Below are positions 1-64,000 of a stretch of 64,000 bases of DNA, in pieces; position 1 is the stretch's first letter; each line of letters starts with the position of its first letter. Below the pieces are notes generated by a model. That model searched no databases. It saw only the letters and a list, made by a program, of their open reading frames with translations, and had not been told where the DNA came from. The DNA is from Microbacterium maritypicum (GTDB lineage Bacteria; Actinomycetota; Actinomycetes; Actinomycetales; Microbacteriaceae), in contig NZ_CP168030.1 of the NCBI RefSeq assembly GCF_041529975.1, positions 186,001 through 250,000 on the forward strand. Direction: 5' to 3'. Made by a program: the position numbers and the translations under genes.

Positions 1-187
1 GCTCACCGCGGATCAGCTCGTGCAGGTGCTCCGGATAGCTGCGTCCGCCCTGGGTGTGCACCAGGCCGTGCGTGATCGAGTCGCCCGTGATGATCCAGTT
101 CAGCGGAGCCGGATCGGCCAGTGCGGCGGCGAGGCGACCGAGGTCGGAGGCGGCGGATGCGGGGGCGGAGGATGCGGCGTTCGACAC
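1..187 (-). CDS. SGNH/GDSL-type hydrolase, N-terminal part (runs off the window)
   Basis: Reading the reverse strand from a GTG at 187 gives 62 codons that stay open to the window edge. After an Ala/Ser-rich stretch the peptide contains GDSITHG near residues 35-41. This is block I of SGNH hydrolases, where the Ser is the nucleophile. The family hydrolyses ester or acyl bonds of lipids or of polysaccharide decorations. No signal peptide is seen. It is divergent from the epimerase/glycosyltransferase genes to the right, so a role in trimming surface glycan acyl groups is possible but only inferred. The remaining SGNH blocks lie outside the window. Confidence 0.6.
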   Translation of the reverse strand, partial: MSNAASSAPASAASDLGRLAAALADPAPLNWIITGDSITHGLVHTQGGRSYPEHLHELIRGE

Positions 188-360
188 GGCTCGAGCCTAT
201 CGGCGCAGCAGCTCCCGTCGACGAATGCCGGAACGTCGATATACGTGCCCGGATCCACGCGCTCGGCGGACGCGGCGACACGTACTGTCGGTGCGGACCC
301 ACCGGAAATCACTCATCATGTCGGCCACGGGAAGCCTCCCGGGGGCCGATCGAGGTACCC

Positions 361-1512
361 ATGAACAAGTGCTCGACACCGACCGCACCCGCCCACCTGC
401 CGAAGTCCTCGGTGATGATCGTGTTCGGAACCCGTCCCGAGATCGTCAAGCTCGCCCCGCTGGTCCGCAGCCTCGGCGATGCCGCTTACGTCGTCCACAC
501 CGGTCAGCACTATGACCGCGACATGTCGGCCGTGTTCCTGAAATCGTGCGGAATCACGCGGGTGCACCGCCAGCTTCGCGTGGGCGGGCTCCCGCGGGCC
601 GCGCAGATCGGCCGCGGGGCCGAGTAGATCGCGCAGGCGATCGACGAGGTCGAGCCGAGCTACGTCGTCGTGCAGGGAGACACGAATGCCACGATCGCGG
701 CCGCGCTCGCCGCGAACGCCTCGGGTGTGCGGCTCGGGCACGTCGAAGCGGGGCTGCGCGCCAACGATCGCCGGATGCCCGAAGAGCACAACCGGATCAT
801 GGTCGACCACATCGCCGACGACCTGTTCGCGGCGACCCAGGCGAACCGCGCCAACCTGCTCGCGGAGGGCATCGACGAGGAGCGCATCCATGTGACCGGG
901 AATCCCGTGGTCGAAGCCGTCCGCACGCAGCGCGCCGCCGCCGGCTCCGACGTCGACGAGCTGGAGCGCATCGATGTCGAGCCTGCGGAATACGTGCTCG
1001 CGACCCTGCACCGGCAGGAGAACGTCGATTCTGCGGACAACCTCTTCGCGACGCTGCACGCACTCAACGACATCGCCGCATCGGGGTGGCCGGTCGTCTT
1101 CCCCGTGCACCCGCGGACCCGGGCGATGCTGAGGGCACTCGACGCGGAGCACCTGCTCGACGCGCTGATCGCCGAAGAGCCGTACACCTACGAGCGATTC
1201 CTCGCGCTCGCTTCGCACGCCGCCGTGCTGGTCTCCGATTCCGGCGGCATCCAGGAGGAGGCGACGGTGCTCGGGCGCCCGGTCCTCGTGGTCCGGGACT
1301 CGACCGAACGTCCCGAGGCGCTCGGTTCCTTCACCCGTCTGGTCACCCCGCAGACCCTCGCGACAGAGACCTCCGCCCTGCTCTCGACGGTGACCCGCAC
1401 CCTCGCCGACCTCGATGCCCTGCCGTCGCCGTTCGGCGACGGCCATGCCACGGAGCGCATCGCGGAGCACATCCGATCCGCCGTCTCGACCGCCCGTGAC
1501 GAGAGCGCATGA
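361..1512 (+). pseudogene. wecB: UDP-N-acetylglucosamine 2-epimerase (non-hydrolysing), interrupted by an in-frame amber codon
   Basis: The frame from ATG 361 to TGA 1510-1512 would give a 383-residue non-hydrolysing UDP-GlcNAc 2-epimerase, the enzyme that makes UDP-ManNAc for surface polysaccharides. Family marks are FGTRPEIVKLAPL near the N-terminus, TGQHYDRDM, VQGDTNAT, GHVEAGLR, PEEHNR, TLHRQEN, HPRTR and SDSGGIQEE with ATVLGRPVLV. A TAG at 625-627 (after ...QIGRGAE) stops it at residue 88. The reading frame continues at once with recognisable family sequence (IAQAIDEVEPSYVVVQGDTN), so this is a single nonsense change, probably GAG to TAG, and no frame is lost. Length and order are otherwise normal. 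It could be a recent pseudogene or a sequencing error. The glycosyltransferase starts 37 bases downstream. Confidence 0.85.
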
Positions 1513-1548
1513 TGCGTCGTCGGCTATCCGCCGCTGTTCGAGGTCGCG

Positions 1549-2895
1549 ATGCTCGTCGCCGCTAGCGCCATATCGTTCATCGTCACGCTGACGTTCCTCG
1601 TCTACGTCTTCATGATCATCGTTCCCTTCCTCCGCCGCACTCCGGACCCCGATGGCCGCGTGGATGCCTTCGCATGGCACGTCTTCGTGCCGTGCCGGGA
1701 TGAGGAGGTCGTCATCTCGCGAACCATCCGGATGCTCCGCTCCACGGTGCCGGAGGCGCACGTCTGGGTGATCGACGACGACAGCGACGACCGCACCGCG
1801 TCGATCGTCCAGTCGGCCGCCGAGGCGGACTCCTTCGTGCATCTCGTCCAGCGCCGGCGCCCCGAGGCGAGGACCGGCAAAGGGGATGCGCTCAATGCCG
1901 CGTACTTCGCGCTGAACGCGTTCCTTCCCGCCGACGCCGACCGTTCGCGCGTCGTCGTGTGCGTCGTCGATGCGGATGGCGAGGTGGCCGAGAACATCCT
2001 CCGCAAGGCCGCCTCGCCCCACGCGTTCGGCGATCCCGAAGTCGGGGCGGCGCAGGTCACCGTCTACATGAAGAACCGCGACGATCGGCGCCCGGTCCCG
2101 GACGCCGGGTGGGCCCGCAACACGTTCGGACGATTCCTCATCCGGATGCAGGACCTCGAGTTCCGCGGGCCGATCGCCGCGATCCAGTCCCTCCGCGGCT
2201 GGACCGAGACCGTGGGCCTCGGCGGCAACGGCCAGTTCACGCGCCTGTCGGTTCTGGACGACATCGCCGCGAGATCCGACAGGCCGTGGCACGGCTCTCT
2301 TCTGGAGGACTACGAGCTGGGCATCCACGTGCTGCTGGCGGGGCATAAGAACCGTCACCTGCACGACACCTACGTCGCCCAGGAGGCGCTGCACGATTTC
2401 CGACGGTTCACGGTCCAACGCACGCGCTGGGCACAGGGGAACATGCAGTGCATCCGATACATCCCCGAGATCGTCCGATCTCCCGTGCTCACGAACGCCG
2501 GCATTCTCGAGATCTGCTACTACCTGCTTCTCCCGGTCTTCCAGGTGGTGGCCAGCCTCGCCGCTGCGACCCTGGTCGTCGGGGCGATCGTGGGAGTGGT
2601 CTCCGGGGCATTCGCCCTCCCCTGGGGCTTCCTGCCCGTCCTCGCCATCCTCTTCCTCCTCTTCGGCATCGGCCCCTTCTTCATCTGGGGGCCGCTCTAC
2701 CGCCGGTACAGCGAGCCCGATGCCGGATTCTGGACGGGCGTCCTCTGGGGATTCGGGATGTGGGTGTACGACTACTACGTCTATCTGACGGGTGCCCGCG
2801 CGCTCTATCGGATCGTCCGGGGCCGGAACGGGTGGGCGAAGACCCGCCGCAACGCGGAGATCGATGTGGCCGGTCCGATCGCGAATGACGCCTGA
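1549..2895 (+). CDS. membrane glycosyltransferase family 2 (processive, hyaluronan/cellulose synthase-like)
   Basis: This 448-residue protein has one N-terminal membrane segment (about residues 1-25), a cytosolic GT-A domain and three or so C-terminal membrane segments (about 325-420). The GT2 motifs are all present: IDDDSDD near 75, VDADGE near 140-144 (the metal-binding D-x-D), LLEDYELG near 251 (the catalytic-base Asp follows Glu) and QRTRW near 290-294, the acceptor-binding Q-x-x-R-W typical of processive synthases. It probably polymerises or transfers a sugar from a nucleotide donor across the membrane. It follows the broken UDP-GlcNAc epimerase, so a UDP-ManNAc or UDP-GlcNAc donor is plausible but not shown. 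Its stop codon overlaps the next start (TGATG). Confidence 0.85.
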   Translation: MLVAASAISFIVTLTFLVYVFMIIVPFLRRTPDPDGRVDAFAWHVFVPCRDEEVVISRTIRMLRSTVPEAHVWVIDDDSDDRTASIVQSAAEADSFVHLVQRRRPEARTGKGDALNAAYFALNAFLPADADRSRVVVCVVDADGEVAENILRKAASPHAFGDPEVGAAQVTVYMKNRDDRRPVPDAGWARNTFGRFLIRMQDLEFRGPIAAIQSLRGWTETVGLGGNGQFTRLSVLDDIAARSDRPWHGSLLEDYELGIHVLLAGHKNRHLHDTYVAQEALHDFRRFTVQRTRWAQGNMQCIRYIPEIVRSPVLTNAGILEICYYLLLPVFQVVASLAAATLVVGAIVGVVSGAFALPWGFLPVLAILFLLFGIGPFFIWGPLYRRYSEPDAGFWTGVLWGFGMWVYDYYVYLTGARALYRIVRGRNGWAKTRRNAEIDVAGPIANDA

Positions 2896-3425
2896 TGTCA
2901 CGCACCGCTTCGCTGCCTCCCCCCGTTCGCGTCTGGACTCCTCGCCGCTCTTCGCTCTCGATGAAGGTACGGCTGTTCGTGGGAGTGGGGTTGATCGCCG
3001 CCGCTGTCGTGCTCGTCTTCCTGGTGCCGCAGGTCGTCTCTCTGGAAACGGAGGTCGCTCGCCTCTGGCTGCCCACGATCACCCCTGGCGCGTTCACCGC
3101 GGCGGTCGAGTCCCCGGTGGTTTTCCTCGCCGCGCCGCTGTGGGGGCTCGGGGGTGTGATCCTGGCGGCGACCCGCGTCAGCGGGGTGCGGGTGTGCGTG
3201 TCGGTGGTCCTCTCCACCGTGCTGATCCTGGTGACGAACCAGGTGCGACTCGGCGTCTTCGCACGGGCAGCGGTGACGGCGGGATCCGCTGAGGGTTACG
3301 AGGTCGCCCTGCGTCTGGGTGGGTCCGTACTGAGCATCGTCGGATTCAGCGCCGCCTACCTGGTCTTCGTGATCGTGATCGCCGACCTGCCCCTGTTCGG
3401 CCGGAGGCGGATGCCGACAGGCTGA
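2895..3425 (+). CDS. exosortase/archaeosortase-like membrane protein lacking catalytic residues
   Basis: This 176-residue protein has about four to five hydrophobic segments. It is translationally coupled to the glycosyltransferase (start ATG shares a base with its TGA). A second start at ATG 2961, just before the first membrane segment, is possible. The segment order and the motif NQVRLGVFARA followed by GYEVALRLGGSVLSIVG resemble small actinobacterial exosortase/archaeosortase-family proteins. In those, as I recall, a Cys in the first loop, the Arg of N-x-x-R and a later His form the active site. Here the Arg is kept, but the Cys position reads like ESPVV and the His position like ALRL. It may be an inactive relative that supports the glycosyltransferase. 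The family assignment is from memory and moderate. Confidence 0.5.
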   Translation: MSRTASLPPPVRVWTPRRSSLSMKVRLFVGVGLIAAAVVLVFLVPQVVSLETEVARLWLPTITPGAFTAAVESPVVFLAAPLWGLGGVILAATRVSGVRVCVSVVLSTVLILVTNQVRLGVFARAAVTAGSAEGYEVALRLGGSVLSIVGFSAAYLVFVIVIADLPLFGRRRMPTG

Positions 3426-3486
3426 GCCTCGTCGGATACGCTGGGCGGGTGAGCCCTGAGTCGGATAGACGCTAGATCGCGGGTGT

Positions 3487-3505
3487 GAGCACACGTCGTG
3501 TGCTC
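3487..3505 (+). promoter_or_regulatory. hairpin and short leader frames ahead of the drug exporter
   Basis: A perfect 8-bp stem, GAGCACAC then GTC then GTGTGCTC, sits 80 bases upstream of the exporter start. Two tiny GTG-initiated frames overlap it or precede it: one of eight sense codons at 3450, and one opening at 3485 in a different frame from the exporter. Chloramphenicol exporters of this family and other antibiotic-resistance genes are often controlled by leader-peptide attenuation, so this is a candidate attenuator. No competing stem that would mask the exporter's ribosome-binding site is obvious to me. Confidence 0.3.
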
Positions 3506-3584
3506 CCCGCATCCTCGTCGACCTCACTCACCCGCCGCTCGGCGCGTTTCGCAGCGCCCGCGGCTCTGCGCGTCTGGATGCTCC

Positions 3585-4715
3585 ATGCCGTTCCTCATCC
3601 CCGTCCTCGCTCTGGCGATCTTCGCCCAGGGCACCAGCGAGTTCATGCTCGCCGGTCTTCTCCTCCCCCTGTCCGCCGATCTCGACGTCGACCCTCCGAC
3701 CGCCGCCCTGCTGACCTCCGCCTTCGCGGTGGGCATGGTGGTGGGCGCGCCGCTGATGGCGGTGTTCGCCAGCCGCTGGCGTCCGCGGCAGACCCTCGTG
3801 CTGCTCCTCGTGATCTTCATCGCCGCGCACGTGGTCGGCGCGATGGCCTCGTCGTTCTCGCTGCTGCTCCTCACCCGGGTGCTCGCCGCCCTGGCGAACG
3901 CCGGCTTCCTGGCGATCGCGCTGGCCACCGTGCGGGGCATCGTCGCGCCGGCGCAGACGACCAGGGCCGTCGCGGTCCTGCTCGCGGGCACGACGCTCGC
4001 GACGATCGTTGGCGTCCCCGCCGGCGCGATGCTCGCGAACGCCTTCGGATGGCCTTCCACCTTCTGGGCCGTGGTGCTGCTCTGCCTCCCGGCCGTCGTC
4101 GCGCTGCTCTTGGACCGCACGCTCGGCGCCGTTCCGCGCTCGCCGCGGATCGACGTGCGCGCCGAGGTCGCCGAGCTGCGTCGGCGACCGGTTCTCGTGG
4201 CCGTGGTGCTCGCCGTGCTCGTGAACGCCGCGACCTTCGGGGTGTTCACGTTCCTCGCCGTCGTCGGCGCGGATGCCGGGATCGATGCCGCCTGGATCCC
4301 GCTGCTCCTCGCCGTGTTCGGAATCGGCGCCTTCCTCGGGGTGGCCGCCACCGGTCGATGGGGTGCCCGCTGGGCGCGCACATGGATCGTGGTCGGTGCC
4401 GCGGCCACGACCGTCGTCTGGGTGGTCTTCGGCCTCGCTGTCGCGTCGGTGCCGGCCGTGTTCCTCGGGGCGCTGATCGGCGGGCTGCTGTCGTTCGCGG
4501 TCGGCTCCGCCCTGATCGCGCGCATCGTCGGTGAGGCCGAAGGTGCACCGGTGCTCGGCGGTGCCTATGCCACGGCGGCGTTGAACCTCGGCGCGGTCGG
4601 TGGTCCGGTGCTCGCCGGGATCGGGTACTCCGGTGTCGGCACTCCGGGCGTGCTGTTCGTCGCGGCGGGGATCACCGCCGTCAGCGTCGTGCTCACGCCG
4701 TTGCTGAGACGATGA
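3585..4715 (+). CDS. MFS drug efflux transporter, Cmx/CmrA-like (DHA1 family)
   Basis: This 376-residue, 12-helix major facilitator probably uses the proton gradient to export a drug such as chloramphenicol. The N-terminal block LAIFAQGTSEFMLAGLLLPL with SAFAVGMVVGAPLMAV is characteristic of the Cmx/CmrA chloramphenicol exporters and related sugar/arabinose-efflux proteins. The Asp/Arg-containing loop SRWRPRQTL lies between helices 2 and 3, and LLTRVLAALANAGFLAIAL gives helix 4. ATG 3585 is chosen because it starts directly at helix 1. The longer frame from 3498 adds a low-complexity basic leader. It is a single-gene unit between the membrane protein and a hypothetical gene. Substrate specificity cannot be settled from sequence. 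Confidence 0.8.
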   Translation: MPFLIPVLALAIFAQGTSEFMLAGLLLPLSADLDVDPPTAALLTSAFAVGMVVGAPLMAVFASRWRPRQTLVLLLVIFIAAHVVGAMASSFSLLLLTRVLAALANAGFLAIALATVRGIVAPAQTTRAVAVLLAGTTLATIVGVPAGAMLANAFGWPSTFWAVVLLCLPAVVALLLDRTLGAVPRSPRIDVRAEVAELRRRPVLVAVVLAVLVNAATFGVFTFLAVVGADAGIDAAWIPLLLAVFGIGAFLGVAATGRWGARWARTWIVVGAAATTVVWVVFGLAVASVPAVFLGALIGGLLSFAVGSALIARIVGEAEGAPVLGGAYATAALNLGAVGGPVLAGIGYSGVGTPGVLFVAAGITAVSVVLTPLLRR

Positions 4716-4752
4716 TCGCCCCGTAGCGCAATGGATGCGAAAGACTGGGGGC

Positions 4753-5280
4753 ATGACTTCGCCTGTGCTCGACTCGCTCCTCGCCCGCATCGTCGAGAGC
4801 GGGCTGCTCGAAGACCCGATCGCCGAGAACGGTCTCGTCTACGGACGGGCGAGCATCGATGCGGCCGGCACCGTCGTGAACGTGAACGTCGACCCGGAAC
4901 TCGACGAGCACCCGGAGGACGTCGATCACGAGGCGCTGATCGCGGCGGTGTCGCGCATCCTCTCGGTCGGCGAGTCCCGGTGGCGGGCCATCGTCGACGA
5001 GGTCGCCACCGACATCGATGACGCCGTCGACGACGAGCCCGTCATCGAGCAGATCGATCTGCGCGACGACCTCGAGGCGACATCGGTCGTCGTCTTCGCC
5101 GATGCCGTGCTGCTCGCGTTCCTCGCGCCGAAGCAGTTCCCGGACTCGCGGATCCTCGTGCAGCTCGACGAGGAGCTCGAGGTCGAGGGCGTCGAGGTGC
5201 GCGAGCTCGACGGCACCGAGACCGTCGACTTCGACACCCTCGACGAACTCCTCGATCACATCAGCCGCGCCGACGACTGA
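4753..5280 (+). CDS. acidic hypothetical protein, about 175 residues
   Basis: I do not recognise this protein. It is very acidic, soluble and without signal peptide, with repeated Asp/Glu clusters (for example DEHPEDVDHEAL and DDAVDDEPVIEQIDLRDDLEA). The pattern suggests a compact alpha/beta cytosolic protein. ATG 4753 is preferred over ATG 4735. AAGACT lies six bases upstream and could be a -10 element for a leaderless transcript, and GGGGG abuts the start too closely to be a good ribosome-binding site. The next gene begins 10 bases downstream, so the two may be co-transcribed. It resembles conserved hypothetical proteins common in Microbacteriaceae, by memory only. Confidence 0.6.
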   Translation: MTSPVLDSLLARIVESGLLEDPIAENGLVYGRASIDAAGTVVNVNVDPELDEHPEDVDHEALIAAVSRILSVGESRWRAIVDEVATDIDDAVDDEPVIEQIDLRDDLEATSVVVFADAVLLAFLAPKQFPDSRILVQLDEELEVEGVEVRELDGTETVDFDTLDELLDHISRADD

Positions 5281-5289
5281 TCTCGTCGC

Positions 5290-5718
5290 GTGGAAGACAT
5301 CGCCGCTTCTCGCTCGGCCTCACCGCCTACATCTCGCCGGCCGGGACGCGGGAGCATCCTGCTGTCCGCGATCGGCGCGGCGGCGGTCGGCGTCGTGGTG
5401 ACCTGGTGGATCACGACCGCGCAACGCGTGTCCGTGGCATCCGATGCCGACCTCTCATCCGTGCCGTTCGGCTTTCCGCTGCCCTGGATCACGCAGGACC
5501 ACTCGTCGAACCCCTTCACGGCGTATCCGGCCGACGTCGCCCTACGGCTCACCGGTCGCACCGGCATCCCCTATCCGACCTCGTACGAGTGGCTGCCCTT
5601 CATCGGCGATGCGTTGATCTGGGGCGCGGCGGCCTGGGTGCTCGGGATGGTCATGCTTCCGGCCGTGGTGCGTACGATGCGCGCGAGGTCAGGCCGTCAG
5701 CTTCGATCCTTGAAGTAG
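5290..5718 (+). CDS. small two-helix membrane protein, unknown function
   Basis: The GTG-initiated frame encodes 142 residues with a hydrophobic segment near residues 22-43 and a second near 105-130. The intervening extracytoplasmic part is rich in Pro and aromatic residues (VPFGFPLPWITQDHSSNP). I recognise no domain. The topology (short basic N-terminus, loop, C-terminal basic tail MRARSGRQLRSLK) is compatible with both ends in the cytoplasm. It lies just downstream of the acidic hypothetical gene and converges on the lipoprotein gene to the right. Confidence 0.55.
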   Translation: MEDIAASRSASPPTSRRPGRGSILLSAIGAAAVGVVVTWWITTAQRVSVASDADLSSVPFGFPLPWITQDHSSNPFTAYPADVALRLTGRTGIPYPTSYEWLPFIGDALIWGAAAWVLGMVMLPAVVRTMRARSGRQLRSLK

Positions 5719-5815
5719 ACGAAAAAATGGTGCTGCCGGATCGCCGCCGCCATCGCCCATGCCCCCGCGATGCAGCCGGCGAGGACGGCGACCGCGCCTT
5801 TGCCACCTTCAGCGA

Positions 5816-6451
5816 TCAGTGCGAACTGATCCGCCGGTCGCCCGCTGTGGTCAGTGGCGCACTCGAACACGTGGCGTAGAGGTCGGGGCCTTCATCGGTG
5901 AGGAAGGGGAATGCGAATTCTGGATTGTCGCGAAGATAATTCTCCAGAGAGTATGACGGATCGAGAGCGCCTAAGCGGATGAGGCAGTCGTAGATGAGTT
6001 CATTGGGGTCGCGGTTGCTCGGATTCTGCCGCTGGCTGTGCCACAGGCGGCCGAGTACCGTCTCGCCGGAATCGCCTTCGCATTCCGTCATCGCGTCCTG
6101 CACGCGTTCGTCCGAGAGACCGGCGCCGCGTTCGACACCGTAGGCGCCGTCCTCTTCGTACTCCACGAGTTCGATGTCGTGCTCATCGAGGCAATCGTCG
6201 AAGCGCTTGACCACCTCCGCCCACTCTTGTTCGGTGATCTCCTCATCGCGGATCACATCGCGGACAAAGCCGATATCGGCACTCAGCCACGTCTCTCGGT
6301 ACTCGTCCGCATAGGTGCCCGTGAAGCGCGGAACGTCCCCTTCGGCGATGGAGGCGTCGGGTGTTGACCCACCAGGCGAGCAGGCGGTCAATGACGCCAG
6401 GCTGAGCGCGACACAAGCAGCAGCCATGCTCAATCTGGGAATGCCTGACAT
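5816..6451 (-). CDS. putative lipoprotein of unknown function
   Basis: The protein has about 211 residues with a typical type II signal peptide: Met-Ser-Gly-Ile-Pro-Arg, a hydrophobic core, then the lipobox LTAC, so Cys is the likely lipidated residue. The mature part is acidic and holds several spaced Cys residues (FDDCLDEHD, AMTECEGD, IYDCLIR, YATCSS), which could form disulfides outside the membrane. No enzymatic motif is seen. ATG 6451 is chosen. A GTG at 6469 would add six residues, and ATG 6427 would still leave a usable signal. GC in this gene looks somewhat lower than in its neighbours. Confidence 0.6.
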   Translation of the reverse strand: MSGIPRLSMAAACVALSLASLTACSPGGSTPDASIAEGDVPRFTGTYADEYRETWLSADIGFVRDVIRDEEITEQEWAEVVKRFDDCLDEHDIELVEYEEDGAYGVERGAGLSDERVQDAMTECEGDSGETVLGRLWHSQRQNPSNRDPNELIYDCLIRLGALDPSYSLENYLRDNPEFAFPFLTDEGPDLYATCSSAPLTTAGDRRISSH

Positions 6452-6611
6452 CACGACTTCGAACCTCACCCTGGGGTCAGTAGGAGCGCCAGCGATCCCT
6501 GGCGCTCCTCGAAGCTAGCCCGACGTGCGCTATTGAACCAGTGTGCTGAGAGCCGCAATATCAATACTCTGAGATGCGCCACACAGGTGAATGTGTTGCA
6601 GCTCGGATGCA

Positions 6612-6678
6612 GGCGGAGAACTCCGCGTCGGGCGGAAGAATGCACCTGGATCCTCCGCCCGACGGCGAGTTCTCCGCC
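6612..6678. repeat. long imperfect palindrome between corA and the lipoprotein gene
   Basis: Two 25-base arms (6612-6636 and 6654-6678) are complementary except for two positions, with a 17-base loop. The left arm opens GGCGGAGAACTCC and ends GGGCGGA. The core GGAGAACTCC and the arm layout match the perfect palindrome at 31647-31717. It lies just past the 3' end of the CorA gene, so it could act as a transcription terminator, although no T-run follows. Confidence 0.7.
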
Positions 6679-6691
6679 CGTCGCGGTGGCG

Positions 6692-7696
6692 CTACAGCCA
6701 CTTCTTGTAGCGGAAGACCCCGTAGAGCGCGACGGCGAACGCGGCCATCGCACCGATAGCCATCGGATACCCGAAGGCCCAGTGCAGCTCGGGCATCACG
6801 TCGAAGTTCATGCCGTACACCGTGCCGACCAGTGTGGGCGCGAAGATGATCGCCGCCCAGGAGGAGATCTTCTTGATCTCGTCGTTCTGTGCGAGCCCGG
6901 CCTCGGTCTGGCGGCGGGCGACGAGCGCGGAGTGCACGGTCAGCGCGTTCTCGAGGATCGCCCGGAACGAGTCGACCCGCTCGTTCACGCGGATCGTGTG
7001 GTCGAGCACATCGCGCAGCGACCGCTGCAGCTCTTCGTCGATGCGGTACTTCTCCGACCCGCGGCGCAGCCACTCCAGCATCCCGCTCAGGGGGTGCACG
7101 GCGCGCTGGAAGTTGATGACCTCGCGGGAGAGCTCGTAGATACGGCGGGAGAGCGCGCTGTCGTCGTCGCCGTCGCCGAAGAGCTGATCCTCGATCTCGT
7201 CGATGTCGTTCAGCAGGCCCGCCACGATCGGCTCGTACCCGTCGACGACCTCATCGAGGATCGCGTAGAGCACCGCCTCGGGGCCCATCGCGAGCAGCTC
7301 GGGGTTGGCCTCCATGCGCATCCGCACGGCGGCGAGGTTCGGCGACTCGGCATGGCGGATCGTCACCACGAAGTCGGGGCCGACGAACAGGTGCAGCTCG
7401 CCGAACTCGATCGACTCCTCCTTGTCGCGGTAGCGCGCCGGCCGCAGCACCGCGAACAGGGTGTCGCCGTAGCGCTCCACCTTCGAGCGCTGGTGCCCCG
7501 AGAGCGCATCCTCGACCGCGAGGGGGTGCAGGTCGAACTCCCGCGCGACGGACGCGACCTCTTCCGGGCTGGGTCGATACAGGCCGATCCAGGCGATGCC
7601 GCCGGCGGCATCCAGCATCCGGTAGGTCTCGTCCAGGTTCTTCGGGGTCTCCACGCGACGTCCGTGGACGTACACGCCGTTGTCGATGAGCGCCAT
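6692..7696 (-). CDS. corA: CorA-family divalent metal (Mg2+/Co2+) channel
   Basis: This 334-residue protein has a long cytosolic domain followed by two C-terminal membrane helices. The pore signature YGMNF is near residue 293, directly after the first helix (IIFAPTLVGTV), and the second helix ends in YGVFRYKKWL. The family forms pentameric channels for Mg2+ and related ions in the cytoplasmic membrane. ATG 7696 is chosen because MALIDNGVYVHGRRV is the usual family start and a GGAG lies ten bases upstream. The open frame extends further but encodes Arg/Pro-rich sequence. A possible short upstream peptide (7813-7881) precedes it on the same strand. Confidence 0.88.
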   Translation of the reverse strand: MALIDNGVYVHGRRVETPKNLDETYRMLDAAGGIAWIGLYRPSPEEVASVAREFDLHPLAVEDALSGHQRSKVERYGDTLFAVLRPARYRDKEESIEFGELHLFVGPDFVVTIRHAESPNLAAVRMRMEANPELLAMGPEAVLYAILDEVVDGYEPIVAGLLNDIDEIEDQLFGDGDDDSALSRRIYELSREVINFQRAVHPLSGMLEWLRRGSEKYRIDEELQRSLRDVLDHTIRVNERVDSFRAILENALTVHSALVARRQTEAGLAQNDEIKKISSWAAIIFAPTLVGTVYGMNFDVMPELHWAFGYPMAIGAMAAFAVALYGVFRYKKWL

Positions 7697-7812
7697 GATG
7701 CGGCTCCGTTCTCGCAGGTGCACGGCAGCAGAAGCTCCGTGCGCGGATTCGTCAGGGGGCGGATGACGCCGCCGACGGCTGCGGGAAGGACGTGCGAGAG
7801 TGGACCCGAGGG

Positions 7813-7881
7813 TCAACGCGTGAACGCAGGGAGTCTCGACGCAGCGAGGGCGGCGTCGTAACTATCACCGGACATCGCCAT
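7813..7881 (-). CDS. candidate 22-residue upstream peptide ahead of corA
   Basis: On the reverse strand, ATG 7881 opens a 22-codon frame reading MAMSGDSYDAALAASRL then PAFTR and a stop. AAAGGCGG lies just before it as a plausible ribosome-binding site. It ends 116 bases before the corA start and is out of the coding part of either neighbour. Mg2+ transporter genes in enterobacteria have regulatory leader peptides (mgtL), so an analogous role is conceivable. The peptide has only one Pro and no resemblance to mgtL. It may be a spurious frame. Confidence 0.3.
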   Translation of the reverse strand: MAMSGDSYDAALAASRLPAFTR

Positions 7882-8176
7882 CACCGCCTTTCGGGACTCA
7901 TTCGGGTCGAGCGACCCAACGGGCCAGCATACCCCTGTCGCCTGGGAAGACGCGCCTGCCGCGAGTGCGGGGGGCGGAGCACCGGTCGGACGGATGCACG
8001 CGTGCAGGCCCGACGAGCGGCGTGTCTCCCGACATCCGTCCGTTCTCCCGACATCCGTACCGCGGAGCCCGGAGGAGGTGCACACCCGGGCGGGTGACAC
8101 CGGCGAACATAGGCTTTTGCTGGATGAATCCTATGTATATGCTGCACGCGGGGGAGCAGGATGACCAGGAGGAATC
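7882..8176. other. non-coding region upstream of the surface-protein operon
   Basis: These 295 bases lie between the corA leader region and the operon beginning at 8177. I see no credible gene here. The right end carries a good ribosome-binding site (AGGAGGAATC before ATG 8177) and an AT-rich patch, CCTATGTATATGC at about 8130-8142, that probably contains the operon's -10 element. No convincing -35 partner at normal spacing is visible. The direct repeat CTCCCGACATCCGT at about 8023-8056 is short. Confidence 0.4.
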
Positions 8177-8743
8177 ATGGTACGAACTGTTCTGGAGGGG
8201 CCCGAGCGCGCTGCTCAGACCCGGAGAAAGATCTACGCCGTCCTCGCCGGTGGGCTCGTCGTCGGCGTGGGATCCGCGCTGACACTCGCCGCGTGGAACG
8301 ACTCGGAGTTCGCGACGAGCGACTTCGCCGCAGGAACCTTCGAATTCCAGGGATCGACCGACGGTGCGGCCTGGGCCGACCACGCCGTGGAGGGCGACGC
8401 GGCGGTGCTGACGTTCAGCACCGGCTTCGACAACCTCGCGCCGGACGACGTCGTGTACGCGCCCTTCGCGCTGCAACTGACCGCGGCCAGCACGTCTCCC
8501 GCGGGACTCACCGCCGTCGCGCCCGTCGTGACGGGCGACCTCGCCGGTCAGCTGACGTTCGGCGCAGTGTCCACGACGACCTTCGGATGCGATGAGACCG
8601 CGTTCGCCGGGGGGACGGCCGTGCCCGCCACCATGGATCCGGGCGACATCGTCTACCTGTGCCTGCAGGTCACCGCCGGTGCGACGATCACGCAGGGCGA
8701 CACCGGCACCGCGGTCTGGCAGTGGGACGCCGTCTCGCAGTAG
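8177..8743 (+). CDS. secreted protein with SipW-type signal region (TasA/CalY-like)
   Basis: This 188-residue protein starts at ATG 8177 behind AGGAGGAATC. A basic N-terminus (about residues 1-18) leads into a hydrophobic segment (LAGGLVVGVGSALTLA), then AAWNDSEFATSDFAAGTFEF. The pattern A-W-x-D-S-E followed by F-x-A-G-T is the signature of substrates cleaved by SipW-type signal peptidases, as in Bacillus TasA/CalY fibre proteins. The mature part is a beta-rich domain ending in a Trp-containing strand (TAVWQWDAVSQ), with two Cys that could pair. It probably is exported and assembles at the surface. Its likely processing peptidase is encoded two genes downstream. Confidence 0.75.
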   Translation: MVRTVLEGPERAAQTRRKIYAVLAGGLVVGVGSALTLAAWNDSEFATSDFAAGTFEFQGSTDGAAWADHAVEGDAAVLTFSTGFDNLAPDDVVYAPFALQLTAASTSPAGLTAVAPVVTGDLAGQLTFGAVSTTTFGCDETAFAGGTAVPATMDPGDIVYLCLQVTAGATITQGDTGTAVWQWDAVSQ

Positions 8744-8762
8744 TCACCTCGGCACAGCCATC

Positions 8763-9386
8763 GTGGTCCGACAGGCGCGGGTTCGCGGCCTGAAGACGCT
8801 CACGCGTGTTCAGGCGCTGCTCGCGTGCGCGCTCCTGCTCGGCGTGGGCGCAGCGGGGAGCCTCGCCTCCTGGTCGGACAGCGAGCTGGCGGGCTCGCCG
8901 TTCACGGCGGGCAGTTTCGCCCTCGCATCGCGGACGGATGCCGGTGCCTTCGCCGCGCACCCCGAGGATGCTGCCGCGGCGCTCAGCTGGACGCTGTCGC
9001 CGCTCTTCCCGGGGGAGAGTGCGGCCGCATGGGTGCAGGTCCAGGCGACCGGATCGGTGGACGGAGAGGTGCTTCTCAGCGGGGTGTCGCTCGCGACCGA
9101 GCCCGCCGCGGGCAGCCCGGAGGAGGCGCTCCGGGATGCGCTCGTGGTCAGGGCATCGGTGACCTCGTCGACCGATCCCGCTCCGCCCGAGTGCACCGTG
9201 AGCACACCGGGGGTCGAGGTGACGGGGCTCACCCAGATCCCGGTGCTCCCCGCGCAGCAGGTCGAACCGGCCGGCGGCTCCACCGTGACGTACTGCATCG
9301 TCCTGACGCTCCCGCCCGATGCGCCGGCGGCCGCCCAGGGCGCACAGCTCACGCCGACCTGGGTCCTCACGGGGAGCACGGGATGA
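8763..9386 (+). CDS. second secreted protein with SipW-type signal region
   Basis: The frame from GTG 8763 to 9386 encodes 207 residues. After a basic N-terminus comes a hydrophobic stretch (LLACALLLGVGAAGSLA) and then SWSDSELAGSPFTAGSFALAS, again the W-x-D-S-E ... F-x-A-G-x-F pattern of SipW-dependent signal regions. The mature domain is Ala/Thr/Pro-rich and predicted beta, with Cys residues in PPECTVS and TYCIVL. It is a diverged paralogue of the first gene in architecture, not closely in sequence. It is 19 bases downstream of that gene, and its stop overlaps the peptidase start (ATGA), which indicates coupled translation. Confidence 0.72.
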   Translation: MVRQARVRGLKTLTRVQALLACALLLGVGAAGSLASWSDSELAGSPFTAGSFALASRTDAGAFAAHPEDAAAALSWTLSPLFPGESAAAWVQVQATGSVDGEVLLSGVSLATEPAAGSPEEALRDALVVRASVTSSTDPAPPECTVSTPGVEVTGLTQIPVLPAQQVEPAGGSTVTYCIVLTLPPDAPAAAQGAQLTPTWVLTGSTG

Positions 9387-10621
9387 CGGCCTTCTCGCGC
9401 GGTGCTGCACGGGCGGGCCGCCTCGTCCGGGACATCCTGCTGGCCGCGGCGGCCGTCGGCGGAGCGGCCTGCCTCGTGTTCGCCCTGCTCGCCTTCACGG
9501 GCGGGTACTCGCTGATGATGTTCAAGACCGGCTCGATGTCGCCCACGATCCCGGCGGGTTCGGTCGCACTGGTCCAGCAGATCCCCGCGTCCGAGATCGT
9601 CGTCGGCGACGTCGTCACGGTCGACCGGGCAGGGACGCTGCCGATCACGCACCGGGTCACGAGCGTCGGCGAGGGGAGCGACGCAGCGGAACGCGTGATC
9701 ACGATGCGCGGAGATGCCAACGCCGTAGACGATCCGATGCCGTACACGCTCACCGAGGCACGGATCGTGCGCGGGTCGGTGCCGTATCTCGCACCGGTGA
9801 TCGCACAGTTCGGCAACCCCTGGGTGCTCGGATCGCTCACCCTCGCCACCGCGTTCCTCGTCGGCTGGGCCTTCTGGCCGAGGCGGCCGCGGACTGACGA
9901 CGCAGAAGCCCCGCCCCCGGATCCTGCCGACCCACTGGACCCGCCCGGCGACGGCGAGAGCGCGGGCCGCGCGGCGACGGGAGCGCGCGTGCTGACGGCG
10001 CTCTTCGTGCTCGCGGTCTGCGCGTCGAGCACGGCTCTCGCTCCGGCGCCGGCATCCGCGGCGACCGGTTCGGACTACCTCACCGTGCGCTCCGACCTCG
10101 CCGGTGCCGGTGTGCAGGCGCTCGACCCGCTGGTCCCGCTGCGCTGGCACCTCGATGTGGATGCGTCGAGGGCACCCGCCGACGGCGACCTGGCCATCGC
10201 CATCTCGTCGGCGGGCGACTCGGAGTTCGGACTGCGGGCCGAGGTCCGCGCCTGCGCGCAGCCCTGGGGCCCCGACGGTACGTGCCCCGCGGGAGAGCGG
10301 ATGCTGCGGCCGGAGGGGCCGCTGCCGGTGGACGGCGTCTGGCAGGAGCTGCTCTCCGCCGTGACGCCCGCCGTCGTCTATGTGCAGGTCGCTCTCACGG
10401 CGCAGCCGCAGTCTCCCGAAGCCGGCGCGGCGGGCGCCTCGGTCACGGTGCGGGCCACCGCGGCGGGCGACACCGTCGACACGGGGATCGACGGCGAATC
10501 GGAGCTGCCTCCGACCGGTGGCTCCGGCCTGGCGCTGCTCGCCGCGCCCGCTGCGGTGCTGGTCGGCATCGGCATCGCGCTCCTCGCCCGCCGGCGCCCG
10601 GACCCGAGGGGGCGGCGATGA
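9383..10621 (+). CDS. ER-type signal peptidase (SipW-like) fused to an exported domain with an LPPTG sorting signal
   Basis: One uninterrupted 412-residue frame contains two normally separate proteins. Residues 1-170 are a SipW/ER-type signal peptidase I: N-terminal membrane helix (about 18-38), catalytic Ser51 in TGSMSPTIPAGS, His90 in PITHRV (Ser/His rather than Ser/Lys dyad), GDANAVDD at 110-117, and a second helix (WVLGSLTLATAFLVGWAFW). A Pro/Asp-rich linker leads to another hydrophobic export-like segment (about 200-222, ending in ASAATGS), a 150-residue beta-type domain, then LPPTGGS at about 375, a membrane span and a basic tail RRRPDPRGRR. There is no stop between the halves. A GTG at about 9990 could also start the second half alone. 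It probably processes the neighbouring SipW-type substrates. Confidence 0.8.
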   Translation: MTAFSRGAARAGRLVRDILLAAAAVGGAACLVFALLAFTGGYSLMMFKTGSMSPTIPAGSVALVQQIPASEIVVGDVVTVDRAGTLPITHRVTSVGEGSDAAERVITMRGDANAVDDPMPYTLTEARIVRGSVPYLAPVIAQFGNPWVLGSLTLATAFLVGWAFWPRRPRTDDAEAPPPDPADPLDPPGDGESAGRAATGARVLTALFVLAVCASSTALAPAPASAATGSDYLTVRSDLAGAGVQALDPLVPLRWHLDVDASRAPADGDLAIAISSAGDSEFGLRAEVRACAQPWGPDGTCPAGERMLRPEGPLPVDGVWQELLSAVTPAVVYVQVALTAQPQSPEAGAAGASVTVRATAAGDTVDTGIDGESELPPTGGSGLALLAAPAAVLVGIGIALLARRRPDPRGRR

Positions 10622-12660
10622 AGGCGCTCCGCAGGTTCCTCGTCCTGGTCACGGCCGCCTGCCTCGTCGCGATGACCTTCACCGCATCGCCGGCCGCGGT
10701 GCGTGGTGACGCGCTGCTCGGGATCACGGAGGCGGCGTGGGTCGACGCGCAGTACGCGCGCGGACCCGTCGAGGCCGGCACCCTTGACGTTCCTGTCATC
10801 ACCGCCTGCACGACGGAGAACGAGGGAACGAACGGCGCGATGAGCGGCGTCACGCTGACGTGGACGTCGGTGCTCGACGACCCGGCGCGGATGCTGCTCG
10901 CCTTCTCGGTGACGGCGGGAACCGTCTTCGAAGCGCCGACCGATCGCATCGTGGTGACCGGGCCGGCCGCCGGCCTCTACACGTTCACGTTCACCGCGAC
11001 GGCGTCGGAACTCGACGCCGCGCTGGGGCCACTCGCGGGCGCGAGCGTGGGGGCGGCGGTGTCCACGCGTGCCGGGACGGAATGGCGATCGGATGTCGCG
11101 ACGCGAACCGTCTCGGTCGGGACACTCAGCGGAGGGCTCGGCTCGGCGACCTGCGACCTGGGTCACACCGTCACGCTGACCGGGTTGACCGCGGCAACGC
11201 TGCCGATCTCCCGCGTGATCCCCGTCGGCACCTCCGCCACGTCGTCGCTGCCGCCGGCGCTGCAGGACCGCCGACGCACGCCGGTGTACACGGTCACCGT
11301 CCGCGACATCGCCTCGAATGCGGTCGTCCCGAACGCCGAGGTGACGATCGTGCTCCCGGATGGCCTGGCGTTCGAATCGGGCACGTTCGCCGACCTCGGG
11401 GAAGGCACATTCACCACCAGCGCGACCGGAACCGTCGACTTCCGCGTCGTCGCCAACCGCTCCGAGCCCGCGCAGGGAGCGGTGCGGGTCGAGTCCCCTC
11501 GCGCTTTCACGATCCTCTCCGGCCAACCCGTCACTTCGGTGCCGCTCGTGGCGTGGGGATACTCGGTGGAGGGCCAGACGGGCTCGGACAACCTCACTGT
11601 GGCACGCACCAGCGCCGTGCCCCTCTGGGACAACCTCGCCATCACCGGCGCGACCGCGGTCGGGTCCAGCTATGCCACGATGCTGTACGCCGATCAGGAC
11701 GGCAACATGTGGGGGCGAGGGTACAACGCCTCCGGAATCATCGGAGACGGCACAGTCACGACCCGCACGAGTGTCGTCGCCGGGCTCACCGCGCCCGGCG
11801 TCCAGCTGGCGAACATCACCCACATCGGCACGGGCACGGAACAGCTCTCCTCCGTCGCGGTGGACTCTTCGGGCGGGGTGTGGGCGACCGGCGACAACGA
11901 GCTGAGCGGCTTCGGAGCGGCCTACGCGAACACCCGGTACTGGCAGCGGGTGAGCAACAACTACACGATGCCCGCCGGCGCTCTCACCGCCGAGGTCAAT
12001 CCCTGGGGCGCCGTGATGATGGTGCTGAACAACGGGCAGGCGATGGTCGCGGGAGCCGACAGCTACGGGTACTCCGCGCAGGGGAGTGCGGTCAGTGCCG
12101 CCGCCGGATCAGCGGGACTCCTCATGGTCACCGCGCCCGGCACGCCCATCACGGGTGTCGTCTCGGGAGGGATCGGCTGGCAGTCGTCCGCCGTCGTCAC
12201 CGGCGACGGGCGGCTGTTCACGGCGGGCGCGTCGGCCTACGGCGGCAGCGGCAACTTCTATCTCACCGAGAAGGCGCTCCCCGCGGGGAAGACCGCCGCG
12301 AAGGTGGTCGTCCGCCAGTACCGGATGCTGGTGATCATGACCGACGGATCGGTCTACGCCCTCGGCGCCAACACGAGCAGCGCCCAGGGCATCGGAAGCA
12401 CGGCCACGCCGGGTGCCACCCTGACGCCGGTCGTGATGCCGGTGGGCGCCGTCGTGACCGACGTGACGATGGGGAACGACACGACGCTGTTCCTCCTCGA
12501 GTCGGGTGCGGTCTACTTCGCCGGTCTCAACGACACCGGTGGTGCGGGCGCCGGTGCGACCGGAGGGGCGATCAGCACTCCCGTACGGGTGCCGCTCGCG
12601 CACACCGCAACCAAGATCATCGCGTCCTGGTACGACAGTTTCATCGCGGTGCTCGGATGA
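10618..12660 (+). CDS. secreted RCC1-type beta-propeller protein with SipW-like signal region
   Basis: This 680-residue protein overlaps the peptidase stop (ATGA). The N-terminus is a signal segment (FLVLVTAACLVAMTFTASPA) followed by LGITEAAWVDAQYARGPVEAGTLDV, which keeps the A-x-W-x-D ... A-G-T-L-D layout of SipW substrates. Residues about 60-200 form a first beta-sandwich-like region. About 215-305 is an Ig-like/invasin-type module (YTVTVRDIASNAVVPNAEVTI). From about 310 to the end come at least six RCC1-type repeats, with strands of the W-G-x-x-x-x-G-Q/G-x-G type (VAWGYSVEGQTG, MWGRGYNASGIIGDG, YALGANTSSAQG, YFAGLNDTGGAGAG). RCC1 propellers mediate binding. Secreted bacterial versions are usually surface adhesins of unknown ligand. 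Confidence 0.78.
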   Translation: MKALRRFLVLVTAACLVAMTFTASPAAVRGDALLGITEAAWVDAQYARGPVEAGTLDVPVITACTTENEGTNGAMSGVTLTWTSVLDDPARMLLAFSVTAGTVFEAPTDRIVVTGPAAGLYTFTFTATASELDAALGPLAGASVGAAVSTRAGTEWRSDVATRTVSVGTLSGGLGSATCDLGHTVTLTGLTAATLPISRVIPVGTSATSSLPPALQDRRRTPVYTVTVRDIASNAVVPNAEVTIVLPDGLAFESGTFADLGEGTFTTSATGTVDFRVVANRSEPAQGAVRVESPRAFTILSGQPVTSVPLVAWGYSVEGQTGSDNLTVARTSAVPLWDNLAITGATAVGSSYATMLYADQDGNMWGRGYNASGIIGDGTVTTRTSVVAGLTAPGVQLANITHIGTGTEQLSSVAVDSSGGVWATGDNELSGFGAAYANTRYWQRVSNNYTMPAGALTAEVNPWGAVMMVLNNGQAMVAGADSYGYSAQGSAVSAAAGSAGLLMVTAPGTPITGVVSGGIGWQSSAVVTGDGRLFTAGASAYGGSGNFYLTEKALPAGKTAAKVVVRQYRMLVIMTDGSVYALGANTSSAQGIGSTATPGATLTPVVMPVGAVVTDVTMGNDTTLFLLESGAVYFAGLNDTGGAGAGATGGAISTPVRVPLAHTATKIIASWYDSFIAVLG

Positions 12661-12692
12661 GCCCTGCGCGTTCGGGCGGAGGCGGCGTCGCG

Positions 12693-13487
12693 TCAGGGGA
12701 CGATCGAGTCGATGTAGCCGCCGTCGACCCGGACGGCGGCGCCGGTCGTCGCGGAGGCGAGCGGTGAGGCCAGGTAGACGACCATGTTCGCGATCTCCTC
12801 GGGTTCGATGAGCCGCTGCAGCAGCGACTGCGGGCGGTGGAGCCGCATGAACTCGCGCTGCGCCTCGTCCCACGGGAGCTTCGGGTCGACGAGCTCGTAC
12901 ACGAAGTCCTCGACGCCGCCGGTGTGGGTCGGACCCGCGAGTACCGAGTTGACGGTCACCCCGGTGCCCGCCGCCTCCTTCGCGAATCCGCGGGACACCG
13001 CGAGAAGGGCCGTCTTCGACATGCCGTAGTGGATCATCTCGGCGGGGATCACCACGGCCGAGTCGCTGGCGATGTCGAGCACCCGACCCCAGCCGCGCGC
13101 GGTCATGCCCGGGAGCGTCGCGCGGATGAGGCGGACCGCAGCCAGCACGTTCACGTCGAAGTAGCGGCGCCACACGTCGTCGGTGATCTCGAGTGCGGGC
13201 GTCGCGCCGAAGATCCCCAGGTTGTTGACGAGGATGTCGACGTCGCCGGTCGCGGCCAGCACCGCATCCGCTCCGCCCTGATCGGTGACGTCACCTGCCG
13301 CGGCGACGAGATCGCGGTCCGGGTTCTGGGCCTGCATCTCGGAGATGACGGAGGCGACCGTGTCGGGCCTGCGTCCGTTGATCGCCACGCGGGCGCCCGC
13401 GTCGGCCAGTGCTGCGGCGATCGCCCGCCCGATGCCCTGCGTGGAGCCGGTGACGAGCGCGGTCCTGCCCGTGAGATCGATGCGCAT
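12693..13487 (-). CDS. SDR-family oxidoreductase
   Basis: This classical short-chain dehydrogenase/reductase has 264 residues. The cofactor motif is TGSTQGIGRA near residues 14-23, NNLG near 90, and the catalytic set is Ser in IASDSAVV with Y-x-x-x-K in HYGMSKTAL. The Arg in INGRRPD after beta-2 suggests NADP(H) preference. ATG 13487 is preceded by GGAGGGAACCACC. The C-terminus ends in VRVDGGYIDSIVP, with the usual V-D-G-G near the end. It is a single-gene unit facing away from the sigma-factor operon. Its substrate is unknown. Confidence 0.8.
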   Translation of the reverse strand: MRIDLTGRTALVTGSTQGIGRAIAAALADAGARVAINGRRPDTVASVISEMQAQNPDRDLVAAAGDVTDQGGADAVLAATGDVDILVNNLGIFGATPALEITDDVWRRYFDVNVLAAVRLIRATLPGMTARGWGRVLDIASDSAVVIPAEMIHYGMSKTALLAVSRGFAKEAAGTGVTVNSVLAGPTHTGGVEDFVYELVDPKLPWDEAQREFMRLHRPQSLLQRLIEPEEIANMVVYLASPLASATTGAAVRVDGGYIDSIVP

Positions 13488-13599
13488 GGTGGTTCCCTCC
13501 GTGACGGATGCTGCCTGCTGATGCAACGGTAGTCGCGACGATTCCATGCCCGTGGGGTCGAATGTGTGACGTTCCGAGGGTCTGCGGACACTATGGAGT

Positions 13600-14169
13600 A
13601 TGGGATCAGTGGATGATCGGAGCGCCTGGCATCGAGTGCTCTCGGGCGACAGCGATGCGTTCGGGGTCGTGTGGGATCGGCATCGCGACCGCGTCTTCCG
13701 TCGACTGCTCAGCGCGGGGAACACCTCCGCCGACGCCGAGGATCTGACCGCGGCTGTGTTCCTGGAGCTCTGGCGCAAGCGGGCCACGGTCCGGTTCGTC
13801 GACGGATCGTTGTTGCCCTGGCTCCTGGTGACCGCGCAGAACGTGCACCTGAACGCCAGCCGCGCCCGGCGCCGCCACCGCAAGTTCCTCGAGCGCATTC
13901 CTCGCCCCGAAGCCGCACCCGACCCCGCGGACCTGGTAGCCGAGCGGGACTCCGCCCGTAGCCGGCGCGTGCGGGAGGTGCTCGGCCGAGCCCGCGAGCA
14001 GGACCGCCATCTGGCCGTTCTGACAGCGCTCGAAGGGTTCACCGTCCGCGAGGCCGCCGAGGCCATCGGCATCAGTGAACCGGCGGCGAAGATGCGGTTG
14101 TCCCGGCTCCGGGCCCGTCTCTCGGCCTCCACGCCCGATCTGACATCGACGGAAGGAAGCGCATCATGA
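13600..14169 (+). CDS. ECF-type RNA polymerase sigma factor
   Basis: The protein has 189 residues with the two ECF domains. Region 2 spans about residues 15-85 (AFGVVWDRHRDRVFRRLL, then DAEDLTAAVFLELWRKR, the DAED being the usual region 2.2 acidic motif). Region 4 spans about 125-175 (HLAVLTALEGFTVREAAEAI then GISEPAAKMRLSRLRARL, a helix-turn-helix for the -35 element). A basic linker RARRRHRKFLERI joins them. It would direct transcription of a small regulon. Its start is preceded by GGAG at six bases. Its stop overlaps the next start (ATGA), so the partner at 14166 is probably its regulator. Confidence 0.85.
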   Translation: MGSVDDRSAWHRVLSGDSDAFGVVWDRHRDRVFRRLLSAGNTSADAEDLTAAVFLELWRKRATVRFVDGSLLPWLLVTAQNVHLNASRARRRHRKFLERIPRPEAAPDPADLVAERDSARSRRVREVLGRAREQDRHLAVLTALEGFTVREAAEAIGISEPAAKMRLSRLRARLSASTPDLTSTEGSAS

Positions 14170-15035
14170 CTCCCTCGTTCTCCCCCGAGCGTTCCGAGGC
14201 TATTCGTGCGGAGTTGATCACGACGGTGGCGCGCACGCGACCGGGCAGGAGCCGGGGTCTCTGGGCTGCCGTCCTCGTGCTCGCCGGCACTCTCGCGGGT
14301 GCCGGCATCTCTACAGCTGCCTTCGCGGCCACCGGGTCGTTCTCCCCGACGCCGACCCCCGTAGATCAGCCTGCTGTCGACTCTGGAGAGGGCATCATCG
14401 CCCCGCCAGGGACCGAGCCGGGGAGCCCGGTGATCTCGCTGCTCGGCACCCCGCAGAGTCTTGTCGTGGAAGACGACGTCGATGTCGCCCTCGACCGACC
14501 GCCCCGTGAGGCCACGCACGTGCGGGTGACGGTCACTATGACATCTCCGGGCACCGTGACGTGGGGCCCGGATCCTGAGGGGAACAACCCTTCGTCGCAC
14601 GCCTCGACCGCGGACATCGGGGTCACGACCGCCGTTGCGTGGTACGACTTCCCCCTCGACGGCACCGCGATGCGGCTGTACTTCCAGGCGGCGGCCGGTG
14701 CGTCGGCGACCGCCGTTCTGCAATACCTGAACCAGGTGCCGACACGTCTGGGGGTGAACGAACACGGAGACACCTTCGGCGTCGAGGGCGGGCCGGACGG
14801 AACGCCTGATCTCGTGCGGGTCACCGGCGTCGCGGACGACGGACGCGAGGTCGAGGGGTATGCCTGGGCCTCGAAGCTCTCTGCCTTCTCGCCGGAACAC
14901 GATGCTCAGCCGTCCACCCCGAAAGAGGCCGTCGAGTGGCAGGAGGAGCGCGACGAGAAGTACCCATCCGGTTGGGACATCCGCGTCTTCGAGAGTGATG
15001 GGCGAACGGGCATCGGCACCTTCCACGTCGGTTAG
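14166..15035 (+). CDS. membrane-anchored protein coupled to the ECF sigma factor (possible anti-sigma)
   Basis: This 289-residue protein has about 35 cytosolic residues (SEAIRAELITTVARTRPG), one membrane span (GLWAAVLVLAGTLAGAGISTA) and a large extracytoplasmic part. The topology and translational coupling fit an anti-sigma factor, but no zinc-binding H-x-x-x-C-x-x-C motif is seen and the cytosolic part is very short. The outer domain starts with a Pro/Thr linker and is beta-rich. I recognise no family. It could sense an envelope signal or be a target of the sigma factor. Confidence 0.6.
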   Translation: MTPSFSPERSEAIRAELITTVARTRPGRSRGLWAAVLVLAGTLAGAGISTAAFAATGSFSPTPTPVDQPAVDSGEGIIAPPGTEPGSPVISLLGTPQSLVVEDDVDVALDRPPREATHVRVTVTMTSPGTVTWGPDPEGNNPSSHASTADIGVTTAVAWYDFPLDGTAMRLYFQAAAGASATAVLQYLNQVPTRLGVNEHGDTFGVEGGPDGTPDLVRVTGVADDGREVEGYAWASKLSAFSPEHDAQPSTPKEAVEWQEERDEKYPSGWDIRVFESDGRTGIGTFHVG

Positions 15036-15308
15036 CGGGCGGAGGGCTGAGCAAGCGCTCCCACTTCGGCCGAGCGAAACCTGGACAAAGGTAAAACGTT
15101 AGCTGGTCGAATGTCATATAGGGTGGAGTCATCGTCGTTCGAGCACGGCCCTGGGGAAAGGCCGGATCGAACGAGACGCGGATCTCGATCCACTCGAGAC
15201 TCCGCGACGGACCGCGGCGAAAGCCGCTTGTTCTCGGTGCGCCTCCCCCTCCCGCACCGGGCTGCGCCCCCCGACGTGGGCCTGTGAGGGTTCACGCCGG
15301 GGGGACGT

Positions 15309-15339
15309 GCGAACGCGGGGGCACCGCCCCCGCGTTCGC
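15309..15339. terminator. perfect 14-bp hairpin, likely terminator
   Basis: Arms GCGAACGCGGGGGC and its exact complement flank an ACC loop. It is followed by the pyrimidine-rich CTCGTCTCGTCTCGTT rather than a pure T-run. It lies between the sigma-factor operon and the promoter of the next gene, where a terminator is expected. Confidence 0.6.
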
Positions 15340-15353
15340 CTCGTCTCGTCTCG

Positions 15354-15382
15354 TTGAGCCTCGACGGACCAACGTGTAACAT
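15354..15382 (+). promoter_or_regulatory. housekeeping-type promoter of the small membrane protein gene
   Basis: TTGAGC (15354-15359), 17 bases, then TAACAT (15377-15382) make a near-consensus sigma-70 promoter. Transcription would start near 15389, eight bases before the first possible start codon at 15397. Confidence 0.6.
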
Positions 15383-15396
15383 TTCACAGGGCGGGG

Positions 15397-15741
15397 ATGG
15401 GTGCGGCAATGGATTGCGGGGGCTTCATGGACGACGATGCGGATCGGACAGAGCGACTGCGGGCCCGCCTGCGATGGCTCGCCGGATGCTCCGCGGTCGC
15501 GATCATGCTGATCGTCGGATGGTTCGCCTACGGCGCCATCGTTCGGTCGCCCGTGATGATGACGGCCGCAGCCGGAGGATTCGCGGCCGTCGTGACCGGA
15601 TGGAGCAGCCTGCACGCGTCCCTCACGACACAGCTCGACCTGATCGCCGCACAGGCTGACCTCGTCATCGACGCACCCGGCCTGTTCTCCGGGCCGCGCA
15701 CCGACAGACGTACCGACATCCGGAACTTCCCCATCGGCTGA
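15397..15741 (+). CDS. small membrane protein of unknown function
   Basis: The protein has up to 114 residues. Starts at ATG 15397, 15409 and 15427 are all possible. The last would give MDDDADRTERLRARL and then two membrane segments (CSAVAIMLIVGWFAYGAIV and VMMTAAAGGFAAVVTGW), followed by a short cytosolic tail with Asp/Arg-rich RTDRRTDIRNF. I recognise no domain. It has its own promoter and stands alone, converging on the reverse-strand amidohydrolase gene. Confidence 0.6.
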   Translation: MGAAMDCGGFMDDDADRTERLRARLRWLAGCSAVAIMLIVGWFAYGAIVRSPVMMTAAAGGFAAVVTGWSSLHASLTTQLDLIAAQADLVIDAPGLFSGPRTDRRTDIRNFPIG

Positions 15742-15769
15742 CCGTCGCGCATCGGGTGTGCGCGCGGCG

Positions 15770-16570
15770 TCAGGTGAGCATGACGGCGGCGTTGCCGGAC
15801 GCGATCGCCCGCATCGCCGGTCCAGGAAGCGCGGAGGCTGCGAGCTGCAGCGCCGTGGCCTCCGGGACCTGCACGGGGAAGCCGCTGCCGAAAACCCAGC
15901 GCTCCGGATCGGCGCCGAGACCATCGGCGACACCGGTGGGGCCGTTCACATGCCAGAGGTCGAGCCGCAGCCACTCGGGCGCGGCGTCGCCGAGATGCCG
16001 CTTCAGCTCGATCCCATCCGCGCGGTTGAGGCCGCTCAGCAGCAGCGGAGCAGCCGGACTCTCGCGCACGAGGTCGGCGATCCGGTGCGCCTCGAGGTCG
16101 ACGGCGGGGGAGAACGGATGCCGCACCCTGGCGTCGTCGAGCCGGGCGATCAGCTGCACGGGGAGCCCGCGGTCGGCGCACGCGTCGAGGACCGGGCGCA
16201 CGGCGGAGACCTCGTACCGATGGAAGCCCGGGGCGACACGCACTCCACGCGCGCCGGCGGACACGGCATCGTCGAGCTCTTCGCGCCAGGTCGGGTCGCG
16301 CGGATCGATCGTCGCGAACACGCGGAAGAGCGGGTCATCGGCACACGCGGCGAGCGCGGCCTCGTTGCCGGTTCGGGTGTCGAACCCGAACAGGGATGCC
16401 AGGTGCGAGACCCAGACGGAGCGCAGGCCGAGGCGTTCGGCGTGGGCGTGCAGGGTGTCGGCATCCGCGGCGGCGGAGAGCCGGTGGGGCCATTGTCCGA
16501 GGAAGCACGTGGTGTCGGTCGCACCGAGGTCGGCGAACGCGCGGAGCGTCCGTCGCGCCTGGGCGGTCAT
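15770..16570 (-). CDS. amidohydrolase-like TIM-barrel protein with degenerate metal site
   Basis: This 266-residue protein is coupled (ATGA overlap) to the true amidohydrolase upstream. It keeps the fold pattern of the amidohydrolase-2 family (CFLGQWPHRL near 22, RVFATIDPRDP near 83, GVRVAPGF near 110, WVFGSGFPVQ near 227). The N-terminal metal-binding H-x-H of the family is absent, and the C-terminal G-S-D-x-P is changed to G-S-G-F-P, losing the catalytic Asp. It may be a structural or regulatory partner of the neighbouring enzyme, or act without metal. It is the last gene of the reverse arm of the ROK-regulated locus. Confidence 0.65.
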   Translation of the reverse strand: MTAQARRTLRAFADLGATDTTCFLGQWPHRLSAAADADTLHAHAERLGLRSVWVSHLASLFGFDTRTGNEAALAACADDPLFRVFATIDPRDPTWREELDDAVSAGARGVRVAPGFHRYEVSAVRPVLDACADRGLPVQLIARLDDARVRHPFSPAVDLEAHRIADLVRESPAAPLLLSGLNRADGIELKRHLGDAAPEWLRLDLWHVNGPTGVADGLGADPERWVFGSGFPVQVPEATALQLAASALPGPAMRAIASGNAAVMLT

Positions 16571-17316
16571 GCCGCCACCTCCGCAAGCCAGCGGGCGACC
16601 GTGCCGCCGAACACCCGCTCCTCGGCATCGGGGTCGAGCCCTGCACCGAGCACCTTGCCGACGTTGGCCGCGAGGTCGATGTGGGGCAGGTCGGATCCGA
16701 ACACCACCCGGTCGGGGCCGAGGCGCTCCACGGCGAGTGCCACTTCTCCGGCGCCGATGATGGTGCCCGAGGTGTCGACGGCGATGTTCGGCACGGAGCC
16801 GACCGTGTTCACGGCCGACTCAGGCTGGCCGCCGAGGTGCGCCATCAGGAAGCGCACGTCGGGATGACGGCGGGCTGCGGCGGCGATGTGGTCGGCCGTC
16901 GACTCGTAGGGGAACTGCCCGACGGTCTTGCGCCACGCATGCGCGAGCACGATCAGCCGGTGCTCGGCGGCGTACTCGAGGATCGGATCGCTCAGTGGAT
17001 CGTCGGCCAGAGTCGCGATCCAGAGCTTGATGCCGATCATCCCGCGGTCCTCGACGTTGCGGCGCAGATCGTCGAGACTGTCGCGGCCGAAGCGCGGATT
17101 GACGTAGCAGTAGCCGCGCAGGCGGTCGGGGTATCGGCGCAGCTCGCCGGCCAGCACGTCGTTCATCTCCCGCACTTCATCGAGGCTCGGGTGGGCCTGG
17201 AAGCTTCCGAGGTTGCTGCACAGGAACAGCTCGATGCCCAGGCGGTCACCGGCCTCGAAGACCGCGGGGTCGAAGCGCCCTTCGTCGAGGTGCGTGTGCG
17301 CGTCGATGCCGGTCAT
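16567..17316 (-). CDS. amidohydrolase family 2 metal-dependent hydrolase
   Basis: This 249-residue TIM-barrel hydrolase has DAHTH at residues 5-9 (metal-binding H-x-H), GIKLWI near 95, AHAWRKT near 125, MAHLGG near 160 and VFGSDLPH near 216 with the catalytic Asp. Relatives hydrolyse lactones or amides or decarboxylate aromatic acids, so a lactonase-like step on a sugar-derived acid is one possibility here. Start and stop codons overlap both neighbours by four bases, so three consecutive genes are translationally coupled. Substrate unknown. Confidence 0.75.
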   Translation of the reverse strand: MTGIDAHTHLDEGRFDPAVFEAGDRLGIELFLCSNLGSFQAHPSLDEVREMNDVLAGELRRYPDRLRGYCYVNPRFGRDSLDDLRRNVEDRGMIGIKLWIATLADDPLSDPILEYAAEHRLIVLAHAWRKTVGQFPYESTADHIAAAARRHPDVRFLMAHLGGQPESAVNTVGSVPNIAVDTSGTIIGAGEVALAVERLGPDRVVFGSDLPHIDLAANVGKVLGAGLDPDAEERVFGGTVARWLAEVAA

Positions 17317-18530
17317 GCCGTCGCCTCACGCACGGCGAACGCCGCGCGGCGCAGAGTCTCGTCGATGTCGGCTTCGGTGTGCGCGGCGTTGACGTAGACG
17401 ACCCGATAGAAGGAGAGTCCGTGGCGGAACGCCGCCCGTAGGAAGGCCTGGACCTCGGCGTCGGCGCCGACGAACTGCGGGCACGCCGGGTGCCCCACGA
17501 GCCGGATGCCGGAGCCGGCCTCGGCGAACACCGCGTTCAGGCCGTTCTGCAGTCGGGTGCCGGAAGCGAGCAGTCGCGCGATCACGTCGCGGTCGCGCAT
17601 GGCGGTCATCGTCGCGGTGGCGGCTGCGAGCGACAGCGTCTCACCGCCGTAGGTCGACGTGACGACCACCTCGCCGCGGTCGAGCACGCCGAGCACCTCC
17701 CGGCGCCCGCAGTAGACCGCGAGGGGCATGCCGTTCGCGATCCCCTTGCCGAAGACCGACAGGTCGGGGAGCACGCCGGTCGCCTCGGCCATCCCGCCGA
17801 TCGCCACTCGGAAGCCGGTGACCATCTCGTCGTAGGCCAGCAGGGCGCCGTGCCGGTCGGCGAGGTCGCGCAGGTAACGGTAGAAGCCGGCCGCCTCGGG
17901 AATGGCCGGGTAGTCGGCGGCGATGAGGATGAGCGCGATCTCCGAACCCCGGGTGAGGAACAGGCGGTCGAGGGTGGCACGGTCTTCCCACTCGACCGCG
18001 TGGTGCAGGGCCGCGAGGGCTGCCGGAACGCCGGGCACGGCATCCGTCGTCGCCCCGGGCAGCACCCGCGCGCCCGCCGCGAGCGAGTTGAGCCAGCCGT
18101 TGTAACCGATCTGCACGACCCGGTCGCGACCGGTGTGCGCGCGGGCGATGCGGATCACGGCTGCCAGCGCCTCGCCGCCGGTCTTCAGGAAGCGCGCAGC
18201 CTCGGCACCGGGCACGAGGGAGCAGAACAGCTCGGCCGTCGTCGTCTCGAGCGGATGCGGGTGGCCGAACAGGATGCCGTCGTCGAGCTGGGCGCGGATC
18301 GCGGCGTCGACGGTCGGATCCGCATAGCCCAGAGTCACGGGTCCGAGCGCGCAGCGGTAGTCGAGGAACTCACGGCCCCGGTCATCCCACACCCGGCATC
18401 CGTGCCCGCGAACGATGACCTCGGGCTCCTCCGGCAGCAGCGTCGGCGCCTTGGAGTTGGTGCTCGACCCGACCGGCATCACGGCCAGCGCGCGCTGTCG
18501 CCATCCGGTGGTGCTGTGCGCGGTGTGCAT
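17313..18530 (-). CDS. class III PLP-dependent aminotransferase (glutamate-1-semialdehyde aminomutase-like)
   Basis: The 405-residue protein aligns with the class III aminotransferase layout: GHGCRVWDDRGREFLDY near 40-56, LKTGGEALAAVIRIARA near 115 (phosphate-binding loop), YNGWLNSL near 145, LLAYDEMVTGFRVA near 235 (Asp for the pyridine nitrogen) and FGKGIANGMPLAVY near 260 (Lys for PLP). It would transfer an amino group to or from an aldehyde/keto sugar derivative. Heme biosynthesis is unlikely, because the gene sits in a sugar catabolic operon and the canonical haem gene has different neighbours. ATG 18530 is chosen at MHTAHSTTGWRQRAL. Confidence 0.8.
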   Translation of the reverse strand: MHTAHSTTGWRQRALAVMPVGSSTNSKAPTLLPEEPEVIVRGHGCRVWDDRGREFLDYRCALGPVTLGYADPTVDAAIRAQLDDGILFGHPHPLETTTAELFCSLVPGAEAARFLKTGGEALAAVIRIARAHTGRDRVVQIGYNGWLNSLAAGARVLPGATTDAVPGVPAALAALHHAVEWEDRATLDRLFLTRGSEIALILIAADYPAIPEAAGFYRYLRDLADRHGALLAYDEMVTGFRVAIGGMAEATGVLPDLSVFGKGIANGMPLAVYCGRREVLGVLDRGEVVVTSTYGGETLSLAAATATMTAMRDRDVIARLLASGTRLQNGLNAVFAEAGSGIRLVGHPACPQFVGADAEVQAFLRAAFRHGLSFYRVVYVNAAHTEADIDETLRRAAFAVREATA

Positions 18531-18568
18531 GCTGGCCTCTCTGCCGTGCGGATCCTGCGGTGCGGTGT

Positions 18569-19594
18569 CTAGCCGAGGGTGATGACCTCGCCGGCGCGGG
18601 CCGCGGAGAGCTGGGCGGCCTTGGCGATCTCGACCGTGCGGATGCCGACGCCGGCATCGGGCTGCGGCTGCCGGCCCTCGCGCACGGCGCGGACGAACTC
18701 CTCGAGCAGCAGAGCGTCGAGGTCCGCCCCGACGGGACTCCACGTCTCGCCGAGCGCATCATGCCCGGCCACACCCTTCGCGAAGGGGCTGACCGTGACG
18801 GTGCCGCGCTCGGCCACGACCTGCAGCGTGAGGCCGCCCCAGGTCGCCGAGCTCATCGGCCAGCTCCACGAGCAGTCGATCGTGGCGATCACCCCGCTCG
18901 GGTACTGGATGGTGACGAGTCCGCCGGTCTCGACCGCGAGCTCGCGCTGCGCGTGCAGGATGCTGTTCGACATCGCGCGGACCGACTGCGCCCGCTCGCC
19001 CAGGAGCTCGTCGAGCAGGTCGGCGCAGTGCACGACGTGGTCGACGAGAGCGCCGCCGCCCGCCAGCTCGGGATCGGTGAACCAGGCGCGATCCTCCGGG
19101 AGCTTGCCGTTGTTGATGCCGGTGACCCCGAGGACCTTGCCGAGACGGCCGCTCTGCAGCTCGGCGATCGCGTCGCGCACGCTCGGCGCGAAACGCACCG
19201 GGTAGGCGACCATCAGGATCACTCCGGCCTGCTCGCACGCCTCGCGCATCGCGATCGCGTCGTCGACGGTCGTGGCCAGCGGCTTCTCGCACAGCACGTG
19301 CACCCCGGCGGCGGCCGCGCGCTCGACGAGGGCACGGTGCCGGGAGTTCTCGGCGGCGATCACGACGGCATCCGGGTTCCAGGCGAACGCCTCGTCGTAG
19401 GTGTCGACGTACGCGACACCCAGCTCCGCAGCCAGTGCGGCGCCGCGGGGGGCGTCGTCCGGAGCCGTGGCGCCGTCGGGGTCGGCGGCGATCAGCTCGA
19501 CGCCCGGCATGTCCTTCAGCGCGTGCACGTAGCTCAGGGCGTGCGTGTGCGCGAACGACAGCACGGCGATCCGCAGCGGGGTGGGGGCGGTCAT
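18569..19594 (-). CDS. Gfo/Idh/MocA-family NAD(P)-dependent oxidoreductase
   Basis: 341 residues. The N-terminal Rossmann domain (RIAVLSFAHTHALSYV near 7-22) departs from the usual G-x-G-x-x-G, reading S-F-A-H-T-H. The family Lys motif is present as VLCEKPLATTV near 97, and the substrate domain has LVDHVVHCADLL near 175 with the expected His. Family members oxidise ring hydroxyls of sugars, inositols or deoxyglycosides. The altered glycine loop with two His is typical of a subgroup I have seen annotated but with no assigned substrate. The gene overlaps the paralogue upstream by four bases. Confidence 0.78.
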   Translation of the reverse strand: MTAPTPLRIAVLSFAHTHALSYVHALKDMPGVELIAADPDGATAPDDAPRGAALAAELGVAYVDTYDEAFAWNPDAVVIAAENSRHRALVERAAAAGVHVLCEKPLATTVDDAIAMREACEQAGVILMVAYPVRFAPSVRDAIAELQSGRLGKVLGVTGINNGKLPEDRAWFTDPELAGGGALVDHVVHCADLLDELLGERAQSVRAMSNSILHAQRELAVETGGLVTIQYPSGVIATIDCSWSWPMSSATWGGLTLQVVAERGTVTVSPFAKGVAGHDALGETWSPVGADLDALLLEEFVRAVREGRQPQPDAGVGIRTVEIAKAAQLSAARAGEVITLG

Positions 19595-20604
19595 CGGACG
19601 GCCTCCTCGGCCTCGGTGCGGTCGGGGGTGGGGAGCGCGACGGGGGCGCCGGCGGCGATCGAGGCATAGGCGGCCTCGGCGACCGCGACGGCTTCGATGC
19701 CATCCGCCGGGGTCACCCTGGCGTCGCGGCCTTCGCGCAGCGCGGCCACGAAGTCGACGATCTCGGCGTAGTAGGGGCTCTCTTCGGGCGACATCGGCGG
19801 CAGGTAGTCGGTGGCTCCGGCGTCGAGCACGGCATCCGTGCGCAGCGACGCGTCTTCGGCGCTGTCGTATCGCAGCCGGCCCTCGGAGCCCGCGACCTCG
19901 ACGCTCGTGCGGAACGGCATTCCCGAAGCGACCCAGCTGGCGTGCAGGTGGCTGATCACGCCGCTGCGGTGCGTCAGCACGACGTGCGCGGTGACGGGTG
20001 CCGGAACCCGGTCGTCGACGGTCGGCGGGTTCTGCACCGCGAAGACCATGGCGACGGGGCCGGCGAACCAGACCGCCTGATCGATGTCGTGGATCATCAG
20101 GTCGCGGATGACCCCGCCACCGGTGCTCTCCGAGAAGAACCAGGGCGTCTGCGGGGCGGAGCCGGCGCGGCTGAACCGCTGCACCGCGAGGGTGCCGATG
20201 CGCCCGGCGTCGATGCCGGCCTTGATCTGCGCGTACTCGCCCATGTACCGGACGACGTGGGCGGGGAAGAGTCGCACACCGGCATCCTCGGCTGCTCGGG
20301 CCACCGTCGCCGCGGCCTCGGCGGTCGCCGCCAGCGGCTTCTCGCAGATGACGTCGCGCCCGCGCTCGATGGCCCGCAGGGCGAAGTCGGCGTGGGTGCT
20401 GCTGGGGGTCACGATGTCGACGATGTCGACCAGCCCGATGAGCGTGTCGACGTCGGAGACGAGCTCGAAGCCGTACTCCTCGGCGATCTCCTCGGCACCG
20501 GCCAGAGAGGTGACGTACCCCTCGGCGCCCAGCGCCCGCCAGGCGTCGGCGTGCACGCGCGAGATGCCGCCGGCTCCGATGAGTCCGACCTTCAACGTGC
20601 TCAC
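19591..20604 (-). CDS. Gfo/Idh/MocA-family NAD(P)-dependent oxidoreductase (second copy)
   Basis: 337 residues from GTG 20604, which overlaps the ROK stop (GTGA). It has a canonical Rossmann loop GLIGAGGISRVHADAW near 6-21, VICEKPLAATAEAAAT near 90 with the catalytic Lys, and RDLMIHDIDQAVW near 170 with the catalytic His. It is not a close copy of the following gene, so the two enzymes probably act at different positions or steps, as in inositol or anhydrosugar oxidation pathways. Part of the reverse-arm operon. Confidence 0.8.
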   Translation of the reverse strand: MSTLKVGLIGAGGISRVHADAWRALGAEGYVTSLAGAEEIAEEYGFELVSDVDTLIGLVDIVDIVTPSSTHADFALRAIERGRDVICEKPLAATAEAAATVARAAEDAGVRLFPAHVVRYMGEYAQIKAGIDAGRIGTLAVQRFSRAGSAPQTPWFFSESTGGGVIRDLMIHDIDQAVWFAGPVAMVFAVQNPPTVDDRVPAPVTAHVVLTHRSGVISHLHASWVASGMPFRTSVEVAGSEGRLRYDSAEDASLRTDAVLDAGATDYLPPMSPEESPYYAEIVDFVAALREGRDARVTPADGIEAVAVAEAAYASIAAGAPVALPTPDRTEAEEAVR

Positions 20605-21800
20605 TGCTTCTCCTCGGTGCTCTCGGCGGTCGTGTTCTCGGTGGTGGTGTCGTCCGCCCCAGCCGACTCGACCGGCAGCGGGGTGATGGGCGGGGCCGGC
20701 ATGTCGTCGATGCCGTAGATCTCGGCGGCGTGCCGCTGGAACGCGTGCACGACCGCGCCGTGCGCCGCGGCCTCCGCGCCCAGGCGGGCCTCGGCGAGCG
20801 GCACCTGGAACGGCAGCCCGAGGTGTCCGGGGAGCGCTGCCCGCAGCGGGTCGAGCAGCTGCTCGTGTGCGGCGGAGAGTCCGCCGCCGATCACGATCAT
20901 CGCGGGGTCGACCGTCATCGTCAGGGTCGCGATCCCGTGGGCGAGTTCGTCGATGAAGCCGTCGAGCTCCTGCTGCGCTGCGGCGTCTCCGCCACGTGCC
21001 TTCGCGAAGACCTCGGCGGCGGTCGGGGCGGTGCGCCACGAGATCTGTCCGGTCTCGGTGTTCAGCCCGCGGAAGGCGAGGCGGCCGATGTCGCCGGCGG
21101 CGTTGTGGATGCCGCGCCGCGGGCGACCGCCGAGGATGAGGCCCATCGCGATGCGGTTGCCGACCGAGAGGTAGATGACGTCGTCGACGAGCTGTGCGAC
21201 ACCCAGGTGGTGTTCCGCCACGGCGGCGAGGCGCACGCCGTTGTCGACCGCGACGGGGCAGCCGAACGCCTGCCGCAGCTGCGATCCGATGTCGATGCCC
21301 GACCACTCGGGGATGACGACCGAGGTGGTCACGCGCCCGGCGTCATCGACGATGCCGGGGAGGGAGACGCCGACCGCGCGCAGCTTCGACGCGGGGATCC
21401 CGGCGTCGGACAGGGTGCGGCGCACGTCGTCGATGACGGCGGCGAGTTTGGAGGCGCCGTCGGGCTGCTCGGCGACGCCGGGGTAGCTGCGCTGCACGAT
21501 CACGGCTCCAGCCAGGTCGGCCAGCACGACGCGCACGCTGGCGACGCCGATGTCGACGCCGACCACGGTGCCGGCGGCCGCGTGGAACGAGTAGCGGCGG
21601 GCGGGTCGACCGGCTCCGCCGCCGTTCTGCGCGGGGGCGTCGACGATCAGTCCGGAGTCGCCCAGGGCGGTCACCGCGTTCTCGACCGAGGTGCGCGAGA
21701 TCTCGAGCGAACGGGAGAGGTCGTTGACGGTCGCGGGGCCCGCGTCGCGCAGCTGCAGAGCCGATCGCGCGACGATCGAGCGTGGACTGTTCACGGCCAT
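20601..21800 (-). CDS. ROK-family transcriptional regulator
   Basis: About 399 residues. Residues 1-65 are a winged helix (ALQLRDAGPATVNDLSRSL, ISRTSVENAVTALGDSGLI). From about 85 a ROK sugar-kinase-like domain follows (VVGVDIGVASVRVVLADL, VDNGVRLAAVAEH, GDIGRLAFRG, PAMIVIGGG). The usual ROK zinc motif G-H-x9-11-C-x-C-G-x-x-G-C-x-E is not evident. The C-terminal tail is Thr/Glu-rich. ATG 21800 is preferred because GAGGGGG lies a few bases upstream, and ATG 21824 would add MEKKRGQH. It is divergent from the ABC operon and first in the reverse operon, so it likely represses both on sensing a sugar. Confidence 0.82.
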   Translation of the reverse strand: MAVNSPRSIVARSALQLRDAGPATVNDLSRSLEISRTSVENAVTALGDSGLIVDAPAQNGGGAGRPARRYSFHAAAGTVVGVDIGVASVRVVLADLAGAVIVQRSYPGVAEQPDGASKLAAVIDDVRRTLSDAGIPASKLRAVGVSLPGIVDDAGRVTTSVVIPEWSGIDIGSQLRQAFGCPVAVDNGVRLAAVAEHHLGVAQLVDDVIYLSVGNRIAMGLILGGRPRRGIHNAAGDIGRLAFRGLNTETGQISWRTAPTAAEVFAKARGGDAAAQQELDGFIDELAHGIATLTMTVDPAMIVIGGGLSAAHEQLLDPLRAALPGHLGLPFQVPLAEARLGAEAAAHGAVVHAFQRHAAEIYGIDDMPAPPITPLPVESAGADDTTTENTTAESTEEKQ

Positions 21801-21922
21801 GTGCTGCCCCCTCTTCTTCTCCATCGTCGGGTGCGATCAAATTAGCACACCGAATTCTCAGATCAAGCTTTGTTGTTCTCGAACGGGAAACACGCCTGAA
21901 ACAACCGTCTGGGAACTTGTAC

Positions 21923-21973
21923 TTGACGAATTATCCCATCCCAGTGTCATAATGAACCGTACTCAGCACGGTT
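21923..21973 (+). promoter_or_regulatory. promoter and candidate operator of the ROK-linked ABC operon
   Basis: TTGACG (21923-21928) and CATAAT (21948-21953) form a promoter with a long 19-base spacer. Directly downstream lies an inverted repeat, AACCGT (21955-21960), seven bases, ACGGTT (21968-21973), covering the likely start of transcription. Its position makes it a plausible binding site for the divergently encoded ROK repressor. The ribosome-binding site AGGAG precedes ATG 21990. Confidence 0.5.
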
Positions 21974-21989
21974 CAAGCAAAGGAGCACC

Positions 21990-23231
21990 ATGCGCGTCAG
22001 CAAGTTCATCGGCGTCGCCGCGGGAGTCGCGGCCGCCACCCTGTTGGCCGGATGTTCGGCCGGCGGAGGCAACACCGCAGAGGGTGAGCAGGACATCACG
22101 GTCTGGCTCTACCCGGTCATCGCCGACGAGGCGGTGCACAAGGACTTCTGGGACTCGACGATCGCCGACTTCGAGAAGAAGAACGAGAACATCAACGTCA
22201 AGTACGAGATCTTCCCGTGGGCCAACCGCGACGAGGCCCTCCAGACGGCGATCGCGGCCGGCAAGGGTCCGGATGTCGTCTACCTCATCCCCGACCAGCT
22301 CGCGGCGTACCAGAAGTCGATCGCGCCGCTCAACGACCTGCTGAGCGAGGAGCGTCAGGGCGACCTGCTGCCGAACGTGAAGAAGTCGGTCACGCTCGAC
22401 GGCGACATCCTCGGGGCTCCGCTGCTCACCAGCGCGCAGCCTCTCCTCTGCAACGCGGCCGCGTTCGAGGCCGCCGGCGTCACCGAGTACCCCGAGACGT
22501 GGGACGACATCGCCGAGATGGCGCCGAAGTTCACGGAGAAGGGGATGTACGCCCTCAACTACCCGGCATCCGCCGAGAACACCCTGAACCTCACCTACTA
22601 CCCGCTGCTGTGGCAGGCCGGTGGCGAGGTCTACACGAAGGACGGCGACATCGGCTTCGACAGCAAGGAAGGCGAGAAGGCGCTCACCTTCCTCACCGAC
22701 CTGGCCGATGCCGGAGCACTCGACCCCGAGGCCCTCACCACCAACGTCCCGCTCGAGCAGACGGCCGTCGCTCAGGGCAAGGTCGCCTGCACGTGGAACA
22801 ACGCGGTCCCCGAGGTCCTGCCCTTCTGGGGCGAGGAGAACGTCAAGGTCCTCGCTCCGCTGACCGAGAAGGAGACCGTCGCCTACGGCACGGTCGGATC
22901 GCTCTCGGTGCTCAAGGGCTCCAAGGCGCAGGATGCCGCGGCGAAGTTCGCGGAGTACGCGACCGGCGCCGACGTCATCGAGCCGTACCTGAAGGCCGCC
23001 GGCTTCTTCTCGGCGCTCAGCACCACCGAGCCGCTGTACGCGGATGACCCGCTGCTCGGCGAGGTCGAGAAGTACGTGCCCGACACCACGGTCGGCGAGC
23101 TCAACGCCTCGTCGCGTGCGCTGATGGGTGTGCTCGCTCCCGAGATCCAGGCGGCATTGCTCGGGGACAAGTCCCCGGAGGATGCTCTGAAGGATGCCGC
23201 GACCGCTGCGGCACCGCTCATCAAGAAGTAA
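21990..23231 (+). CDS. CUT1 carbohydrate ABC transporter, substrate-binding lipoprotein
   Basis: 413 residues with a type II signal (basic MRVSKF, hydrophobic core, LLAGC lipobox, Cys about residue 23). The mature domain reads as a family 1 solute-binding protein: TVWLYPVIADEAVHKDFWD, GKGPDVVYLIPDQLA, TWDDIAEMAPKF, QGKVACTWNN. It would be tethered outside the membrane and deliver a sugar or sugar acid to the two permeases downstream. The order binding protein, permease, permease without an ATPase is typical for actinobacterial CUT1 systems that share MsiK. A strong hairpin separates it from the permease genes. Confidence 0.88.
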   Translation: MRVSKFIGVAAGVAAATLLAGCSAGGGNTAEGEQDITVWLYPVIADEAVHKDFWDSTIADFEKKNENINVKYEIFPWANRDEALQTAIAAGKGPDVVYLIPDQLAAYQKSIAPLNDLLSEERQGDLLPNVKKSVTLDGDILGAPLLTSAQPLLCNAAAFEAAGVTEYPETWDDIAEMAPKFTEKGMYALNYPASAENTLNLTYYPLLWQAGGEVYTKDGDIGFDSKEGEKALTFLTDLADAGALDPEALTTNVPLEQTAVAQGKVACTWNNAVPEVLPFWGEENVKVLAPLTEKETVAYGTVGSLSVLKGSKAQDAAAKFAEYATGADVIEPYLKAAGFFSALSTTEPLYADDPLLGEVEKYVPDTTVGELNASSRALMGVLAPEIQAALLGDKSPEDALKDAATAAAPLIKK

Positions 23232-23238
23232 GCAGCAC

Positions 23239-23274
23239 CGGGGGCGTGCGGAGCCCGAACTCCGCACGCCCCCG
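23239..23274 (+). terminator. hairpin between binding-protein and permease genes
   Basis: A perfect 15-bp stem (23239-23253 with 23260-23274, arms starting CGGGGGCGTG) and a CCCGAA loop are followed by TTCCCTTC. It begins eight bases after the binding-protein stop. Such intra-operon hairpins usually protect or partly terminate the mRNA so that the binding protein is made in excess over the permeases. Confidence 0.7.
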
Positions 23275-23306
23275 TTCCCTTCACTCCCCCACGTGAGGAA
23301 TCACTG

Positions 23307-24212
23307 ATGACGACGGCAACCACGGCCAAGAGGCCCGCAGGGCGGGTCGCACGGGTGCTCGCACGGCGAGAGGCACGCATCGCGTTCCTGTTCGTGCTGC
23401 CCGCGTTCCTCCTCTTCATCGCCTTCCGCTTCGGCCCCAGCATCGTCGGCGTCGCCCTGAGCTTCTTCGACTACGACATCACCGGCGAGATCTCGTGGCG
23501 CGGGCTCGACCACTTCCAGCGCATGATCGCCGACCCGCTGTTCTGGCGGGCGATGGGCACCACGCTGATCTACACCGTGTTCGCGGTGCCGATCGCCCTC
23601 GTGCTCTCCACCGTGATGGCGCTCGGCGTGCGCCGCGCCTTCCGGGGCGCACGCTTCTTCCGCTCGATCTTCTTCCTCCCCGTCATCACCTCGCTGGTGC
23701 TGGCCGGCTCGATCTTCGTCTGGATCTTCTCCGCCAACGGTCCCTGGTCGGCACTGATGACCCCGCTGGGTCTCGGCGGATCCTGGCTGGGCAGCACCGT
23801 GCTCGTCATCCCGGCCATCGTCGTCGTCGGCGTCTGGTCGCGATTCGGCTACGGGATGATGATCCTCATCGCCGCGCTGCAGGACGTGCCGCGCGAGCTC
23901 GAGGAGGCCGCGCTGGTCGACGGGGCCAACGCCTGGCAGCGGTTCCGGTACATCATCATGCCGGTGCTGCGCCCGACCTTCTTCTTCCTCGCGGTGATCG
24001 AGACGACCGCCGCGTTCCAGGTCTTCGACGTCATCTACGTGATGACCCAGGGTGGTCCGGCGAACGCCAGCTACTCACTCGTCTACATGCTCTACGACCA
24101 GGGCTTCCGCTACTTCGACTACGGCTACGCGGCCGCCATCGGTGTGGCCCTGTTCATCATGACCCTCGTCGTCGCGCTCATCCAGCGCCTGGTGATCGGA
24201 AAGCAGAAATGA
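23307..24212 (+). CDS. CUT1 sugar ABC transporter permease (MalF-like)
   Basis: 301 residues and six membrane helices. The cytoplasmic EAA loop reads EEAALVDGANAWQRFRYIIMP near residues 198-218, where the ATPase docks. The N-terminus is basic, followed by IAFLFVLPAFLLFIAF as helix 1. It forms the channel with the next permease. The two genes overlap by four bases (ATGA), which indicates equal production. Confidence 0.88.
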   Translation: MTTATTAKRPAGRVARVLARREARIAFLFVLPAFLLFIAFRFGPSIVGVALSFFDYDITGEISWRGLDHFQRMIADPLFWRAMGTTLIYTVFAVPIALVLSTVMALGVRRAFRGARFFRSIFFLPVITSLVLAGSIFVWIFSANGPWSALMTPLGLGGSWLGSTVLVIPAIVVVGVWSRFGYGMMILIAALQDVPRELEEAALVDGANAWQRFRYIIMPVLRPTFFFLAVIETTAAFQVFDVIYVMTQGGPANASYSLVYMLYDQGFRYFDYGYAAAIGVALFIMTLVVALIQRLVIGKQK

Positions 24213-25126
24213 CCGCTCTGTTGCAGCCTCCGACACAGCCGCCGACGCAGTCGCCGGTGATGCCGCCGAAGATGTCGACCAAGCAGCGCCGCGCCTACCG
24301 CGCGCTCCAGCCCACCGGCTGGGGGATCGTCGGGCGATGGATCTGGCTGAGCCTGGCCGGCATCCTCAGCTTCTTCCCCTTCTACGCGATGGTCGTGCTG
24401 AGCCTGAAGCCGGGCATGGTCGTCGAGCTCCCCGGCTCGCTGCTGCCCTTCCAGGACATCTCGTTCGAGGCCTACGAGCAGGTGCTCGCCGGGCAGAACA
24501 TCCTCGGCTGGCTCGGCAACACGCTCATCTACTCGCTCGTCTCGGTCGTCGCCGTCCTGTTCCTCTCGGCGCTCGCCGGCTACGCCTTCGCCAAGAAGCG
24601 CTTCCGCGGCAAGGAGGTGATGTTCTGGTCGTTCCTCGCGATGGTGATGGTCCCGTTCCACGTCACCCTCATCCCGACGTTCATCCTCATGGCGAACCTC
24701 GGCGGCGTCGACACGTACTGGGGCCTGATCCTGCCCTCGCTCGCGAACGCCCAGGCCGTGTTCCTGATGCGGCAGTTCATCTCGGGCCTCCCGGACGAGC
24801 TGTTCGAAGCCGCCCGCATCGACGGTGCGGGTGAGTTCCGCATCTTCCTGCGGATCGTGCTGCCGCTGTGCAAGCCGATCCTGGCGACCCTCGGCATCTT
24901 CGTCTTCCTGTGGCACTGGAACGACTTCCTGTGGCCGCTCATCATCGCGAAGTCCAACGCGATGTTCACACTCACCGTCGGCATCTCGTCGCTGCAGCAG
25001 CAGAACGTCCCGCTGAGCACCATGCTCGCCGGTTCGGTCGTGGCACTGCTGCCCATCTTCCTCGCGTACCTCATCGCTCAGCGGTACGTGCAGGAGGGCG
25101 TGGCCGGTACGGGCATCAAGGGCTGA
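24209..25126 (+). CDS. CUT1 sugar ABC transporter permease (MalG-like)
   Basis: 305 residues starting at ATG 24209 inside the previous stop. A Pro/Thr/Gln-rich N-terminus (MTALLQPPTQPPTQSP) precedes six helices. The EAA loop is FEAARIDGAGEFRIFLRIVLP near 195-215, and the C-terminal YVQEGVAGTGIKG is the usual MalG-type ending. Partner of the MalF-like permease. No ATPase gene is nearby. Confidence 0.88.
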   Translation: MTALLQPPTQPPTQSPVMPPKMSTKQRRAYRALQPTGWGIVGRWIWLSLAGILSFFPFYAMVVLSLKPGMVVELPGSLLPFQDISFEAYEQVLAGQNILGWLGNTLIYSLVSVVAVLFLSALAGYAFAKKRFRGKEVMFWSFLAMVMVPFHVTLIPTFILMANLGGVDTYWGLILPSLANAQAVFLMRQFISGLPDELFEAARIDGAGEFRIFLRIVLPLCKPILATLGIFVFLWHWNDFLWPLIIAKSNAMFTLTVGISSLQQQNVPLSTMLAGSVVALLPIFLAYLIAQRYVQEGVAGTGIKG

Positions 25127-25145
25127 GAAGAAGGGAAAGCACCAC

Positions 25146-26180
25146 ATGACTCAGCACAGTTTCACTTCAGAGGCCGATCTCGAGGAGGCGCTCGCCACAC
25201 CGAGCGCCGGCTTGATCGACGACCTCGCGCGCGGGGCGGGCGACCTCGTGATCCTCGGCGCGGGCGGCAAGATGGGCCCGACCCTGGCGATGCTCGCGCG
25301 CCGTGGAATGGATGCCGCCGGGCGCCAGGACGACGCGGTGTATGCCGTCTCGCGCTTCGGCGATGCCGCGATCCGCGAGCGCCTCGAGGCCGCGGGCGTG
25401 AAGGTCGTCCCGTTCGATCTGATCGAGAACGACGACTTCTCCGCGCTGCCGGATGCTCCGAACGTGGTGTTCATGGTCGGCGCGAAGTTCGGCGCTGCGA
25501 CCAACGCCTCCTGGGCGTGGGAGGTCAACGCGGCCCTGCCCGACCGTGTCGCCCGCCGCTACCGCGACAGCGCCATCTCGGTACTCTCCACCGGCAACAT
25601 CTACCCGTTCCTGCCCGCCTCCTCGGGCGGAGCATCCGAAGAGGTGCAGCCCGCACCCATCGGCGAGTACGCGCAGTCGTGCCTCGGCCGCGAGCGCGTG
25701 TTCGAGTTCGGGGCGCAGGAGCGCGGCACCAAGGTCGCGATCATCCGCCTCAACTACGCGGTCGACCTGCGCTACGGCGTGCTCGCCGACATCGGCAGCG
25801 CCGTGCACGCGGGACAGCCCGTCTCGGTCGCCACCGCCAACGTCAACGTGATCTGGCAGGGCTACGCGAACGAGGTCGTGCTCCGCAGCCTCGTGCACGC
25901 CTCGACCGCCCCGTTCACCATCAACCTCACCGGTCCCGAGCTGCTGAGCGTCGAGTCGATCGCCCGGCGCTTCGGCACCCTCTTCGACCGTGAGGTCGAG
26001 ATCGTCGACGAACCGCAGCCCACCGCGCTGCTCAGCGACGCCCGCCGGTGCATGGCCCTGTTCGGCTACCCGGCCGTCTCCGCCGAGACCCTGATCGGCC
26101 TGCAGGCCGACTGGATCGAGAAGAGCCTCCCGATGATCGCCAAGCCGACCAAGTGGGCAGTCCGCGACGGGAAGTTCTGA
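25146..26180 (+). CDS. extended-SDR NAD-dependent epimerase/dehydratase-like protein
   Basis: 344 residues. A long N-terminal extension precedes a Rossmann nucleotide-binding loop, VILGAGGKMGPTLAMLARR near 34-52. Family features include NVVFMVGAKFG near 102 and STGNIYPF near 142, and an extended C-terminal substrate domain. The classical Y-x-x-x-K is not obvious: GEYAQSCLGRERVFE near 170 holds a Tyr but no Lys four residues on, so catalysis may differ from UDP-sugar epimerases. It follows the permeases by 19 bases and its stop overlaps the next start, so it belongs to the operon. Substrate unknown. Confidence 0.7.
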   Translation: MTQHSFTSEADLEEALATPSAGLIDDLARGAGDLVILGAGGKMGPTLAMLARRGMDAAGRQDDAVYAVSRFGDAAIRERLEAAGVKVVPFDLIENDDFSALPDAPNVVFMVGAKFGAATNASWAWEVNAALPDRVARRYRDSAISVLSTGNIYPFLPASSGGASEEVQPAPIGEYAQSCLGRERVFEFGAQERGTKVAIIRLNYAVDLRYGVLADIGSAVHAGQPVSVATANVNVIWQGYANEVVLRSLVHASTAPFTINLTGPELLSVESIARRFGTLFDREVEIVDEPQPTALLSDARRCMALFGYPAVSAETLIGLQADWIEKSLPMIAKPTKWAVRDGKF

Positions 26181-27241
26181 TGACCGTTCCCACCCTGCGA
26201 CCGGAAGCCGCGGCCACCCTCTCCCGCGGTGCCGTGATCCCGGCGCATCCGCTCGCGCTCACCGCCGAGCGGCGCATCGACGAGCGTCGCCAGCGCGCGC
26301 TCACCCGCTACTACCTCGACGCGGGTGCCGGCGGCGTGGCGGTCGGGGTGCACACGACCCAGTTCGAGATCCGCGATCCGGAACACGCCCTGTTCGAACC
26401 CGTGCTCGCGCTCGCCGCGGAGGAGCTGGATGCGCGGGCGAGTGCCGACGTGGTGCGCATCGCCGGCGTCGCTGGTGGCACCGCCCAGGCGGTCGCCGAG
26501 GCCGAGCTCGCCCGCGGGCTGGGCTACGACGCCGTGCTGGTGAGCCCTCGCGTGGCCGGCGCCGACGAGCGAGCCCTGCTCGAACGCGCCCGCGCCGTGG
26601 GCGAGGTGCTGCCGGTGGTCGGCTTCTACCTGCAGACCGCGATCGGCGGCCCCGTGCTCGACCGGGAGTTCTGGCGCGAGTTCGCCTCGATCCCGGCCGT
26701 CGTCGCCGTCAAGGCTGCGCCCTTCGACCGGTACCGCACGCTGGAGCTGGTGCGCGGGGTGGCTGCCTCGGGCCGCGCCGACGAGATCGCGCTCTACACC
26801 GGCAACGACGACGCGATCGTCGCCGACCTGCTCTCCGAGTTCCACGTGGAGTCGCCGTCGGGCCCGCGCACGCTGCGCTTCGTCGGCGGACTGCTCGGAC
26901 AGTGGGCGGTCGGCACGCGTGCCGCGGTCGCGCTCCTCGAACGTGCACAGCGCGCGATGGCCGGAGACGCGGGGGCGTATCGCGACCTGGGGCTCGTCGC
27001 CTCCGACATGGTCGACGTCAACCAGGCCGTGTTCGACCCGGGCAACGACTTCCACGGGGTGATCGCGGGCGTGCACGAGATGCTCCGCCAGCAGGGGCTG
27101 CTCGAGGGCACCTGGTGCCTCGACCCCGCAGAGGGGCTGTCGCCCGGCCAGGCGGAGGAGATCGAGCGGGTGCGCCACGCGTACCCCGACCTGAACGACG
27201 ACGCCTTCATCGCCGAGAACCTCGAGGCCTGGTTGCGATGA
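26180..27241 (+). CDS. DapA/dihydrodipicolinate-synthase-family lyase
   Basis: 353 residues, TIM barrel. GAVIPAHPLALTAERRID near 17-34 replaces the usual T-P-F start. GVHTTQFE near 57 is the loop equivalent of G-T-T-G-E. GFYLQTAIGG near 153, and VVAVKAAPFDRYRT near 174-187 carries the Schiff-base Lys. LYTGNDD near 207 follows. Family members cleave or dehydrate 2-keto-3-deoxy sugar acids, or condense pyruvate with aldehydes. In this catabolic operon a retro-aldol or dehydration of a keto acid intermediate is the most likely role. It is about 50 residues longer than typical DapA. Coupled to both neighbours by overlapping stop/start codons. Confidence 0.78.
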   Translation: MTVPTLRPEAAATLSRGAVIPAHPLALTAERRIDERRQRALTRYYLDAGAGGVAVGVHTTQFEIRDPEHALFEPVLALAAEELDARASADVVRIAGVAGGTAQAVAEAELARGLGYDAVLVSPRVAGADERALLERARAVGEVLPVVGFYLQTAIGGPVLDREFWREFASIPAVVAVKAAPFDRYRTLELVRGVAASGRADEIALYTGNDDAIVADLLSEFHVESPSGPRTLRFVGGLLGQWAVGTRAAVALLERAQRAMAGDAGAYRDLGLVASDMVDVNQAVFDPGNDFHGVIAGVHEMLRQQGLLEGTWCLDPAEGLSPGQAEEIERVRHAYPDLNDDAFIAENLEAWLR

Positions 27242-28275
27242 ACGTTGCGATGAGCGCGGCGGCGAGCGGGGGAACGGTGGCGCCGACCGTGGTCGCGGTC
27301 GTCTCCGAGGAGCTCTTCGCGGAGTTCTTCTCGGGTGAGGATGCGGAGCGGCTGCAGGCGGTCGCCGCCGGTCTGGGCGGGTCGTTCGTCCGGGTGGATC
27401 GGCTGTCCGATGCGGAGCTCGCCGAGGCGCGCATCGTGATCACGAGCTGGGGCGTCGGCCCCTTCGACGCGGCCGTGCTCGCCTCGCTGCCGAAGCTCGA
27501 GCTCATCGCGCACACCGGCGCCACGATCAAGCCCTTCGCGACGGATGCGCTGTTCGATCGCGGTGTCGTCGTGACCCAGGCGGGTGCGGGCATGGCGCGG
27601 CCCGTCGCCGAGGTGTCGTTGACGTTCACGCTCGCGCTGCTGCACCGGGTGCCCGAGATGCACAACGCCCTGCGCGCCGACGACGGCTGGTACGACGCGG
27701 ATGCCGTGGGCGTGCAGCGCGAGATCCTCGGCACGCCCATCGCCGTGATCGGTGCCTCCCGCACCGGACGGGCGTATCTCGAACTGATCCGTGCGCTCGG
27801 GGCCGAGCCGCTGCTGGTCGACCCGACTCTCGATGCGGCCGCCGCGGCGGGGCTCGGGGCCGAGCTGGTCACCCTCGACGAGGCGCTGCGGCGTGCGCAG
27901 ATCGTCGCCGTACACGCGCCGACCCTGCCCGAGACGCATCACCTGATCGGCCGCCGGGAACTCGCGCTGCTGCGCGACGGCGCGGGGCTCGTGAACACGG
28001 CACGGTCGTGGCTGGTCGACGAGGCCGCGCTGATCCAAGAGCTGGAGCGCGGCCGTCTCAGTGCGGCGATCGACGTCTTCGACGAGGAGCCGTTCGCCGC
28101 GGACAGTCCGTTCCGATCGCTGCCCGGCGTGCTGGTCACCCCGCACCGGGCGGCCGGCACGAGCCAGGGACGTCTGCGTCAGGGGCGGATCGTCGTCGAC
28201 GAGGTCGAGGCCTTCGCCGAGGGGCGCACCCTCACGCACACCATCTCCCGCGACCAGCTGTCTTCGATGGCATGA
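27238..28275 (+). CDS. D-2-hydroxyacid dehydrogenase-like oxidoreductase
   Basis: 345 residues from ATG 27238 (ATG 27250 also possible). The C-terminal half contains a Rossmann fold with PIAVIGASRTGRAYLELI near 163-180, where the usual G-x-G-x-x-G is G-A-S-R-T-G-R. The family's catalytic residues appear to be kept: Arg in VNTARSW, Glu in FDEEPF and His in LVTPHRAAGTS. It resembles the gene at 58095 in both the glycine loop and the TSWG / AHTGA segments. It would reduce or oxidise a 2-keto/2-hydroxy acid generated by the pathway. Overlaps the DapA-type gene by four bases. Confidence 0.75.
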   Translation: MNVAMSAAASGGTVAPTVVAVVSEELFAEFFSGEDAERLQAVAAGLGGSFVRVDRLSDAELAEARIVITSWGVGPFDAAVLASLPKLELIAHTGATIKPFATDALFDRGVVVTQAGAGMARPVAEVSLTFTLALLHRVPEMHNALRADDGWYDADAVGVQREILGTPIAVIGASRTGRAYLELIRALGAEPLLVDPTLDAAAAAGLGAELVTLDEALRRAQIVAVHAPTLPETHHLIGRRELALLRDGAGLVNTARSWLVDEAALIQELERGRLSAAIDVFDEEPFAADSPFRSLPGVLVTPHRAAGTSQGRLRQGRIVVDEVEAFAEGRTLTHTISRDQLSSMA

Positions 28276-28288
28276 CCGGGGCGGCGGG

Positions 28289-29227
28289 ATGCGCGGCCGC
28301 CGCGCGGGCATCGTGAGCGCGGCGACAGTCCGTGCCGCCCGCGCCACGGACCAGCAGGCGCTCGGGGCGCTATGGGCGACGGCGTTCACGCCCCCGCTCG
28401 CTCCCGACCAGTGGCTCGTCGACGACGAACGGCTCGCGCACACGCGGGTGGCCGAAGATGACGATGGCCTCTGCGGGTCGATCTACGGACTACCCAAGCG
28501 GCTCCGGGAATCCGACGGCGGGATCGCCGCGGTGCACGCCATCGGCAGCGTCGCGGTCGCCGAGCGGGCGAGGGGGCAGGGGCTCGCACGCCGGCTGGTC
28601 GCCGCGACCCTGCAGGCGGCGGGCGACGCCGATTGGGCACTGCTGTTCACCGGTACACCCGAGGTGTACCGCTCCAGCGGGTTCGAGACGTTCTCGATGG
28701 CGCGGACCGTGGCCGGGCCCTGGCGCGCTGCGACGCCCGCCGGAGACGAGGGTCGCGTCGTGCGCGAATCCCTCGGGCTCGGGAGCCTCCGCCCGGTGCG
28801 CGAGGTCTACGAACGTTCACGGTCCGATCTGGTCCTGGCGCCGGTGCGCGGCGATCGGGACTGGGCGATGGCGGAGGTGCGGCTGCGAGGCGCCATTCTG
28901 TACCGCCGGATCGAAGGATCGACCGTGGTCGGCTACGCGGTCGCCGAGCCTCGCGGCGGGGTCGGCGTGCTCCTCGAGAGCGCCGTGCTTCCGGGTGCCG
29001 ACGGTGCGCGGGATGACCTGCTCGCCGCCATCGCGGTGGACTGGGCATCCGCCGGGGTGACGTCGTGCGAGCTCGCCGTGCCCGCCCTGCCGGAGGAAGA
29101 CCGCGCGCTGCGTGCGTTCGCGCCCGAGGCCGTGCGGCAGGACGACCGCACCGGGATGATCCGCCCGCTGCGGCGCGCGGCGCGACTGCACGGCATCCGC
29201 CACTTCACGGCGGGCGACTACTTCTGA
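28289..29227 (+). CDS. GNAT-family N-acetyltransferase
   Basis: About 312 residues. The N-terminal GNAT domain has VHAIGSVAVAERARGQGLARRL near residues 80-101 with the acetyl-CoA R-G-Q-G-L-A loop, then LLFTGTPEVYRSSGF near 115, the usual strand-Tyr-S-x-G-F. A second half of about 170 residues (LGLGSLRPVREVYERSRSD onward) suggests a two-domain Eis-like arrangement, but shorter. ATG 28289 and GTG 28313 are both possible starts. It may acetylate a metabolite or protein amine. Membership in the sugar operon is uncertain, as it follows by 13 bases but has a different character. Confidence 0.7.
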   Translation: MRGRRAGIVSAATVRAARATDQQALGALWATAFTPPLAPDQWLVDDERLAHTRVAEDDDGLCGSIYGLPKRLRESDGGIAAVHAIGSVAVAERARGQGLARRLVAATLQAAGDADWALLFTGTPEVYRSSGFETFSMARTVAGPWRAATPAGDEGRVVRESLGLGSLRPVREVYERSRSDLVLAPVRGDRDWAMAEVRLRGAILYRRIEGSTVVGYAVAEPRGGVGVLLESAVLPGADGARDDLLAAIAVDWASAGVTSCELAVPALPEEDRALRAFAPEAVRQDDRTGMIRPLRRAARLHGIRHFTAGDYF

Positions 29228-29336
29228 GCACCGGCTCGGAGAACGGCACTGGGGACTGGGGATCGATCGGATGATGCGGCTCGGCCGGACGGCCGGACGC
29301 CTGACCGCGGTGATGACGCCGCACGGAAGGATCAGC

Positions 29337-31490
29337 ATGACCCCGCAGGAGATGACCCAGACCGAAACCGCCGCGCTGCGCAGTCGGCGCATGCTGCTCG
29401 CCGGTTTCGGCGCTGCCGCGATCGGTGGAGTGGCCGCCGTCGGCATGCCCGCAGCCGCGCAAGCCGCCGGCCCCGTGGCACCGCAGAGCTCGTCGGGTTC
29501 GGCGAACGTCGCCAACGGCGGCACCGCGACCGAGCTCGCGAAGCGCAAGGGGAAAGACGGCGACCTCGTGCGCACGACCGGGTACGCGGCGGCCGGGGAC
29601 GGCGGCGACGGGCTGTACCGCTTCGTGAAGAAGGATGCTCCGGCGGCGAACGGCGGCACCGTGCTCGCCGGTCCGAAGGGCGGTGCGTGGCTGCTCCTGC
29701 ACGACGGCGTCGTCGACTTCCGCATGTTCGGTGTGATGAACGCGAAGGTGAATGCCGACGACGCGCTCGACGCGATGGTGAACGATGCGAGCATCCACCG
29801 CATCGAGGCCCACAGCGACCTGAACTTCGTGCGTCGCCACAAGTTCTCGCGGTCGCGCATCGCCTTCGACTTCGGCGGCCACCTCATGACGACGGTCGGC
29901 ATCGAGAACGCCGGCAAGGACGACCCCTTCGCCGCGGTCATGTTCTTCCGCGGCGAGGTGACGGATGCCGTGCACGAGGCGCGACTGAACGAGGTGGTCC
30001 CCGACCTCGGCGACGTCTTCCCGGTCGCCGACTCCTCCTTCTTCGCGGTCGGTGACTGGTACGCCGCCGAGGTGAACGCGCTGTCGGGGCGGTGGGAGCG
30101 CGAGCTGCAGCGGCTCGTGCAGGTCACGCAGATCGTCGACGGCACGCACATCCGCATCAACTACAAGAACGGCTGGCCGCTCGGCAAGGACCGCACGATG
30201 ACGTGGCGCCGGGTGGTGCCGGTGCAGGACGTCACCGTGTCGAACCTGAAGTTCCTCGGCACCGGGAAGGACGAGTACACGGGCTCGCACCCGCTCGCCT
30301 TCGAATACGCGGTGCGCTGCGACGTCGACCACATCGACGGGACCGGCACGTTCTGGCCGCTCATCCAGCGCCGCTGGAACACCTACTACTCGACCGTGAG
30401 CTGCACGCTCAAGAACCCCACCTCGGTCACCTGGGGCGGCGCCGGCTACCTGACGCAGCAGATCTACTGCCTGTACGGATACGTCGCCAACTGCCACACC
30501 GCCAACTCGCGGCACCTGAACGACTTCACCGCGAGCGCCTACTGCCTCGTCGAGAACTGCCACGGCGACGGCGACGACCAGGGCCCGTTCGTCACGCACG
30601 GCCAGTACGAGCACGACCTCACCTACACCGGCAACTCGGGGCTGATGACGTTCGCGAACTCCGGTGCGGCCTGGGGATCGGCGGCCAAGCGCATCACGGT
30701 GCGCAAGCACGTGTGCTCGTGGTTCGTCGCCCGCGTGCGCATCACCGACCTCACGCTGGAAGACGTGCAGGTGATCGGCAAGCCCTCGCTCGCCGGCTCC
30801 GGAATGCTGTGGATCAATGCCGACGGCGCCCAGCTGCGGGGGTGCACGGCATCCGACACGCTCGTGATCACGCAGGCGTCGGACAACTCCGGGCGCCCGA
30901 CGGTGATCGCCGACTCGCACTTCACGTTCGTCGCTCCCGGCGAGCTCACCAATGCCACCGTGAAGACCCCGGTCACGTTCGTCGACACCGTGCTCGACCG
31001 GGTCGGCGGCATGAAGATCGCGGGCTCGGGTGCGGTCACGTTCCGCGGCTCGACCCTGAACGCGGCGGATGACGCGGCGCCGATCGTGTCGTCGTCGGCG
31101 CAGCTGCGATTCGAGGGGTCGACGCTGCGCAACGCCCGCATCGAGGCGGCGCGGGGTGAGCGCCAGGTGGTCGAGGTCGCGGGTTCGGATGTGTCGATCA
31201 AGGGCGGCACCGGTGTCTCGCGGACCGGAGACGGCGAGTTGCACCTGACGCTGTCCGACAGCAGTTTCCGCGCCGAGGGATCATCCACCCACGTCGCGGT
31301 CACGAAGGGGGCGACGCACTACCGCGCGGTCGGCAACCGCTTCGAGGGCGGTGCGCTCGAGCTGGCGGATGCCGCGTTCGGCGGCTCGTCGACCCTGCTG
31401 CACACCGGCAACGTGGAGTCGGGCGTCACCCGCACGGCCTTCCCCGCCGAGGGCGACCGCGTCGTCGACACCGCCAACCTCGTGGTCTGA
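29337..31490 (+). CDS. Tat-exported right-handed beta-helix protein (paralogue 1)
   Basis: 717 residues from ATG 29337 (GGAAGGA seven bases upstream). The N-terminus is a Tat-type signal with SRRMLLAGFGAAAIGG and a cut near AAAQAAG. The rest is a single-stranded parallel beta-helix: many short repeating strands with Asn, Val and Thr ladders, a Cys-rich centre (GGAGYLTQQIYCLYG near 368, SAYCLVENCHGDGDDQG near 400, HVCSWFVA near 460) and a long Ser/Thr/Val-rich end. The family includes pectate lyases, epimerases and other polysaccharide-acting proteins. The acidic patch GDGDDQG is a candidate Ca-binding or catalytic site. A clear paralogue lies at 40382-42616. Confidence 0.75.
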   Translation: MTPQEMTQTETAALRSRRMLLAGFGAAAIGGVAAVGMPAAAQAAGPVAPQSSSGSANVANGGTATELAKRKGKDGDLVRTTGYAAAGDGGDGLYRFVKKDAPAANGGTVLAGPKGGAWLLLHDGVVDFRMFGVMNAKVNADDALDAMVNDASIHRIEAHSDLNFVRRHKFSRSRIAFDFGGHLMTTVGIENAGKDDPFAAVMFFRGEVTDAVHEARLNEVVPDLGDVFPVADSSFFAVGDWYAAEVNALSGRWERELQRLVQVTQIVDGTHIRINYKNGWPLGKDRTMTWRRVVPVQDVTVSNLKFLGTGKDEYTGSHPLAFEYAVRCDVDHIDGTGTFWPLIQRRWNTYYSTVSCTLKNPTSVTWGGAGYLTQQIYCLYGYVANCHTANSRHLNDFTASAYCLVENCHGDGDDQGPFVTHGQYEHDLTYTGNSGLMTFANSGAAWGSAAKRITVRKHVCSWFVARVRITDLTLEDVQVIGKPSLAGSGMLWINADGAQLRGCTASDTLVITQASDNSGRPTVIADSHFTFVAPGELTNATVKTPVTFVDTVLDRVGGMKIAGSGAVTFRGSTLNAADDAAPIVSSSAQLRFEGSTLRNARIEAARGERQVVEVAGSDVSIKGGTGVSRTGDGELHLTLSDSSFRAEGSSTHVAVTKGATHYRAVGNRFEGGALELADAAFGGSSTLLHTGNVESGVTRTAFPAEGDRVVDTANLVV

Positions 31491-31516
31491 CCCGCCCGCG
31501 CGCACCCGTCCCGGTC

Positions 31517-31600
31517 GCCGAGTGCACGGGCTACTCGCGAGTGCACGGCTTCTCGACGTGAAGAAGCCGTGCACTCGGCGGGAGGTCGTGCACTCGGCGG
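31517..31600. repeat. 84-bp repeat, copy A (palindromic GAGTGCAC units)
   Basis: The element holds two CGAGTGCACGG units (from 31519 and 31538) followed by inverted units GCCGTGCACTCG (31566-31577) and CGTGCACTCG (31587-31596), so the whole folds on itself. Copy B at 33443-33525 is nearly identical in order and spacing and in the same orientation. Together they bracket the amino-acid permease gene. Confidence 0.75.
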
Positions 31601-31646
31601 CCGCGCAGCGCCCATAATTCGCGCCCGCACACCGCGGCCGCATCGC

Positions 31647-31717
31647 ATGAAGGAGAACTCCCGTTATGAAGGAGGATCCGCTGATCCTGGTCCTTCATAA
31701 CGGGAGTTCTCCTTCAT
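31647..31717. repeat. perfect 27-bp inverted repeat between convergent genes
   Basis: Left arm 31647-31673 starts ATGAAGGAGAACTCCCG and the right arm 31691-31717 is its exact reverse complement. The 17-base loop itself contains GGATC-CGCT-GATCC. It sits between the convergent beta-helix and permease genes, so it would terminate transcription from both sides. The TGAAGGA / GGAGAA units recur at 45958 and 48267, and a related layout at 6612. Confidence 0.85.
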
Positions 31718-31718
31718 A

Positions 31719-31767
31719 GCGGGCTGCGGGCTGCGGGCTGCGGGCTGCGGGCGACGGGCGACGGGCT
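31719..31767. repeat. heptanucleotide tandem repeat
   Basis: Seven consecutive 7-base units: four GCGGGCT, then GCGGGCG, ACGGGCG and ACGGGCT. It begins just after the 27-bp inverted repeat and ends 15 bases from the permease stop. It is non-coding and probably prone to copy-number slippage. Confidence 0.7.
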
Positions 31768-31781
31768 GCGGCGACAGGGCG

Positions 31782-33224
31782 TCAGCGGCGGCGGCGGGGG
31801 CTGTCGGGGTTCATCAGCGAGTGGCGGCGGCCGTAGGCGAAGTAGACGACGAGTCCGATCACGAGCCAGACCCCGAAGCGCAGCCAGGTCTCCCAGTGCA
31901 GCTGCGAGATGAGGAACAGCGAGAAGGCGACGCCGACGATCGGCACCACCGGCATGAACGGCAGCCGGAAGGTGCGCGGCGCATCCGGCTTCGTGTACCG
32001 GAACACGACGACGGCGATGCATACGACGACGAACGCCGCCAGGATGCCGATGTTTGTCAGGTCGGCCACGGCACGGATGGGGAAGATCCCGGCGAAGAAC
32101 GCGGAGCCGATGCCCGCGATCCAGGTCACCCGCTGGGGCACGCCGCGGCCGTCGACCTTCGAGAACCAGCCGGGGAGCAGCCCGTCCCGGCTCATCGAGA
32201 ACCACACGCGGGTGGCGCCGAGCAGGAACGTGAGCATGACCGTGAGGATCGACAGCACCGCGAACACGGAGATGATCGAGGCGATGACGGGCAGCCCGAC
32301 GCTCGAGAACGCCGAGGCGAAGCCGGCCTTCGGGTCGATGTCCTGGTAGTTCTGCATCCCGGTGAGCACCAACGTCGCGGCGACGTAGAGCAGCATCGCG
32401 ATGATGAGCGACAGGATGATCGCCTTCGGCATGTGCTTGCGCCCGTCCTTCGCCTCCTCGGCGGCGGTGCTCATCGCGTCGTAGCCGAACACGGCGAAGA
32501 ACACCGTCGCGGCCCCGGTGAAGACCGGGCCGAAGCCGGACGGCATGAACGGGGTGTAGTTGTCGGTATTGATGTAGAAGATGCCCAGGCCCACGATGAA
32601 CAGGATCAGCAGGATCTTGATCCCGACCGCCACCAGCTCGAACCGGCCGAAGGTCTTGGTGCCGCGGCTGAGGAGGAAAGTCACGAGCAGGCAGATCAGG
32701 ATCGCCGGGATGTTGACGACGCCGCCGGGCTGGTCGAACGTCTCGGTGACCGCGGTCGGCAGGTGGACGCCGAAGCCGGAGAGGAACGCATCGAGGTAGC
32801 CGGAGATCCCGATCGCGACGACGGCCACGATGGCCACGTACTCCAGGAGCAGATCCCAGCCGATGAACCATCCGGTGATCTCGCCGAGCGCGACGTAGCC
32901 GTAGCTGTACGCCGATCCGGCCCGGGGGATCATTCCCGCGAATTCGGCGTACGAGAGAGCGGCGGCCGCAGACGCCAGTCCGGCGATGAGGAACGAGATG
33001 ACGACCGCGGGCCCGACACCGGGGTTCGTGGCATCGCCGTGCGCGACGAGGCCCGCGAGCGAGAAGATCCCGACGCCGACGATGCCGCCGACGCCGATCG
33101 CGGTGAGCTGCCACAACCCGAGGGATTTGAAGAGACCACTGCTCTCCGCCTCTTCGTTCAGGTCGCCGACCGGCTTGCGCCGCCAGACGGAATACGCCGG
33201 ATTCTTCGGATTCGTGCGGGGCAT
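31782..33224 (-). CDS. APC-family amino acid permease (cationic amino acid transporter-like)
   Basis: 480 residues and about 12-13 membrane helices. The N-terminal helix 1 breakpoint is QLTAIGVGGIVGVGIFSLAG near 39-58, the substrate-binding G-x-G segment of APC transporters. ALSYAEFAGMIPRAGSAYSYGYVALGE near 90 is the conserved helix 3 region, and FFAVFGYDAMSTAAEEAKDGRKHMP near 240 is the helix 6/7 loop seen in CAT/YfnA-type exchangers. It ends with a basic tail. It lies alone on the reverse strand between two copies of the 83-84 bp repeat. Substrate is most likely an amino acid, type not determinable. Confidence 0.85.
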   Translation of the reverse strand: MPRTNPKNPAYSVWRRKPVGDLNEEAESSGLFKSLGLWQLTAIGVGGIVGVGIFSLAGLVAHGDATNPGVGPAVVISFLIAGLASAAAALSYAEFAGMIPRAGSAYSYGYVALGEITGWFIGWDLLLEYVAIVAVVAIGISGYLDAFLSGFGVHLPTAVTETFDQPGGVVNIPAILICLLVTFLLSRGTKTFGRFELVAVGIKILLILFIVGLGIFYINTDNYTPFMPSGFGPVFTGAATVFFAVFGYDAMSTAAEEAKDGRKHMPKAIILSLIIAMLLYVAATLVLTGMQNYQDIDPKAGFASAFSSVGLPVIASIISVFAVLSILTVMLTFLLGATRVWFSMSRDGLLPGWFSKVDGRGVPQRVTWIAGIGSAFFAGIFPIRAVADLTNIGILAAFVVVCIAVVVFRYTKPDAPRTFRLPFMPVVPIVGVAFSLFLISQLHWETWLRFGVWLVIGLVVYFAYGRRHSLMNPDSPRRRR

Positions 33225-33442
33225 CCTTGCCTCCCTGAATGGCCGCCCGGGTGCGGGCGGCGAGCGATGGCTGAGCTTTTGACCGGTAACACGTTACGCC
33301 CGCCTCGCCCCCCTCCTCAATCAGACTTCTGGCCAGGATCCTGCGCCCGGCGTGCGCCCACCTCTCGGCGCCCCTTTCCGCCACCGCCACCGCCACCGCC
33401 ACCGCCACCGCCACCGCTGCCGCTGCCGCCACCGCTGCCGCT
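33225..33442. other. non-coding region upstream of the permease, with CCACCG tandem repeat
   Basis: This is the leader and promoter region of the reverse-strand permease gene. Eleven hexamers, mostly CCACCG with some CTGCCG, run from 33381 to 33446 and merge with repeat copy B. An AT-richer patch, TTTTGACCGGTAACACGTTACG near 33276-33297, contains GTAACACGTTAC, a near-perfect palindrome (GTAAC / GTTAC) that could be an operator. No gene is seen. Confidence 0.5.
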
Positions 33443-33525
33443 GCCGAGTGCACGGGTTGCTCGCGAGTGCACGGGGTGTTCGCGTGAGGGAGCCGTGCAC
33501 TCGGCGGGAAGCCGTGCGCTCGGCG
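33443..33525. repeat. 83-bp repeat, copy B
   Basis: It has the same order of units as copy A at 31517: two CGAGTGCACGG units, a short variable centre, then GCCGTGCACTCGGCGGGA and a fourth inverted unit with one change (GTGCGCTCGG). It is in direct orientation relative to copy A, about 1.9 kb away on the other side of the permease. Confidence 0.75.
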
Positions 33526-33546
33526 AAAGGGGGGAGAGGGAGGGGG

Positions 33547-34401
33547 TCAGGGGGACGGGATGCCGACGAGGGCGGCACTGCGCTGCCAGAGGGCCTCGGC
33601 GAGATCCGGGTCGTTCACCTGCGGGTTGACCTTCGTGGTGAGGGTGCGCTCGTCGTAGTACGCGCCGGAGATCCACGTCTCGCCGGGGGTGCCCTCGATG
33701 AACCAGCGCAGAGTGTCGCCGCCCTTGTCCGCCCCGATCAGCAGGAGGTGTTTGAGCGGCGTGCGGTAGAGCAGCCGCATGATGCTCGACGAGTCGGACG
33801 CGAAGTTCGTCTGCACGGTGCCGGGGTGGAACGCCACTGCGCTGAGTCCGTCGGCGTGGAACTTCGTGTGCAGGCTCTCCGCGAACAGCACGTTGGCGAG
33901 CTTCGCGTCGCCATAGGCCTTGTTCGGGCTGAAGCGGCGGGCGTTGTCGAGGTCGTCGACGTCGATGTGCCCGAAGAGGCGGTGCGCGATGCTCGAGGTG
34001 TTGATGACCGCGCCGCCGGATGCCAACAGCTGCGGCAGCAGCAGGTTCGTGAGCAGGAACGGCGCCAGGTGATTGACCTGCATCGTCTTCTCGAAGCCGT
34101 CGACGGTCGGGGTCTGATCCCCGAAGATGCCCCCGGCGTTGTTCGCCAGGACGTGGATGCCGTCGTCCCCGACGGCGTCCGTGATCTTCTGGGCGAGTGC
34201 TCGCACGTCGTCGAGGCGCGCGAAGTCGGCGGTGAACCAGTCCGATCCGGTCTCCTCCGCGACGGCGCGGGTCTTATCGACCGATCGGCCGACCAGGATG
34301 AGCCGGTTCGACGGTGAGGCGAGGTGGCGGGCGGCCGCCGCGCCGATCCCGTCAGATGCCCCGGTGAGGACGATCGTCTTCTGGGCCACGGGTCGCGTCA
34401 C
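33547..34401 (-). CDS. SDR-family oxidoreductase (retinol dehydrogenase/protochlorophyllide reductase-like)
   Basis: 284 residues from GTG 34401, whose codon overlaps the GntR stop. The cofactor motif is LTGASDGIGAAAARHLA near 12-28, NNAGG near 92, Ser in INTSSIAHRLFG near 145, and Y-x-x-x-K as NKAYGDAKLANVLF near 175. SDRs of this group (ending in W-x-x-S) act on lipophilic or aldehyde substrates, but specificity is not predictable. It is co-transcribed with the FCD-type GntR regulator, which may link it to the TGCTATAGCA regulon. Confidence 0.75.
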   Translation of the reverse strand: MTRPVAQKTIVLTGASDGIGAAAARHLASPSNRLILVGRSVDKTRAVAEETGSDWFTADFARLDDVRALAQKITDAVGDDGIHVLANNAGGIFGDQTPTVDGFEKTMQVNHLAPFLLTNLLLPQLLASGGAVINTSSIAHRLFGHIDVDDLDNARRFSPNKAYGDAKLANVLFAESLHTKFHADGLSAVAFHPGTVQTNFASDSSSIMRLLYRTPLKHLLLIGADKGGDTLRWFIEGTPGETWISGAYYDERTLTTKVNPQVNDPDLAEALWQRSAALVGIPSP

Positions 34402-35054
34402 TCGGCCTCGGCCGAGGGCGTGATGCGCCGCACCGCGCGGGTGACGTGCTCGGCGATCACGGCCTGCGCCCGGTCGGGGTCGCCGCTCGCGATGGCATCG
34501 ACGATCTGCTGGTGGCTGCGCACGTGCTCCTCGAGCTCGGCGGGGTCGAGCGCCGCGTTCGCGGCGTGCAGGAATCCGGTGATGCGTCCGCGCAGCTGAC
34601 CACTCACCTCGTCGAGGAAGCGATGCTCGGCGAGGTCGGCGAGGGTCTCGTGGAACAGGCGGTCCTGGCGCAGCACCTCGTCGATGTCGCCGGGTGCCGC
34701 ATCCGACATCGCCTGGATGATGGCTCCGAGGCGGGCGGCGGATTCCTCGTTCCAGCGCTCCTGCACCCGGATGGCCATGAACTGTTCGAGCACGATCCGC
34801 AGGCTCGAGATCTCCTCCAGGTCCTGCGCGCTCAGCTGCGCGACGCGGGCCCCGCGGCGGGGCTCGCGGGTGATGAGGCGCTCCTCGGCCAGGCGGGTCA
34901 GGGCCTCGCGCACCGGGATGTGACTCACACCGAGCCGGTCGGCGAGCTTGCGTTCGACGAGGCGCTCGCCGGGCGCGAGCTCTCCGGAGTGGATGGCAGC
35001 GCGCAACTCGTCCGTGACCTGTTCGGCGATGTTCTGATCCGAGACGCTGCGCAC
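34398..35054 (-). CDS. GntR-family transcriptional regulator with FCD effector domain
   Basis: 218 residues from GTG 35054, chosen because AGGAGAG lies five bases before it (the longer frame to 35111 adds basic sequence). Residues about 8-70 are the GntR winged helix (TDELRAAIHSGELAPGERL, LADRLGVSHIPVREALTRL, LITREPRRGARVAQ). Residues 75-210 are an FCD all-helical domain (LRIVLEQFMAIRVQERW, DRLFHETLADLAEHRF, EEHVRSHQQIVDAIASGD) with the conserved Asp and His metal ligands. FCD regulators usually bind sugar acids or organic acids. The TGCTATAGCA-type sites in its own promoter and upstream of four other units are its likely operators. Confidence 0.85.
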   Translation of the reverse strand: MRSVSDQNIAEQVTDELRAAIHSGELAPGERLVERKLADRLGVSHIPVREALTRLAEERLITREPRRGARVAQLSAQDLEEISSLRIVLEQFMAIRVQERWNEESAARLGAIIQAMSDAAPGDIDEVLRQDRLFHETLADLAEHRFLDEVSGQLRGRITGFLHAANAALDPAELEEHVRSHQQIVDAIASGDPDRAQAVIAEHVTRAVRRITPSAEAE

Positions 35055-35118
35055 CGTGGCTCTCCTGTCTGTGCCGGAACCCGCGAGCCGTTCTCGGCCG
35101 AGTTCCTGCATCGACCGA

Positions 35119-35128
35119 TGCTATGGCA
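35119..35128. promoter_or_regulatory. candidate GntR operator, own promoter (TGCTATGGCA)
   Basis: One base differs from the perfect palindrome TGCTATAGCA. It lies 64 bases upstream of the GntR start, suggesting autoregulation, and about 100 bases from the ABC-operon site on the other side of the divergent region. Confidence 0.55.
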
Positions 35129-35226
35129 AATTCACCGCCGTGGCGGGATACGGGTCCGGGTGGGCGTAACGAGAACGTAATCGCATTCGCTCGATTCGCA
35201 CTAGACGCAGCCGGGGGTTTGCTACA

Positions 35227-35236
35227 TGCTATAGCG
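35227..35236. promoter_or_regulatory. candidate GntR operator, ABC operon (TGCTATAGCG)
   Basis: It matches TGCTATAGCA except the last base and lies 43 bases before the binding-protein start. The TATAGC inside it could double as the promoter -10, so a bound repressor would block polymerase. Confidence 0.6.
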
Positions 35237-35279
35237 AAACCCTTCCACCCGAATGCATCACCGACACTTGGAGGCACCC

Positions 35280-36818
35280 ATGTCGCGTCGTCGTGTATTG
35301 CTCGGCGGAGCAGCGTTGCTCACCGCCGCGCTCCTCATCGCTGGCTGCAGCAGCACCCCCTCGACTCCTGACGGCCAGACGCAGGACGGCGGCACCTTGA
35401 CCGTCGCCGCCGCTCAAGGCATCCCGCAGCTGAACCCCGCCATCCGCACCTTCGCCTGGGAGGAGGTGCTGTTCCCCCTGCTCTGGAACGGTCTGACCAA
35501 GACCGATGAGTCGGGCGAGATCGTCGGCGACCTCGCCGAGAAGTGGGAGGCGTCGCCGGACCAGAAGACCTGGACCTTCACCGTCCGGGACGGCGTCACG
35601 TTCTCGAACGGCGACGCCTTCACCGCCGAGGACGCCGTCGCATCGTTCGACTACTACCTCGACCCGGAGACCGCGACCCAGGAGAAGAACAAGATCGACA
35701 TGGTCACGGACGTCACGGCGCCCGACGAGAAGACCGTCGTCATCACCCTCTCCGAGCCCATCGCGACCTTCGCGGCCGGCATCGTCTGGGTCAAGATGCT
35801 CGACGTCGATGCGCTCGCCACGATCGACAAGGAGCCGATCGGCACCGGCCCGTACATCGTCGATGCGTTCACGCCCGACGACAGCCTGACCCTCGTGCCG
35901 AACCCCGAGTACTTCGGTGAGGAGCCGGTCCTCGACGAGATCACGATCGTCAAGGCCGCAGAGTCCACGGCCGCGGTCACGGGGCTGCGCTCGGGCGACA
36001 TCGACGTGCTGTGGTCCGTACCGCAGGGCGATGTGGCCGGGCTCGAAGGCGGCGGCGACATCGCGCTCGTCAAGCCTGACAACCCCAGCCAGTGGCCGTC
36101 GTGGGAAGTCGACACCCAGTCCGCGCCGTTCAACGATGTGCGCGCACGCCAGGCTCTCGCCTACGCGACCGACCGCGAAGCGATCCTCGAGGCGGCGTAC
36201 TACGGGCAGGGCACGGTCTCACCCACGAACAACGCCCTCGGCGAGGTCAACCCGTGGTTCGGCGGCGACCTGACCGACTACTCGTACGACCTCGACAAGG
36301 CGAAGGAGCTGTTCGCCGAAGCGGGCATCACCGAGGGCAGCACGCTCACCTGGTGGGGTATCGCGGGGCAGTACCCGGAGTGGAACACGAGCGGTGAGAT
36401 CCTGCAGGCGAGCCTGAAGGAGATCGGCATCACGCTGAAGATCGACAACAACGACATCGGCACCTGGGTGGACTCGTTCTACCCGGCGGGCAAGAGCTTC
36501 CCCGGTTACATCGTGCCGAACTTCCAGTCGACGCCGCCGGAGCCGGCCTATTCGCTGAACTTCTATCTCGAAGGCCGTTGCGAGTGCAACTGGGTCGACC
36601 CCGACTTCCAGACCGCGTTCGCGGATGCCGTGGCCGAGCCGGACGAGGCCGCCCGAGCCGAGAAGTGGGGCACGGTGCAGACGATCGTCAACGAGCAGGT
36701 CCCGCTGATCGTGCCGCTGCAGTCGACGGTCGTCACGGCGACGAGCACGAAGGTCGACGGCGTGTGGGTCGAGGGCGGCGGACAGCTGCACCTCGAGAAC
36801 GCCCAGCTCAAGGGCTGA
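35280..36818 (+). CDS. ABC transporter substrate-binding lipoprotein, family 5 (peptide/oligosaccharide type)
   Basis: 512 residues from ATG 35280 behind TTGGAGG. The N-terminus MSRRRVLLGG is Arg-rich (Tat-like) and leads to the lipobox LIAGC, Cys about residue 24. The mature protein has the SBP_bac_5 pattern: LNPAIRTFAWEEVLFPLLWNG, WTFTVRDGVTFSNGDAFTAED near 95-115, GTGPYIVDAF near 190, ARQALAYATDREAILEAAY near 285. The family binds peptides, but also oligosaccharides and glycosides. Its neighbours here suggest a sugar-containing ligand. First gene of a five- to six-gene operon controlled by a TGCTATAGCA-type site. Confidence 0.85.
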   Translation: MSRRRVLLGGAALLTAALLIAGCSSTPSTPDGQTQDGGTLTVAAAQGIPQLNPAIRTFAWEEVLFPLLWNGLTKTDESGEIVGDLAEKWEASPDQKTWTFTVRDGVTFSNGDAFTAEDAVASFDYYLDPETATQEKNKIDMVTDVTAPDEKTVVITLSEPIATFAAGIVWVKMLDVDALATIDKEPIGTGPYIVDAFTPDDSLTLVPNPEYFGEEPVLDEITIVKAAESTAAVTGLRSGDIDVLWSVPQGDVAGLEGGGDIALVKPDNPSQWPSWEVDTQSAPFNDVRARQALAYATDREAILEAAYYGQGTVSPTNNALGEVNPWFGGDLTDYSYDLDKAKELFAEAGITEGSTLTWWGIAGQYPEWNTSGEILQASLKEIGITLKIDNNDIGTWVDSFYPAGKSFPGYIVPNFQSTPPEPAYSLNFYLEGRCECNWVDPDFQTAFADAVAEPDEAARAEKWGTVQTIVNEQVPLIVPLQSTVVTATSTKVDGVWVEGGGQLHLENAQLKG

Positions 36819-36819
36819 C

Positions 36820-37782
36820 GTGGCTCTGTCCATCCTTCGGCGGGTGGCGATCAGCATCGCGATGCTGATCGCCACCTCGCTTCTCGTGTTCGTCGTCCTG
36901 CGGCTGCTGCCGGGCGACCCCGTCATCACGCGCCTCGGCTCGACCCCGGGTGTGGATGCCGAGATGCTCCAGCGCCTGCGCGAGGAGGCCGGCCTCGACG
37001 CTCCGATCATCGAGCAGTACCTGCGCTGGATCGGCGGCGTCTTCACCGGCGACTTCGGTCAGTCGTACTTCAACCAGTACTCGGTGTCGGAGCTCATCGC
37101 GCAGCGACTCCCGGCCACGCTCGAGCTCACGCTGATCGGCATCGTGCTCGCTGTCATCATCGCGACTCCAGCCGCCGTGATCGCGTCGCTGCGCCCACTC
37201 GGCGTGGTCGACCGCGCCCTCACCGCCATCTCGACCGCCGGCATGGCGTTGCCGCAGTTCCTGATCGGCATCGTGCTGATCGTGGTCTTCGCCGTGCAGC
37301 TCAAGGTCCTCCCCGCACGCGGCTACACGCCGTTCGGGGAGGACCCCGCAGACAACCTCGTGCGGATGATCCTCCCCGCCTTCACGCTCGCTTTCGCCGC
37401 TGCGCCACTGCTCATGCGGTTCCTGCGAGCGTCGATGGTCGAGGTGCTCGACGCTCCCTACATCCGCACCGCTCGCGGCAAGGGGCAGTCGGCCAGTGGT
37501 GTCGTGATCGGGCACGCGCTGCGCAATGCGCTGATCCCCGGTCTCACGATGCTCGGTCTCATCGTCGGGTACACCCTCGGCGGCGTCGTGATCGTGGAGT
37601 ACGTGTTCGGCGTGCCGGGGCTCGGCTCGCTCGCGATCGACGCGGTCTTCAAGCGCGACTACGCGGTGCTGCAGTCGGTCGTGCTTCTGATCTCCGCGAT
37701 GTTCATCCTCACCACGCTCATCGTCGACCTCCTCTACGGTGTGCTCGACCCGCGTCTTCGTGCTAGGAGCAGCCGTGGCTGA
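36820..37782 (+). CDS. ABC transporter permease (DppB/OppB-like)
   Basis: 320 residues from GTG 36820, one base after the preceding stop. N-terminal helix with LLVFVVLRLLPGDPV, the hallmark of DppB-type permeases, then a periplasmic loop and five further helices. The EAA-type loop reads APYIRTARGKGQSASGVVIGH near 210-230, followed by HALRNALIPGLTMLGL. Overlaps the next permease by eight bases. Confidence 0.87.
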   Translation: MALSILRRVAISIAMLIATSLLVFVVLRLLPGDPVITRLGSTPGVDAEMLQRLREEAGLDAPIIEQYLRWIGGVFTGDFGQSYFNQYSVSELIAQRLPATLELTLIGIVLAVIIATPAAVIASLRPLGVVDRALTAISTAGMALPQFLIGIVLIVVFAVQLKVLPARGYTPFGEDPADNLVRMILPAFTLAFAAAPLLMRFLRASMVEVLDAPYIRTARGKGQSASGVVIGHALRNALIPGLTMLGLIVGYTLGGVVIVEYVFGVPGLGSLAIDAVFKRDYAVLQSVVLLISAMFILTTLIVDLLYGVLDPRLRARSSRG

Positions 37783-38623
37783 CACCCTCACCCTCGCTCT
37801 GCGCTCGGCCCGCCCGCGTCGCCGTCTCGCGGTCGCGTCGTGGATTCCGCTCGCCCTCCTCGGCGTGATCGTGCTGGCCTGCGTGCTCGCACCGGTGATC
37901 GCGCCCTACGATCCCTCGGCGCAATCGCCCGACCGGTTCGCCGGTCCGTCAGCCGGGCACCTGTTCGGCACCGACGAGCTCGGGCGCGACCTGTTCAGCC
38001 GCGTGCTGTACGGCGGACAGCTGACGATCTTCATCGCCGGTGGTGCGACCCTGGTCGCCATGGTGCTCGGCATCGCGTGGGGGATGGCGGCCGCGTTCGC
38101 CCGCGGTGTGTGGGACGAGATCCTGATGCGTCTGGCCGACACGGTCATGGCGATCCCGCAGATCCTGTTCGCGCTCGTCTTCATCTCGGCGTTCGGCGCC
38201 GATCCGGTCAAACTGGCCGTGATCATCGGCATCCTGCTCACCCCCACCACCGCGCGCCTGGTGCGCTCCTCGGTGCTCAGTGAGCTGCAGGAGGACTACT
38301 TCACGGCCGCCGTCGCCTTCGGCTCGAAGCGCAGCCGACTGCTGTTCGCCGAGGTGCTGCCGAATGCCCGCGGGCCGATCGTGGTGCAGGCGGCCATCAA
38401 CGCCGCGAACGCGATCCTCCTCGAGGCGTCGATGAGCTTCGTCGGCCTCGGCATCGCGCCGCCCGAAGCCACCTGGGGGACCCTCGTGCAGCAGGGCTAC
38501 CAGAAGATGTACCAGTCGATCGGGTACGTGCTGTTCCCTGCGCTGTTCATCTTCGTCACCATCTGGCTGCTCAACGTGCTCGCCGATCAGTTCGGCGGCG
38601 ATCGGAAGGGGAAGGGACGATGA
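37775..38623 (+). CDS. ABC transporter permease (DppC/OppC-like)
   Basis: 282 residues from GTG 37775, preceded by AGGAG. N-terminal helix (IPLALLGVIVLACVLAPVIAPYDP), then HLFGTDELGRDLFSRVLYGG near 60-80, the conserved DppC segment after helix 1. The EAA-type loop EDYFTAAVAFGSKRSRLLF near 178 is followed by EVLPNARGPIVVQ. Partner of the DppB-like permease. Overlaps the ATPase start by four bases. Confidence 0.87.
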   Translation: MADTLTLALRSARPRRRLAVASWIPLALLGVIVLACVLAPVIAPYDPSAQSPDRFAGPSAGHLFGTDELGRDLFSRVLYGGQLTIFIAGGATLVAMVLGIAWGMAAAFARGVWDEILMRLADTVMAIPQILFALVFISAFGADPVKLAVIIGILLTPTTARLVRSSVLSELQEDYFTAAVAFGSKRSRLLFAEVLPNARGPIVVQAAINAANAILLEASMSFVGLGIAPPEATWGTLVQQGYQKMYQSIGYVLFPALFIFVTIWLLNVLADQFGGDRKGKGR

Positions 38624-40368
38624 CCGATGCCACGCCCGTCCTGCAGGTGCAGGACCTCACCGTCTCCTACGGCGACGCCATGCCGGTCAAGGGCATCTCG
38701 TTCGCGGTGCGCCCCGGCGAGCGGATCGGGCTGGTCGGCGAGTCCGGCTCGGGAAAGTCGCTCACGGCGCTCTCGATCATGCGCCTCAACGACGGCGCGA
38801 CGCTCGGCGGTAGCATCCGACTGCGCGATCGCGAGTTGCTCACTCTGAGCAAGCGCGAGATGACGAGGGTGCGCGGCGGCGAGATCGCCATGGTCTACCA
38901 GGACCCGATGTCGTCGCTCAACCCCGTGCGCACGATCGGGCACCAGCTCGTCGAGGCGATCCGGCTGCACGATCGGGTGCCGAAGGATGCGGCGCGGGCC
39001 AGGGCCGTAGAGCTGCTGACCGAGGTCGGTGTGCCGCTCCCCGAGGAGCGTCTTGCCCAGTACCCGCATGAATTCTCCGGTGGCATGCGGCAGCGCGTGA
39101 TGATCGCGATGGCCATGTCGTCTCGGCCGGCCGTCCTGATCGCCGACGAACCGACCACTGCGCTCGACGTCACGACTCAGTCGCGCATCATCGACCTGCT
39201 CGACCGCTTGGCCGATGAGCACGGCACCGCTGTGGTGCTCATCACGCACGACCTCGGCGTCGCCGCCGGCTTCTGCGAGCGCATCCACGTGATGCGGCAC
39301 GGGCGGGTGATCGAGGAGGCTCCGGTCGACACTCTCTACGCCGAGCCGGAGCATCCGTACACGAAGGCGCTGCTCGGAGCCGTGGTCGACCTCACGATCG
39401 ATGTGCACGAGCCGATCCGTACCGCCGCCGAGGTTCTCGAACGCGGCACCGAGCCGGTCGTCGAGGCGGGCTCGATCAGCGCGGTCGACCGCGCTCGGGA
39501 GTCGGGAGACGTGCTGGTCGATGTGCAAAGCGTCTCCAAGGTGTTCACCCTCGGCTCCGGTCGACGGGTGACCGCGGTCGACGACGTGTCGTTCCAGATC
39601 CGCCGCGGTGAGACCGTGGGGCTCGTGGGCGAGTCGGGCTCGGGCAAGTCGACCGTGTCGAAAGCCGTGCTCGCGCTCGGCGGAATCGATGCCGGAGCCG
39701 TGGTGTTCGACGGGCATCGTCCGCATGAGATGCGCGGTGAGGAGCTGCGGAACCTGCGGCGGCGGATGCAGATGGTGTTCCAGGATCCGTTCTCCGCGCT
39801 GAACCGGCGGCAGACCGTGGCCCAGATCATCGAGGCGCCACTGCTCGCACACGGCATCGGCAACCGCGTGACCCGCGCCGAGAAGGTGCGCGAGGCCATG
39901 CATCGGGTGCGGCTGGACGAGGAGTTCACCCACCGGCTGCCGCGCTCGATGTCGGGCGGCCAATGCCAGCGCGTGTCGATCGCGCGCTCGCTCGTGCTGG
40001 AGCCCGAATTCCTCGTGCTCGACGAGTCGGTGTCGGCGCTCGACGTGTCGATCCAGGCGCAGGTGCTCAATCTGCTGCGGGAACTCCAGGCCGAGCTGGG
40101 GCTGACGTACCTCTTCATCAGTCACGACCTCGCCGTTATCCGGTACATGTCGTCGACGGTGGCCGTGATGCAGCAGGGGCGGATCGTGGAGATCGGCGCG
40201 CGCGACGCCCTGTTCGCCGCTCCGCAGCACGAGTACACGCGCGGCCTCATGGCCGCGATTCCCGTGGCCGACCCGGTGCTCGAGCGTCGGCGACGTGCCG
40301 AGGCTGCAGTGCTCTGGCAGGCCCAGGGTGCCGTGACGGGCGCGGTTCCCGCCCGAACCACCCGATGA
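38620..40368 (+). CDS. fused ABC transporter ATPase (DppD-DppF in one protein)
   Basis: 582 residues with two complete ABC domains. Domain 1: Walker A GESGSGKS near 42, Q-loop VYQDPMSSLNP near 90, signature FSGGMRQR near 151, Walker B VLIADEPTTALDV near 170. Domain 2: Walker A GESGSGKS near 336, VFQDPFSALNR near 385, signature MSGGQCQR near 444, Walker B FLVLDESVSALDV near 465, where the usual D-E-P is D-E-S. Each domain ends with the oligopeptide-type C-terminal sequence (HPYTKALLGAV; HEYTRGLMAAIPV). Single-chain versions of the two ATPases are common in actinobacteria. It energises the transporter encoded just upstream. Confidence 0.9.
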   Translation: MTDATPVLQVQDLTVSYGDAMPVKGISFAVRPGERIGLVGESGSGKSLTALSIMRLNDGATLGGSIRLRDRELLTLSKREMTRVRGGEIAMVYQDPMSSLNPVRTIGHQLVEAIRLHDRVPKDAARARAVELLTEVGVPLPEERLAQYPHEFSGGMRQRVMIAMAMSSRPAVLIADEPTTALDVTTQSRIIDLLDRLADEHGTAVVLITHDLGVAAGFCERIHVMRHGRVIEEAPVDTLYAEPEHPYTKALLGAVVDLTIDVHEPIRTAAEVLERGTEPVVEAGSISAVDRARESGDVLVDVQSVSKVFTLGSGRRVTAVDDVSFQIRRGETVGLVGESGSGKSTVSKAVLALGGIDAGAVVFDGHRPHEMRGEELRNLRRRMQMVFQDPFSALNRRQTVAQIIEAPLLAHGIGNRVTRAEKVREAMHRVRLDEEFTHRLPRSMSGGQCQRVSIARSLVLEPEFLVLDESVSALDVSIQAQVLNLLRELQAELGLTYLFISHDLAVIRYMSSTVAVMQQGRIVEIGARDALFAAPQHEYTRGLMAAIPVADPVLERRRRAEAAVLWQAQGAVTGAVPARTTR

Positions 40369-40381
40369 CGAAGGAGTTGTC

Positions 40382-42616
40382 ATGACCGACCGACTGACCA
40401 CCGTGGCGGATTCCCCCGCACCCGCGACATCGCCCGTGACCCCCGCCACGCAAGACACCGTGCGTTCCACGGGGCGACGCGCCCTCATGGCCGGATTCGG
40501 TGCGGTCGCGCTCGGCGCTGCCGGCTCCCTCGCCGTCGCGACACCCGCGCAGGCGGCCCCCGTCGCCATGGGTGCGAAAGACATCACCAGGGCGGAGACC
40601 GTCGCCGACCTGTCCCGCCTGCGTGCGCGGGCCGGCGAGGTGGCCATCGTCGCCGGCTACCGGACACCGGGCGACGCCGGGCTGCTCGTGTACGTGGGGT
40701 CCGACGCGGCGAAGATCAAGCCCAACGGCGGCACGGTGGTCGCCGGCACGCGCGGCACCACCTGGCTGCTGCAGCATGACGGCACGCTCGACTTCCGGGT
40801 CTTCGGCATCACGGGGCCCGAGACGGCGGCCGATGATGCGCTCGCCGCGATGGTGAACGATCCCCGCATCCGGCGGATCGAAGCGCACACGGATCTGCTG
40901 TTCCAGAAGCGGCATCGCTTCACGCGCTCCCATCTCGAGATCGACTTCGGCGGGCATGTCATCGCGACCGAGGGCATCGAGCCGAACACCCACGACAACC
41001 CGTTCGGCGCCGTGATGTTCTTCACCGGGGTGTCCCGAGACGTCGTCGTCGAGCATCAGCTGGCCGAGGCCTGGCCTGAGCTGACGGATGCGGTCGCCGT
41101 CCCCGATGCGGCGAAGTTCCCGGTCGACACCTGGTGGGCGGTGCAGTGCGACACGGTCGCCGGGGGCGGCGCCGATGAGCGCGAGCTCCAGCGGTTCGTC
41201 CAGGTGACGCAGCAGATCGACGGACAGCACATCCGGATCAACTACCTCAACGGCTGGCCGCTGGACAAGGGCCGCACGCTCACCTGGCGGCAGATGGCTC
41301 CCGTCGAAGGGGTGCGCATCTCGAACATGCGGTTCCTCGGCGCCGGGCCCTTCGACGGACCCACCGACGGCTCGTTCCCCGACGCCCGCGAGCTGACCGG
41401 CTCGCACCCGATCGCCTTCGAGTACGCGATCGGATGCGATGTCGCCGATGTGCACGCCAGTCGCACCTGGTGGCCCGTCGTGATGCGGCGGTGGAACACC
41501 CACTTCACGACCGAACGCTGCTCGGTCGAGAACCCGCCCACGGTGTTCTACGGCGGCGCGGGGTATCTCACACAGCAGATCTACTGCCTCTACGGGCGGG
41601 TGAGCGACTGCACGTCGTCGAACGCGCGGCACCTCAACGACCTGACCGCCAGTGCCTACTGCCTCGTCGAGAACTGCCATGGTGACGGCGACGATCAGGG
41701 CGGCAACCCGTTCACCACCCACGGTCAGTACGAGCACGACCTCACCTTCATCGGCAACTCGGGGCTCATGGACATCGCCAACTCCGGTGCGCAGTGGGGT
41801 ACCTCCGCCAAGCGCATCACGGTGCGCGATCACGTCTGCTCATGGTTCGTCGCCGGCACGAAGATCAGCGACCTGACGCTGGAGAACGTGCGCGTGATCG
41901 GGCGGTCGACCTTCGACCCGCAGGCGACCATGACGATCAACGCCGACGGTGCCCAGGTTCGCGGCTGCACGGCCGGGCTGCTCGCCATCGGGCAGCGGTC
42001 GGCCCGATCGTCGCGGCCGACGACGATCGAGGACAGCACCTTCGCGCTCCCGAAAGACCAGGTGCTCATCCAGACCCCGGTCACGGTTCCCGTCAGCTTC
42101 GTGCGCTGCACGATCACCGGAATCGACGGGGCGAAGGCGCGCGGTTCCGGACCCGTCGAGTTCGTCGACTGCCGGTTGAGCGGCCCGGCGAAGGGCGCGC
42201 CCGCCGAGATCGGTGCGTCGAGGGTCACCATCCGGGGCGGCTCGGTGCGCGATGCCGTGCTCTCCGCGACCGCCGTGCGCGACCAGGCCATCGCGCTGGA
42301 GGGCGTCGAGCTCAGCACCGAGCGCGCGGAGGGCGCCATGCTGTCCCGAGCCGCCGGATCGGGGGTCATCACCTGGCGTCTGAGCGGCCTGACCTCGACG
42401 GCGCCGAAGGGCGTGGCACATGTCGACATCGGAACGGGCGTCAATCACGCGCGCGTCACCGGCAGCCAGTTCGTCGGAGGGCGGATGCGGTTGACCGACG
42501 GCTTCTCGGAGCCTTCCACACTGCTCTACAGCGACAACGTCGAGCGCGGTGTCGAGAAGGATGCTCCCGAGGCCGGAGACCGGGTGCTGATCGCCGACGT
42601 GCTGACGAGCGCGTGA
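40382..42616 (+). CDS. Tat-exported right-handed beta-helix protein (paralogue 2)
   Basis: 744 residues from ATG 40382 (GGAG nine bases upstream). Tat-type signal GRRALMAGFGAVALGAAG with a cut near AQAAPVA. The body is a parallel beta-helix closely related to the protein at 29337-31490. The middle third shares long identical strings, for example GGAGYLTQQIYCLYG and SAYCLVENCHGDGDDQG, while N- and C-terminal thirds are more diverged. It probably acts on, or binds, a polysaccharide outside the cell and supplies the adjacent ABC transporter. It lies 13 bases after the ATPase gene, so it is in the same operon. Confidence 0.77.
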   Translation: MTDRLTTVADSPAPATSPVTPATQDTVRSTGRRALMAGFGAVALGAAGSLAVATPAQAAPVAMGAKDITRAETVADLSRLRARAGEVAIVAGYRTPGDAGLLVYVGSDAAKIKPNGGTVVAGTRGTTWLLQHDGTLDFRVFGITGPETAADDALAAMVNDPRIRRIEAHTDLLFQKRHRFTRSHLEIDFGGHVIATEGIEPNTHDNPFGAVMFFTGVSRDVVVEHQLAEAWPELTDAVAVPDAAKFPVDTWWAVQCDTVAGGGADERELQRFVQVTQQIDGQHIRINYLNGWPLDKGRTLTWRQMAPVEGVRISNMRFLGAGPFDGPTDGSFPDARELTGSHPIAFEYAIGCDVADVHASRTWWPVVMRRWNTHFTTERCSVENPPTVFYGGAGYLTQQIYCLYGRVSDCTSSNARHLNDLTASAYCLVENCHGDGDDQGGNPFTTHGQYEHDLTFIGNSGLMDIANSGAQWGTSAKRITVRDHVCSWFVAGTKISDLTLENVRVIGRSTFDPQATMTINADGAQVRGCTAGLLAIGQRSARSSRPTTIEDSTFALPKDQVLIQTPVTVPVSFVRCTITGIDGAKARGSGPVEFVDCRLSGPAKGAPAEIGASRVTIRGGSVRDAVLSATAVRDQAIALEGVELSTERAEGAMLSRAAGSGVITWRLSGLTSTAPKGVAHVDIGTGVNHARVTGSQFVGGRMRLTDGFSEPSTLLYSDNVERGVEKDAPEAGDRVLIADVLTSA

Positions 42617-42650
42617 CCGACGGCATCATGGACAGCATGGAGGACCTCTC

Positions 42651-44042
42651 GTGAACGACACGGCATCGCCCGCCCATCTCGGCGATCGCATCCGCATCCC
42701 CCGTACACGCGCGCGCATCGGCGTCGCCCGGCGCGACGTCACGCCGCCCGTCGGCATCCGAGCGAAGAACTGGGGTCCCGCCGACTGGGAGCGCTCCGAG
42801 GGGGCGCACCGCCCGTTCGAGTTGACCGCGCTCGCCGTGATCGCGGGCGACGAGCGGCCGAGGCTGCTGCTCGCGGTCGACGGCACGTGGTGGCGTCGCG
42901 CGGCCGACGAGCAGGGTGTCCGCGGGGCGATCCTCGATGGCCTCGGACTCGACCCCGATCAGCTGATGCTGTCGCTCTCGCACACGCATGCCGGCGCGGT
43001 GCTCTGCGCGGCCGACGCGCACCTGCCCGGCGGAGAGCTGATCCCGGGGTACCTCGAGGCGCTCGCCGCCGCGGGCATCGCCGCCGGACGCGAGGCGCTC
43101 GACGGGGCGGTCCCCGGACTCATCGAGTGGACGACCGGCCGCTGCACACTGGCCGCCGATCGCGAGCTCGACGTCGACGGGCGTGCGCTCGTGGGCTTCA
43201 ACCCCGCCGGCACCGCCGATGACACCGTCATGATCGGCCGCCTCAGCGTCGACGGTGTCGTGCGCGGCACGCTCGTGAACTACGCCTGCCACCCGACCAC
43301 GCTCGCCTGGCAGAGCCGTGAGGTGTCGCCGGACTACGTCGGCGCGATGCGCGAGATCGTCGAGGCGGCCACGGATGCACCGTGCCTGTTCGTGCAGGGC
43401 GCCTCGGGCGAGCTGGCCCCTCGCGAGCAGTACACCGGCGATGTCTCGGTCGCCGACCGCCACGGACGCTCGCTCGGGCACGCGGTGCTCGCGGCCCTCG
43501 ATTCGCTGCCGGCGCCGGGGGAGGAACTGACGCTCGAGGGCGTCGTGGAGTCGGGAGCGCCGCTGGCGATCTGGGCGGGAGTGGTGGCTCTCGGCGGGGA
43601 GGGCGCGGCCGGTTCGGTGACGTCGGTCGAGCTGCCGCTGCGTGACCTGCCGACGCTGGACGAGCTCGCCGAGGAGTGGAAGGACATCGACCCCCGCTCG
43701 CGTGAGGAGCGTCTCGGCCGCGCGCGCAACCTGCGTGACGGGTACATCGACGGGCCGACGGTGCAGCATCCGGTCTGGGCCTGGCGGCTCGGGGATGCGG
43801 TGATCGTGGGGCACCCGGGCGAGGCGTACTCGCGCTTGCAGACCGCGTTGCGGGCACGGTTCCCCGAGACGCCGATCGTCGTGATGAACCTCACGAACGG
43901 CCCCGGCTTCGTGTACCTGCCGACGCGCGACGCGTATGACCGCGGGGCGTATCAGGCGTGGCAGACGCCGCTGGCTCCCGGCGCGCTCGACCTGCTCGAG
44001 GAGCATGTCGCGGCGGTCGTCGCGGATCTGCTCGACCGCTGA
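42651..44042 (+). CDS. neutral/alkaline ceramidase-like hydrolase
   Basis: 463 residues from GTG 42651. The sequence ARIGVARRDVTPPVGI near 20 and LMLSLSHTHAGAVL near 105 are the entry strand and the conserved S-x-T-H-x-G zinc-site motif of the neutral ceramidase N-terminal domain. LVNYACHPTTLAW near 210 gives the second His, and FVQGASGELAPREQ near 245 is the usual G-x-x-G-D/E region. No signal peptide is seen, so it is presumably cytosolic, and the C-terminal ceramidase domain is missing. Many bacterial members lie in sugar operons and are not ceramidases. A hydrolase for a sugar-derived amide or ester is possible. It follows the beta-helix gene by 34 bases. Confidence 0.65.
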   Translation: MNDTASPAHLGDRIRIPRTRARIGVARRDVTPPVGIRAKNWGPADWERSEGAHRPFELTALAVIAGDERPRLLLAVDGTWWRRAADEQGVRGAILDGLGLDPDQLMLSLSHTHAGAVLCAADAHLPGGELIPGYLEALAAAGIAAGREALDGAVPGLIEWTTGRCTLAADRELDVDGRALVGFNPAGTADDTVMIGRLSVDGVVRGTLVNYACHPTTLAWQSREVSPDYVGAMREIVEAATDAPCLFVQGASGELAPREQYTGDVSVADRHGRSLGHAVLAALDSLPAPGEELTLEGVVESGAPLAIWAGVVALGGEGAAGSVTSVELPLRDLPTLDELAEEWKDIDPRSREERLGRARNLRDGYIDGPTVQHPVWAWRLGDAVIVGHPGEAYSRLQTALRARFPETPIVVMNLTNGPGFVYLPTRDAYDRGAYQAWQTPLAPGALDLLEEHVAAVVADLLDR

Positions 44043-44060
44043 GTCGCCCGGCCACTACAC

Positions 44061-44072
44061 TTGCTATAGCAA
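44061..44072. promoter_or_regulatory. candidate GntR operator (TTGCTATAGCAA)
   Basis: A perfect 12-bp palindrome lying 24 bases before the SDR start at 44096 and 19 bases after the ceramidase-like stop. Its presence argues for a separate promoter here and against read-through of the long frame that spans the junction. Confidence 0.7.
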
Positions 44073-44095
44073 ATCTCGAACCCCTGAGGAGAGCA

Positions 44096-44851
44096 ATGAC
44101 CGCGCCCGTCGCCATCGTCACCGGAGGATCCGCCGGCATCGGCTGGGAGATCGGCCAGCGCCTCGCCGCCGACGGCTACACGGTCGTCGCCGCGGACCGC
44201 GTGCCCGGACTCACCGCGGGAGAGAACCCCGCCGGCATCCTGTGGCGCGAGCTCGACGTGACCGACCACGCCGGCGTCGACCGGGTGTTCGGCGAGATCG
44301 AGGCCGAGCTCGGACCCATCGAGGTGCTCGTCAACAACGCCGGCATCCAGCGCCACCGCGGCATCGAAGACCTCAGCTGGGACGAATGGTCGGCCGTGGT
44401 CGACGTGAACCTGCACGGCGTCTTCTCGGCGTTGCAGGCCGCAGGGAAGCGGATGCTGGAGCGCGGCGACGGCCGCATCGTGAACATCTCGTCCATCTCG
44501 TCGCGGGGGTCGGCGGGGCGTGCGCCTTACGCCACGACCAAGGCGGCGGTGATCGGCCTCACCTCGACCGCCGGTGCCGAGTGGGCCTCGCGCGGCGTGC
44601 GGGTCAATGCAGTCGCGCCCGGCTACGTCGACACGGGCGTGTTCCGGCAGGGCGTCGAGGCGGGCACACTCAGCCTCGACACGATCCTGTCGCGCATCCC
44701 CGCGAAGCGCCTGGGCGACGCGAGCGAGATCGCCGCGGCCGTCAGCTTCCTCGTCTCCGACCAGTCCCGTTACATGAACGGCCAGACCCTCTACGTCGAC
44801 GGCGGCTTCATGGTCGACTACGGCGTACCCCTGGCGAAGAAGCCCGAATGA
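44096..44851 (+). CDS. SDR-family oxidoreductase, probable sugar or sugar-acid dehydrogenase
   Basis: 251 residues from ATG 44096 behind GAGGAGAG. Classical SDR: VTGGSAGIGWEIGQRLA near 9-25, NNAGIQ near 84, Ser in NISSISSRGSAG near 135, Y-x-x-x-K in APYATTKAAV near 150, and YVDGGFMVDYG at the end. The Asp in VVAADR after beta-2 favours NAD. In the diketo-hydrolase route for L-fucose or L-rhamnose such SDRs oxidise either the sugar at C1 or the 2-keto-3-deoxy acid. Which one applies is not determinable. Coupled (ATGA) to the dehydratase-like gene. Confidence 0.8.
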   Translation: MTAPVAIVTGGSAGIGWEIGQRLAADGYTVVAADRVPGLTAGENPAGILWRELDVTDHAGVDRVFGEIEAELGPIEVLVNNAGIQRHRGIEDLSWDEWSAVVDVNLHGVFSALQAAGKRMLERGDGRIVNISSISSRGSAGRAPYATTKAAVIGLTSTAGAEWASRGVRVNAVAPGYVDTGVFRQGVEAGTLSLDTILSRIPAKRLGDASEIAAAVSFLVSDQSRYMNGQTLYVDGGFMVDYGVPLAKKPE

Positions 44852-45924
44852 GCACGATCGAGCGCATCGATACGGCCACGGCCGCGCTGCCCCTTCCCGC
44901 GCCCTTGCAGTTGGGCGCGATGACCGTGACGCGCCGCGAGTACAGCGCGGTGCAGGCGTTCGCCGACGACGGCACGACCGGCGTCGCGTACTGCCTGTCG
45001 CGCGAGGCGCCGATGGCCGAGATCGTCGACCGGCTCGTCGCGGCGCATGCGGTCGGTGCGGATGCCGACGACCCGACATCGACCTGGGATCGGATGCTGC
45101 GCGGTAGTGCCATCGTCGGACGAGTGGGGCTCGTGCGGCGGGCCATAGGCCTCGTCGACATCGCGCTGTGGGACATCGCAGCCCAGCGTGCGGATGTGCC
45201 GCTGTGGAAGCTGCTCGGCACCGGAGACGCGCCGCGGGACTCGATCCTCGTCGCCGCATATCCCTCGCCTGACCGGGCTCCGCGCGAGGTCGCCGACGAG
45301 GTTCTCGCGCAGGCAGACGGCTGGACGCACGTGAAGATCTCCCGCATTCCCGATCCGGCATATATGCGCGAACTGCTCGCCCTGCTCAACGCCGAGCTGC
45401 CCTCCGCGACCGGTCTGATCGTCGACGTCGGCTTCGGCTGGCCGGATGCCGATGCCGCCCTGGCCGAGATCGCGCAGTGGGGCGACCCGCAGCTGGCCTG
45501 GCTCGAAGACCCGCTGCTCCCCGAAGACGCCGCAGGTGTCGCGCGCATCCGCCGGGAATCGGGACTTGCCGTCTCGGTCGGCGACGAGGTCACCGACCCC
45601 GCCGTGCTGAAGGCTCTGGTCGAGGTCGGCGGGGTCGAAGCGCTGCGGCTCGATGTGGTCGCGATCGGTGGTGTGACCCCGGCGCGCGAGCTGATCGGAT
45701 GGGCGGCCGAGCGGGGCGTGCCCGTCTCGGGGCATGTCTATCCCGAGGTCACCGCGCACCTCGGCATCGGCGTCGAGACCTTCGCGCGGGGCGTCAACCC
45801 CTACGACCCGGCGCCGTCGTTCGTGCTCGGCGGTCCGTCGTTCGAGGGGCGGATCCGGCCGACGGATGCCGTGGGCCTCGGGTTCGCGCTCGATCCCGGC
45901 GTGTTCCGGTTCGGGAAGGACTGA
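44848..45924 (+). CDS. enolase-superfamily, mandelate racemase-type sugar-acid dehydratase-like protein
   Basis: 358 residues. N-terminal capping domain, then the barrel with metal ligands in LIVDVGFGWPDAD near 192, LAWLEDPL near 215 and VSVGDEVTD near 245. The C-terminal catalytic His is in VSGHVYPEVTAHLGIG near 293, typical of the mandelate-racemase subgroup. The barrel-strand-2 K-x-K is HVKISR near 165: the first Lys stays but the second, usually the S-specific base, is Ser. This favours a one-base dehydratase using the His/Asp side. In context it may dehydrate an aldonate to a 2-keto-3-deoxy acid. It is shorter than characterised L-fuconate dehydratases. Confidence 0.75.
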   Translation: MSTIERIDTATAALPLPAPLQLGAMTVTRREYSAVQAFADDGTTGVAYCLSREAPMAEIVDRLVAAHAVGADADDPTSTWDRMLRGSAIVGRVGLVRRAIGLVDIALWDIAAQRADVPLWKLLGTGDAPRDSILVAAYPSPDRAPREVADEVLAQADGWTHVKISRIPDPAYMRELLALLNAELPSATGLIVDVGFGWPDADAALAEIAQWGDPQLAWLEDPLLPEDAAGVARIRRESGLAVSVGDEVTDPAVLKALVEVGGVEALRLDVVAIGGVTPARELIGWAAERGVPVSGHVYPEVTAHLGIGVETFARGVNPYDPAPSFVLGGPSFEGRIRPTDAVGLGFALDPGVFRFGKD

Positions 45925-45957
45925 GGCGGCGACTTCCGGCAGTCGCGTCGCGCGTTC

Positions 45958-46025
45958 TGAAGGAGAAGTCGCGGAATGAAGGACGCTTCGCGCTGTGGGC
46001 TCCTTCATTTCAGGAGTTCTCCTTC
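45958..46025. repeat. intergenic palindromic repeat (TGAAGGAGAA family), copy 2
   Basis: It starts TGAAGGAGAAGTCGCGGAA, has an inner TGAAGGA (45977-45983), and then TCCTTCATTTC and GAGTTCTCCTTC (46001-46025) in inverse. The outer nine to ten bases of each unit pair, while the centre does not. It lies between convergent genes, as does the perfect copy at 31647. Confidence 0.7.
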
Positions 46026-46054
46026 GCGGCGGTGGCCGGGAGCGCGGCAACGTC

Positions 46055-46870
46055 TCACCTGAGGTACGCATCCACGAGCAGCGCACCGCGGATCGCCCGC
46101 AGCTCGTCGAGGATGCGCGCGATGCTCTTGGCGCTCACCGACGAGAGCGCGAGGTCGTGCGGACCGAGAGGCTCGAGCTTCCCGGTCCGGATGCGGATGA
46201 CCTCCCAGCCGGCGGCACGGAGGGCGCGGTCCTTGCGCAGATCGGCATCCTGTCGCTTGCCGACGTGCTCCAGGCCATGACGGCCGACCGTGTCGTACTC
46301 GAGCGCGACGCGCAGTTCCGGGAACACGATGTCGGGCCAGACCTCCGTGTGGCGGAAGAACGGGCGCGACACCTTCACCGCGTTCACCGCCGCGTCGAAC
46401 TCGATCCGCGCTCCGAGCTCTGCCCGTAGGCGTCCTTCCACCGCGGATGCCGGGCGCGGAGCGCAGGCGCTCACGAACGCGGTTCCGGCGGGCAGGTCGG
46501 GCGTCTTGGTGCAGAGCGCGGGCGCGGGGCGACGGGGTTTGCGCGGGAGGGCGCGTGCCTCGCCGAGCACGACCGGTTGCGGACGGGCGAGGGCGGAGCA
46601 CTCGGGACACCACGCGGAGCGGCGCCGCACCTGGCCCGGTCGCTCGCGCTGCTCGGTCGGGGTGGCGGCGAACCGGTGTCCGACCGGGCACTCCCAACAG
46701 AGCAGCACATCGGCCGCGAGCGGGACCTGCGACAGCGCGATGCCGTGGTTGAGCTCGGGGTGGTACTGCCGGATCAGCTCCGGGTATGCCGCCCATCCGG
46801 CGCGGTATGTGCCCACCTCATACGGAACGGCGCGACCGCGGGAGAACTGCCGTCGCGCCCACCACTGCAT
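46055..46870 (-). CDS. zinc-ribbon protein with VSR/DUF559-like nuclease domain
   Basis: 271 residues from ATG 46870, the first Met (MQWWARRQFSRG). Residues about 45-90 hold a zinc ribbon, LCWECPVGHRF ... SAWCPEC, with two C-x-x-C pairs. The C-terminal half from about 160 reads as a PD-(D/E)XK-like fold: VWPDIVFPELRVALEYD near 193-209, then KRQDADLRKDRALRAAGWEVIRIR. This matches the VSR/DUF559 type of small endonuclease. It probably binds and nicks DNA. Its divergent neighbour is the translesion polymerase gene dinB, so a repair-linked role is conceivable but not shown. Confidence 0.65.
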   Translation of the reverse strand: MQWWARRQFSRGRAVPYEVGTYRAGWAAYPELIRQYHPELNHGIALSQVPLAADVLLCWECPVGHRFAATPTEQRERPGQVRRRSAWCPECSALARPQPVVLGEARALPRKPRRPAPALCTKTPDLPAGTAFVSACAPRPASAVEGRLRAELGARIEFDAAVNAVKVSRPFFRHTEVWPDIVFPELRVALEYDTVGRHGLEHVGKRQDADLRKDRALRAAGWEVIRIRTGKLEPLGPHDLALSSVSAKSIARILDELRAIRGALLVDAYLR

Positions 46871-46988
46871 CACCGGTTCCGGCACGCGCCGACGATAACC
46901 GCGAGCACGGACATCAGGCCGCCCTCGTTCGATCCCGAGCCGGATGTCCCCGGTCCGTGCGACGATCCGCACGTCGACGGGAGAACGG

Positions 46989-48185
46989 ATGCGCGGGGAA
47001 GCCACGGTGCTGCACGCCGACCTCGATGCGTTCTACGCGTCGGTCGAGCAGCGCGACGCCCCGGAACTGCGGGGTCGACCGGTCATCGTGGGCGGCGGGG
47101 TCGTGTTGGCAGCGAGTTACGAGGCGAAGGCGCGCGGCGTCCGCACGGCCATGGGCGGCCGGCAAGCGCGCGAACTCTGCCCGGATGCCGTCGTCGTCCC
47201 GCCGCGAATGGACGCCTACTCCGCCGCGAGCAAAGATGTGTTCGCGATCTTCCGCGACACCACGCCGCTCGTCGAAGGGCTCTCGATCGACGAGGCGTTC
47301 CTCGAGGTCGGGGGGTTGCGACGCATCGCCGGCACCCCGGAGCAGATCGCGGCACGGTTGCGGGAACGCGTGCGGACGGAGGCCGGCCTGGCGATCTCGG
47401 TCGGGGTCGCACGCACCAAGTTCCTCGCCAAGGTCGCCAGCGCCGTGAGCAAGCCCGACGGACTGCTGGTCGTGGAACCCGAGCGCGAGGAGGAGTTCCT
47501 GCTTCCCCTGCCGGTCGAACGGTTGTGGGGTGTGGGGGCCGTGACGGCCGAGAAGCTGCACCGGTACGGCATCCGCACCGTCGGTGAGCTCGCCGAGCTC
47601 GAGGCCGCGACGGCGGAGAGGATGCTGGGCAAGGCGACGGGTGCCCACGTGCATGCCCTGGCTCGGCTGCGGGATCCGCGACCGGTCGACGCCACACGGC
47701 GGCGGGGATCCATCGGCTCGCAGCGGGCGCTCGGCAGCCGTCCGCGATCCGCGGAGGAGCTCGACCTCATCCTCACCCAGATCGTCGACCGGCTCGGGCG
47801 GCGACTCCGGGACGGCGACCGCGTCTGCCGCACCGTCGTGCTCCGTCTGCGGTTCGGTGACTTCACGAAGGCCACGCGCTCCCGCTCGCTCCGCGCACCC
47901 ACCGATCGCACCGCCATCGTGCTCACTGTGGCCCGCATCCTGCTCGCCGCGGCGCAGGCCGAGATCTCGGCGCGCGGCATCACCCTGATCGGCATCTCGC
48001 TGTCGCAGCTCGACCGCGCCGGGAACGTGCAGCCCGAGCTGCCGATCGACTGGGGTGATGAGGCGCGACTCGACTCGGTGCTCGACACCCTGCGCGATCG
48101 CTACGGCTCGACCTCGGTAGCGCGGGCGGCGCAGCTGGGCCGTGATCCTGGGTGGTCGTCGCCGACCCTGCCCGAGCACGAGTGA
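46989..48185 (+). CDS. dinB: DNA polymerase IV (Y-family translesion polymerase)
   Basis: 398 residues from ATG 46989 behind GGGAGAACGG (an upstream start at 46944 is possible). Y-family catalytic motifs: LHADLDAFYASVEQRD near 8-23 with the first metal Asp, YEAKARGVRTAM near 44, and SIDEAFLEV near 102 with Asp-Glu. A helix-hairpin-helix (LWGVGAVTAEKLHRYGI near 185) and a little-finger domain follow. The C-terminus lacks an obvious beta-clamp binding Q-L-x-L-F-type peptide, although ELPIDW near 355 may serve. It copies past lesions with low fidelity. The end of the transcript contains the repeat at 48267. Confidence 0.88.
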   Translation: MRGEATVLHADLDAFYASVEQRDAPELRGRPVIVGGGVVLAASYEAKARGVRTAMGGRQARELCPDAVVVPPRMDAYSAASKDVFAIFRDTTPLVEGLSIDEAFLEVGGLRRIAGTPEQIAARLRERVRTEAGLAISVGVARTKFLAKVASAVSKPDGLLVVEPEREEEFLLPLPVERLWGVGAVTAEKLHRYGIRTVGELAELEAATAERMLGKATGAHVHALARLRDPRPVDATRRRGSIGSQRALGSRPRSAEELDLILTQIVDRLGRRLRDGDRVCRTVVLRLRFGDFTKATRSRSLRAPTDRTAIVLTVARILLAAAQAEISARGITLIGISLSQLDRAGNVQPELPIDWGDEARLDSVLDTLRDRYGSTSVARAAQLGRDPGWSSPTLPEHE

Positions 48186-48439
48186 CCCGGGCGCGCGTGT
48201 GTGCTGACGTTGCGACCGCGTGTGCTGAAGCTGTGACCACGCGTGCTGCAGCTGCGCCCGCGCGTCTTGAAGGAGATCGCACGGTATGAAGGAGAAACCA
48301 CGACATGAAGGAGCGTTCTCGCGGAAGGCTCCTTCATTCTGGGAGATCTCCTTCATGCCGAGAGGGCCGCCCCCGCAGCCCAGCCCCATCGTTGGGACAA
48401 GCGGGTTCTCGCGCGGAGGAGCAAGCTGTGGACAGAATA
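48186..48439. other. non-coding region between dinB and the toxin-antitoxin pair
   Basis: The left part has three short GTGTGCTGA / GCGTGCTGCAGCTG-like direct repeats (48199-48255). The middle is the palindromic repeat listed separately. The right part leads into the antitoxin promoter. No gene is seen. Confidence 0.45.
48267..48356. repeat. intergenic palindromic repeat (TGAAGGAGA family), copy 3
   Basis: Three TGAAGGAG units in direct order (from 48268, 48287 and 48305) are followed by GGCTCCTTCATTC and GAGATCTCCTTCAT (48328-48356) in inverse. The layout is the same as at 31647 and 45958 with an extra tandem unit. It may also terminate dinB transcription. Confidence 0.7.
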
Positions 48440-48469
48440 TTGGCCTATGAACTGGCCTGACTTTAGGCT
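48440..48469 (+). promoter_or_regulatory. promoter of the toxin-antitoxin operon
   Basis: TTGGCC (48440-48445), an 18-base spacer and TAGGCT (48464-48469) lie just before ATG 48476, so the transcript would be nearly leaderless. GGCCTA (48442-48447) and TAGGCT form an imperfect inverted repeat over the promoter, and TGGCCT is repeated (48441 and 48453), as expected for an autoregulatory operator. Confidence 0.5.
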
Positions 48470-48475
48470 AGATTT

Positions 48476-48751
48476 ATGGACGTGCAGACGATCTCGGTCA
48501 GCGAGGCGAAGGACAGGTTCTCGCAGTTGGTGGAAGCAGTGGACACCACGCACGAGGCGGTGACCATCACGCGCCACGGGCGACCCGCCGTCGTCATGTT
48601 GAGCGTCGATGATCTCGAAGCACTGCAGGCCACTCTCGCGCTGCTGCAGGATCCGCAGCACGCCGAAGAGGTGGCGGAGGCAGATGCAGATATCGCTGCG
48701 GGTCGCACGTTGAGCCTCGCAGAAGTGCGAGAGCAGCTGGCTCGCCGGTGA
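48476..48751 (+). CDS. type II antitoxin, Phd/YefM family
   Basis: 91 residues. The N-terminal half has the Phd/YefM fold, VSEAKDRFSQLVEAVDTTHEAVTITRHG, with VVMLSVDDLEALQATLALLQ. The C-terminal tail (DADIAAGRTLSLAEVREQLARR) is the disordered toxin-binding part. It represses its own operon and neutralises the RelE-type toxin. Its stop overlaps the toxin start (GTGATG). Confidence 0.88.
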   Translation: MDVQTISVSEAKDRFSQLVEAVDTTHEAVTITRHGRPAVVMLSVDDLEALQATLALLQDPQHAEEVAEADADIAAGRTLSLAEVREQLARR

Positions 48752-49026
48752 TGCCGGAGCCCTACGACATCCAGCTCACCGGCCCCGCTGTTCGCGCACT
48801 GCATCGTCTGGAACCCAAGCTCGCCGACGCGGTGCTCCGGTTCCTCGAAGGTCCGCTCGCCGAGAATCCGCTGCGCACGACCAAGGCGCTCGGCGCTGAG
48901 CTCGAAGGGCAGCGCAGCGGCTACATCGGTATCGCGTATCGTGTCGTCGTTCGCGTCGATGAGGACGCGCGTACCGTGTACGTGCTGCGCATCGCCCACC
49001 GCTCGGACGTCTACCGCCGAAAGTGA
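48748..49026 (+). CDS. type II toxin, RelE/ParE family
   Basis: 92 residues from GTG 48748, or 91 from ATG 48751. DIQLTGPAVRALHRLEPKLADAVLRF is the RelE/ParE N-terminal helix pair. TKALGAELEGQRSGYIGIAYRVVVRVDEDARTVYVL is the beta sheet with conserved Arg, and RIAHRSDVYRR the terminal active-site segment (usual R-x-x-x-Y-R). It is an mRNA interferase of the RelE type or a gyrase poison of the ParE type. The C-terminal H-R-x-x-V-Y-R favours RelE. Confidence 0.85.
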   Translation: MMPEPYDIQLTGPAVRALHRLEPKLADAVLRFLEGPLAENPLRTTKALGAELEGQRSGYIGIAYRVVVRVDEDARTVYVLRIAHRSDVYRRK

Positions 49027-49044
49027 CGCCGCGTCCTGCGCGCT

Positions 49045-49410
49045 TCAGGCCTTGAGCATCGAGGCGCGGGAGATCAGTCCGTCGACCACGTCGAAGGTGG
49101 CGATGGTCTCGGTCGCGACGCCCGCGTTGATGACCTGCTCCTGCGCGACGACCCAGCGGGTGCCGAACAGCACGCTCGTCTCGATCACGCACGACAGCTC
49201 GGGGTTCTGCAGCCGCGGCTCGTAGAACGCGCGGATCGCGGCCGAGCCCGCCACCGGTTCGGGAGCGACGCCGGTGATCACGGCATCCGCGGCGTACGTC
49301 GCGACGAAGGCGTCGAGGTCGTGCGCGTTGAACGCGTCGAGCTGCGCCTGGACGGTATCAGCGGCGGAGCGGGATGCGGCGGAACGGTCGGCGGCAGCGT
49401 GGTCAGTCAA
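49045..49410 (-). CDS. SnoaL-like (NTF2-fold) small protein
   Basis: About 121 residues from TTG 49410, which overlaps the SDR stop region by eight bases. No closer ATG or GTG exists. The NTF2-like cone fold is indicated by QAQLDAFNAHDLDAFVATYAADAVI near 22-46, AIRAFYEPRL near 61 and EQVINAGVATETIATFDVVDGLI. Such proteins are isomerases, hydrolases or ligand-binding subunits. Its position downstream of the SDR suggests a minor accessory step. Start uncertain. Confidence 0.65.
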   Translation of the reverse strand: MTDHAAADRSAASRSAADTVQAQLDAFNAHDLDAFVATYAADAVITGVAPEPVAGSAAIRAFYEPRLQNPELSCVIETSVLFGTRWVVAQEQVINAGVATETIATFDVVDGLISRASMLKA

Positions 49411-50152
49411 TGCGAACGCCTCCGTTGACGTCGTAGGTGGCGCCGGTGATGAAGCGGGCGCGCTCCGACGCGAGCGAGGTGATGATCCAGGCGACGTCCT
49501 CGGGCTGGCCGAACGCGCCGAGGGGGATGCCGGCTTCGAGCTTCTCGCGGCCCGCCCCCTGCAGCTGGTCGGTGATCGCGCTCTTGACCGGGCCCGGGGT
49601 GACCGCATTCACGCGGATGCCCTCCGCTGCGAGGTGTCGGGCGAAGCTGCGCGTGACCGCGAGGATCGCCCCCTTGCTGGCGGCGTAGTGGATGCCGGTC
49701 TGCAGCGCGCCGACCTGCCCGGCGATCGACGCGATGTTGATCACGGAGCGATCTCCCTCGGCGGCCCGGAGCAGAGGAAGCGCACCGCGGGTGAGGAAGA
49801 ACGTGCCGCGGGCGTTGGTCTCGAGGACCATGTCCCACTCGTCGAAGTCGATGTCGTCGTAGGCGGTGTACGGGCACACGCCGCCGTTGTTGATGAGCAC
49901 ATGCAGCGAGCCCCAGGCATCCGTGAGCTCGCCGACCAGCGCGTCGATCGAGTCGCGCTCGCGCAGGTCCAGGCGCGAGACGTGCACCTCGGGGGCGCCT
50001 GCCGCCCGGCACTCCTCAGCGACGCGGAGGGCTTCGGCTTTCCGTCCGGCGTACGTGATCCAGAGGGCGGTGCCCTCGCGGGCGAGGTCGAGGGCGGCGG
50101 CGGTTCCGATACCGGAACTGGCCCCCGTGATCAGAGCGCGGCGGGTAGTCAT
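49403..50152 (-). CDS. SDR-family oxidoreductase
   Basis: 249 residues. ALITGASSGIGTAAALDLA near 6-24, NNGG near 90, Ser in INIASIAGQVGALQ near 138, and Y-x-x-x-K in HYAASKGAIL near 153. VNAVTPGPVKSAIT and YDVNGGVRID close the fold. The TGCTATAGCA operator at 50161 is only nine bases before the start codon, so the transcript is probably leaderless and directly controlled by the GntR protein. It could be the second SDR of an aldonate pathway (2-keto-3-deoxy acid dehydrogenase). Confidence 0.8.
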   Translation of the reverse strand: MTTRRALITGASSGIGTAAALDLAREGTALWITYAGRKAEALRVAEECRAAGAPEVHVSRLDLRERDSIDALVGELTDAWGSLHVLINNGGVCPYTAYDDIDFDEWDMVLETNARGTFFLTRGALPLLRAAEGDRSVINIASIAGQVGALQTGIHYAASKGAILAVTRSFARHLAAEGIRVNAVTPGPVKSAITDQLQGAGREKLEAGIPLGAFGQPEDVAWIITSLASERARFITGATYDVNGGVRID

Positions 50153-50160
50153 GCGTCCGA

Positions 50161-50170
50161 TGCTATAGCA
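50161..50170. promoter_or_regulatory. candidate GntR operator (TGCTATAGCA), reverse-strand SDR
   Basis: An exact palindrome nine bases upstream of the SDR start at 50152. Another exact copy lies 50 bases away in front of the divergent hydroxyacid dehydrogenase. The two could be bound together. Confidence 0.7.
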
Positions 50171-50208
50171 AATGACAGCAAATGGTAGTGCTGTGCGGAC
50201 ATCTGCTA

Positions 50209-50222
50209 GATGCTATAGCATC
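50209..50222. promoter_or_regulatory. candidate GntR operator (GATGCTATAGCATC), hydroxyacid dehydrogenase
   Basis: A perfect 14-bp palindrome ending seven bases before ATG 50229. The inner TATAG may be part of the -10 element of a leaderless promoter. Confidence 0.7.
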
Positions 50223-50228
50223 GCTCTC

Positions 50229-51203
50229 ATGACTGCGCCCTTCATCCTCGTCAGTGACTGCGACCTGCCGGGAACCGTCATCGAGGACACCCTCCGGCAG
50301 GCCGGGCTGCGCGCAGAACGCGCCGCATCGGGCAGCCTCGACGACATCGCCGCCGCCGGCTCCGACGCCGAAGGGCTCGTCGTGCAGTGGGCGCAGATCA
50401 CCGGTGAGGTGATGGACCGGATGCCGAACCTGCGCATCATCAGCCGCGTGGGCATCGGCTACGACATGGTCGACGTCGAGGCGGCCACCGCCCGCGGGAT
50501 CGCCGTCGCGAACACCCCGAGCTACTGCATCGAAGAGGTCGCCGCGCACACCATCGCGATGATCATGACGCAGGCCCGCGGCCTCCCCGCCTACGATCGC
50601 GCCGTGCGCGCCGGCACCTGGAAGGCCGTCGATGCCCGCCCGCTCGCCGTGCGCCCCTCGGCCACCACCGTCTCGGTGCTCGGCTTCGGTCGCATCGGGT
50701 CGATGGTCGCCCGCGGATGCCGAGCGCTGGGTTTCCGGGTGCTCGTCGCCGACCCCTACGCCCCCGCCGACGCCGTGCGCGATGCCGGGTGCGAGCCTGT
50801 CGAGATCCCGGATGCCGTGGCCCAGGCCGACATCCTCACCCTCCATGTGCCGCTCACCGACGAGACCCGGCACCTGGTCGATGCCGCGGCCATCGCGACG
50901 ATGAAGCCCGGCGCTGTCGTGGTGAACACGTGCCGCGGCCCGCTCATCGACGAGGATGCGCTCGCCGCCTCGCTGCGTGACGGGCATCTGGGCGCCGCCG
51001 CCCTCGACGTGTTCGCCGGGGAGCCCCTCGCCGCCGACTCCCCGCTGCGCGACCTCGAACAGGTGCTCCTGACCCCGCACGCCGCCTGGTTCTCGCCCGA
51101 GGCCCTGGCGGATCTGCCCGTGCACGCGGCCGAGAACATCATCCGGTATCTCGCCGGTGACTCCGTGCCGATCGTCAACCCGACCTACGCCGCCGCGCGC
51201 TGA
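50229..51203 (+). CDS. D-2-hydroxyacid dehydrogenase (phosphoglycerate dehydrogenase-like)
   Basis: 324 residues from ATG 50229, whose upstream region is the operator (so the longer frame from 50172 is unlikely). Canonical family: IISRVGIGYDMVD near 72, VSVLGFGRIGSMVARGC near 146-162 with G-x-G-x-x-G, catalytic Arg in VNTCRGPLIDEDAL near 238, Glu in FAGEPL near 263, His in LLTPHAAWFSPEAL near 284. In a sugar-acid pathway it could reduce glyoxylate, hydroxypyruvate or a 2-keto acid. Followed after 13 bases by the FAH-family gene. Confidence 0.82.
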   Translation: MTAPFILVSDCDLPGTVIEDTLRQAGLRAERAASGSLDDIAAAGSDAEGLVVQWAQITGEVMDRMPNLRIISRVGIGYDMVDVEAATARGIAVANTPSYCIEEVAAHTIAMIMTQARGLPAYDRAVRAGTWKAVDARPLAVRPSATTVSVLGFGRIGSMVARGCRALGFRVLVADPYAPADAVRDAGCEPVEIPDAVAQADILTLHVPLTDETRHLVDAAAIATMKPGAVVVNTCRGPLIDEDALAASLRDGHLGAAALDVFAGEPLAADSPLRDLEQVLLTPHAAWFSPEALADLPVHAAENIIRYLAGDSVPIVNPTYAAAR

Positions 51204-51216
51204 CCGAAGGATCATC

Positions 51217-52071
51217 ATGGAACTGCTGCGACTGGGCCCGGTCGGCCACGAACGCCCGTACGTCCGCGAGGGCGGCGTCGTCTACGACCTGGCACCCCTC
51301 ACCGCCGACATCGACGGCGCCTTCCTCGCGTCCGACGGCATCGCCCGGGTGCGCGCGGCACTGAGCGGCGGCGAGCTGTCCACGGCCGACGTCGACGGAC
51401 TGCGCATCGGCGCCCCGGTCGCGCGTCCGACCGCGGTGGTCTGCATCGGTCAGAACTACGCCGCGCACGCGGCCGAGTCGGGGTCGCTGCCGCCCGAGCA
51501 TCCGGTGATCTTCTTCAAGCATCCGAACACCGTCGTCGGCCCGGACGACGTCGTGCTGCTGCCGCCGGGCGCCGAGAAGGTCGACTGGGAGGTCGAGCTG
51601 GCGATCGTGATCGGCAAGACCGCCCGCTACCTGTCGTCGCCGGAGGCCGCGCGCGAGGTGATCGCCGGGTACACGATCTCTAACGACGTGTCGGAGCGGG
51701 CGTACCAGCTCGACGTGTCGGGTGGACAGTGGTCGAAGGGCAAGTGCTCCGAGACGTTCAACCCGCTCGGGCCCGCGCTCGTGCCCGCCGACGAGGTCGA
51801 CCCGCAGGCGCTGCGGCTGCGCTCCTTCGTGAACGGCGAACCGCGTCAGGACTCCTCGACAGCCGACATGATCTTCCCCGTGCTGCAGATCGTGCACGAG
51901 TTGAGCCAGTACCTGGTGCTCGAGCCGGGCGACGTGATCAACACCGGAACTCCGCAGGGCGTCGCGCTCTCCGGACGCTTCCCGTACCTGCAGGACGGCG
52001 ACGAGATGACGATCGAGATCGAAGGTCTCGGCCGACAGCACCAGCGCACCGAGCGGGTGCACCTGGGCTGA
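51217..52071 (+). CDS. fumarylacetoacetate hydrolase-family enzyme
   Basis: 284 residues from ATG 51217 (GAAGGA upstream). FAH fold: VCIGQNYAAHAAE near 76, PVIFFKHPNTVVGP near 95, VDWEVELAIVIGK near 122-134 with metal ligands Glu-x-Glu, and GYTISNDVSERAYQ near 153 with the Asp ligand. The C-terminal VLEPGDVINTGTPQGVALS near 235 is diagnostic. These enzymes hydrolyse C-C bonds of acylpyruvates. In L-fucose and L-rhamnose diketo-hydrolase pathways they cleave a 2,4-diketo-3-deoxy aldonate to pyruvate and a hydroxyacid, which fits the other genes under TGCTATAGCA control. Confidence 0.83.
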   Translation: MELLRLGPVGHERPYVREGGVVYDLAPLTADIDGAFLASDGIARVRAALSGGELSTADVDGLRIGAPVARPTAVVCIGQNYAAHAAESGSLPPEHPVIFFKHPNTVVGPDDVVLLPPGAEKVDWEVELAIVIGKTARYLSSPEAAREVIAGYTISNDVSERAYQLDVSGGQWSKGKCSETFNPLGPALVPADEVDPQALRLRSFVNGEPRQDSSTADMIFPVLQIVHELSQYLVLEPGDVINTGTPQGVALSGRFPYLQDGDEMTIEIEGLGRQHQRTERVHLG

Positions 52072-52104
52072 CACGCCCTCTCGCGCCCGGCGGCCTGTGT
52101 CCGG

Positions 52105-52136
52105 GGCACGGTTCCTTTTGCTGAGTGCACCGTGCC
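52105..52136. terminator. hairpin after the FAH-family gene
   Basis: GGCACGGT (52105-52112) pairs with ACCGTGCC (52129-52136) around a 16-base loop containing a short TTTT. It begins 33 bases after the stop. A terminator for this operon is likely, though the T-run is in the loop. Confidence 0.5.
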
Positions 52137-52241
52137 TCGGGCAGAGGCCGTCGGTCGTCTCCACCGTCGCATTCACTCTGGACTCATTCCTTCACCCGAA
52201 GCTACGTTCCGTCTCAGACGCGACGATGCGGAGGAAGATTC

Positions 52242-54689
52242 ATGGTTCAGCTCACGCGACGCACCCTTCTTCGGGTGTCCACAGGCATTGCGGCACTCAC
52301 GCTCGCAGAGTCGATCTTCTCGGTGCTCCCCGAGCCGTGGGCGGGCACGACGACGATCGACCCGGCGCTGCGGGCGCGATGGGCGGACATCATCACCGGT
52401 CGCCACCAGGTCGTCTCTTCCGATGCGAGGTTCGCGACGGCGCTTTCGGCGCTGGACGCCCGTGTCACCGGGTGGCGAGCGATGCTCGATCCCACCGCGG
52501 CGTCGGTGTTCACCGATCTGCCGGTGACGGGCGTGAATCCCGATGCTCAGGGCGTGCGCACCGCGCAGAAGATCCGCCAGTCGTACACGCGGCTGCTCGA
52601 CTTCGCCGTGGCATGGGCGACCCCGGGCTCGATTCATCATGCCGATTCGACCCTGGTCGCGCAGATCTCCTCGGGTCTCGGCTCACTCACTGCGGCGGGA
52701 TTCGCGTCCGGCACCGCGATGGCCGCCGCGGACAACTGGTGGGATTGGCAGATCGGATCGCCCCGCGCTCTCGCGAGCGTCCTCGTGCTCGTCGGCGACG
52801 AGCTGCCGTCCGCCCAGGTCGCTGCGGGGTGTGCGGCGATCGACCACTTCGTGCCGGACCCGTGGTTCCTCGATCCGCTGAAGGGGCTTCCCGTGAAGGA
52901 ATCGACCGGGGCGAACCGGATGGACATGTGCCAGACGGTCATCGTCCGTGCTCTTCTGGACGGAGACGTCCCGAGGCTCGAGAGAGCGCGCGCGGGATTG
53001 GCGCCGGTGTGGGCGACCGTCCTGGAGGGAGACGGCTTCCACGCCGACGGCTCGATGATCCAGCATGCGAGCGTCCCGTACACGGGCTCGTACGGGATCG
53101 AGCTCCTGCTCGCGGCGTCGCGTCTGTTCGCACTCCTCGAACTCGGAGCAGCCGGACCGGAGTACGAGGCATTCTTCGCCCTGGTCGGGAAGAGCTACCT
53201 GCCGGTCGTCTACCGCGGCAGGGTCATGGACCACGTGCGGGGCCGCGCTGTCGCCCGCCCGCTCGCCCGTAGTCAGGATGCCGGTTTCCAGGCGGTGGAG
53301 GGGCTGCTCCTGCTCGCAGAAGCCGCTCCTGCACCGGTGGCGACGCAGATCCGCGGGCGCGTGCGCTCCTGGGTGGACGAGGACTCCACCGGGCGGATCT
53401 TCGAGACGGGGTCGGTGGCGAGGACGGGCCTGGTCGTCGCGCTGACGAACAGCGCGGTGGCCGCTCTCCCCGAACCATCCGCCGGTGCGACCGTCTTCAA
53501 CGCGATGGCTCGGTGCATCGTGCGCAACGCGGACCACGCGATCGCGATCTCGGCATCGAGTGCGACGATCGCCTGGTACGAATGCAGCACGTTGGAGAAC
53601 ATCCGCGGCTACCATTCCGGCAGCGGCATGACGTACGTGTACGACGCCGACACCTCCCACTACGACGACGAGTTCTGGCCGACCGTCGACCGCTATCGGC
53701 TGCCGGGCACGACCGTGGAGCAGCTCGCTCTCCCGGATCGGATCGGCGGCACATCCGGCAAGGGGCGTCCGCCGGGGGAATGGACGGGCGGATCGTCCGT
53801 GATGTCGGACTCCCCTGACGCGGCGACGGTCTTCGCGCAGGATCTCCATGCGCCGCACGATCGGGCGGGGACGGGGGGAGCGTTCCGTGGCAGCGACATG
53901 CACGCCCGCAAGGCCTGGTTCCTCCAGGACGGCGTCCTCGTCGCCCTGGGCGCTGACATCTCCTCCACCACCGGGGGCATCGTCGAGACCGTCGTCGAGA
54001 ACCGGAATCTCCACGCCGCGGGAGCGGCGACACTGCGCGTCGACGGTGTCGTCCGCATCGCGACCCTGCCGAGCTCGCGCACGGAGAACGCGACCGGCCC
54101 GCTGAGCGTCCACATCGACGGTGTCGGCGGGTACTTCTTCCCGGTCGGTGGCAGCGTGAAGATGAAGCGCGAGGAACGCGCGGGCTCCTGGGCCGACATC
54201 AACACCACGGCCGGCATCGACGCGACTCCGCATGCACGCCGATACCTCACCCTGTGGCTCTGGCATGGCCAGAACTTCTCCGGGCGGTCGTATCAGTACG
54301 CGGTGCTGCCCGGAGCGTCCCTCGCCGAGACGCAGGCGTTCGCAGCAGCACCGAACTTCGCGGTGCTCGCGAACTCCGCCGAGTGCCAGGCGCTGCGGTT
54401 CGACGTGCGCGAGACGCGTCTGTTCACGTTCTGGCGGGCGGTGACCGTGGACGGGGTGACGGCGAGTGCGCCGTGCACCGTCGCCGTCAGCACCCGTGCC
54501 GATGGTGCGGTGATCATCGCGATCGATGAGCACGCGGGATCCGTGACGGCGCTGAGCGTGACGTTCGATGGCCTCGGAATCCCGTCGAGCTCGTCCTGCG
54601 CGGGCGGGTCCGTGGCGATCGTGGGCTCCCGCGTGGCGGTGACCCTCGCCTCCGGGGCGCGCCAGGCGGAGTGCGAACTCCACTTCTGA
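52242..54689 (+). CDS. family 8 polysaccharide lyase (hyaluronate/xanthan lyase-like), Tat-exported
   Basis: 815 residues from ATG 52242, preceded by GGAGGAAG. Tat signal LTRRTLLRVSTGIAALTL. The (alpha/alpha) toroid has NWWDWQIGSPR near 165. The catalytic set is Asn225 (GANRMDM), His275 (MIQHAS) and Tyr284 (PYTGSYG). Spacings of 50 and 9 residues equal those of Asn349/His399/Tyr408 in pneumococcal hyaluronate lyase as I recall them. RGRAVAR near 333-339 supplies the Arg. C-terminal beta-sandwich domains follow from about 420. It cleaves uronic-acid-containing polysaccharide outside the cell by beta-elimination. Substrate could be hyaluronan, chondroitin, xanthan or another glycan. Confidence 0.88.
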   Translation: MVQLTRRTLLRVSTGIAALTLAESIFSVLPEPWAGTTTIDPALRARWADIITGRHQVVSSDARFATALSALDARVTGWRAMLDPTAASVFTDLPVTGVNPDAQGVRTAQKIRQSYTRLLDFAVAWATPGSIHHADSTLVAQISSGLGSLTAAGFASGTAMAAADNWWDWQIGSPRALASVLVLVGDELPSAQVAAGCAAIDHFVPDPWFLDPLKGLPVKESTGANRMDMCQTVIVRALLDGDVPRLERARAGLAPVWATVLEGDGFHADGSMIQHASVPYTGSYGIELLLAASRLFALLELGAAGPEYEAFFALVGKSYLPVVYRGRVMDHVRGRAVARPLARSQDAGFQAVEGLLLLAEAAPAPVATQIRGRVRSWVDEDSTGRIFETGSVARTGLVVALTNSAVAALPEPSAGATVFNAMARCIVRNADHAIAISASSATIAWYECSTLENIRGYHSGSGMTYVYDADTSHYDDEFWPTVDRYRLPGTTVEQLALPDRIGGTSGKGRPPGEWTGGSSVMSDSPDAATVFAQDLHAPHDRAGTGGAFRGSDMHARKAWFLQDGVLVALGADISSTTGGIVETVVENRNLHAAGAATLRVDGVVRIATLPSSRTENATGPLSVHIDGVGGYFFPVGGSVKMKREERAGSWADINTTAGIDATPHARRYLTLWLWHGQNFSGRSYQYAVLPGASLAETQAFAAAPNFAVLANSAECQALRFDVRETRLFTFWRAVTVDGVTASAPCTVAVSTRADGAVIIAIDEHAGSVTALSVTFDGLGIPSSSSCAGGSVAIVGSRVAVTLASGARQAECELHF

Positions 54690-54692
54690 GAC

Positions 54693-54719
54693 CGCCCGCC
54701 CCTCCCCGCTTCGCGGGCG
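54693..54719. terminator. weak hairpin after the lyase gene
   Basis: CGCCCGC (54693-54699) pairs with GCGGGCG (54713-54719), with a C-rich loop. It is directly behind the lyase stop. No T-run. Confidence 0.35.
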
Positions 54720-54766
54720 TCACCCCGCGGTCGCGCGCTCTCCGGCGCGCCCGCGTGATCGGCCGA

Positions 54767-54818
54767 GAATCAATCGGAATTCATGCTTGATTCATTCTTC
54801 TGAGGGCCCGTTGAATCA
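54767..54818. promoter_or_regulatory. candidate operator upstream of the second CUT1 operon (GAATCAA repeats)
   Basis: GAATCAA (54767-54773) and its exact inverse TTGATTC (54787-54793) are separated by 13 bases, and TTGAATCA recurs at 54811-54818. All lie 55-110 bases before the binding-protein start. They are the best candidate sites for the GntR/LacI-type regulator at the end of the operon. The ribosome-binding site AAAGGAG is at 54860-54866. Confidence 0.45.
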
Positions 54819-54873
54819 GAGAACACCGCGCATCCCGAGCGGATCCTGAAGCTACGTCACAAAGGAGTACGTA

Positions 54874-56190
54874 ATGAATTTGAGTTCGAATCGCGCTCGC
54901 CGCCGCGTTGCGGCCGCGGCAGGAGCGCTGCTCGTCACCACTCTCGTGACGGCCGGCTGCGGCACACAGATCCGTGGGGGCGACGATGACGACACGAAGG
55001 CGACTCTCACCTACTGGTCGGCGTGGAACGTCGGCGAGGCGCAGCAGGAGATCTTCGAAACCGTACGCACCGCCTTCACGGAGGAGACCGGCATCGACGT
55101 CGAGGTCGAGTACCTCGGTCGCCAGGTCACGCAGAACCTGATCAACGCTCTCGGCAACGGGACCGGGCCCGACCTCTTCGACGCGGGAAGCCGGAACATC
55201 CTCGATTACGAGGGTCGGGGCTTCCTGGCCGACCTCGACGAGCTGATGGAGACGGACATCCCCGGCGAGGACATCTCGGTGGGAGAGAGCTTCACGGACG
55301 CCGTCCGAGAGGCGGCATCGGGCGAGGAGGGCGTCGGGATCCTGCCGACCTACGTCAATTCCTCGGCGATCTGGTTCGACGCGTCGCAGTTCCCCGAACT
55401 CGAGAGCGACCCGCCCCAGGAGTGGGACGACTTCATCGCCCTCCTGGACGCGCAGAAGGCAGAAGGCCTCACCCCCCTGGGCGCGGACGGCACGGTGCCC
55501 AGCTACAACGTGTTCTGGCTCTATCAGCTGCTCGTGCAGGCCGAAGGGCCGGGAGCGCTCCGCTCGCTCGCGGAGGCACCGGAGAACTGGGATCAGCCGT
55601 ACGTCCTCGAGGCTGCGCAGCGCGTCCAGCAGATCGTCGACGGCGGCTACCTGCAGGACGACTACATGGGCACGAAGTACCCGGATGCGCAGAATCAGTG
55701 GGCGCAGGGAGCGCACTCCTTCATGCTGGGCGGGTCGTACATGGAAGGGGAGACGCGAGACCAGCAGAAGGACGGCTTCACGGCTCGGACGTTCATGTTC
55801 CCGGCCGTTCCGGGCGGCACACCGACGGTCGAGGTGACCGCGAGCGGGCTCGCGATCAATGCCGACAGCAAGAACATGGACGCGGCGAACCAGTTCCTCG
55901 CCTTCGCCGCTCAGGAGAAGTTCCAGAAGCTGTACGCTTCCGATGCCGGGTTCATCGCGGCGCGCTCGGGCGTGGAGCAGCCGGAGACGCTGCGTGGGCT
56001 GGTCGAGCAGATCGAGAATGCCGACTCCGTCACCCAGTCGCATGATCTCGCCGCAGCGCTCCACCCGTCGTGGTGGAACGACATCCTGCTGCCTCTGGAC
56101 GACGCCCTCTTCTCGGGCACCATCACCGCGGAGGAGTTCGTCGCACGCGGCAAGGAACAGACCGCCGCGTATCTCGCCGCCAACGGCTGA
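54874..56190 (+). CDS. CUT1 carbohydrate ABC transporter, substrate-binding lipoprotein
   Basis: 438 residues with a type II signal (MNLSSNRARRRVA, core, VTAGC lipobox, Cys about residue 29). Mature domain: ATLTYWSAWNVGEAQQEIFE, GNGTGPDLFDAGSRNIL, PQEWDDFIALLDAQK, FMLGGSYMEGE, ASGLAINADSKNMDAANQFL. It is family 1 solute-binding. It likely captures the unsaturated oligosaccharides released by the adjacent lyase and passes them to the two permeases. Start ATG 54874 has AAAGGAGTACGTA upstream. Confidence 0.88.
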   Translation: MNLSSNRARRRVAAAAGALLVTTLVTAGCGTQIRGGDDDDTKATLTYWSAWNVGEAQQEIFETVRTAFTEETGIDVEVEYLGRQVTQNLINALGNGTGPDLFDAGSRNILDYEGRGFLADLDELMETDIPGEDISVGESFTDAVREAASGEEGVGILPTYVNSSAIWFDASQFPELESDPPQEWDDFIALLDAQKAEGLTPLGADGTVPSYNVFWLYQLLVQAEGPGALRSLAEAPENWDQPYVLEAAQRVQQIVDGGYLQDDYMGTKYPDAQNQWAQGAHSFMLGGSYMEGETRDQQKDGFTARTFMFPAVPGGTPTVEVTASGLAINADSKNMDAANQFLAFAAQEKFQKLYASDAGFIAARSGVEQPETLRGLVEQIENADSVTQSHDLAAALHPSWWNDILLPLDDALFSGTITAEEFVARGKEQTAAYLAANG

Positions 56191-56204
56191 TCGGCAGGCT
56201 CCCC

Positions 56205-57146
56205 ATGGCGACCCCTCTCCTCCTCCACCGCCGCGCCGATCGGCAGGCATCGACCGACGCCACCGGTGTCGATCGGCTCGCGCTGCCCTTCCTCGTCCCC
56301 GCGGTGGCGATGATGACCATCACACTCGTGATTCCATCGGTGTTCACGGCCGTGATCTCGCTGACCTCGTGGTCGGGACCGGGAGACGAGGTCGTCTGGG
56401 TGGGCCTGCGCAACTACATCGGACTGTGGGCGTCGGACGCGTTCCGCTCGTCGTTCGTGAACACGGCGGTGCTGCTGATCGTCGGCGGCATCCTCGTGTT
56501 CACGGTGGTCTTCGCCTCACTGATCGCGCTACGCGGCATGCGGGGCGGGGCGTTCATCCGGTCCGTCGTGTTCGTGCCGGTGATCATCTCGCCGATCGCG
56601 ATCGGTGTGGCGTTCGGCTTCCTCCTGAATCCGAACGGCGGCTTCAACCAGATCCTCGAAGCACTCTCGCTCGATGCCCTGCGCAGAGCCTGGCTGTCAC
56701 CGGACGTCGTGTTCCAGGTGATCATCGTCGGTCTCGTGTGGAGCGTCAGCGGGTACTACCTCGCGATCGTCGCGACGGGCGTCGATCAGATCCCCGCGCA
56801 CCTGTATGAGGAAGCGGAACTTGCGGGAGCGACTCGCACGCAGCAGTTCCGGATGATCACCATCCCGCTGAGCTGGGAGTCGCTCTCGGTCGCGATCGTG
56901 CTGTGGATCATCAGCAGCATGAAGACGTTCGAGATCGTGATCGCATTCGTCGGATCCCAGGGCGTGCCGCCCATCCAGGCGCGCACCGCGTCTGTGCAGC
57001 AGTACCTCGCGACGACCGGTGGTCCGGACGGAAGCCCGCAGCTCGCCTACGCGTCGGCGATCGGCATGGTGCTCTTCCTGCTCACCTCGGTCCTGGTGAT
57101 GCTCGTGCGGAGACTTCTGAAGAGAGACAAGGTGGAACTGTCATGA
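56205..57146 (+). CDS. CUT1 sugar ABC transporter permease (MalF-like)
   Basis: 313 residues from ATG 56205, 14 bases after the binding-protein stop. Six helices, starting with LALPFLVPAVAMMTITLVIP near 27. The EAA loop is YEEAELAGATRTQQFRMITIP near 200-220. Overlaps the next gene by four bases. Pairs with the MalG-like permease. Confidence 0.87.
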   Translation: MATPLLLHRRADRQASTDATGVDRLALPFLVPAVAMMTITLVIPSVFTAVISLTSWSGPGDEVVWVGLRNYIGLWASDAFRSSFVNTAVLLIVGGILVFTVVFASLIALRGMRGGAFIRSVVFVPVIISPIAIGVAFGFLLNPNGGFNQILEALSLDALRRAWLSPDVVFQVIIVGLVWSVSGYYLAIVATGVDQIPAHLYEEAELAGATRTQQFRMITIPLSWESLSVAIVLWIISSMKTFEIVIAFVGSQGVPPIQARTASVQQYLATTGGPDGSPQLAYASAIGMVLFLLTSVLVMLVRRLLKRDKVELS

Positions 57147-58108
57147 CGACCATGACCAGCCCCCCTCGCGCCCCCGAGGAGGCGAAGCAGCCGGTGCAGA
57201 CCGGCCGCCACCCCCGCCTCCGGCGTAGCGGGCACCGACGATGGACGGCTCCCATCGGCGACATCGTCATCCCCCGCGGCATCCAGGTCGCGCTGTGGGT
57301 GTGGGTGTCGTTCAACCTCCTGATGGCGGTGTGGGTGGGGATCACGTCCCTGAAGTCGGACAGCGAGATCTTCGCCACCCCCTTCGGTCTTCCCGCATCG
57401 CCGGAGTGGGAGAACTTCGTGAGCGCGTGGACGGTGTCCGGTTTCGGCGGCGTGACGCTCAACACCATCGTCATCGTGACGATCTCCGCCTCCCTGACGA
57501 TCGCGCTGGGAGCCCCCGCCGCATATGTGCTCGCCAGGAGTTCGCGACGATGGATCTCGGGCATCAACACCTATACGGCGCTGTGCGTGGCACTGCCGGT
57601 GCAGACGATCCTCGTACCGCTCTTCATCGCGAAGACGGAGGTGCATCAGTTCGCCGTCGAGATCCTCTTCGGCTGGTGGGATGACCGGATCACGCTCGTC
57701 TTCATCTACGTCGGCACTTCTCTCCCGTTCACGATCTTCCTGCTCACCGCCGCCTTCAGGGGGCTTCCGTCAGCGCTCCCCGAGGCTGCGGCGCTCGATG
57801 GGGCGTCGCCCGCGCGCACCTTCTGGAGCATCATGATGCCGGTCGCCTGGCCGGCGGTGAAAAGCGCGTTCGTCCTGAACTTCCTGCACATGTGGAACGA
57901 AGCGCTCCTCGTGCTGGTGCTGATCAACTCTCCGAGCGAGCAGACTCTGCCCGCTGCACTTCTCCGCTTGTACGGCACCATGCAGTACAACTCCAACTGG
58001 GGAGGCCTGTTCGCCGGAGTCGTGATCGTCATCTATCCGATGATCCTGCTGTATCTGTGGGTCGGTCGCCGCATCATGGAAGGGATGACCTCCGGTGCCG
58101 TCAAGTGA
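57143..58108 (+). CDS. CUT1 sugar ABC transporter permease (MalG-like)
   Basis: 321 residues from ATG 57143. A basic, Pro-rich N-terminus of about 45 residues precedes six helices. The EAA loop reads PEAAALDGASPARTFWSIMMP near 214-234, with the C-terminal RIMEGMTSGAVK. No ATPase is encoded in this locus either, so the system presumably uses a shared MsiK-type ATPase from elsewhere in the genome. The next gene starts inside its 3' end. Confidence 0.87.
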   Translation: MTTMTSPPRAPEEAKQPVQTGRHPRLRRSGHRRWTAPIGDIVIPRGIQVALWVWVSFNLLMAVWVGITSLKSDSEIFATPFGLPASPEWENFVSAWTVSGFGGVTLNTIVIVTISASLTIALGAPAAYVLARSSRRWISGINTYTALCVALPVQTILVPLFIAKTEVHQFAVEILFGWWDDRITLVFIYVGTSLPFTIFLLTAAFRGLPSALPEAAALDGASPARTFWSIMMPVAWPAVKSAFVLNFLHMWNEALLVLVLINSPSEQTLPAALLRLYGTMQYNSNWGGLFAGVVIVIYPMILLYLWVGRRIMEGMTSGAVK

Positions 58109-59120
58109 TCGTGGAGGTCGCGGACAGCTCCCGACCATCGTCATCAGCGCCGACGACGGAGACGCCGACAGACTGTTCCCTGCGAACGTGCTCGCGCCGT
58201 TGCGCGAGCACGGCCGGGTCGTGCACGTGGGTGGCGACTTGAGCGTGCTCGACGTGGAGGACAGGCGATCCGCCGAGGTGCTCCTGACCAGCTGGGGGAC
58301 GCACGAGATCTCTGCCGGCGTGCTCGACGGGTTCTCCTCGCTCGAGGCGATCATCCACACGGGGGGTTCGGTGAAGCGGCTCCTCACGGACGACGCGTGG
58401 GAGACGGGCGTGCGCGTCTCGACCCAGGTCGAGCGCAACGCGGAAGCGGTCGCCGAGTACGCGGCGGCGATGATCGTCGCGAGCCTGAAAGGCGTGTTCC
58501 GACTGCGTCGCGACTACGTCCGCGAAGGTGCGACGCTCGATCGGGGGCCGCGTCTCGACATGCTCGGGATCACGGCCAAGACCGTCGGCCTGGTGGGAGC
58601 GTCCCGCGTCGGGCGTGCGGTGGCGCGACTCATCGCACGACACGATCTGCAGGTGCTCGTCTACGACCCGTACGTCGATGCCGTCGAAGCGGATTCTCTG
58701 GGTGCCCGGCTGACGTCGTTGGAGACGCTCATGCGCGACAGCGACGTGGTGTCCCTGCACGCCCCGGCCACTCCGGGCACGCGCGGGATGATCACCCGTC
58801 GGCTGCTGGAGAGCATGAGCCCCGGTGCCACGCTCATCAACACCGCCCGCGGATCGATCGTCGACCAGGACGCCCTCATCGACGTGCTCCGCACCCGCGA
58901 CCTCTTCGCGATCCTCGATGTCACCGAACCCATGGTCCCCGCCGCCGACTCGGCGTTGTGGGCGCTGGAGAACGTCTTCCTGACGCCCCATCTCGCCGGT
59001 GCCACGGGGTCGGATCTCCAGCGGCTCGGCCGAGGAGCAGTCGACGAGGCGATTCGAGTGCTCACGGGCGAGGAGCTCGCGCACCGGGTGCGGGCCGAAG
59101 ACCTTTCGCGAATCGCGTGA
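58095..59120 (+). CDS. D-2-hydroxyacid dehydrogenase-like oxidoreductase
   Basis: 341 residues from GTG 58095, overlapping the permease end by 14 bases. LLTSWGTHEISAGVLDGF near 63 and AIIHTGGSVKRLL near 85 match the gene at 27238. The Rossmann loop is VGLVGASRVGRAVARLI near 158-174 (G-A-S-R-V-G-R, not G-x-G-x-x-G). Catalytic Arg in INTARGSIVDQDAL near 250, Glu in VTEP near 277 and His in FLTPHLAGATGSDL near 296 are kept. It probably handles a 2-keto acid from uronic acid breakdown. Same transcript as the transporter. Confidence 0.75.
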   Translation: MPSSDRGGRGQLPTIVISADDGDADRLFPANVLAPLREHGRVVHVGGDLSVLDVEDRRSAEVLLTSWGTHEISAGVLDGFSSLEAIIHTGGSVKRLLTDDAWETGVRVSTQVERNAEAVAEYAAAMIVASLKGVFRLRRDYVREGATLDRGPRLDMLGITAKTVGLVGASRVGRAVARLIARHDLQVLVYDPYVDAVEADSLGARLTSLETLMRDSDVVSLHAPATPGTRGMITRRLLESMSPGATLINTARGSIVDQDALIDVLRTRDLFAILDVTEPMVPAADSALWALENVFLTPHLAGATGSDLQRLGRGAVDEAIRVLTGEELAHRVRAEDLSRIA

Positions 59121-59154
59121 GCCCCGGGGAACCGGGAAGAACGGAAGAGGGATC

Positions 59155-61410
59155 ATGAGCAATCGGACGAGGCACGATGTCGACGTCGCCGTCATCGGCG
59201 GTGGGCTCGCCGGTGTCGCGGCAGCGATCGCTGCGGCGCGCAACGGAGGGACCGTGGCGCTGGTGCAGGATCGTCCGGTGCTCGGAGGGAACTCGAGCAG
59301 CGAGGTGCGGGTCTGGGTCTGCGGTGCGACGGCGACGGGGCATCATCGCTTCGCGCGCGAGACGGGGATCATCGGTGAGCTCTATGTCGAGAACGAGTAC
59401 CGCAATCCGCTCGGCAACCCGTACTACTGGGACCTCGTCGTGCTCGATGCCGTGAAGGCGGAGCCGCGCATCACCCTGCTGCTGAACACACACATCACCG
59501 AGGTGCAGATGCACGGAGACCGGATCTCGTCGGTGGGCGGGATCGTGCTGGGATCGGAGGGCGAGGTCACTGTGGCCGCGCACACCTTCGTGGATGCCAC
59601 CGGCGACGGATCCGTGGCGGCCCGGGCCGGTGCTCGGACGCGACTCGGCCGGGAGGCGAGTGCAGCTTTCGGTGAGGATCTGGCACCGGAGGAAGAGGAC
59701 GAGCTCACGCTGGGCAGCACGCTGCTGTTCTACACCCGCAAGGAGTCCGAACCGGTGCCGTTCGTGCCGCCGGCGTTCGCGATAGACCTCGCAGCCACGA
59801 CGATCCCGGAGAGCCGGGTGCTTCGCACGGGTGACAACGGAGCCGACTACTGGTGGATCGAATGGGGCGGCGAGCTGGACATCGTCGCCGACAACGAGCG
59901 GATCAGGGACGAGCTGTGGGCGGTCATCTACGGCATCTGGGATCACATCAAGAACTCCGGACGCTTCCCGGATGCCGAGAACCTCACTCTCGAGTGGGTC
60001 GGGTCGGTTCCGGGCAAGCGGGAGTATCGCCGGATCATCGGTGCGCACACCATGACGCAGGAGGATGTCGTCTCGGCGACGCGCAAGGCGGACGCCATCG
60101 GATTCGGCGGGTGGTCGATCGACCTCCACCCCTCGAAGGGCGTGTACGAGCCTCGGTCCGCCGCTCAGCAGATCTACCCGAGCGGCACCTACGACATCCC
60201 CTTCGGCATCCTGCGCTCCATCGATGTCGGCAATCTGCTGATGGCCGGCCGCAACGTGAGCGCGACGCACATCGCCTTCGGGTCGCTGCGCGTGATGGCG
60301 ACGTGCGCGGTGATGGGTGAGGCCGCTGGAACCGCAGCGGCTCTGTGTGCCGCGTCGAACTGGACTCCGGAGGAGCTTCACGACGCGCACATCCGAACCC
60401 TGCAGCGCCAGTTGGTGCGACAAGATGCCGCGCTCATCGGCGTGCAGGACGACGACCCCGCCAATCTCGCTCTGCAGGCGTCGGTGACGGCGACGTCGGA
60501 ACTCCGGTGGGATCAGCTCGACGATCCGAGTTCCTCGCTCCCTCTCACCGACGACACCGCCTTCCTGATTCCGCGAGGGCAGTCGGGGCCGGTGCAGGTG
60601 CACCTCTCGTGCGAGGAGGCCGCCACCGTCTCGTGGGCGGTGTTCGAGACTCCCGACGGTCGCACCTATTTCCCGGAGGTGCCGCTCGACTCCGGGAGCA
60701 TCGAGCTTCCCGCCGGGCACGCCGGGTGGGTGGCGTTGACGGATGAGCTCCCGGTCGGCGAGGGTCCGGAGGCGTCGACGGTCATCGTCCTCGAAGCGAT
60801 TCCGGGCGTGCGGTGGGGGAGCAGCGGTCAGTACCTGTTCGGCGCGGTCTCGATGACGCGTCGCGGCACCGACCACGTCGACGAGATCGACGCCCATCTC
60901 GTCGCCGATCGACCGGACGACGTGGTGCGGTGGGGGATCAAGAAGCTGTCGCGTGTTCGGCTTGCCATGCGATGCGAGGGTGCCGTCGTGGGCCTGGAAG
61001 CGGCCAACGTCGTCGGGGGATACGGGCGCCCGTACGGCGGGCCGCGGATGTGGTCGTCGCGTCCGCGACGAGATCTGGTCGCGGGGGACCCGGAGATCCT
61101 CACGCTCGAGTGGGAGCGCGAGGTCCAGGCGTCGGAGGTACGCGTCGTGTTCAACGACGATGTCAATGCCTACGTGAACAATCTCCACTATGTCCGGAGT
61201 GAGCACCGGATACCGCCCGAGATCGTCGCCGACTTCGATCTCGAAGCATTCGTGGATGGGCACTGGCGTACCCTCGGCACGGTGCGGGACAATCGTCGAC
61301 GTCACCGAACCGTGGCGTTCGAACCCGTCGCGACGGCGCGGATCCGGCTCGTCTGCCACCGCACGAACGGCTCCGACCTGGTCCAGGTGGGCCAGGTGCG
61401 GGTGTACTGA
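59155..61410 (+). CDS. FAD-dependent oxidoreductase with C-terminal beta-sandwich
   Basis: 751 residues from ATG 59155 behind GGAAGAGG. N-terminal FAD domain: VAVIGGGLAGVAAAIAAARNG near 11-31, GGNSSSEVRVWVCG near 44 (the GGxSSG-like second motif of the FAD_oxidored family), VDATGDGSVAARAGA near 145, GNLLMAGRNVSATHIAFGSLRV near 360 and CAVMGEAAGTAAAL. Residues about 440-751 form a beta-sandwich tail with YGGP and HRTVAFEPVATARIRLVCHRTNG, resembling F5/8-type discoidin modules. No signal peptide is seen. It may oxidise an oligosaccharide or unsaturated uronide from lyase action. Substrate not known. Confidence 0.75.
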   Translation: MSNRTRHDVDVAVIGGGLAGVAAAIAAARNGGTVALVQDRPVLGGNSSSEVRVWVCGATATGHHRFARETGIIGELYVENEYRNPLGNPYYWDLVVLDAVKAEPRITLLLNTHITEVQMHGDRISSVGGIVLGSEGEVTVAAHTFVDATGDGSVAARAGARTRLGREASAAFGEDLAPEEEDELTLGSTLLFYTRKESEPVPFVPPAFAIDLAATTIPESRVLRTGDNGADYWWIEWGGELDIVADNERIRDELWAVIYGIWDHIKNSGRFPDAENLTLEWVGSVPGKREYRRIIGAHTMTQEDVVSATRKADAIGFGGWSIDLHPSKGVYEPRSAAQQIYPSGTYDIPFGILRSIDVGNLLMAGRNVSATHIAFGSLRVMATCAVMGEAAGTAAALCAASNWTPEELHDAHIRTLQRQLVRQDAALIGVQDDDPANLALQASVTATSELRWDQLDDPSSSLPLTDDTAFLIPRGQSGPVQVHLSCEEAATVSWAVFETPDGRTYFPEVPLDSGSIELPAGHAGWVALTDELPVGEGPEASTVIVLEAIPGVRWGSSGQYLFGAVSMTRRGTDHVDEIDAHLVADRPDDVVRWGIKKLSRVRLAMRCEGAVVGLEAANVVGGYGRPYGGPRMWSSRPRRDLVAGDPEILTLEWEREVQASEVRVVFNDDVNAYVNNLHYVRSEHRIPPEIVADFDLEAFVDGHWRTLGTVRDNRRRHRTVAFEPVATARIRLVCHRTNGSDLVQVGQVRVY

Positions 61411-61421
61411 TCGGAAGAGCA

Positions 61422-62534
61422 ATGACAGCAGTGCATCCCACCCCGTCCGGCCTCACGCCTCGTGCGCTCAAGTTCGAAGCGCTCGCGCAGGAGCTTCGTA
61501 GAGGGATCGCGGCCGGCAGTTGGCCGCTGGGCAGCCTTCTGCCGACCGAGAAGCAGCTCGTCGAGTCCACGGGCTACTCGCTCAGCACCGTGCGGCGGGC
61601 TGTCGACGTCCTGGTCGACGAAGGGCTGATCCTTCGCCGCCAAGGGTCCGGCATGTACGTGTCGAGTGCCTCCAGGCAGCGAACCGAACAGCGCACGATC
61701 GGCGTGCTGATTCCCGACACCCGGCTCTACTTCCCGACCGTCCTGCAGGGTATCGAGGCGGGCCTCTCGGGCTCGGGAACCTCCATCGCTCTCGCGACCT
61801 CCCAGTACGACTCGCGCGTCGAGCAGGAAGCGATCGCCCGGTTCGTCGAGTCCGGCGTCGATGGTCTGCTGATCACGCCCATCATCTCGGACGATGCCGA
61901 TCCCGGCGCCCTGCTCCGCCGGCTGGAGAGCATTCCGATACCGGTGGTGATGCTGGAGAGACGTATCCGGAGCCTGGGCTATTTCGATCCGACCGAGTAC
62001 GTCTGCTCGAATCATGAGGCCGGGGCGTTCGAGGGGGTCTCGCACCTGCACCGACTCGGCCACCGCCGGATCGCGCTGGCGTTGCGAGCTGATTCCGCTC
62101 CGTCGTCCGGAGTCCGCCGCGGGTATGAGGCATCCGTCCCGCACCTGGAGGGCATGGTGAGCACGATCGTCTCGAGGACGAGCGCGGAGTGGTTGCAGAC
62201 GCACGCGGACGATGTGCTCCAGGAGATGGTTGATGGCAGCTGCACCGCGGCCCTCGTCTTCGGTGATCGCGAGGCCACGCTCCTCGAGGTCGCTGCGCAG
62301 CGTCGGGGGCTGCGTGTGCCCGAGGATCTCGCCATCGTCTCCTATGACGACGAAGTGGCCGACGTCGCCCCGGTGCCACTGACAGCCGTGTCGCCGGCCA
62401 AGCACCGCATCGGGCGGATGGCCGCGGCGCTCCTGCTCACGCGGATCACCGAGGGAGATCAGTCGCCGGTACAGCAGATCTCGATCGTGCCGAGGCTGAC
62501 GATCCGCGATTCCTGCGGCGCCCGATCCCGCTAG
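61422..62534 (+). CDS. GntR/LacI hybrid transcriptional regulator (AraR-like)
   Basis: 370 residues. Residues about 17-80 are a GntR winged helix (EALAQELRRGIAAGSWPLG, LPTEKQLVESTGYSLSTVRRAV, LILRRQGSGMYV). From about 92 a LacI-type periplasmic-binding domain follows (IGVLIPDTRLYFPTVLQGIE, GVDGLLITPI, HLHRLGHRRIALALR, PEDLAIVSYDDEVADV). AraR of Bacillus has the same fold order and senses arabinose. It probably senses a sugar released by the lyase and controls the GAATCAA-type sites at 54767. Placed last in the operon, 12 bases after the oxidoreductase stop. Confidence 0.83.
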   Translation: MTAVHPTPSGLTPRALKFEALAQELRRGIAAGSWPLGSLLPTEKQLVESTGYSLSTVRRAVDVLVDEGLILRRQGSGMYVSSASRQRTEQRTIGVLIPDTRLYFPTVLQGIEAGLSGSGTSIALATSQYDSRVEQEAIARFVESGVDGLLITPIISDDADPGALLRRLESIPIPVVMLERRIRSLGYFDPTEYVCSNHEAGAFEGVSHLHRLGHRRIALALRADSAPSSGVRRGYEASVPHLEGMVSTIVSRTSAEWLQTHADDVLQEMVDGSCTAALVFGDREATLLEVAAQRRGLRVPEDLAIVSYDDEVADVAPVPLTAVSPAKHRIGRMAAALLLTRITEGDQSPVQQISIVPRLTIRDSCGARSR

Positions 62535-62547
62535 ACCCGCGCCCCGC

Positions 62548-63396
62548 TCAGCCGGCGAACAGCGTGACCGGCAGCCCGCGCACTCCGGGCTGCACGGCGA
62601 ACACCGAACCCGCCTCGGTGCCGTGGTCGTCGGGGAGGCCCTGCGCTGACGTCGTGATGTAGAGCGTGTCGAGGTCGTCGCCGCCGAACGTGCACGCCGA
62701 CACCTGCGGCACGGGGAGCTCGATCGTCTGCACGAGCGCTCCGGTCGCGTCGTAGCCGTGCACGGCACTGCCGCCCCAGAGGGCCACCCACACGCTGCCG
62801 TCTGCGGCGACCGTCAGTCCGTCCGGGGACCCGTGCTCCTCGGGGATCGAGACGAATGCCCGCCGTCCGCGCAGCTCACCCTCGGCCACGTCGAAAACGT
62901 CGATGCGGTGGGTGGCGGTGTCGACGTAGTAGGCGCGGCGGCCGTCGGGCGAGAAGCCGATGCCGTTCGAGATCGTCGCCCGAGGCAGCACAGTCGAGAC
63001 CGCGAGCTCCGCGTCGAGCCGCAGCACGAATCCGCCGTCCGGTGCGGCGTCGTAGGCCATGGAACCTGCGAGCAGGCGACCGCGCGGGTCGCAGCATCCG
63101 TCGTTCATGCGCACGTGCGGATCTTCATGCAGGGTCGCCACGGCGCGCGTCTCGCCGTCGACGTCATCAGCGAGGTAGAGCGTGCGGGCGCCGACCGCCA
63201 CCAGGCCGCCGTTGGTGCGCGGTCGCGCGAAGGCCAGGTACTCGTCGTCGATGTGCTGCCGCGTCACGCCGTCGGTGCCCAGCGTCAGCAGATCGCCGGC
63301 CTCCCCGTCGACCCACCGCAGTCCACCCCAGCCCGGCCACCACACGGGACCTTCGGCGTGACGGGCGACGGGACCGGTGACGTTCTCCGGGGTCAT
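62548..63396 (-). CDS. SMP-30/gluconolactonase-family protein
   Basis: 282 residues, a six-bladed propeller. AEGPVWWPGWGGLRWVD near 14-30 gives the metal-binding Glu. RMNDGCCDPRGRLLAGSM near 95 has the Asn-Asp and Asp, ISNGIGFSPDGRRAYYVDT near 141 the N-G-x-x-x-S-P-D-x-x-x-x-Y, and GSPDGLTVAADGSVWVALWGG near 188 the active-site Asp. Relatives open aldonolactones, which would supply the missing lactonase step for the aldonate pathway, but it lies in a different unit. It overlaps the downstream spermidine-synthase-like gene (ATGA) and they are co-transcribed. Confidence 0.83.
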   Translation of the reverse strand: MTPENVTGPVARHAEGPVWWPGWGGLRWVDGEAGDLLTLGTDGVTRQHIDDEYLAFARPRTNGGLVAVGARTLYLADDVDGETRAVATLHEDPHVRMNDGCCDPRGRLLAGSMAYDAAPDGGFVLRLDAELAVSTVLPRATISNGIGFSPDGRRAYYVDTATHRIDVFDVAEGELRGRRAFVSIPEEHGSPDGLTVAADGSVWVALWGGSAVHGYDATGALVQTIELPVPQVSACTFGGDDLDTLYITTSAQGLPDDHGTEAGSVFAVQPGVRGLPVTLFAG

Positions 63397-64000
63397 GCTT
63401 CCTCTCTCGGCTGGGTGCGCCCGGCGGCGTCGAGCGACACGGAGCCCGCTCCACGACTGCGCGCGACGTACACGGTGTTCGACGAGACCCCGTCGGTCAC
63501 GGGATTGTCGAAATCGACGATGTGGGCGACGGCGTCATCGAACACGGCGTTCAGCTCGACCATGAACTCGTCGTCGGGCGGATCATCCGACCACAGGGCG
63601 AAGACCCCGCCCGCGGCGAGATGACGGTCGAGCGCACGCAGACCGGCGGCGTCGTAGAGGTCGGCGTGCGTCGGGTCGAGCTGGTGGCGCGGAGAGTGGT
63701 CGACGTCCAGGAGGATGGCCGAATACCCGCGGTGCCCCTCAGCGGGTGCCGACCGCATGACGGCGAAGAAGTCGTCCTCGACCAGACTCGTACGCGCATC
63801 CTCGACGAGTTCCGCCGACGCGGGCAGGAGCTTGCGCTCGTGCCAGCCGATCACGGCGCCCAGTCGATCGATCACCGTGAGCGATGCCACCCGCGCATCG
63901 CGCAGCGCCGCGACGGCGGTGTAGCCGAGCCCGAGCCCGCCGACCAGGACCGAGAGGTCGTCGCCGACCACCGCGGCGAGCCCCAGATTCGCGAGCTCTT
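63393..64000 (-). CDS. spermidine synthase-like methyltransferase-fold protein, C-terminal part
   Basis: The reverse frame runs in from the window edge (first full codon 63998) and ends at 63393, giving about 202 residues of the C-terminal part. The Rossmann motif VLVGGLGLGYTAVAAL near the window edge is the nucleotide-binding loop. LTVIDRLGAVIGWH is the next strand with acidic residue, and AILLDVDHSPRHQL the strand-4 D-x-D, followed by GGVFALWSDDPP. Spermidine synthases and their methyltransferase-like relatives share this layout. No polyamine gene is near. The N-terminal domain lies outside the window. Confidence 0.65.
   Translation of the reverse strand, partial: ELANLGLAAVVGDDLSVLVGGLGLGYTAVAALRDARVASLTVIDRLGAVIGWHERKLLPASAELVEDARTSLVEDDFFAVMRSAPAEGHRGYSAILLDVDHSPRHQLDPTHADLYDAAGLRALDRHLAAGGVFALWSDDPPDDEFMVELNAVFDDAVAHIVDFDNPVTDGVSSNTVYVARSRGAGSVSLDAAGRTQPREEA

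Follow-up and report, generated by a model that had tools for sequence, protein, structure and literature searches.

Within the 64,000-nucleotide stretch of Microbacterium DNA analysed here (the window, in whose positions all feature coordinates are given) lies a block of four + strand genes, s1, s2, g3 and g4. In combination, the four genes carry five modules: two SipW-type exported subunits (s1 at 8177..8743, +, 188 aa; s2 at 8763..9386, +, 207 aa, with a GTG start), a signal peptidase domain and a surface domain fused in one gene (Sip and Anc; g3 at 9383..10621, +, 412 aa), and a further exported module, s3, joined here to an RCC1 propeller (g4 at 10618..12660, +, 680 aa). The s2/g3 and g3/g4 junctions are both ATGA overlaps. 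From these overlaps and the ORF positions, the four genes are tightly coupled, as a preliminary description of the sequence had proposed.

The exported subunits s1 and s2

Both s1 and s2 exceed the 19-bit cut-off of the SipW-dependent-signal model TIGR04088 (26.9 bits, E 3.7e-6 and 29.7 bits, E 5e-7, respectively), and the model matched all 35 s1/s2 rows scanned across loci. The s2 protein also scored 22.5 bits against TIGR04089, far under its cut-off of 60. A profile match between s1 and s2 (E 8e-51) indicates that they are homologous. The predicted mature N-terminus of s1, a putative donor segment, spans residues 39-55 (AWNDSEFATSDFAAGTF; 8291..8341, +), and the corresponding segment of s2, with the same motif, spans residues 36-52 (8868..8918, +). 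Residues A38, W40 and D42 of s1 are invariant both in an alignment of s1 and s2 with 47 of 120 listed homologues (A1) and in one of 35 s1/s2 rows (A5).

The predicted fold of s1 is a beta-sandwich that may be TasA-like. Among PDB structures Foldseek ranks the TasA fibre 8aur first (E 4e-4), as the sole match at E <= 0.001; several donor-strand pilins rank after it, mixed with glycosidase domains. VIA-align of the s1 model did not single out TasA and returned scores typical of common Ig-like folds. The TasA/camelysin family model PF12389, which detected the B. subtilis control, gave nothing at E <= 1 against s1 and s2 and no match in the window's own genome.

The peptidase Sip and the surface protein Anc

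The first 170 residues of g3 (9383..9892, +) form an ER-type signal peptidase domain with Ser51, His90 and Asp111, whose closest PDB relatives are SEC11A and SEC11C. The Ser motif, the His motif and GDxN occur in all 58 Sip domains. Given that Sip scores just under the cut-off of TIGR02228 (49.7 bits against 51.85) and below that of NF046067 (33.7 bits against 190), we label it "SipW-like" and not "SipW."

Beyond Sip, hydropathy reveals an internal signal-like segment that ends in ASA|A (residues 203-226; 9989..10060, +), followed by the exported surface domain Anc (residues 227-372; 10061..10498, +), which is weakly similar to the core of s2 and has no donor motif. Comparison of s2 and Anc by hhalign gave a score of 32.6 and a probability of 42% over 116 core columns, and none of 60 shuffles scored as high (maximum 18.3). 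Pfam and NCBIfam searches of Anc returned weak matches only. Near the C-terminus is an LPPTG sorting signal with a hydrophobic stretch and an Arg-rich tail (residues 375-412; 10505..10618, +). All 53 Anc modules have an L-x-x-T-G motif close to their C-terminal end (27 L-A-x-T-G, 24 L-P-x-T-G and two L-S/Q-P-T-G), and 27 of the 53 modules were included in an alignment (A3).

Of the 52 tree rows with Anc, 30 have it encoded apart from Sip and 22 have the two fused, and well-supported branches force at least three changes of state. The second copy of the operon in this genome encodes them separately, and stand-alone Anc proteins begin with signal peptides, as judged by eye. The wall signal is thus probably that of a second protein fused to the peptidase, and the earlier attribution of a wall-sorting signal to the peptidase itself probably misleads. 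Because the internal signal-like segment is retained before Anc, the fused chain is probably cut in two on export. Nor is the locus self-contained, as had been suggested, since anchoring needs a sortase encoded outside it; the genome does have a class E sortase gene at another site (231.8 bits, cut-off 160).

The s3 module and its RCC1 propeller

Near its N-terminus, the g4 protein has a donor-like segment (residues 40-56, AWVDAQYARGPVEAGTL; 10735..10785, +), recognised by the profile match of s3 to s1/s2 and by A39, W41 and D43. The preliminary description assigned SipW-type signals to three proteins; those of s1 and s2 hold, whereas g4 had no match at E <= 1 in NCBIfam, TIGR04088 included. 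Of 10 s3 N-termini tested, one passed TIGR04088. What g4 keeps is the post-signal part (A39, A40-W41-x-D ... A-G-T), which resembles s1/s2 in profile comparison; its motif lies 22 residues past the hydrophobic core, whereas the median distance among 44 short relatives is 11. The match between the s3 and s1/s2 profiles covers only 19-20 columns, with a probability of 90-95% and 0 of 60 shuffles as high. A39, W41 and D43 are invariant across 14 aligned RCC1-type proteins (g4 plus 13 of 15 g4-like clusters; alignment A2).

The s3 domain itself (residues 57-190; 10786..11187, +) is modelled as all-beta and is possibly fibronectin-III/Ig-like. Within g4 it is predicted with pLDDT mostly 75-92 (one block at 69), in a whole-protein model that is mediocre (mean pLDDT 67.6). 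Among the 28 of 50 s3 members that were aligned (A4), three had weak fn3 and five weak PKD matches. Searches of s3 against NCBIfam and Pfam gave weak matches only, with no TapA model among the matches listed. The 45 loci in which s3 has no RCC1 fusion encode it as a short protein, 118-163 residues from motif to end, with one of 276.

A linker and beta-rich segment with strands in the model and no Pfam match (residues 191-305; 11188..11532, +) leads to the RCC1-like propeller (residues about 310-680; 11545..12657, +). The propeller scored 46 bits against PF13540 (cut-off 22) and 84.9 bits against PF25390, under its cut-off of 150. Its top Foldseek match is the RLD of HERC2 (E 3e-15). When the first 310 residues of g4 were searched against proteins of 374-1190 aa, with the best 8000 candidates scored, at least 15 clusters of 632-685 aa emerged at 51-96% identity, and all 15 have precomputed RCC1-type Pfam domains. 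RCC1 is fused to s3 in only five of the 58 loci and requires one change on the tree, and we reject it as an ancestral part. The propeller is a lineage-specific addition outside the conserved unit, and its earlier placement within a conserved system is not borne out.

Conservation of the five modules

Loci were drawn from peptidase matches in 148 relatives, 80 of which had any match at E <= 0.001. We widened 40 stretches, nearly all scoring roughly 90 bits or higher, and to these added the window, the genome's second locus, four plasmid records and 16 loci from genome contigs. Matches of at least 90 bits in G144, G024, G074 and a single contig of G023 stayed unwidened, as did almost every weaker match. 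From the 62 loci profiled, four duplicate contigs (L111, L113, L114 and L123) were dropped, leaving 58. Two of these, L044 and L045, are the two ends of one broken MAG locus, and L058 belongs to a different peptidase group; the tree omits L045 and L058, and L044 is without Sip.

Of the 58 distinct loci, 46 contain all five modules, and 45 of those 46 have them on one strand. The association is therefore beyond chance. Neighbourhood conservation, named in the preliminary description as a check, is thus found for the core modules, and its proposal of a dedicated peptidase, here SipW-like, with linked substrates is upheld.

A shared donor-like segment

In s1, s2 and s3, large hydrophobic residues follow the aromatic residue of the motif at +5, +10 and +15 (counted over all rows except L058 and two s3 rows that have no usable motif). 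TasA residues F29 and F39 have the same +10 spacing (PMC9674648, excerpts). Alanine at -2 is absent in 3 of 50 s2 and 3 of 49 s3 rows, a count that omits L058 and three rows without a usable motif; by eye, these exceptions reflect another residue having been picked or a broken gene piece. The roughly 20 residues that s3 has in common with s1/s2 correspond to the TasA donor strand. In excerpts of the report on TapA (PMC10151520), that protein donates its N-terminus and is able only to start a filament.

A possible wall-anchored fibre

We consider it somewhat more probable than not that the locus is one copy of an s1-s2-Sip-Anc-s3 operon whose product is a TasA-like donor-strand fibre anchored to the wall. 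A fibre-type product, as first suggested, fits best with the TasA match of s1 and the shared donor-like segment. Sip would cleave s1, s2 and probably s3 after the near-invariant alanine, whose motif and position are seen in the sequences, and so would expose a new N-terminus of the form x-W-x-D ... A-G-T. Judging from the predicted fold, the spacing of the motif and the structure reported for TasA, this N-terminus could act as a donor strand, filling out the beta-sandwich of the following s1/s2 subunit in the manner of TasA, with s1/s2 forming the fibre shaft. As its donor-like segment sits on an unrelated domain, s3 would only start or cap the fibre, the published role of TapA in Bacillus, and the RCC1 propeller on s3 in this clade may be a binding head. 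Anc, with an s2-like core, no donor segment and a C-terminal sortase signal, could be a wall-bound base that accepts the last donor strand and is linked to the wall through the action of a sortase, possibly that of class E; Sip and Anc, one gene here, would probably be separated on export. The complete polar arrangement, with an Anc base that only accepts, an s1/s2 shaft that donates and accepts, and an exchangeable s3 that only donates and here bears the RCC1 head, is a more tentative proposal, to which we give clearly less than even weight.

It is rather unlikely, though a real contender, that the exported proteins are displayed or secreted separately after processing by the dedicated peptidase, without polymerisation, Anc and RCC1 then being single adhesins or binding proteins. 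Polymerisation at this locus is our inference, s1 has structural-aligner scores of the kind that common Ig-like folds give, and bee-gut bifidobacteria anchor RCC1 proteins singly via LPxTG, according to excerpts of PMC4449606. Weighing against separate display are a donor-like N-terminus common to two unrelated domains, the TasA fibre as the best Foldseek match of s1, and the fact that 46 of 58 loci combine two homologous subunits with a protein of the end type.

Reversed polarity appears improbable: here a TasA-like fibre would still form, but s3 would be a TapA-like initiator at the cell surface and Anc a side protein, either chaperone or wall tether, instead of a base that only accepts, a scheme that the reported membrane association of TapA (PMC10151520, excerpts) and the modest similarity of Anc to s2 would allow. 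However, in all 53 modules it is Anc, and not s3, that bears the sortase signal, which makes Anc the simpler choice for the wall-bound end, and Anc matches the s2 core across 116 columns. We give very little credence to the original version, in which a wall-anchored peptidase and an RCC1 protein are constitutive parts of a four-gene system. The 22 tree rows (of 52) with Sip and Anc in a single frame and the s3-RCC1 architecture of at least 15 protein clusters (632-685 aa) agree with it; the separate Sip and Anc genes in 30 rows, including the genome's second copy, the internal signal-like segment between them and the presence of RCC1 in just five of 58 loci do not.

Comparison with known systems

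SipW-type signals, TasA fibres and wall display of RCC1 are already known; the locus described here holds a related kit together with the sortase-signal protein Anc. As in the Bacillus subtilis tapA-sipW-tasA operon, in excerpted accounts, an ER-type peptidase is encoded alongside its substrates, s1 has a possibly TasA-like predicted fold and a donor-like mature N-terminus with the F29/F39 spacing (PMC9674648), and a TapA-like third protein, s3, has the donor segment on another domain (PMC10151520). Unlike that system as described there, the locus has two paralogous subunits and the extra protein Anc, its genome gave no PF12389 match, and s3 showed no similarity to TapA in any model listed. 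The SipW/TasA/CalY/CapP system of Bacillus cereus likewise has two TasA-type subunits, an assembly protein and SipW processing, but is described in excerpts of the report as sortase-independent (PMC13082335), whereas 46 of 58 loci here have a sortase-signal protein. Bee-gut Bifidobacterium also displays RCC1 repeats on an actinobacterial wall, with the LPxTG on the RCC1 protein itself in the excerpted description (PMC4449606), while here RCC1 is on s3 and LPPTG on Anc.

Several of the further s1 Foldseek matches are pilins of chaperone-usher pili (type 1, CFA/I), and it is by analogy with these that we propose an anchor, a shaft and an end piece as separate parts. Unlike in such pili, the genes include no identified chaperone or usher, and assembly would rest on signal-peptide cleavage. 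If this is correct, the operon would be a Gram-positive counterpart of the pilus order of end piece, shaft and anchor, in which one peptidase cut and a sortase replace chaperone and usher, and would reveal the means by which these genera attach a TasA-type fibre to their wall.

Among open-licence PMC papers, searched by title and start of abstract, we found none on an actinobacterial SipW/TasA-type operon and none pairing "SipW-dependent" with "Microbacterium." Like the NCBIfam TIGR04088/TIGR04089 proteins, s1 and s2 have the TIGR04088 signal region, and NCBI names actinobacterial homologues "SipW-dependent-type signal peptide-containing protein," a name that is silent on Anc, s3 and a fibre. 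Genes now annotated in this way, or as "signal peptidase I" and "hypothetical protein," would, if our reading is true, become one testable system, in which the RCC1 clade would provide a marker for the fibre end.

Operon and encoded proteins

We identified four genes on the forward strand of the window. The homologous exported subunits s1 (8177-8743) and s2 (8763-9386) both pass the curated SipW-dependent-signal model TIGR04088, and their signal class is already recognised by database names. The third gene, g3 (9383-10621), encodes an ER-type signal peptidase domain (Sip), then a second exported domain (Anc) whose C-terminus combines LPPTG with a hydrophobic stretch and Arg tail. In g4 (10618-12660), a third exported module (s3) is joined to an RCC1 propeller, which forms the C-terminal end. 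The last two gene junctions (s2/g3 and g3/g4) are ATGA overlaps, and named near relatives within Microbacterium share 93% identity across most of g3. SipW-type signals had been proposed for three of the proteins in the preliminary description; the curated model supports this for s1 and s2 and returned no SipW-signal match for g4. As the spacer from hydrophobic core to motif is 22 residues in all five RCC1-type s3 sequences (median 11 in 44 others), g4 may be cut elsewhere or by ordinary signal peptidase. Downstream (13600-15035), a gene of the sigma-70 family, with regions 2 and 4 recognised by Pfam, overlaps one for an exported protein with no Pfam match.

A conserved five-module unit

We searched 62 loci with newly built profiles of s1, s2, Sip, Anc, s3 and RCC1; removing four same-contig repeats left 58 loci. 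The anticipated co-occurrence was borne out for the core modules, RCC1 excepted: two s1/s2 genes, Sip, Anc and s3 were all present in 46 of 58 loci. The exact order s1-s2-Sip-Anc-s3 on a single strand was found in 41 of these; two keep this order with s1 in two reading-frame pieces (L007, L050), two have s1-s2-Anc-s3-Sip (L051, L057), and in one s3 is inverted (L054). The 12 partial loci lack s3, s2 or Anc, reach contig ends or have a different peptidase group. Among the named carriers are Microbacterium, Brevibacterium (nine records) and plasmids from Curtobacterium (two), Arthrobacter and Pseudarthrobacter. Anc was matched at E <= 2e-10 in at least 36 of 248 sampled genomes of the order, under at least eight family labels, some of these genomes having contributed rows to the profile; at E <= 0.001 it was matched in 130, many matches being weak and covering mainly the sorting signal. 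Of 296 genomes sampled from the whole phylum, 29 gave a TIGR04088 match.

The window's own genome has a second copy (L005:6417-9397; contig 1, 1590416-1593396) with all five modules, separate Sip and Anc genes, a short s3 and no RCC1. Two copies are likewise present in genome G060 (L040, L059). The Curtobacterium plasmids (L008, 148 kb; L009, 164 kb) each carry a complete operon, with an IS30 transposase ~3.5 kb upstream in L008. At L045:4728-5173 (G023, a MAG contig) s1 is split over two reading-frame pieces, by frame change or assembly error. At L058 (G133:C1:1987000-2003000), a weak s2-like gene is flanked by two more ER-type peptidase domains, which belong to another group.

Five of the 58 loci have RCC1 attached, a distribution that requires one change on the tree built from 55 Sip domains (quick method, no bootstrap); s3 occurs without RCC1 in 45 of 50 s3-bearing loci. 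In eight relatives, matches to g4 lie downstream of the peptidase and span at most residues 23-186. The closest relative of the RCC1 clade on this tree, L041 (G028), has s1 and fused Sip-Anc with no s2 or s3; by eye, an opposite-strand frame after Anc resembles a membrane transporter.

The Sip-Anc fusion

All 58 Sip domains retain the Ser (GSMxP), His (THR) and GDxN motifs. The g3 domain scored 2 bits below the archaeal-type model and far below the Bacillus SipW model; since it is sub-threshold on both, "SipW-like" is the safe name. The peptidase had been described as carrying its own wall-sorting signal. LPPTG does lie in the same frame, but on Anc, and g3 probably encodes two proteins that come apart during export, not a peptidase anchored to the wall. 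This reading rests on a hydrophobic segment (residues 203-221) followed by ASA|A ahead of Anc, on stand-alone Anc proteins whose N-termini resemble ordinary signal peptides by eye, on a fusion state that changes five to six times on the Sip tree (at least three forced by well-supported branches), and on the second copy, where the Sip stop codon overlaps the ATG that would start Anc. On the Pseudarthrobacter psychrotolerans plasmid (L007:4257-6110), s2, Sip and Anc share a single open frame, possibly through frame error; the product (WP_160679752.1) is annotated "signal peptidase I", and a Tn3-family transposase is close by.

A possible donor-strand fibre

In the TasA studies, the mature protein starts at residue 28, with residues 28-38 as donor strand and contacts at F29, I32 and F39 (PMC9674648, PMC10151520). 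In s1, F50 lies at +10 from W40, the F29/F39 spacing. Counting from the motif aromatic, positions +5, +10 and +15 hold large hydrophobic residues at frequencies of 0.98, 0.89 and 0.84 in s1 (56 rows), 0.65, 0.96 and 0.98 in s2 (49 rows) and 0.53, 0.87 and 0.89 in s3 (47 rows), with <=0.21 at +1 to +4 in all three; Ala precedes at -2 in 55/55, 47/50 and 46/49, respectively. Similarity of s3 to s1/s2 is confined to 19-20 columns, and with these deleted the profile comparison found none (probability 0.4%). Anc resembles the core of s2, with 116 matching columns that all lie C-terminal to the donor segment (score 32.6, probability 42%); its similarity to s1 alone is weak (1.5% over 49 columns), and the pooled s1/s2 profile reaches 14.6%, with a score above 40/40 column shuffles. 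Each of four profile pairs tested exceeded 60/60 shuffles, s1-Anc barely (19.7 vs 18.1).

TapA is reported to provide the donor strand that starts a filament and, as its fold is already complete, to be restricted to that position (PMC10151520). The anatomy of s3, a donor-like segment on another domain, is comparable, whereas Anc has the opposite anatomy plus a sorting signal. From this we infer a possible polar order, wall-Anc-(s1/s2)n-s3. Cleaved subunits would polymerise as a wall-bound donor-strand fibre, with an accept-only Anc base as anchor, an s1/s2 shaft and a donate-only, exchangeable s3 end, here bearing RCC1 as end group and putative ligand-binding head. A wall-anchored, TasA-like fibre is the favoured reading; this fully specialised polar form of it we regard as less probable than even, an estimate slightly lowered by the weak s1-Anc comparison. 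Fibres of the SipW/TasA type have been described in Bacillus, and the B. cereus system is termed sortase-independent in a 2026 study (PMC13082335). Our search of open-licence literature found no paper on an actinobacterial, sortase-anchored version.

Sorting signals and sortases

Among 53 Anc sorting motifs, 24 are L-P-x-T-G, 27 L-A-x-T-G and two L-S/Q-P-T-G. L-A-x-T-G suits class E sortases, a pairing supported by low-scoring LAxTG-type NCBIfam matches of Anc and by a class E sortase encoded in the window's own genome. The same genome has a class F-like sortase (L127:392-3397; contig 1 near 499533) at 118.5 bits, below the cut-off of 166. It adjoins a gene for an exported protein whose C-terminus has a hydrophobic stretch and an Arg tail; after this comes a gene that by eye resembles a sigma factor.
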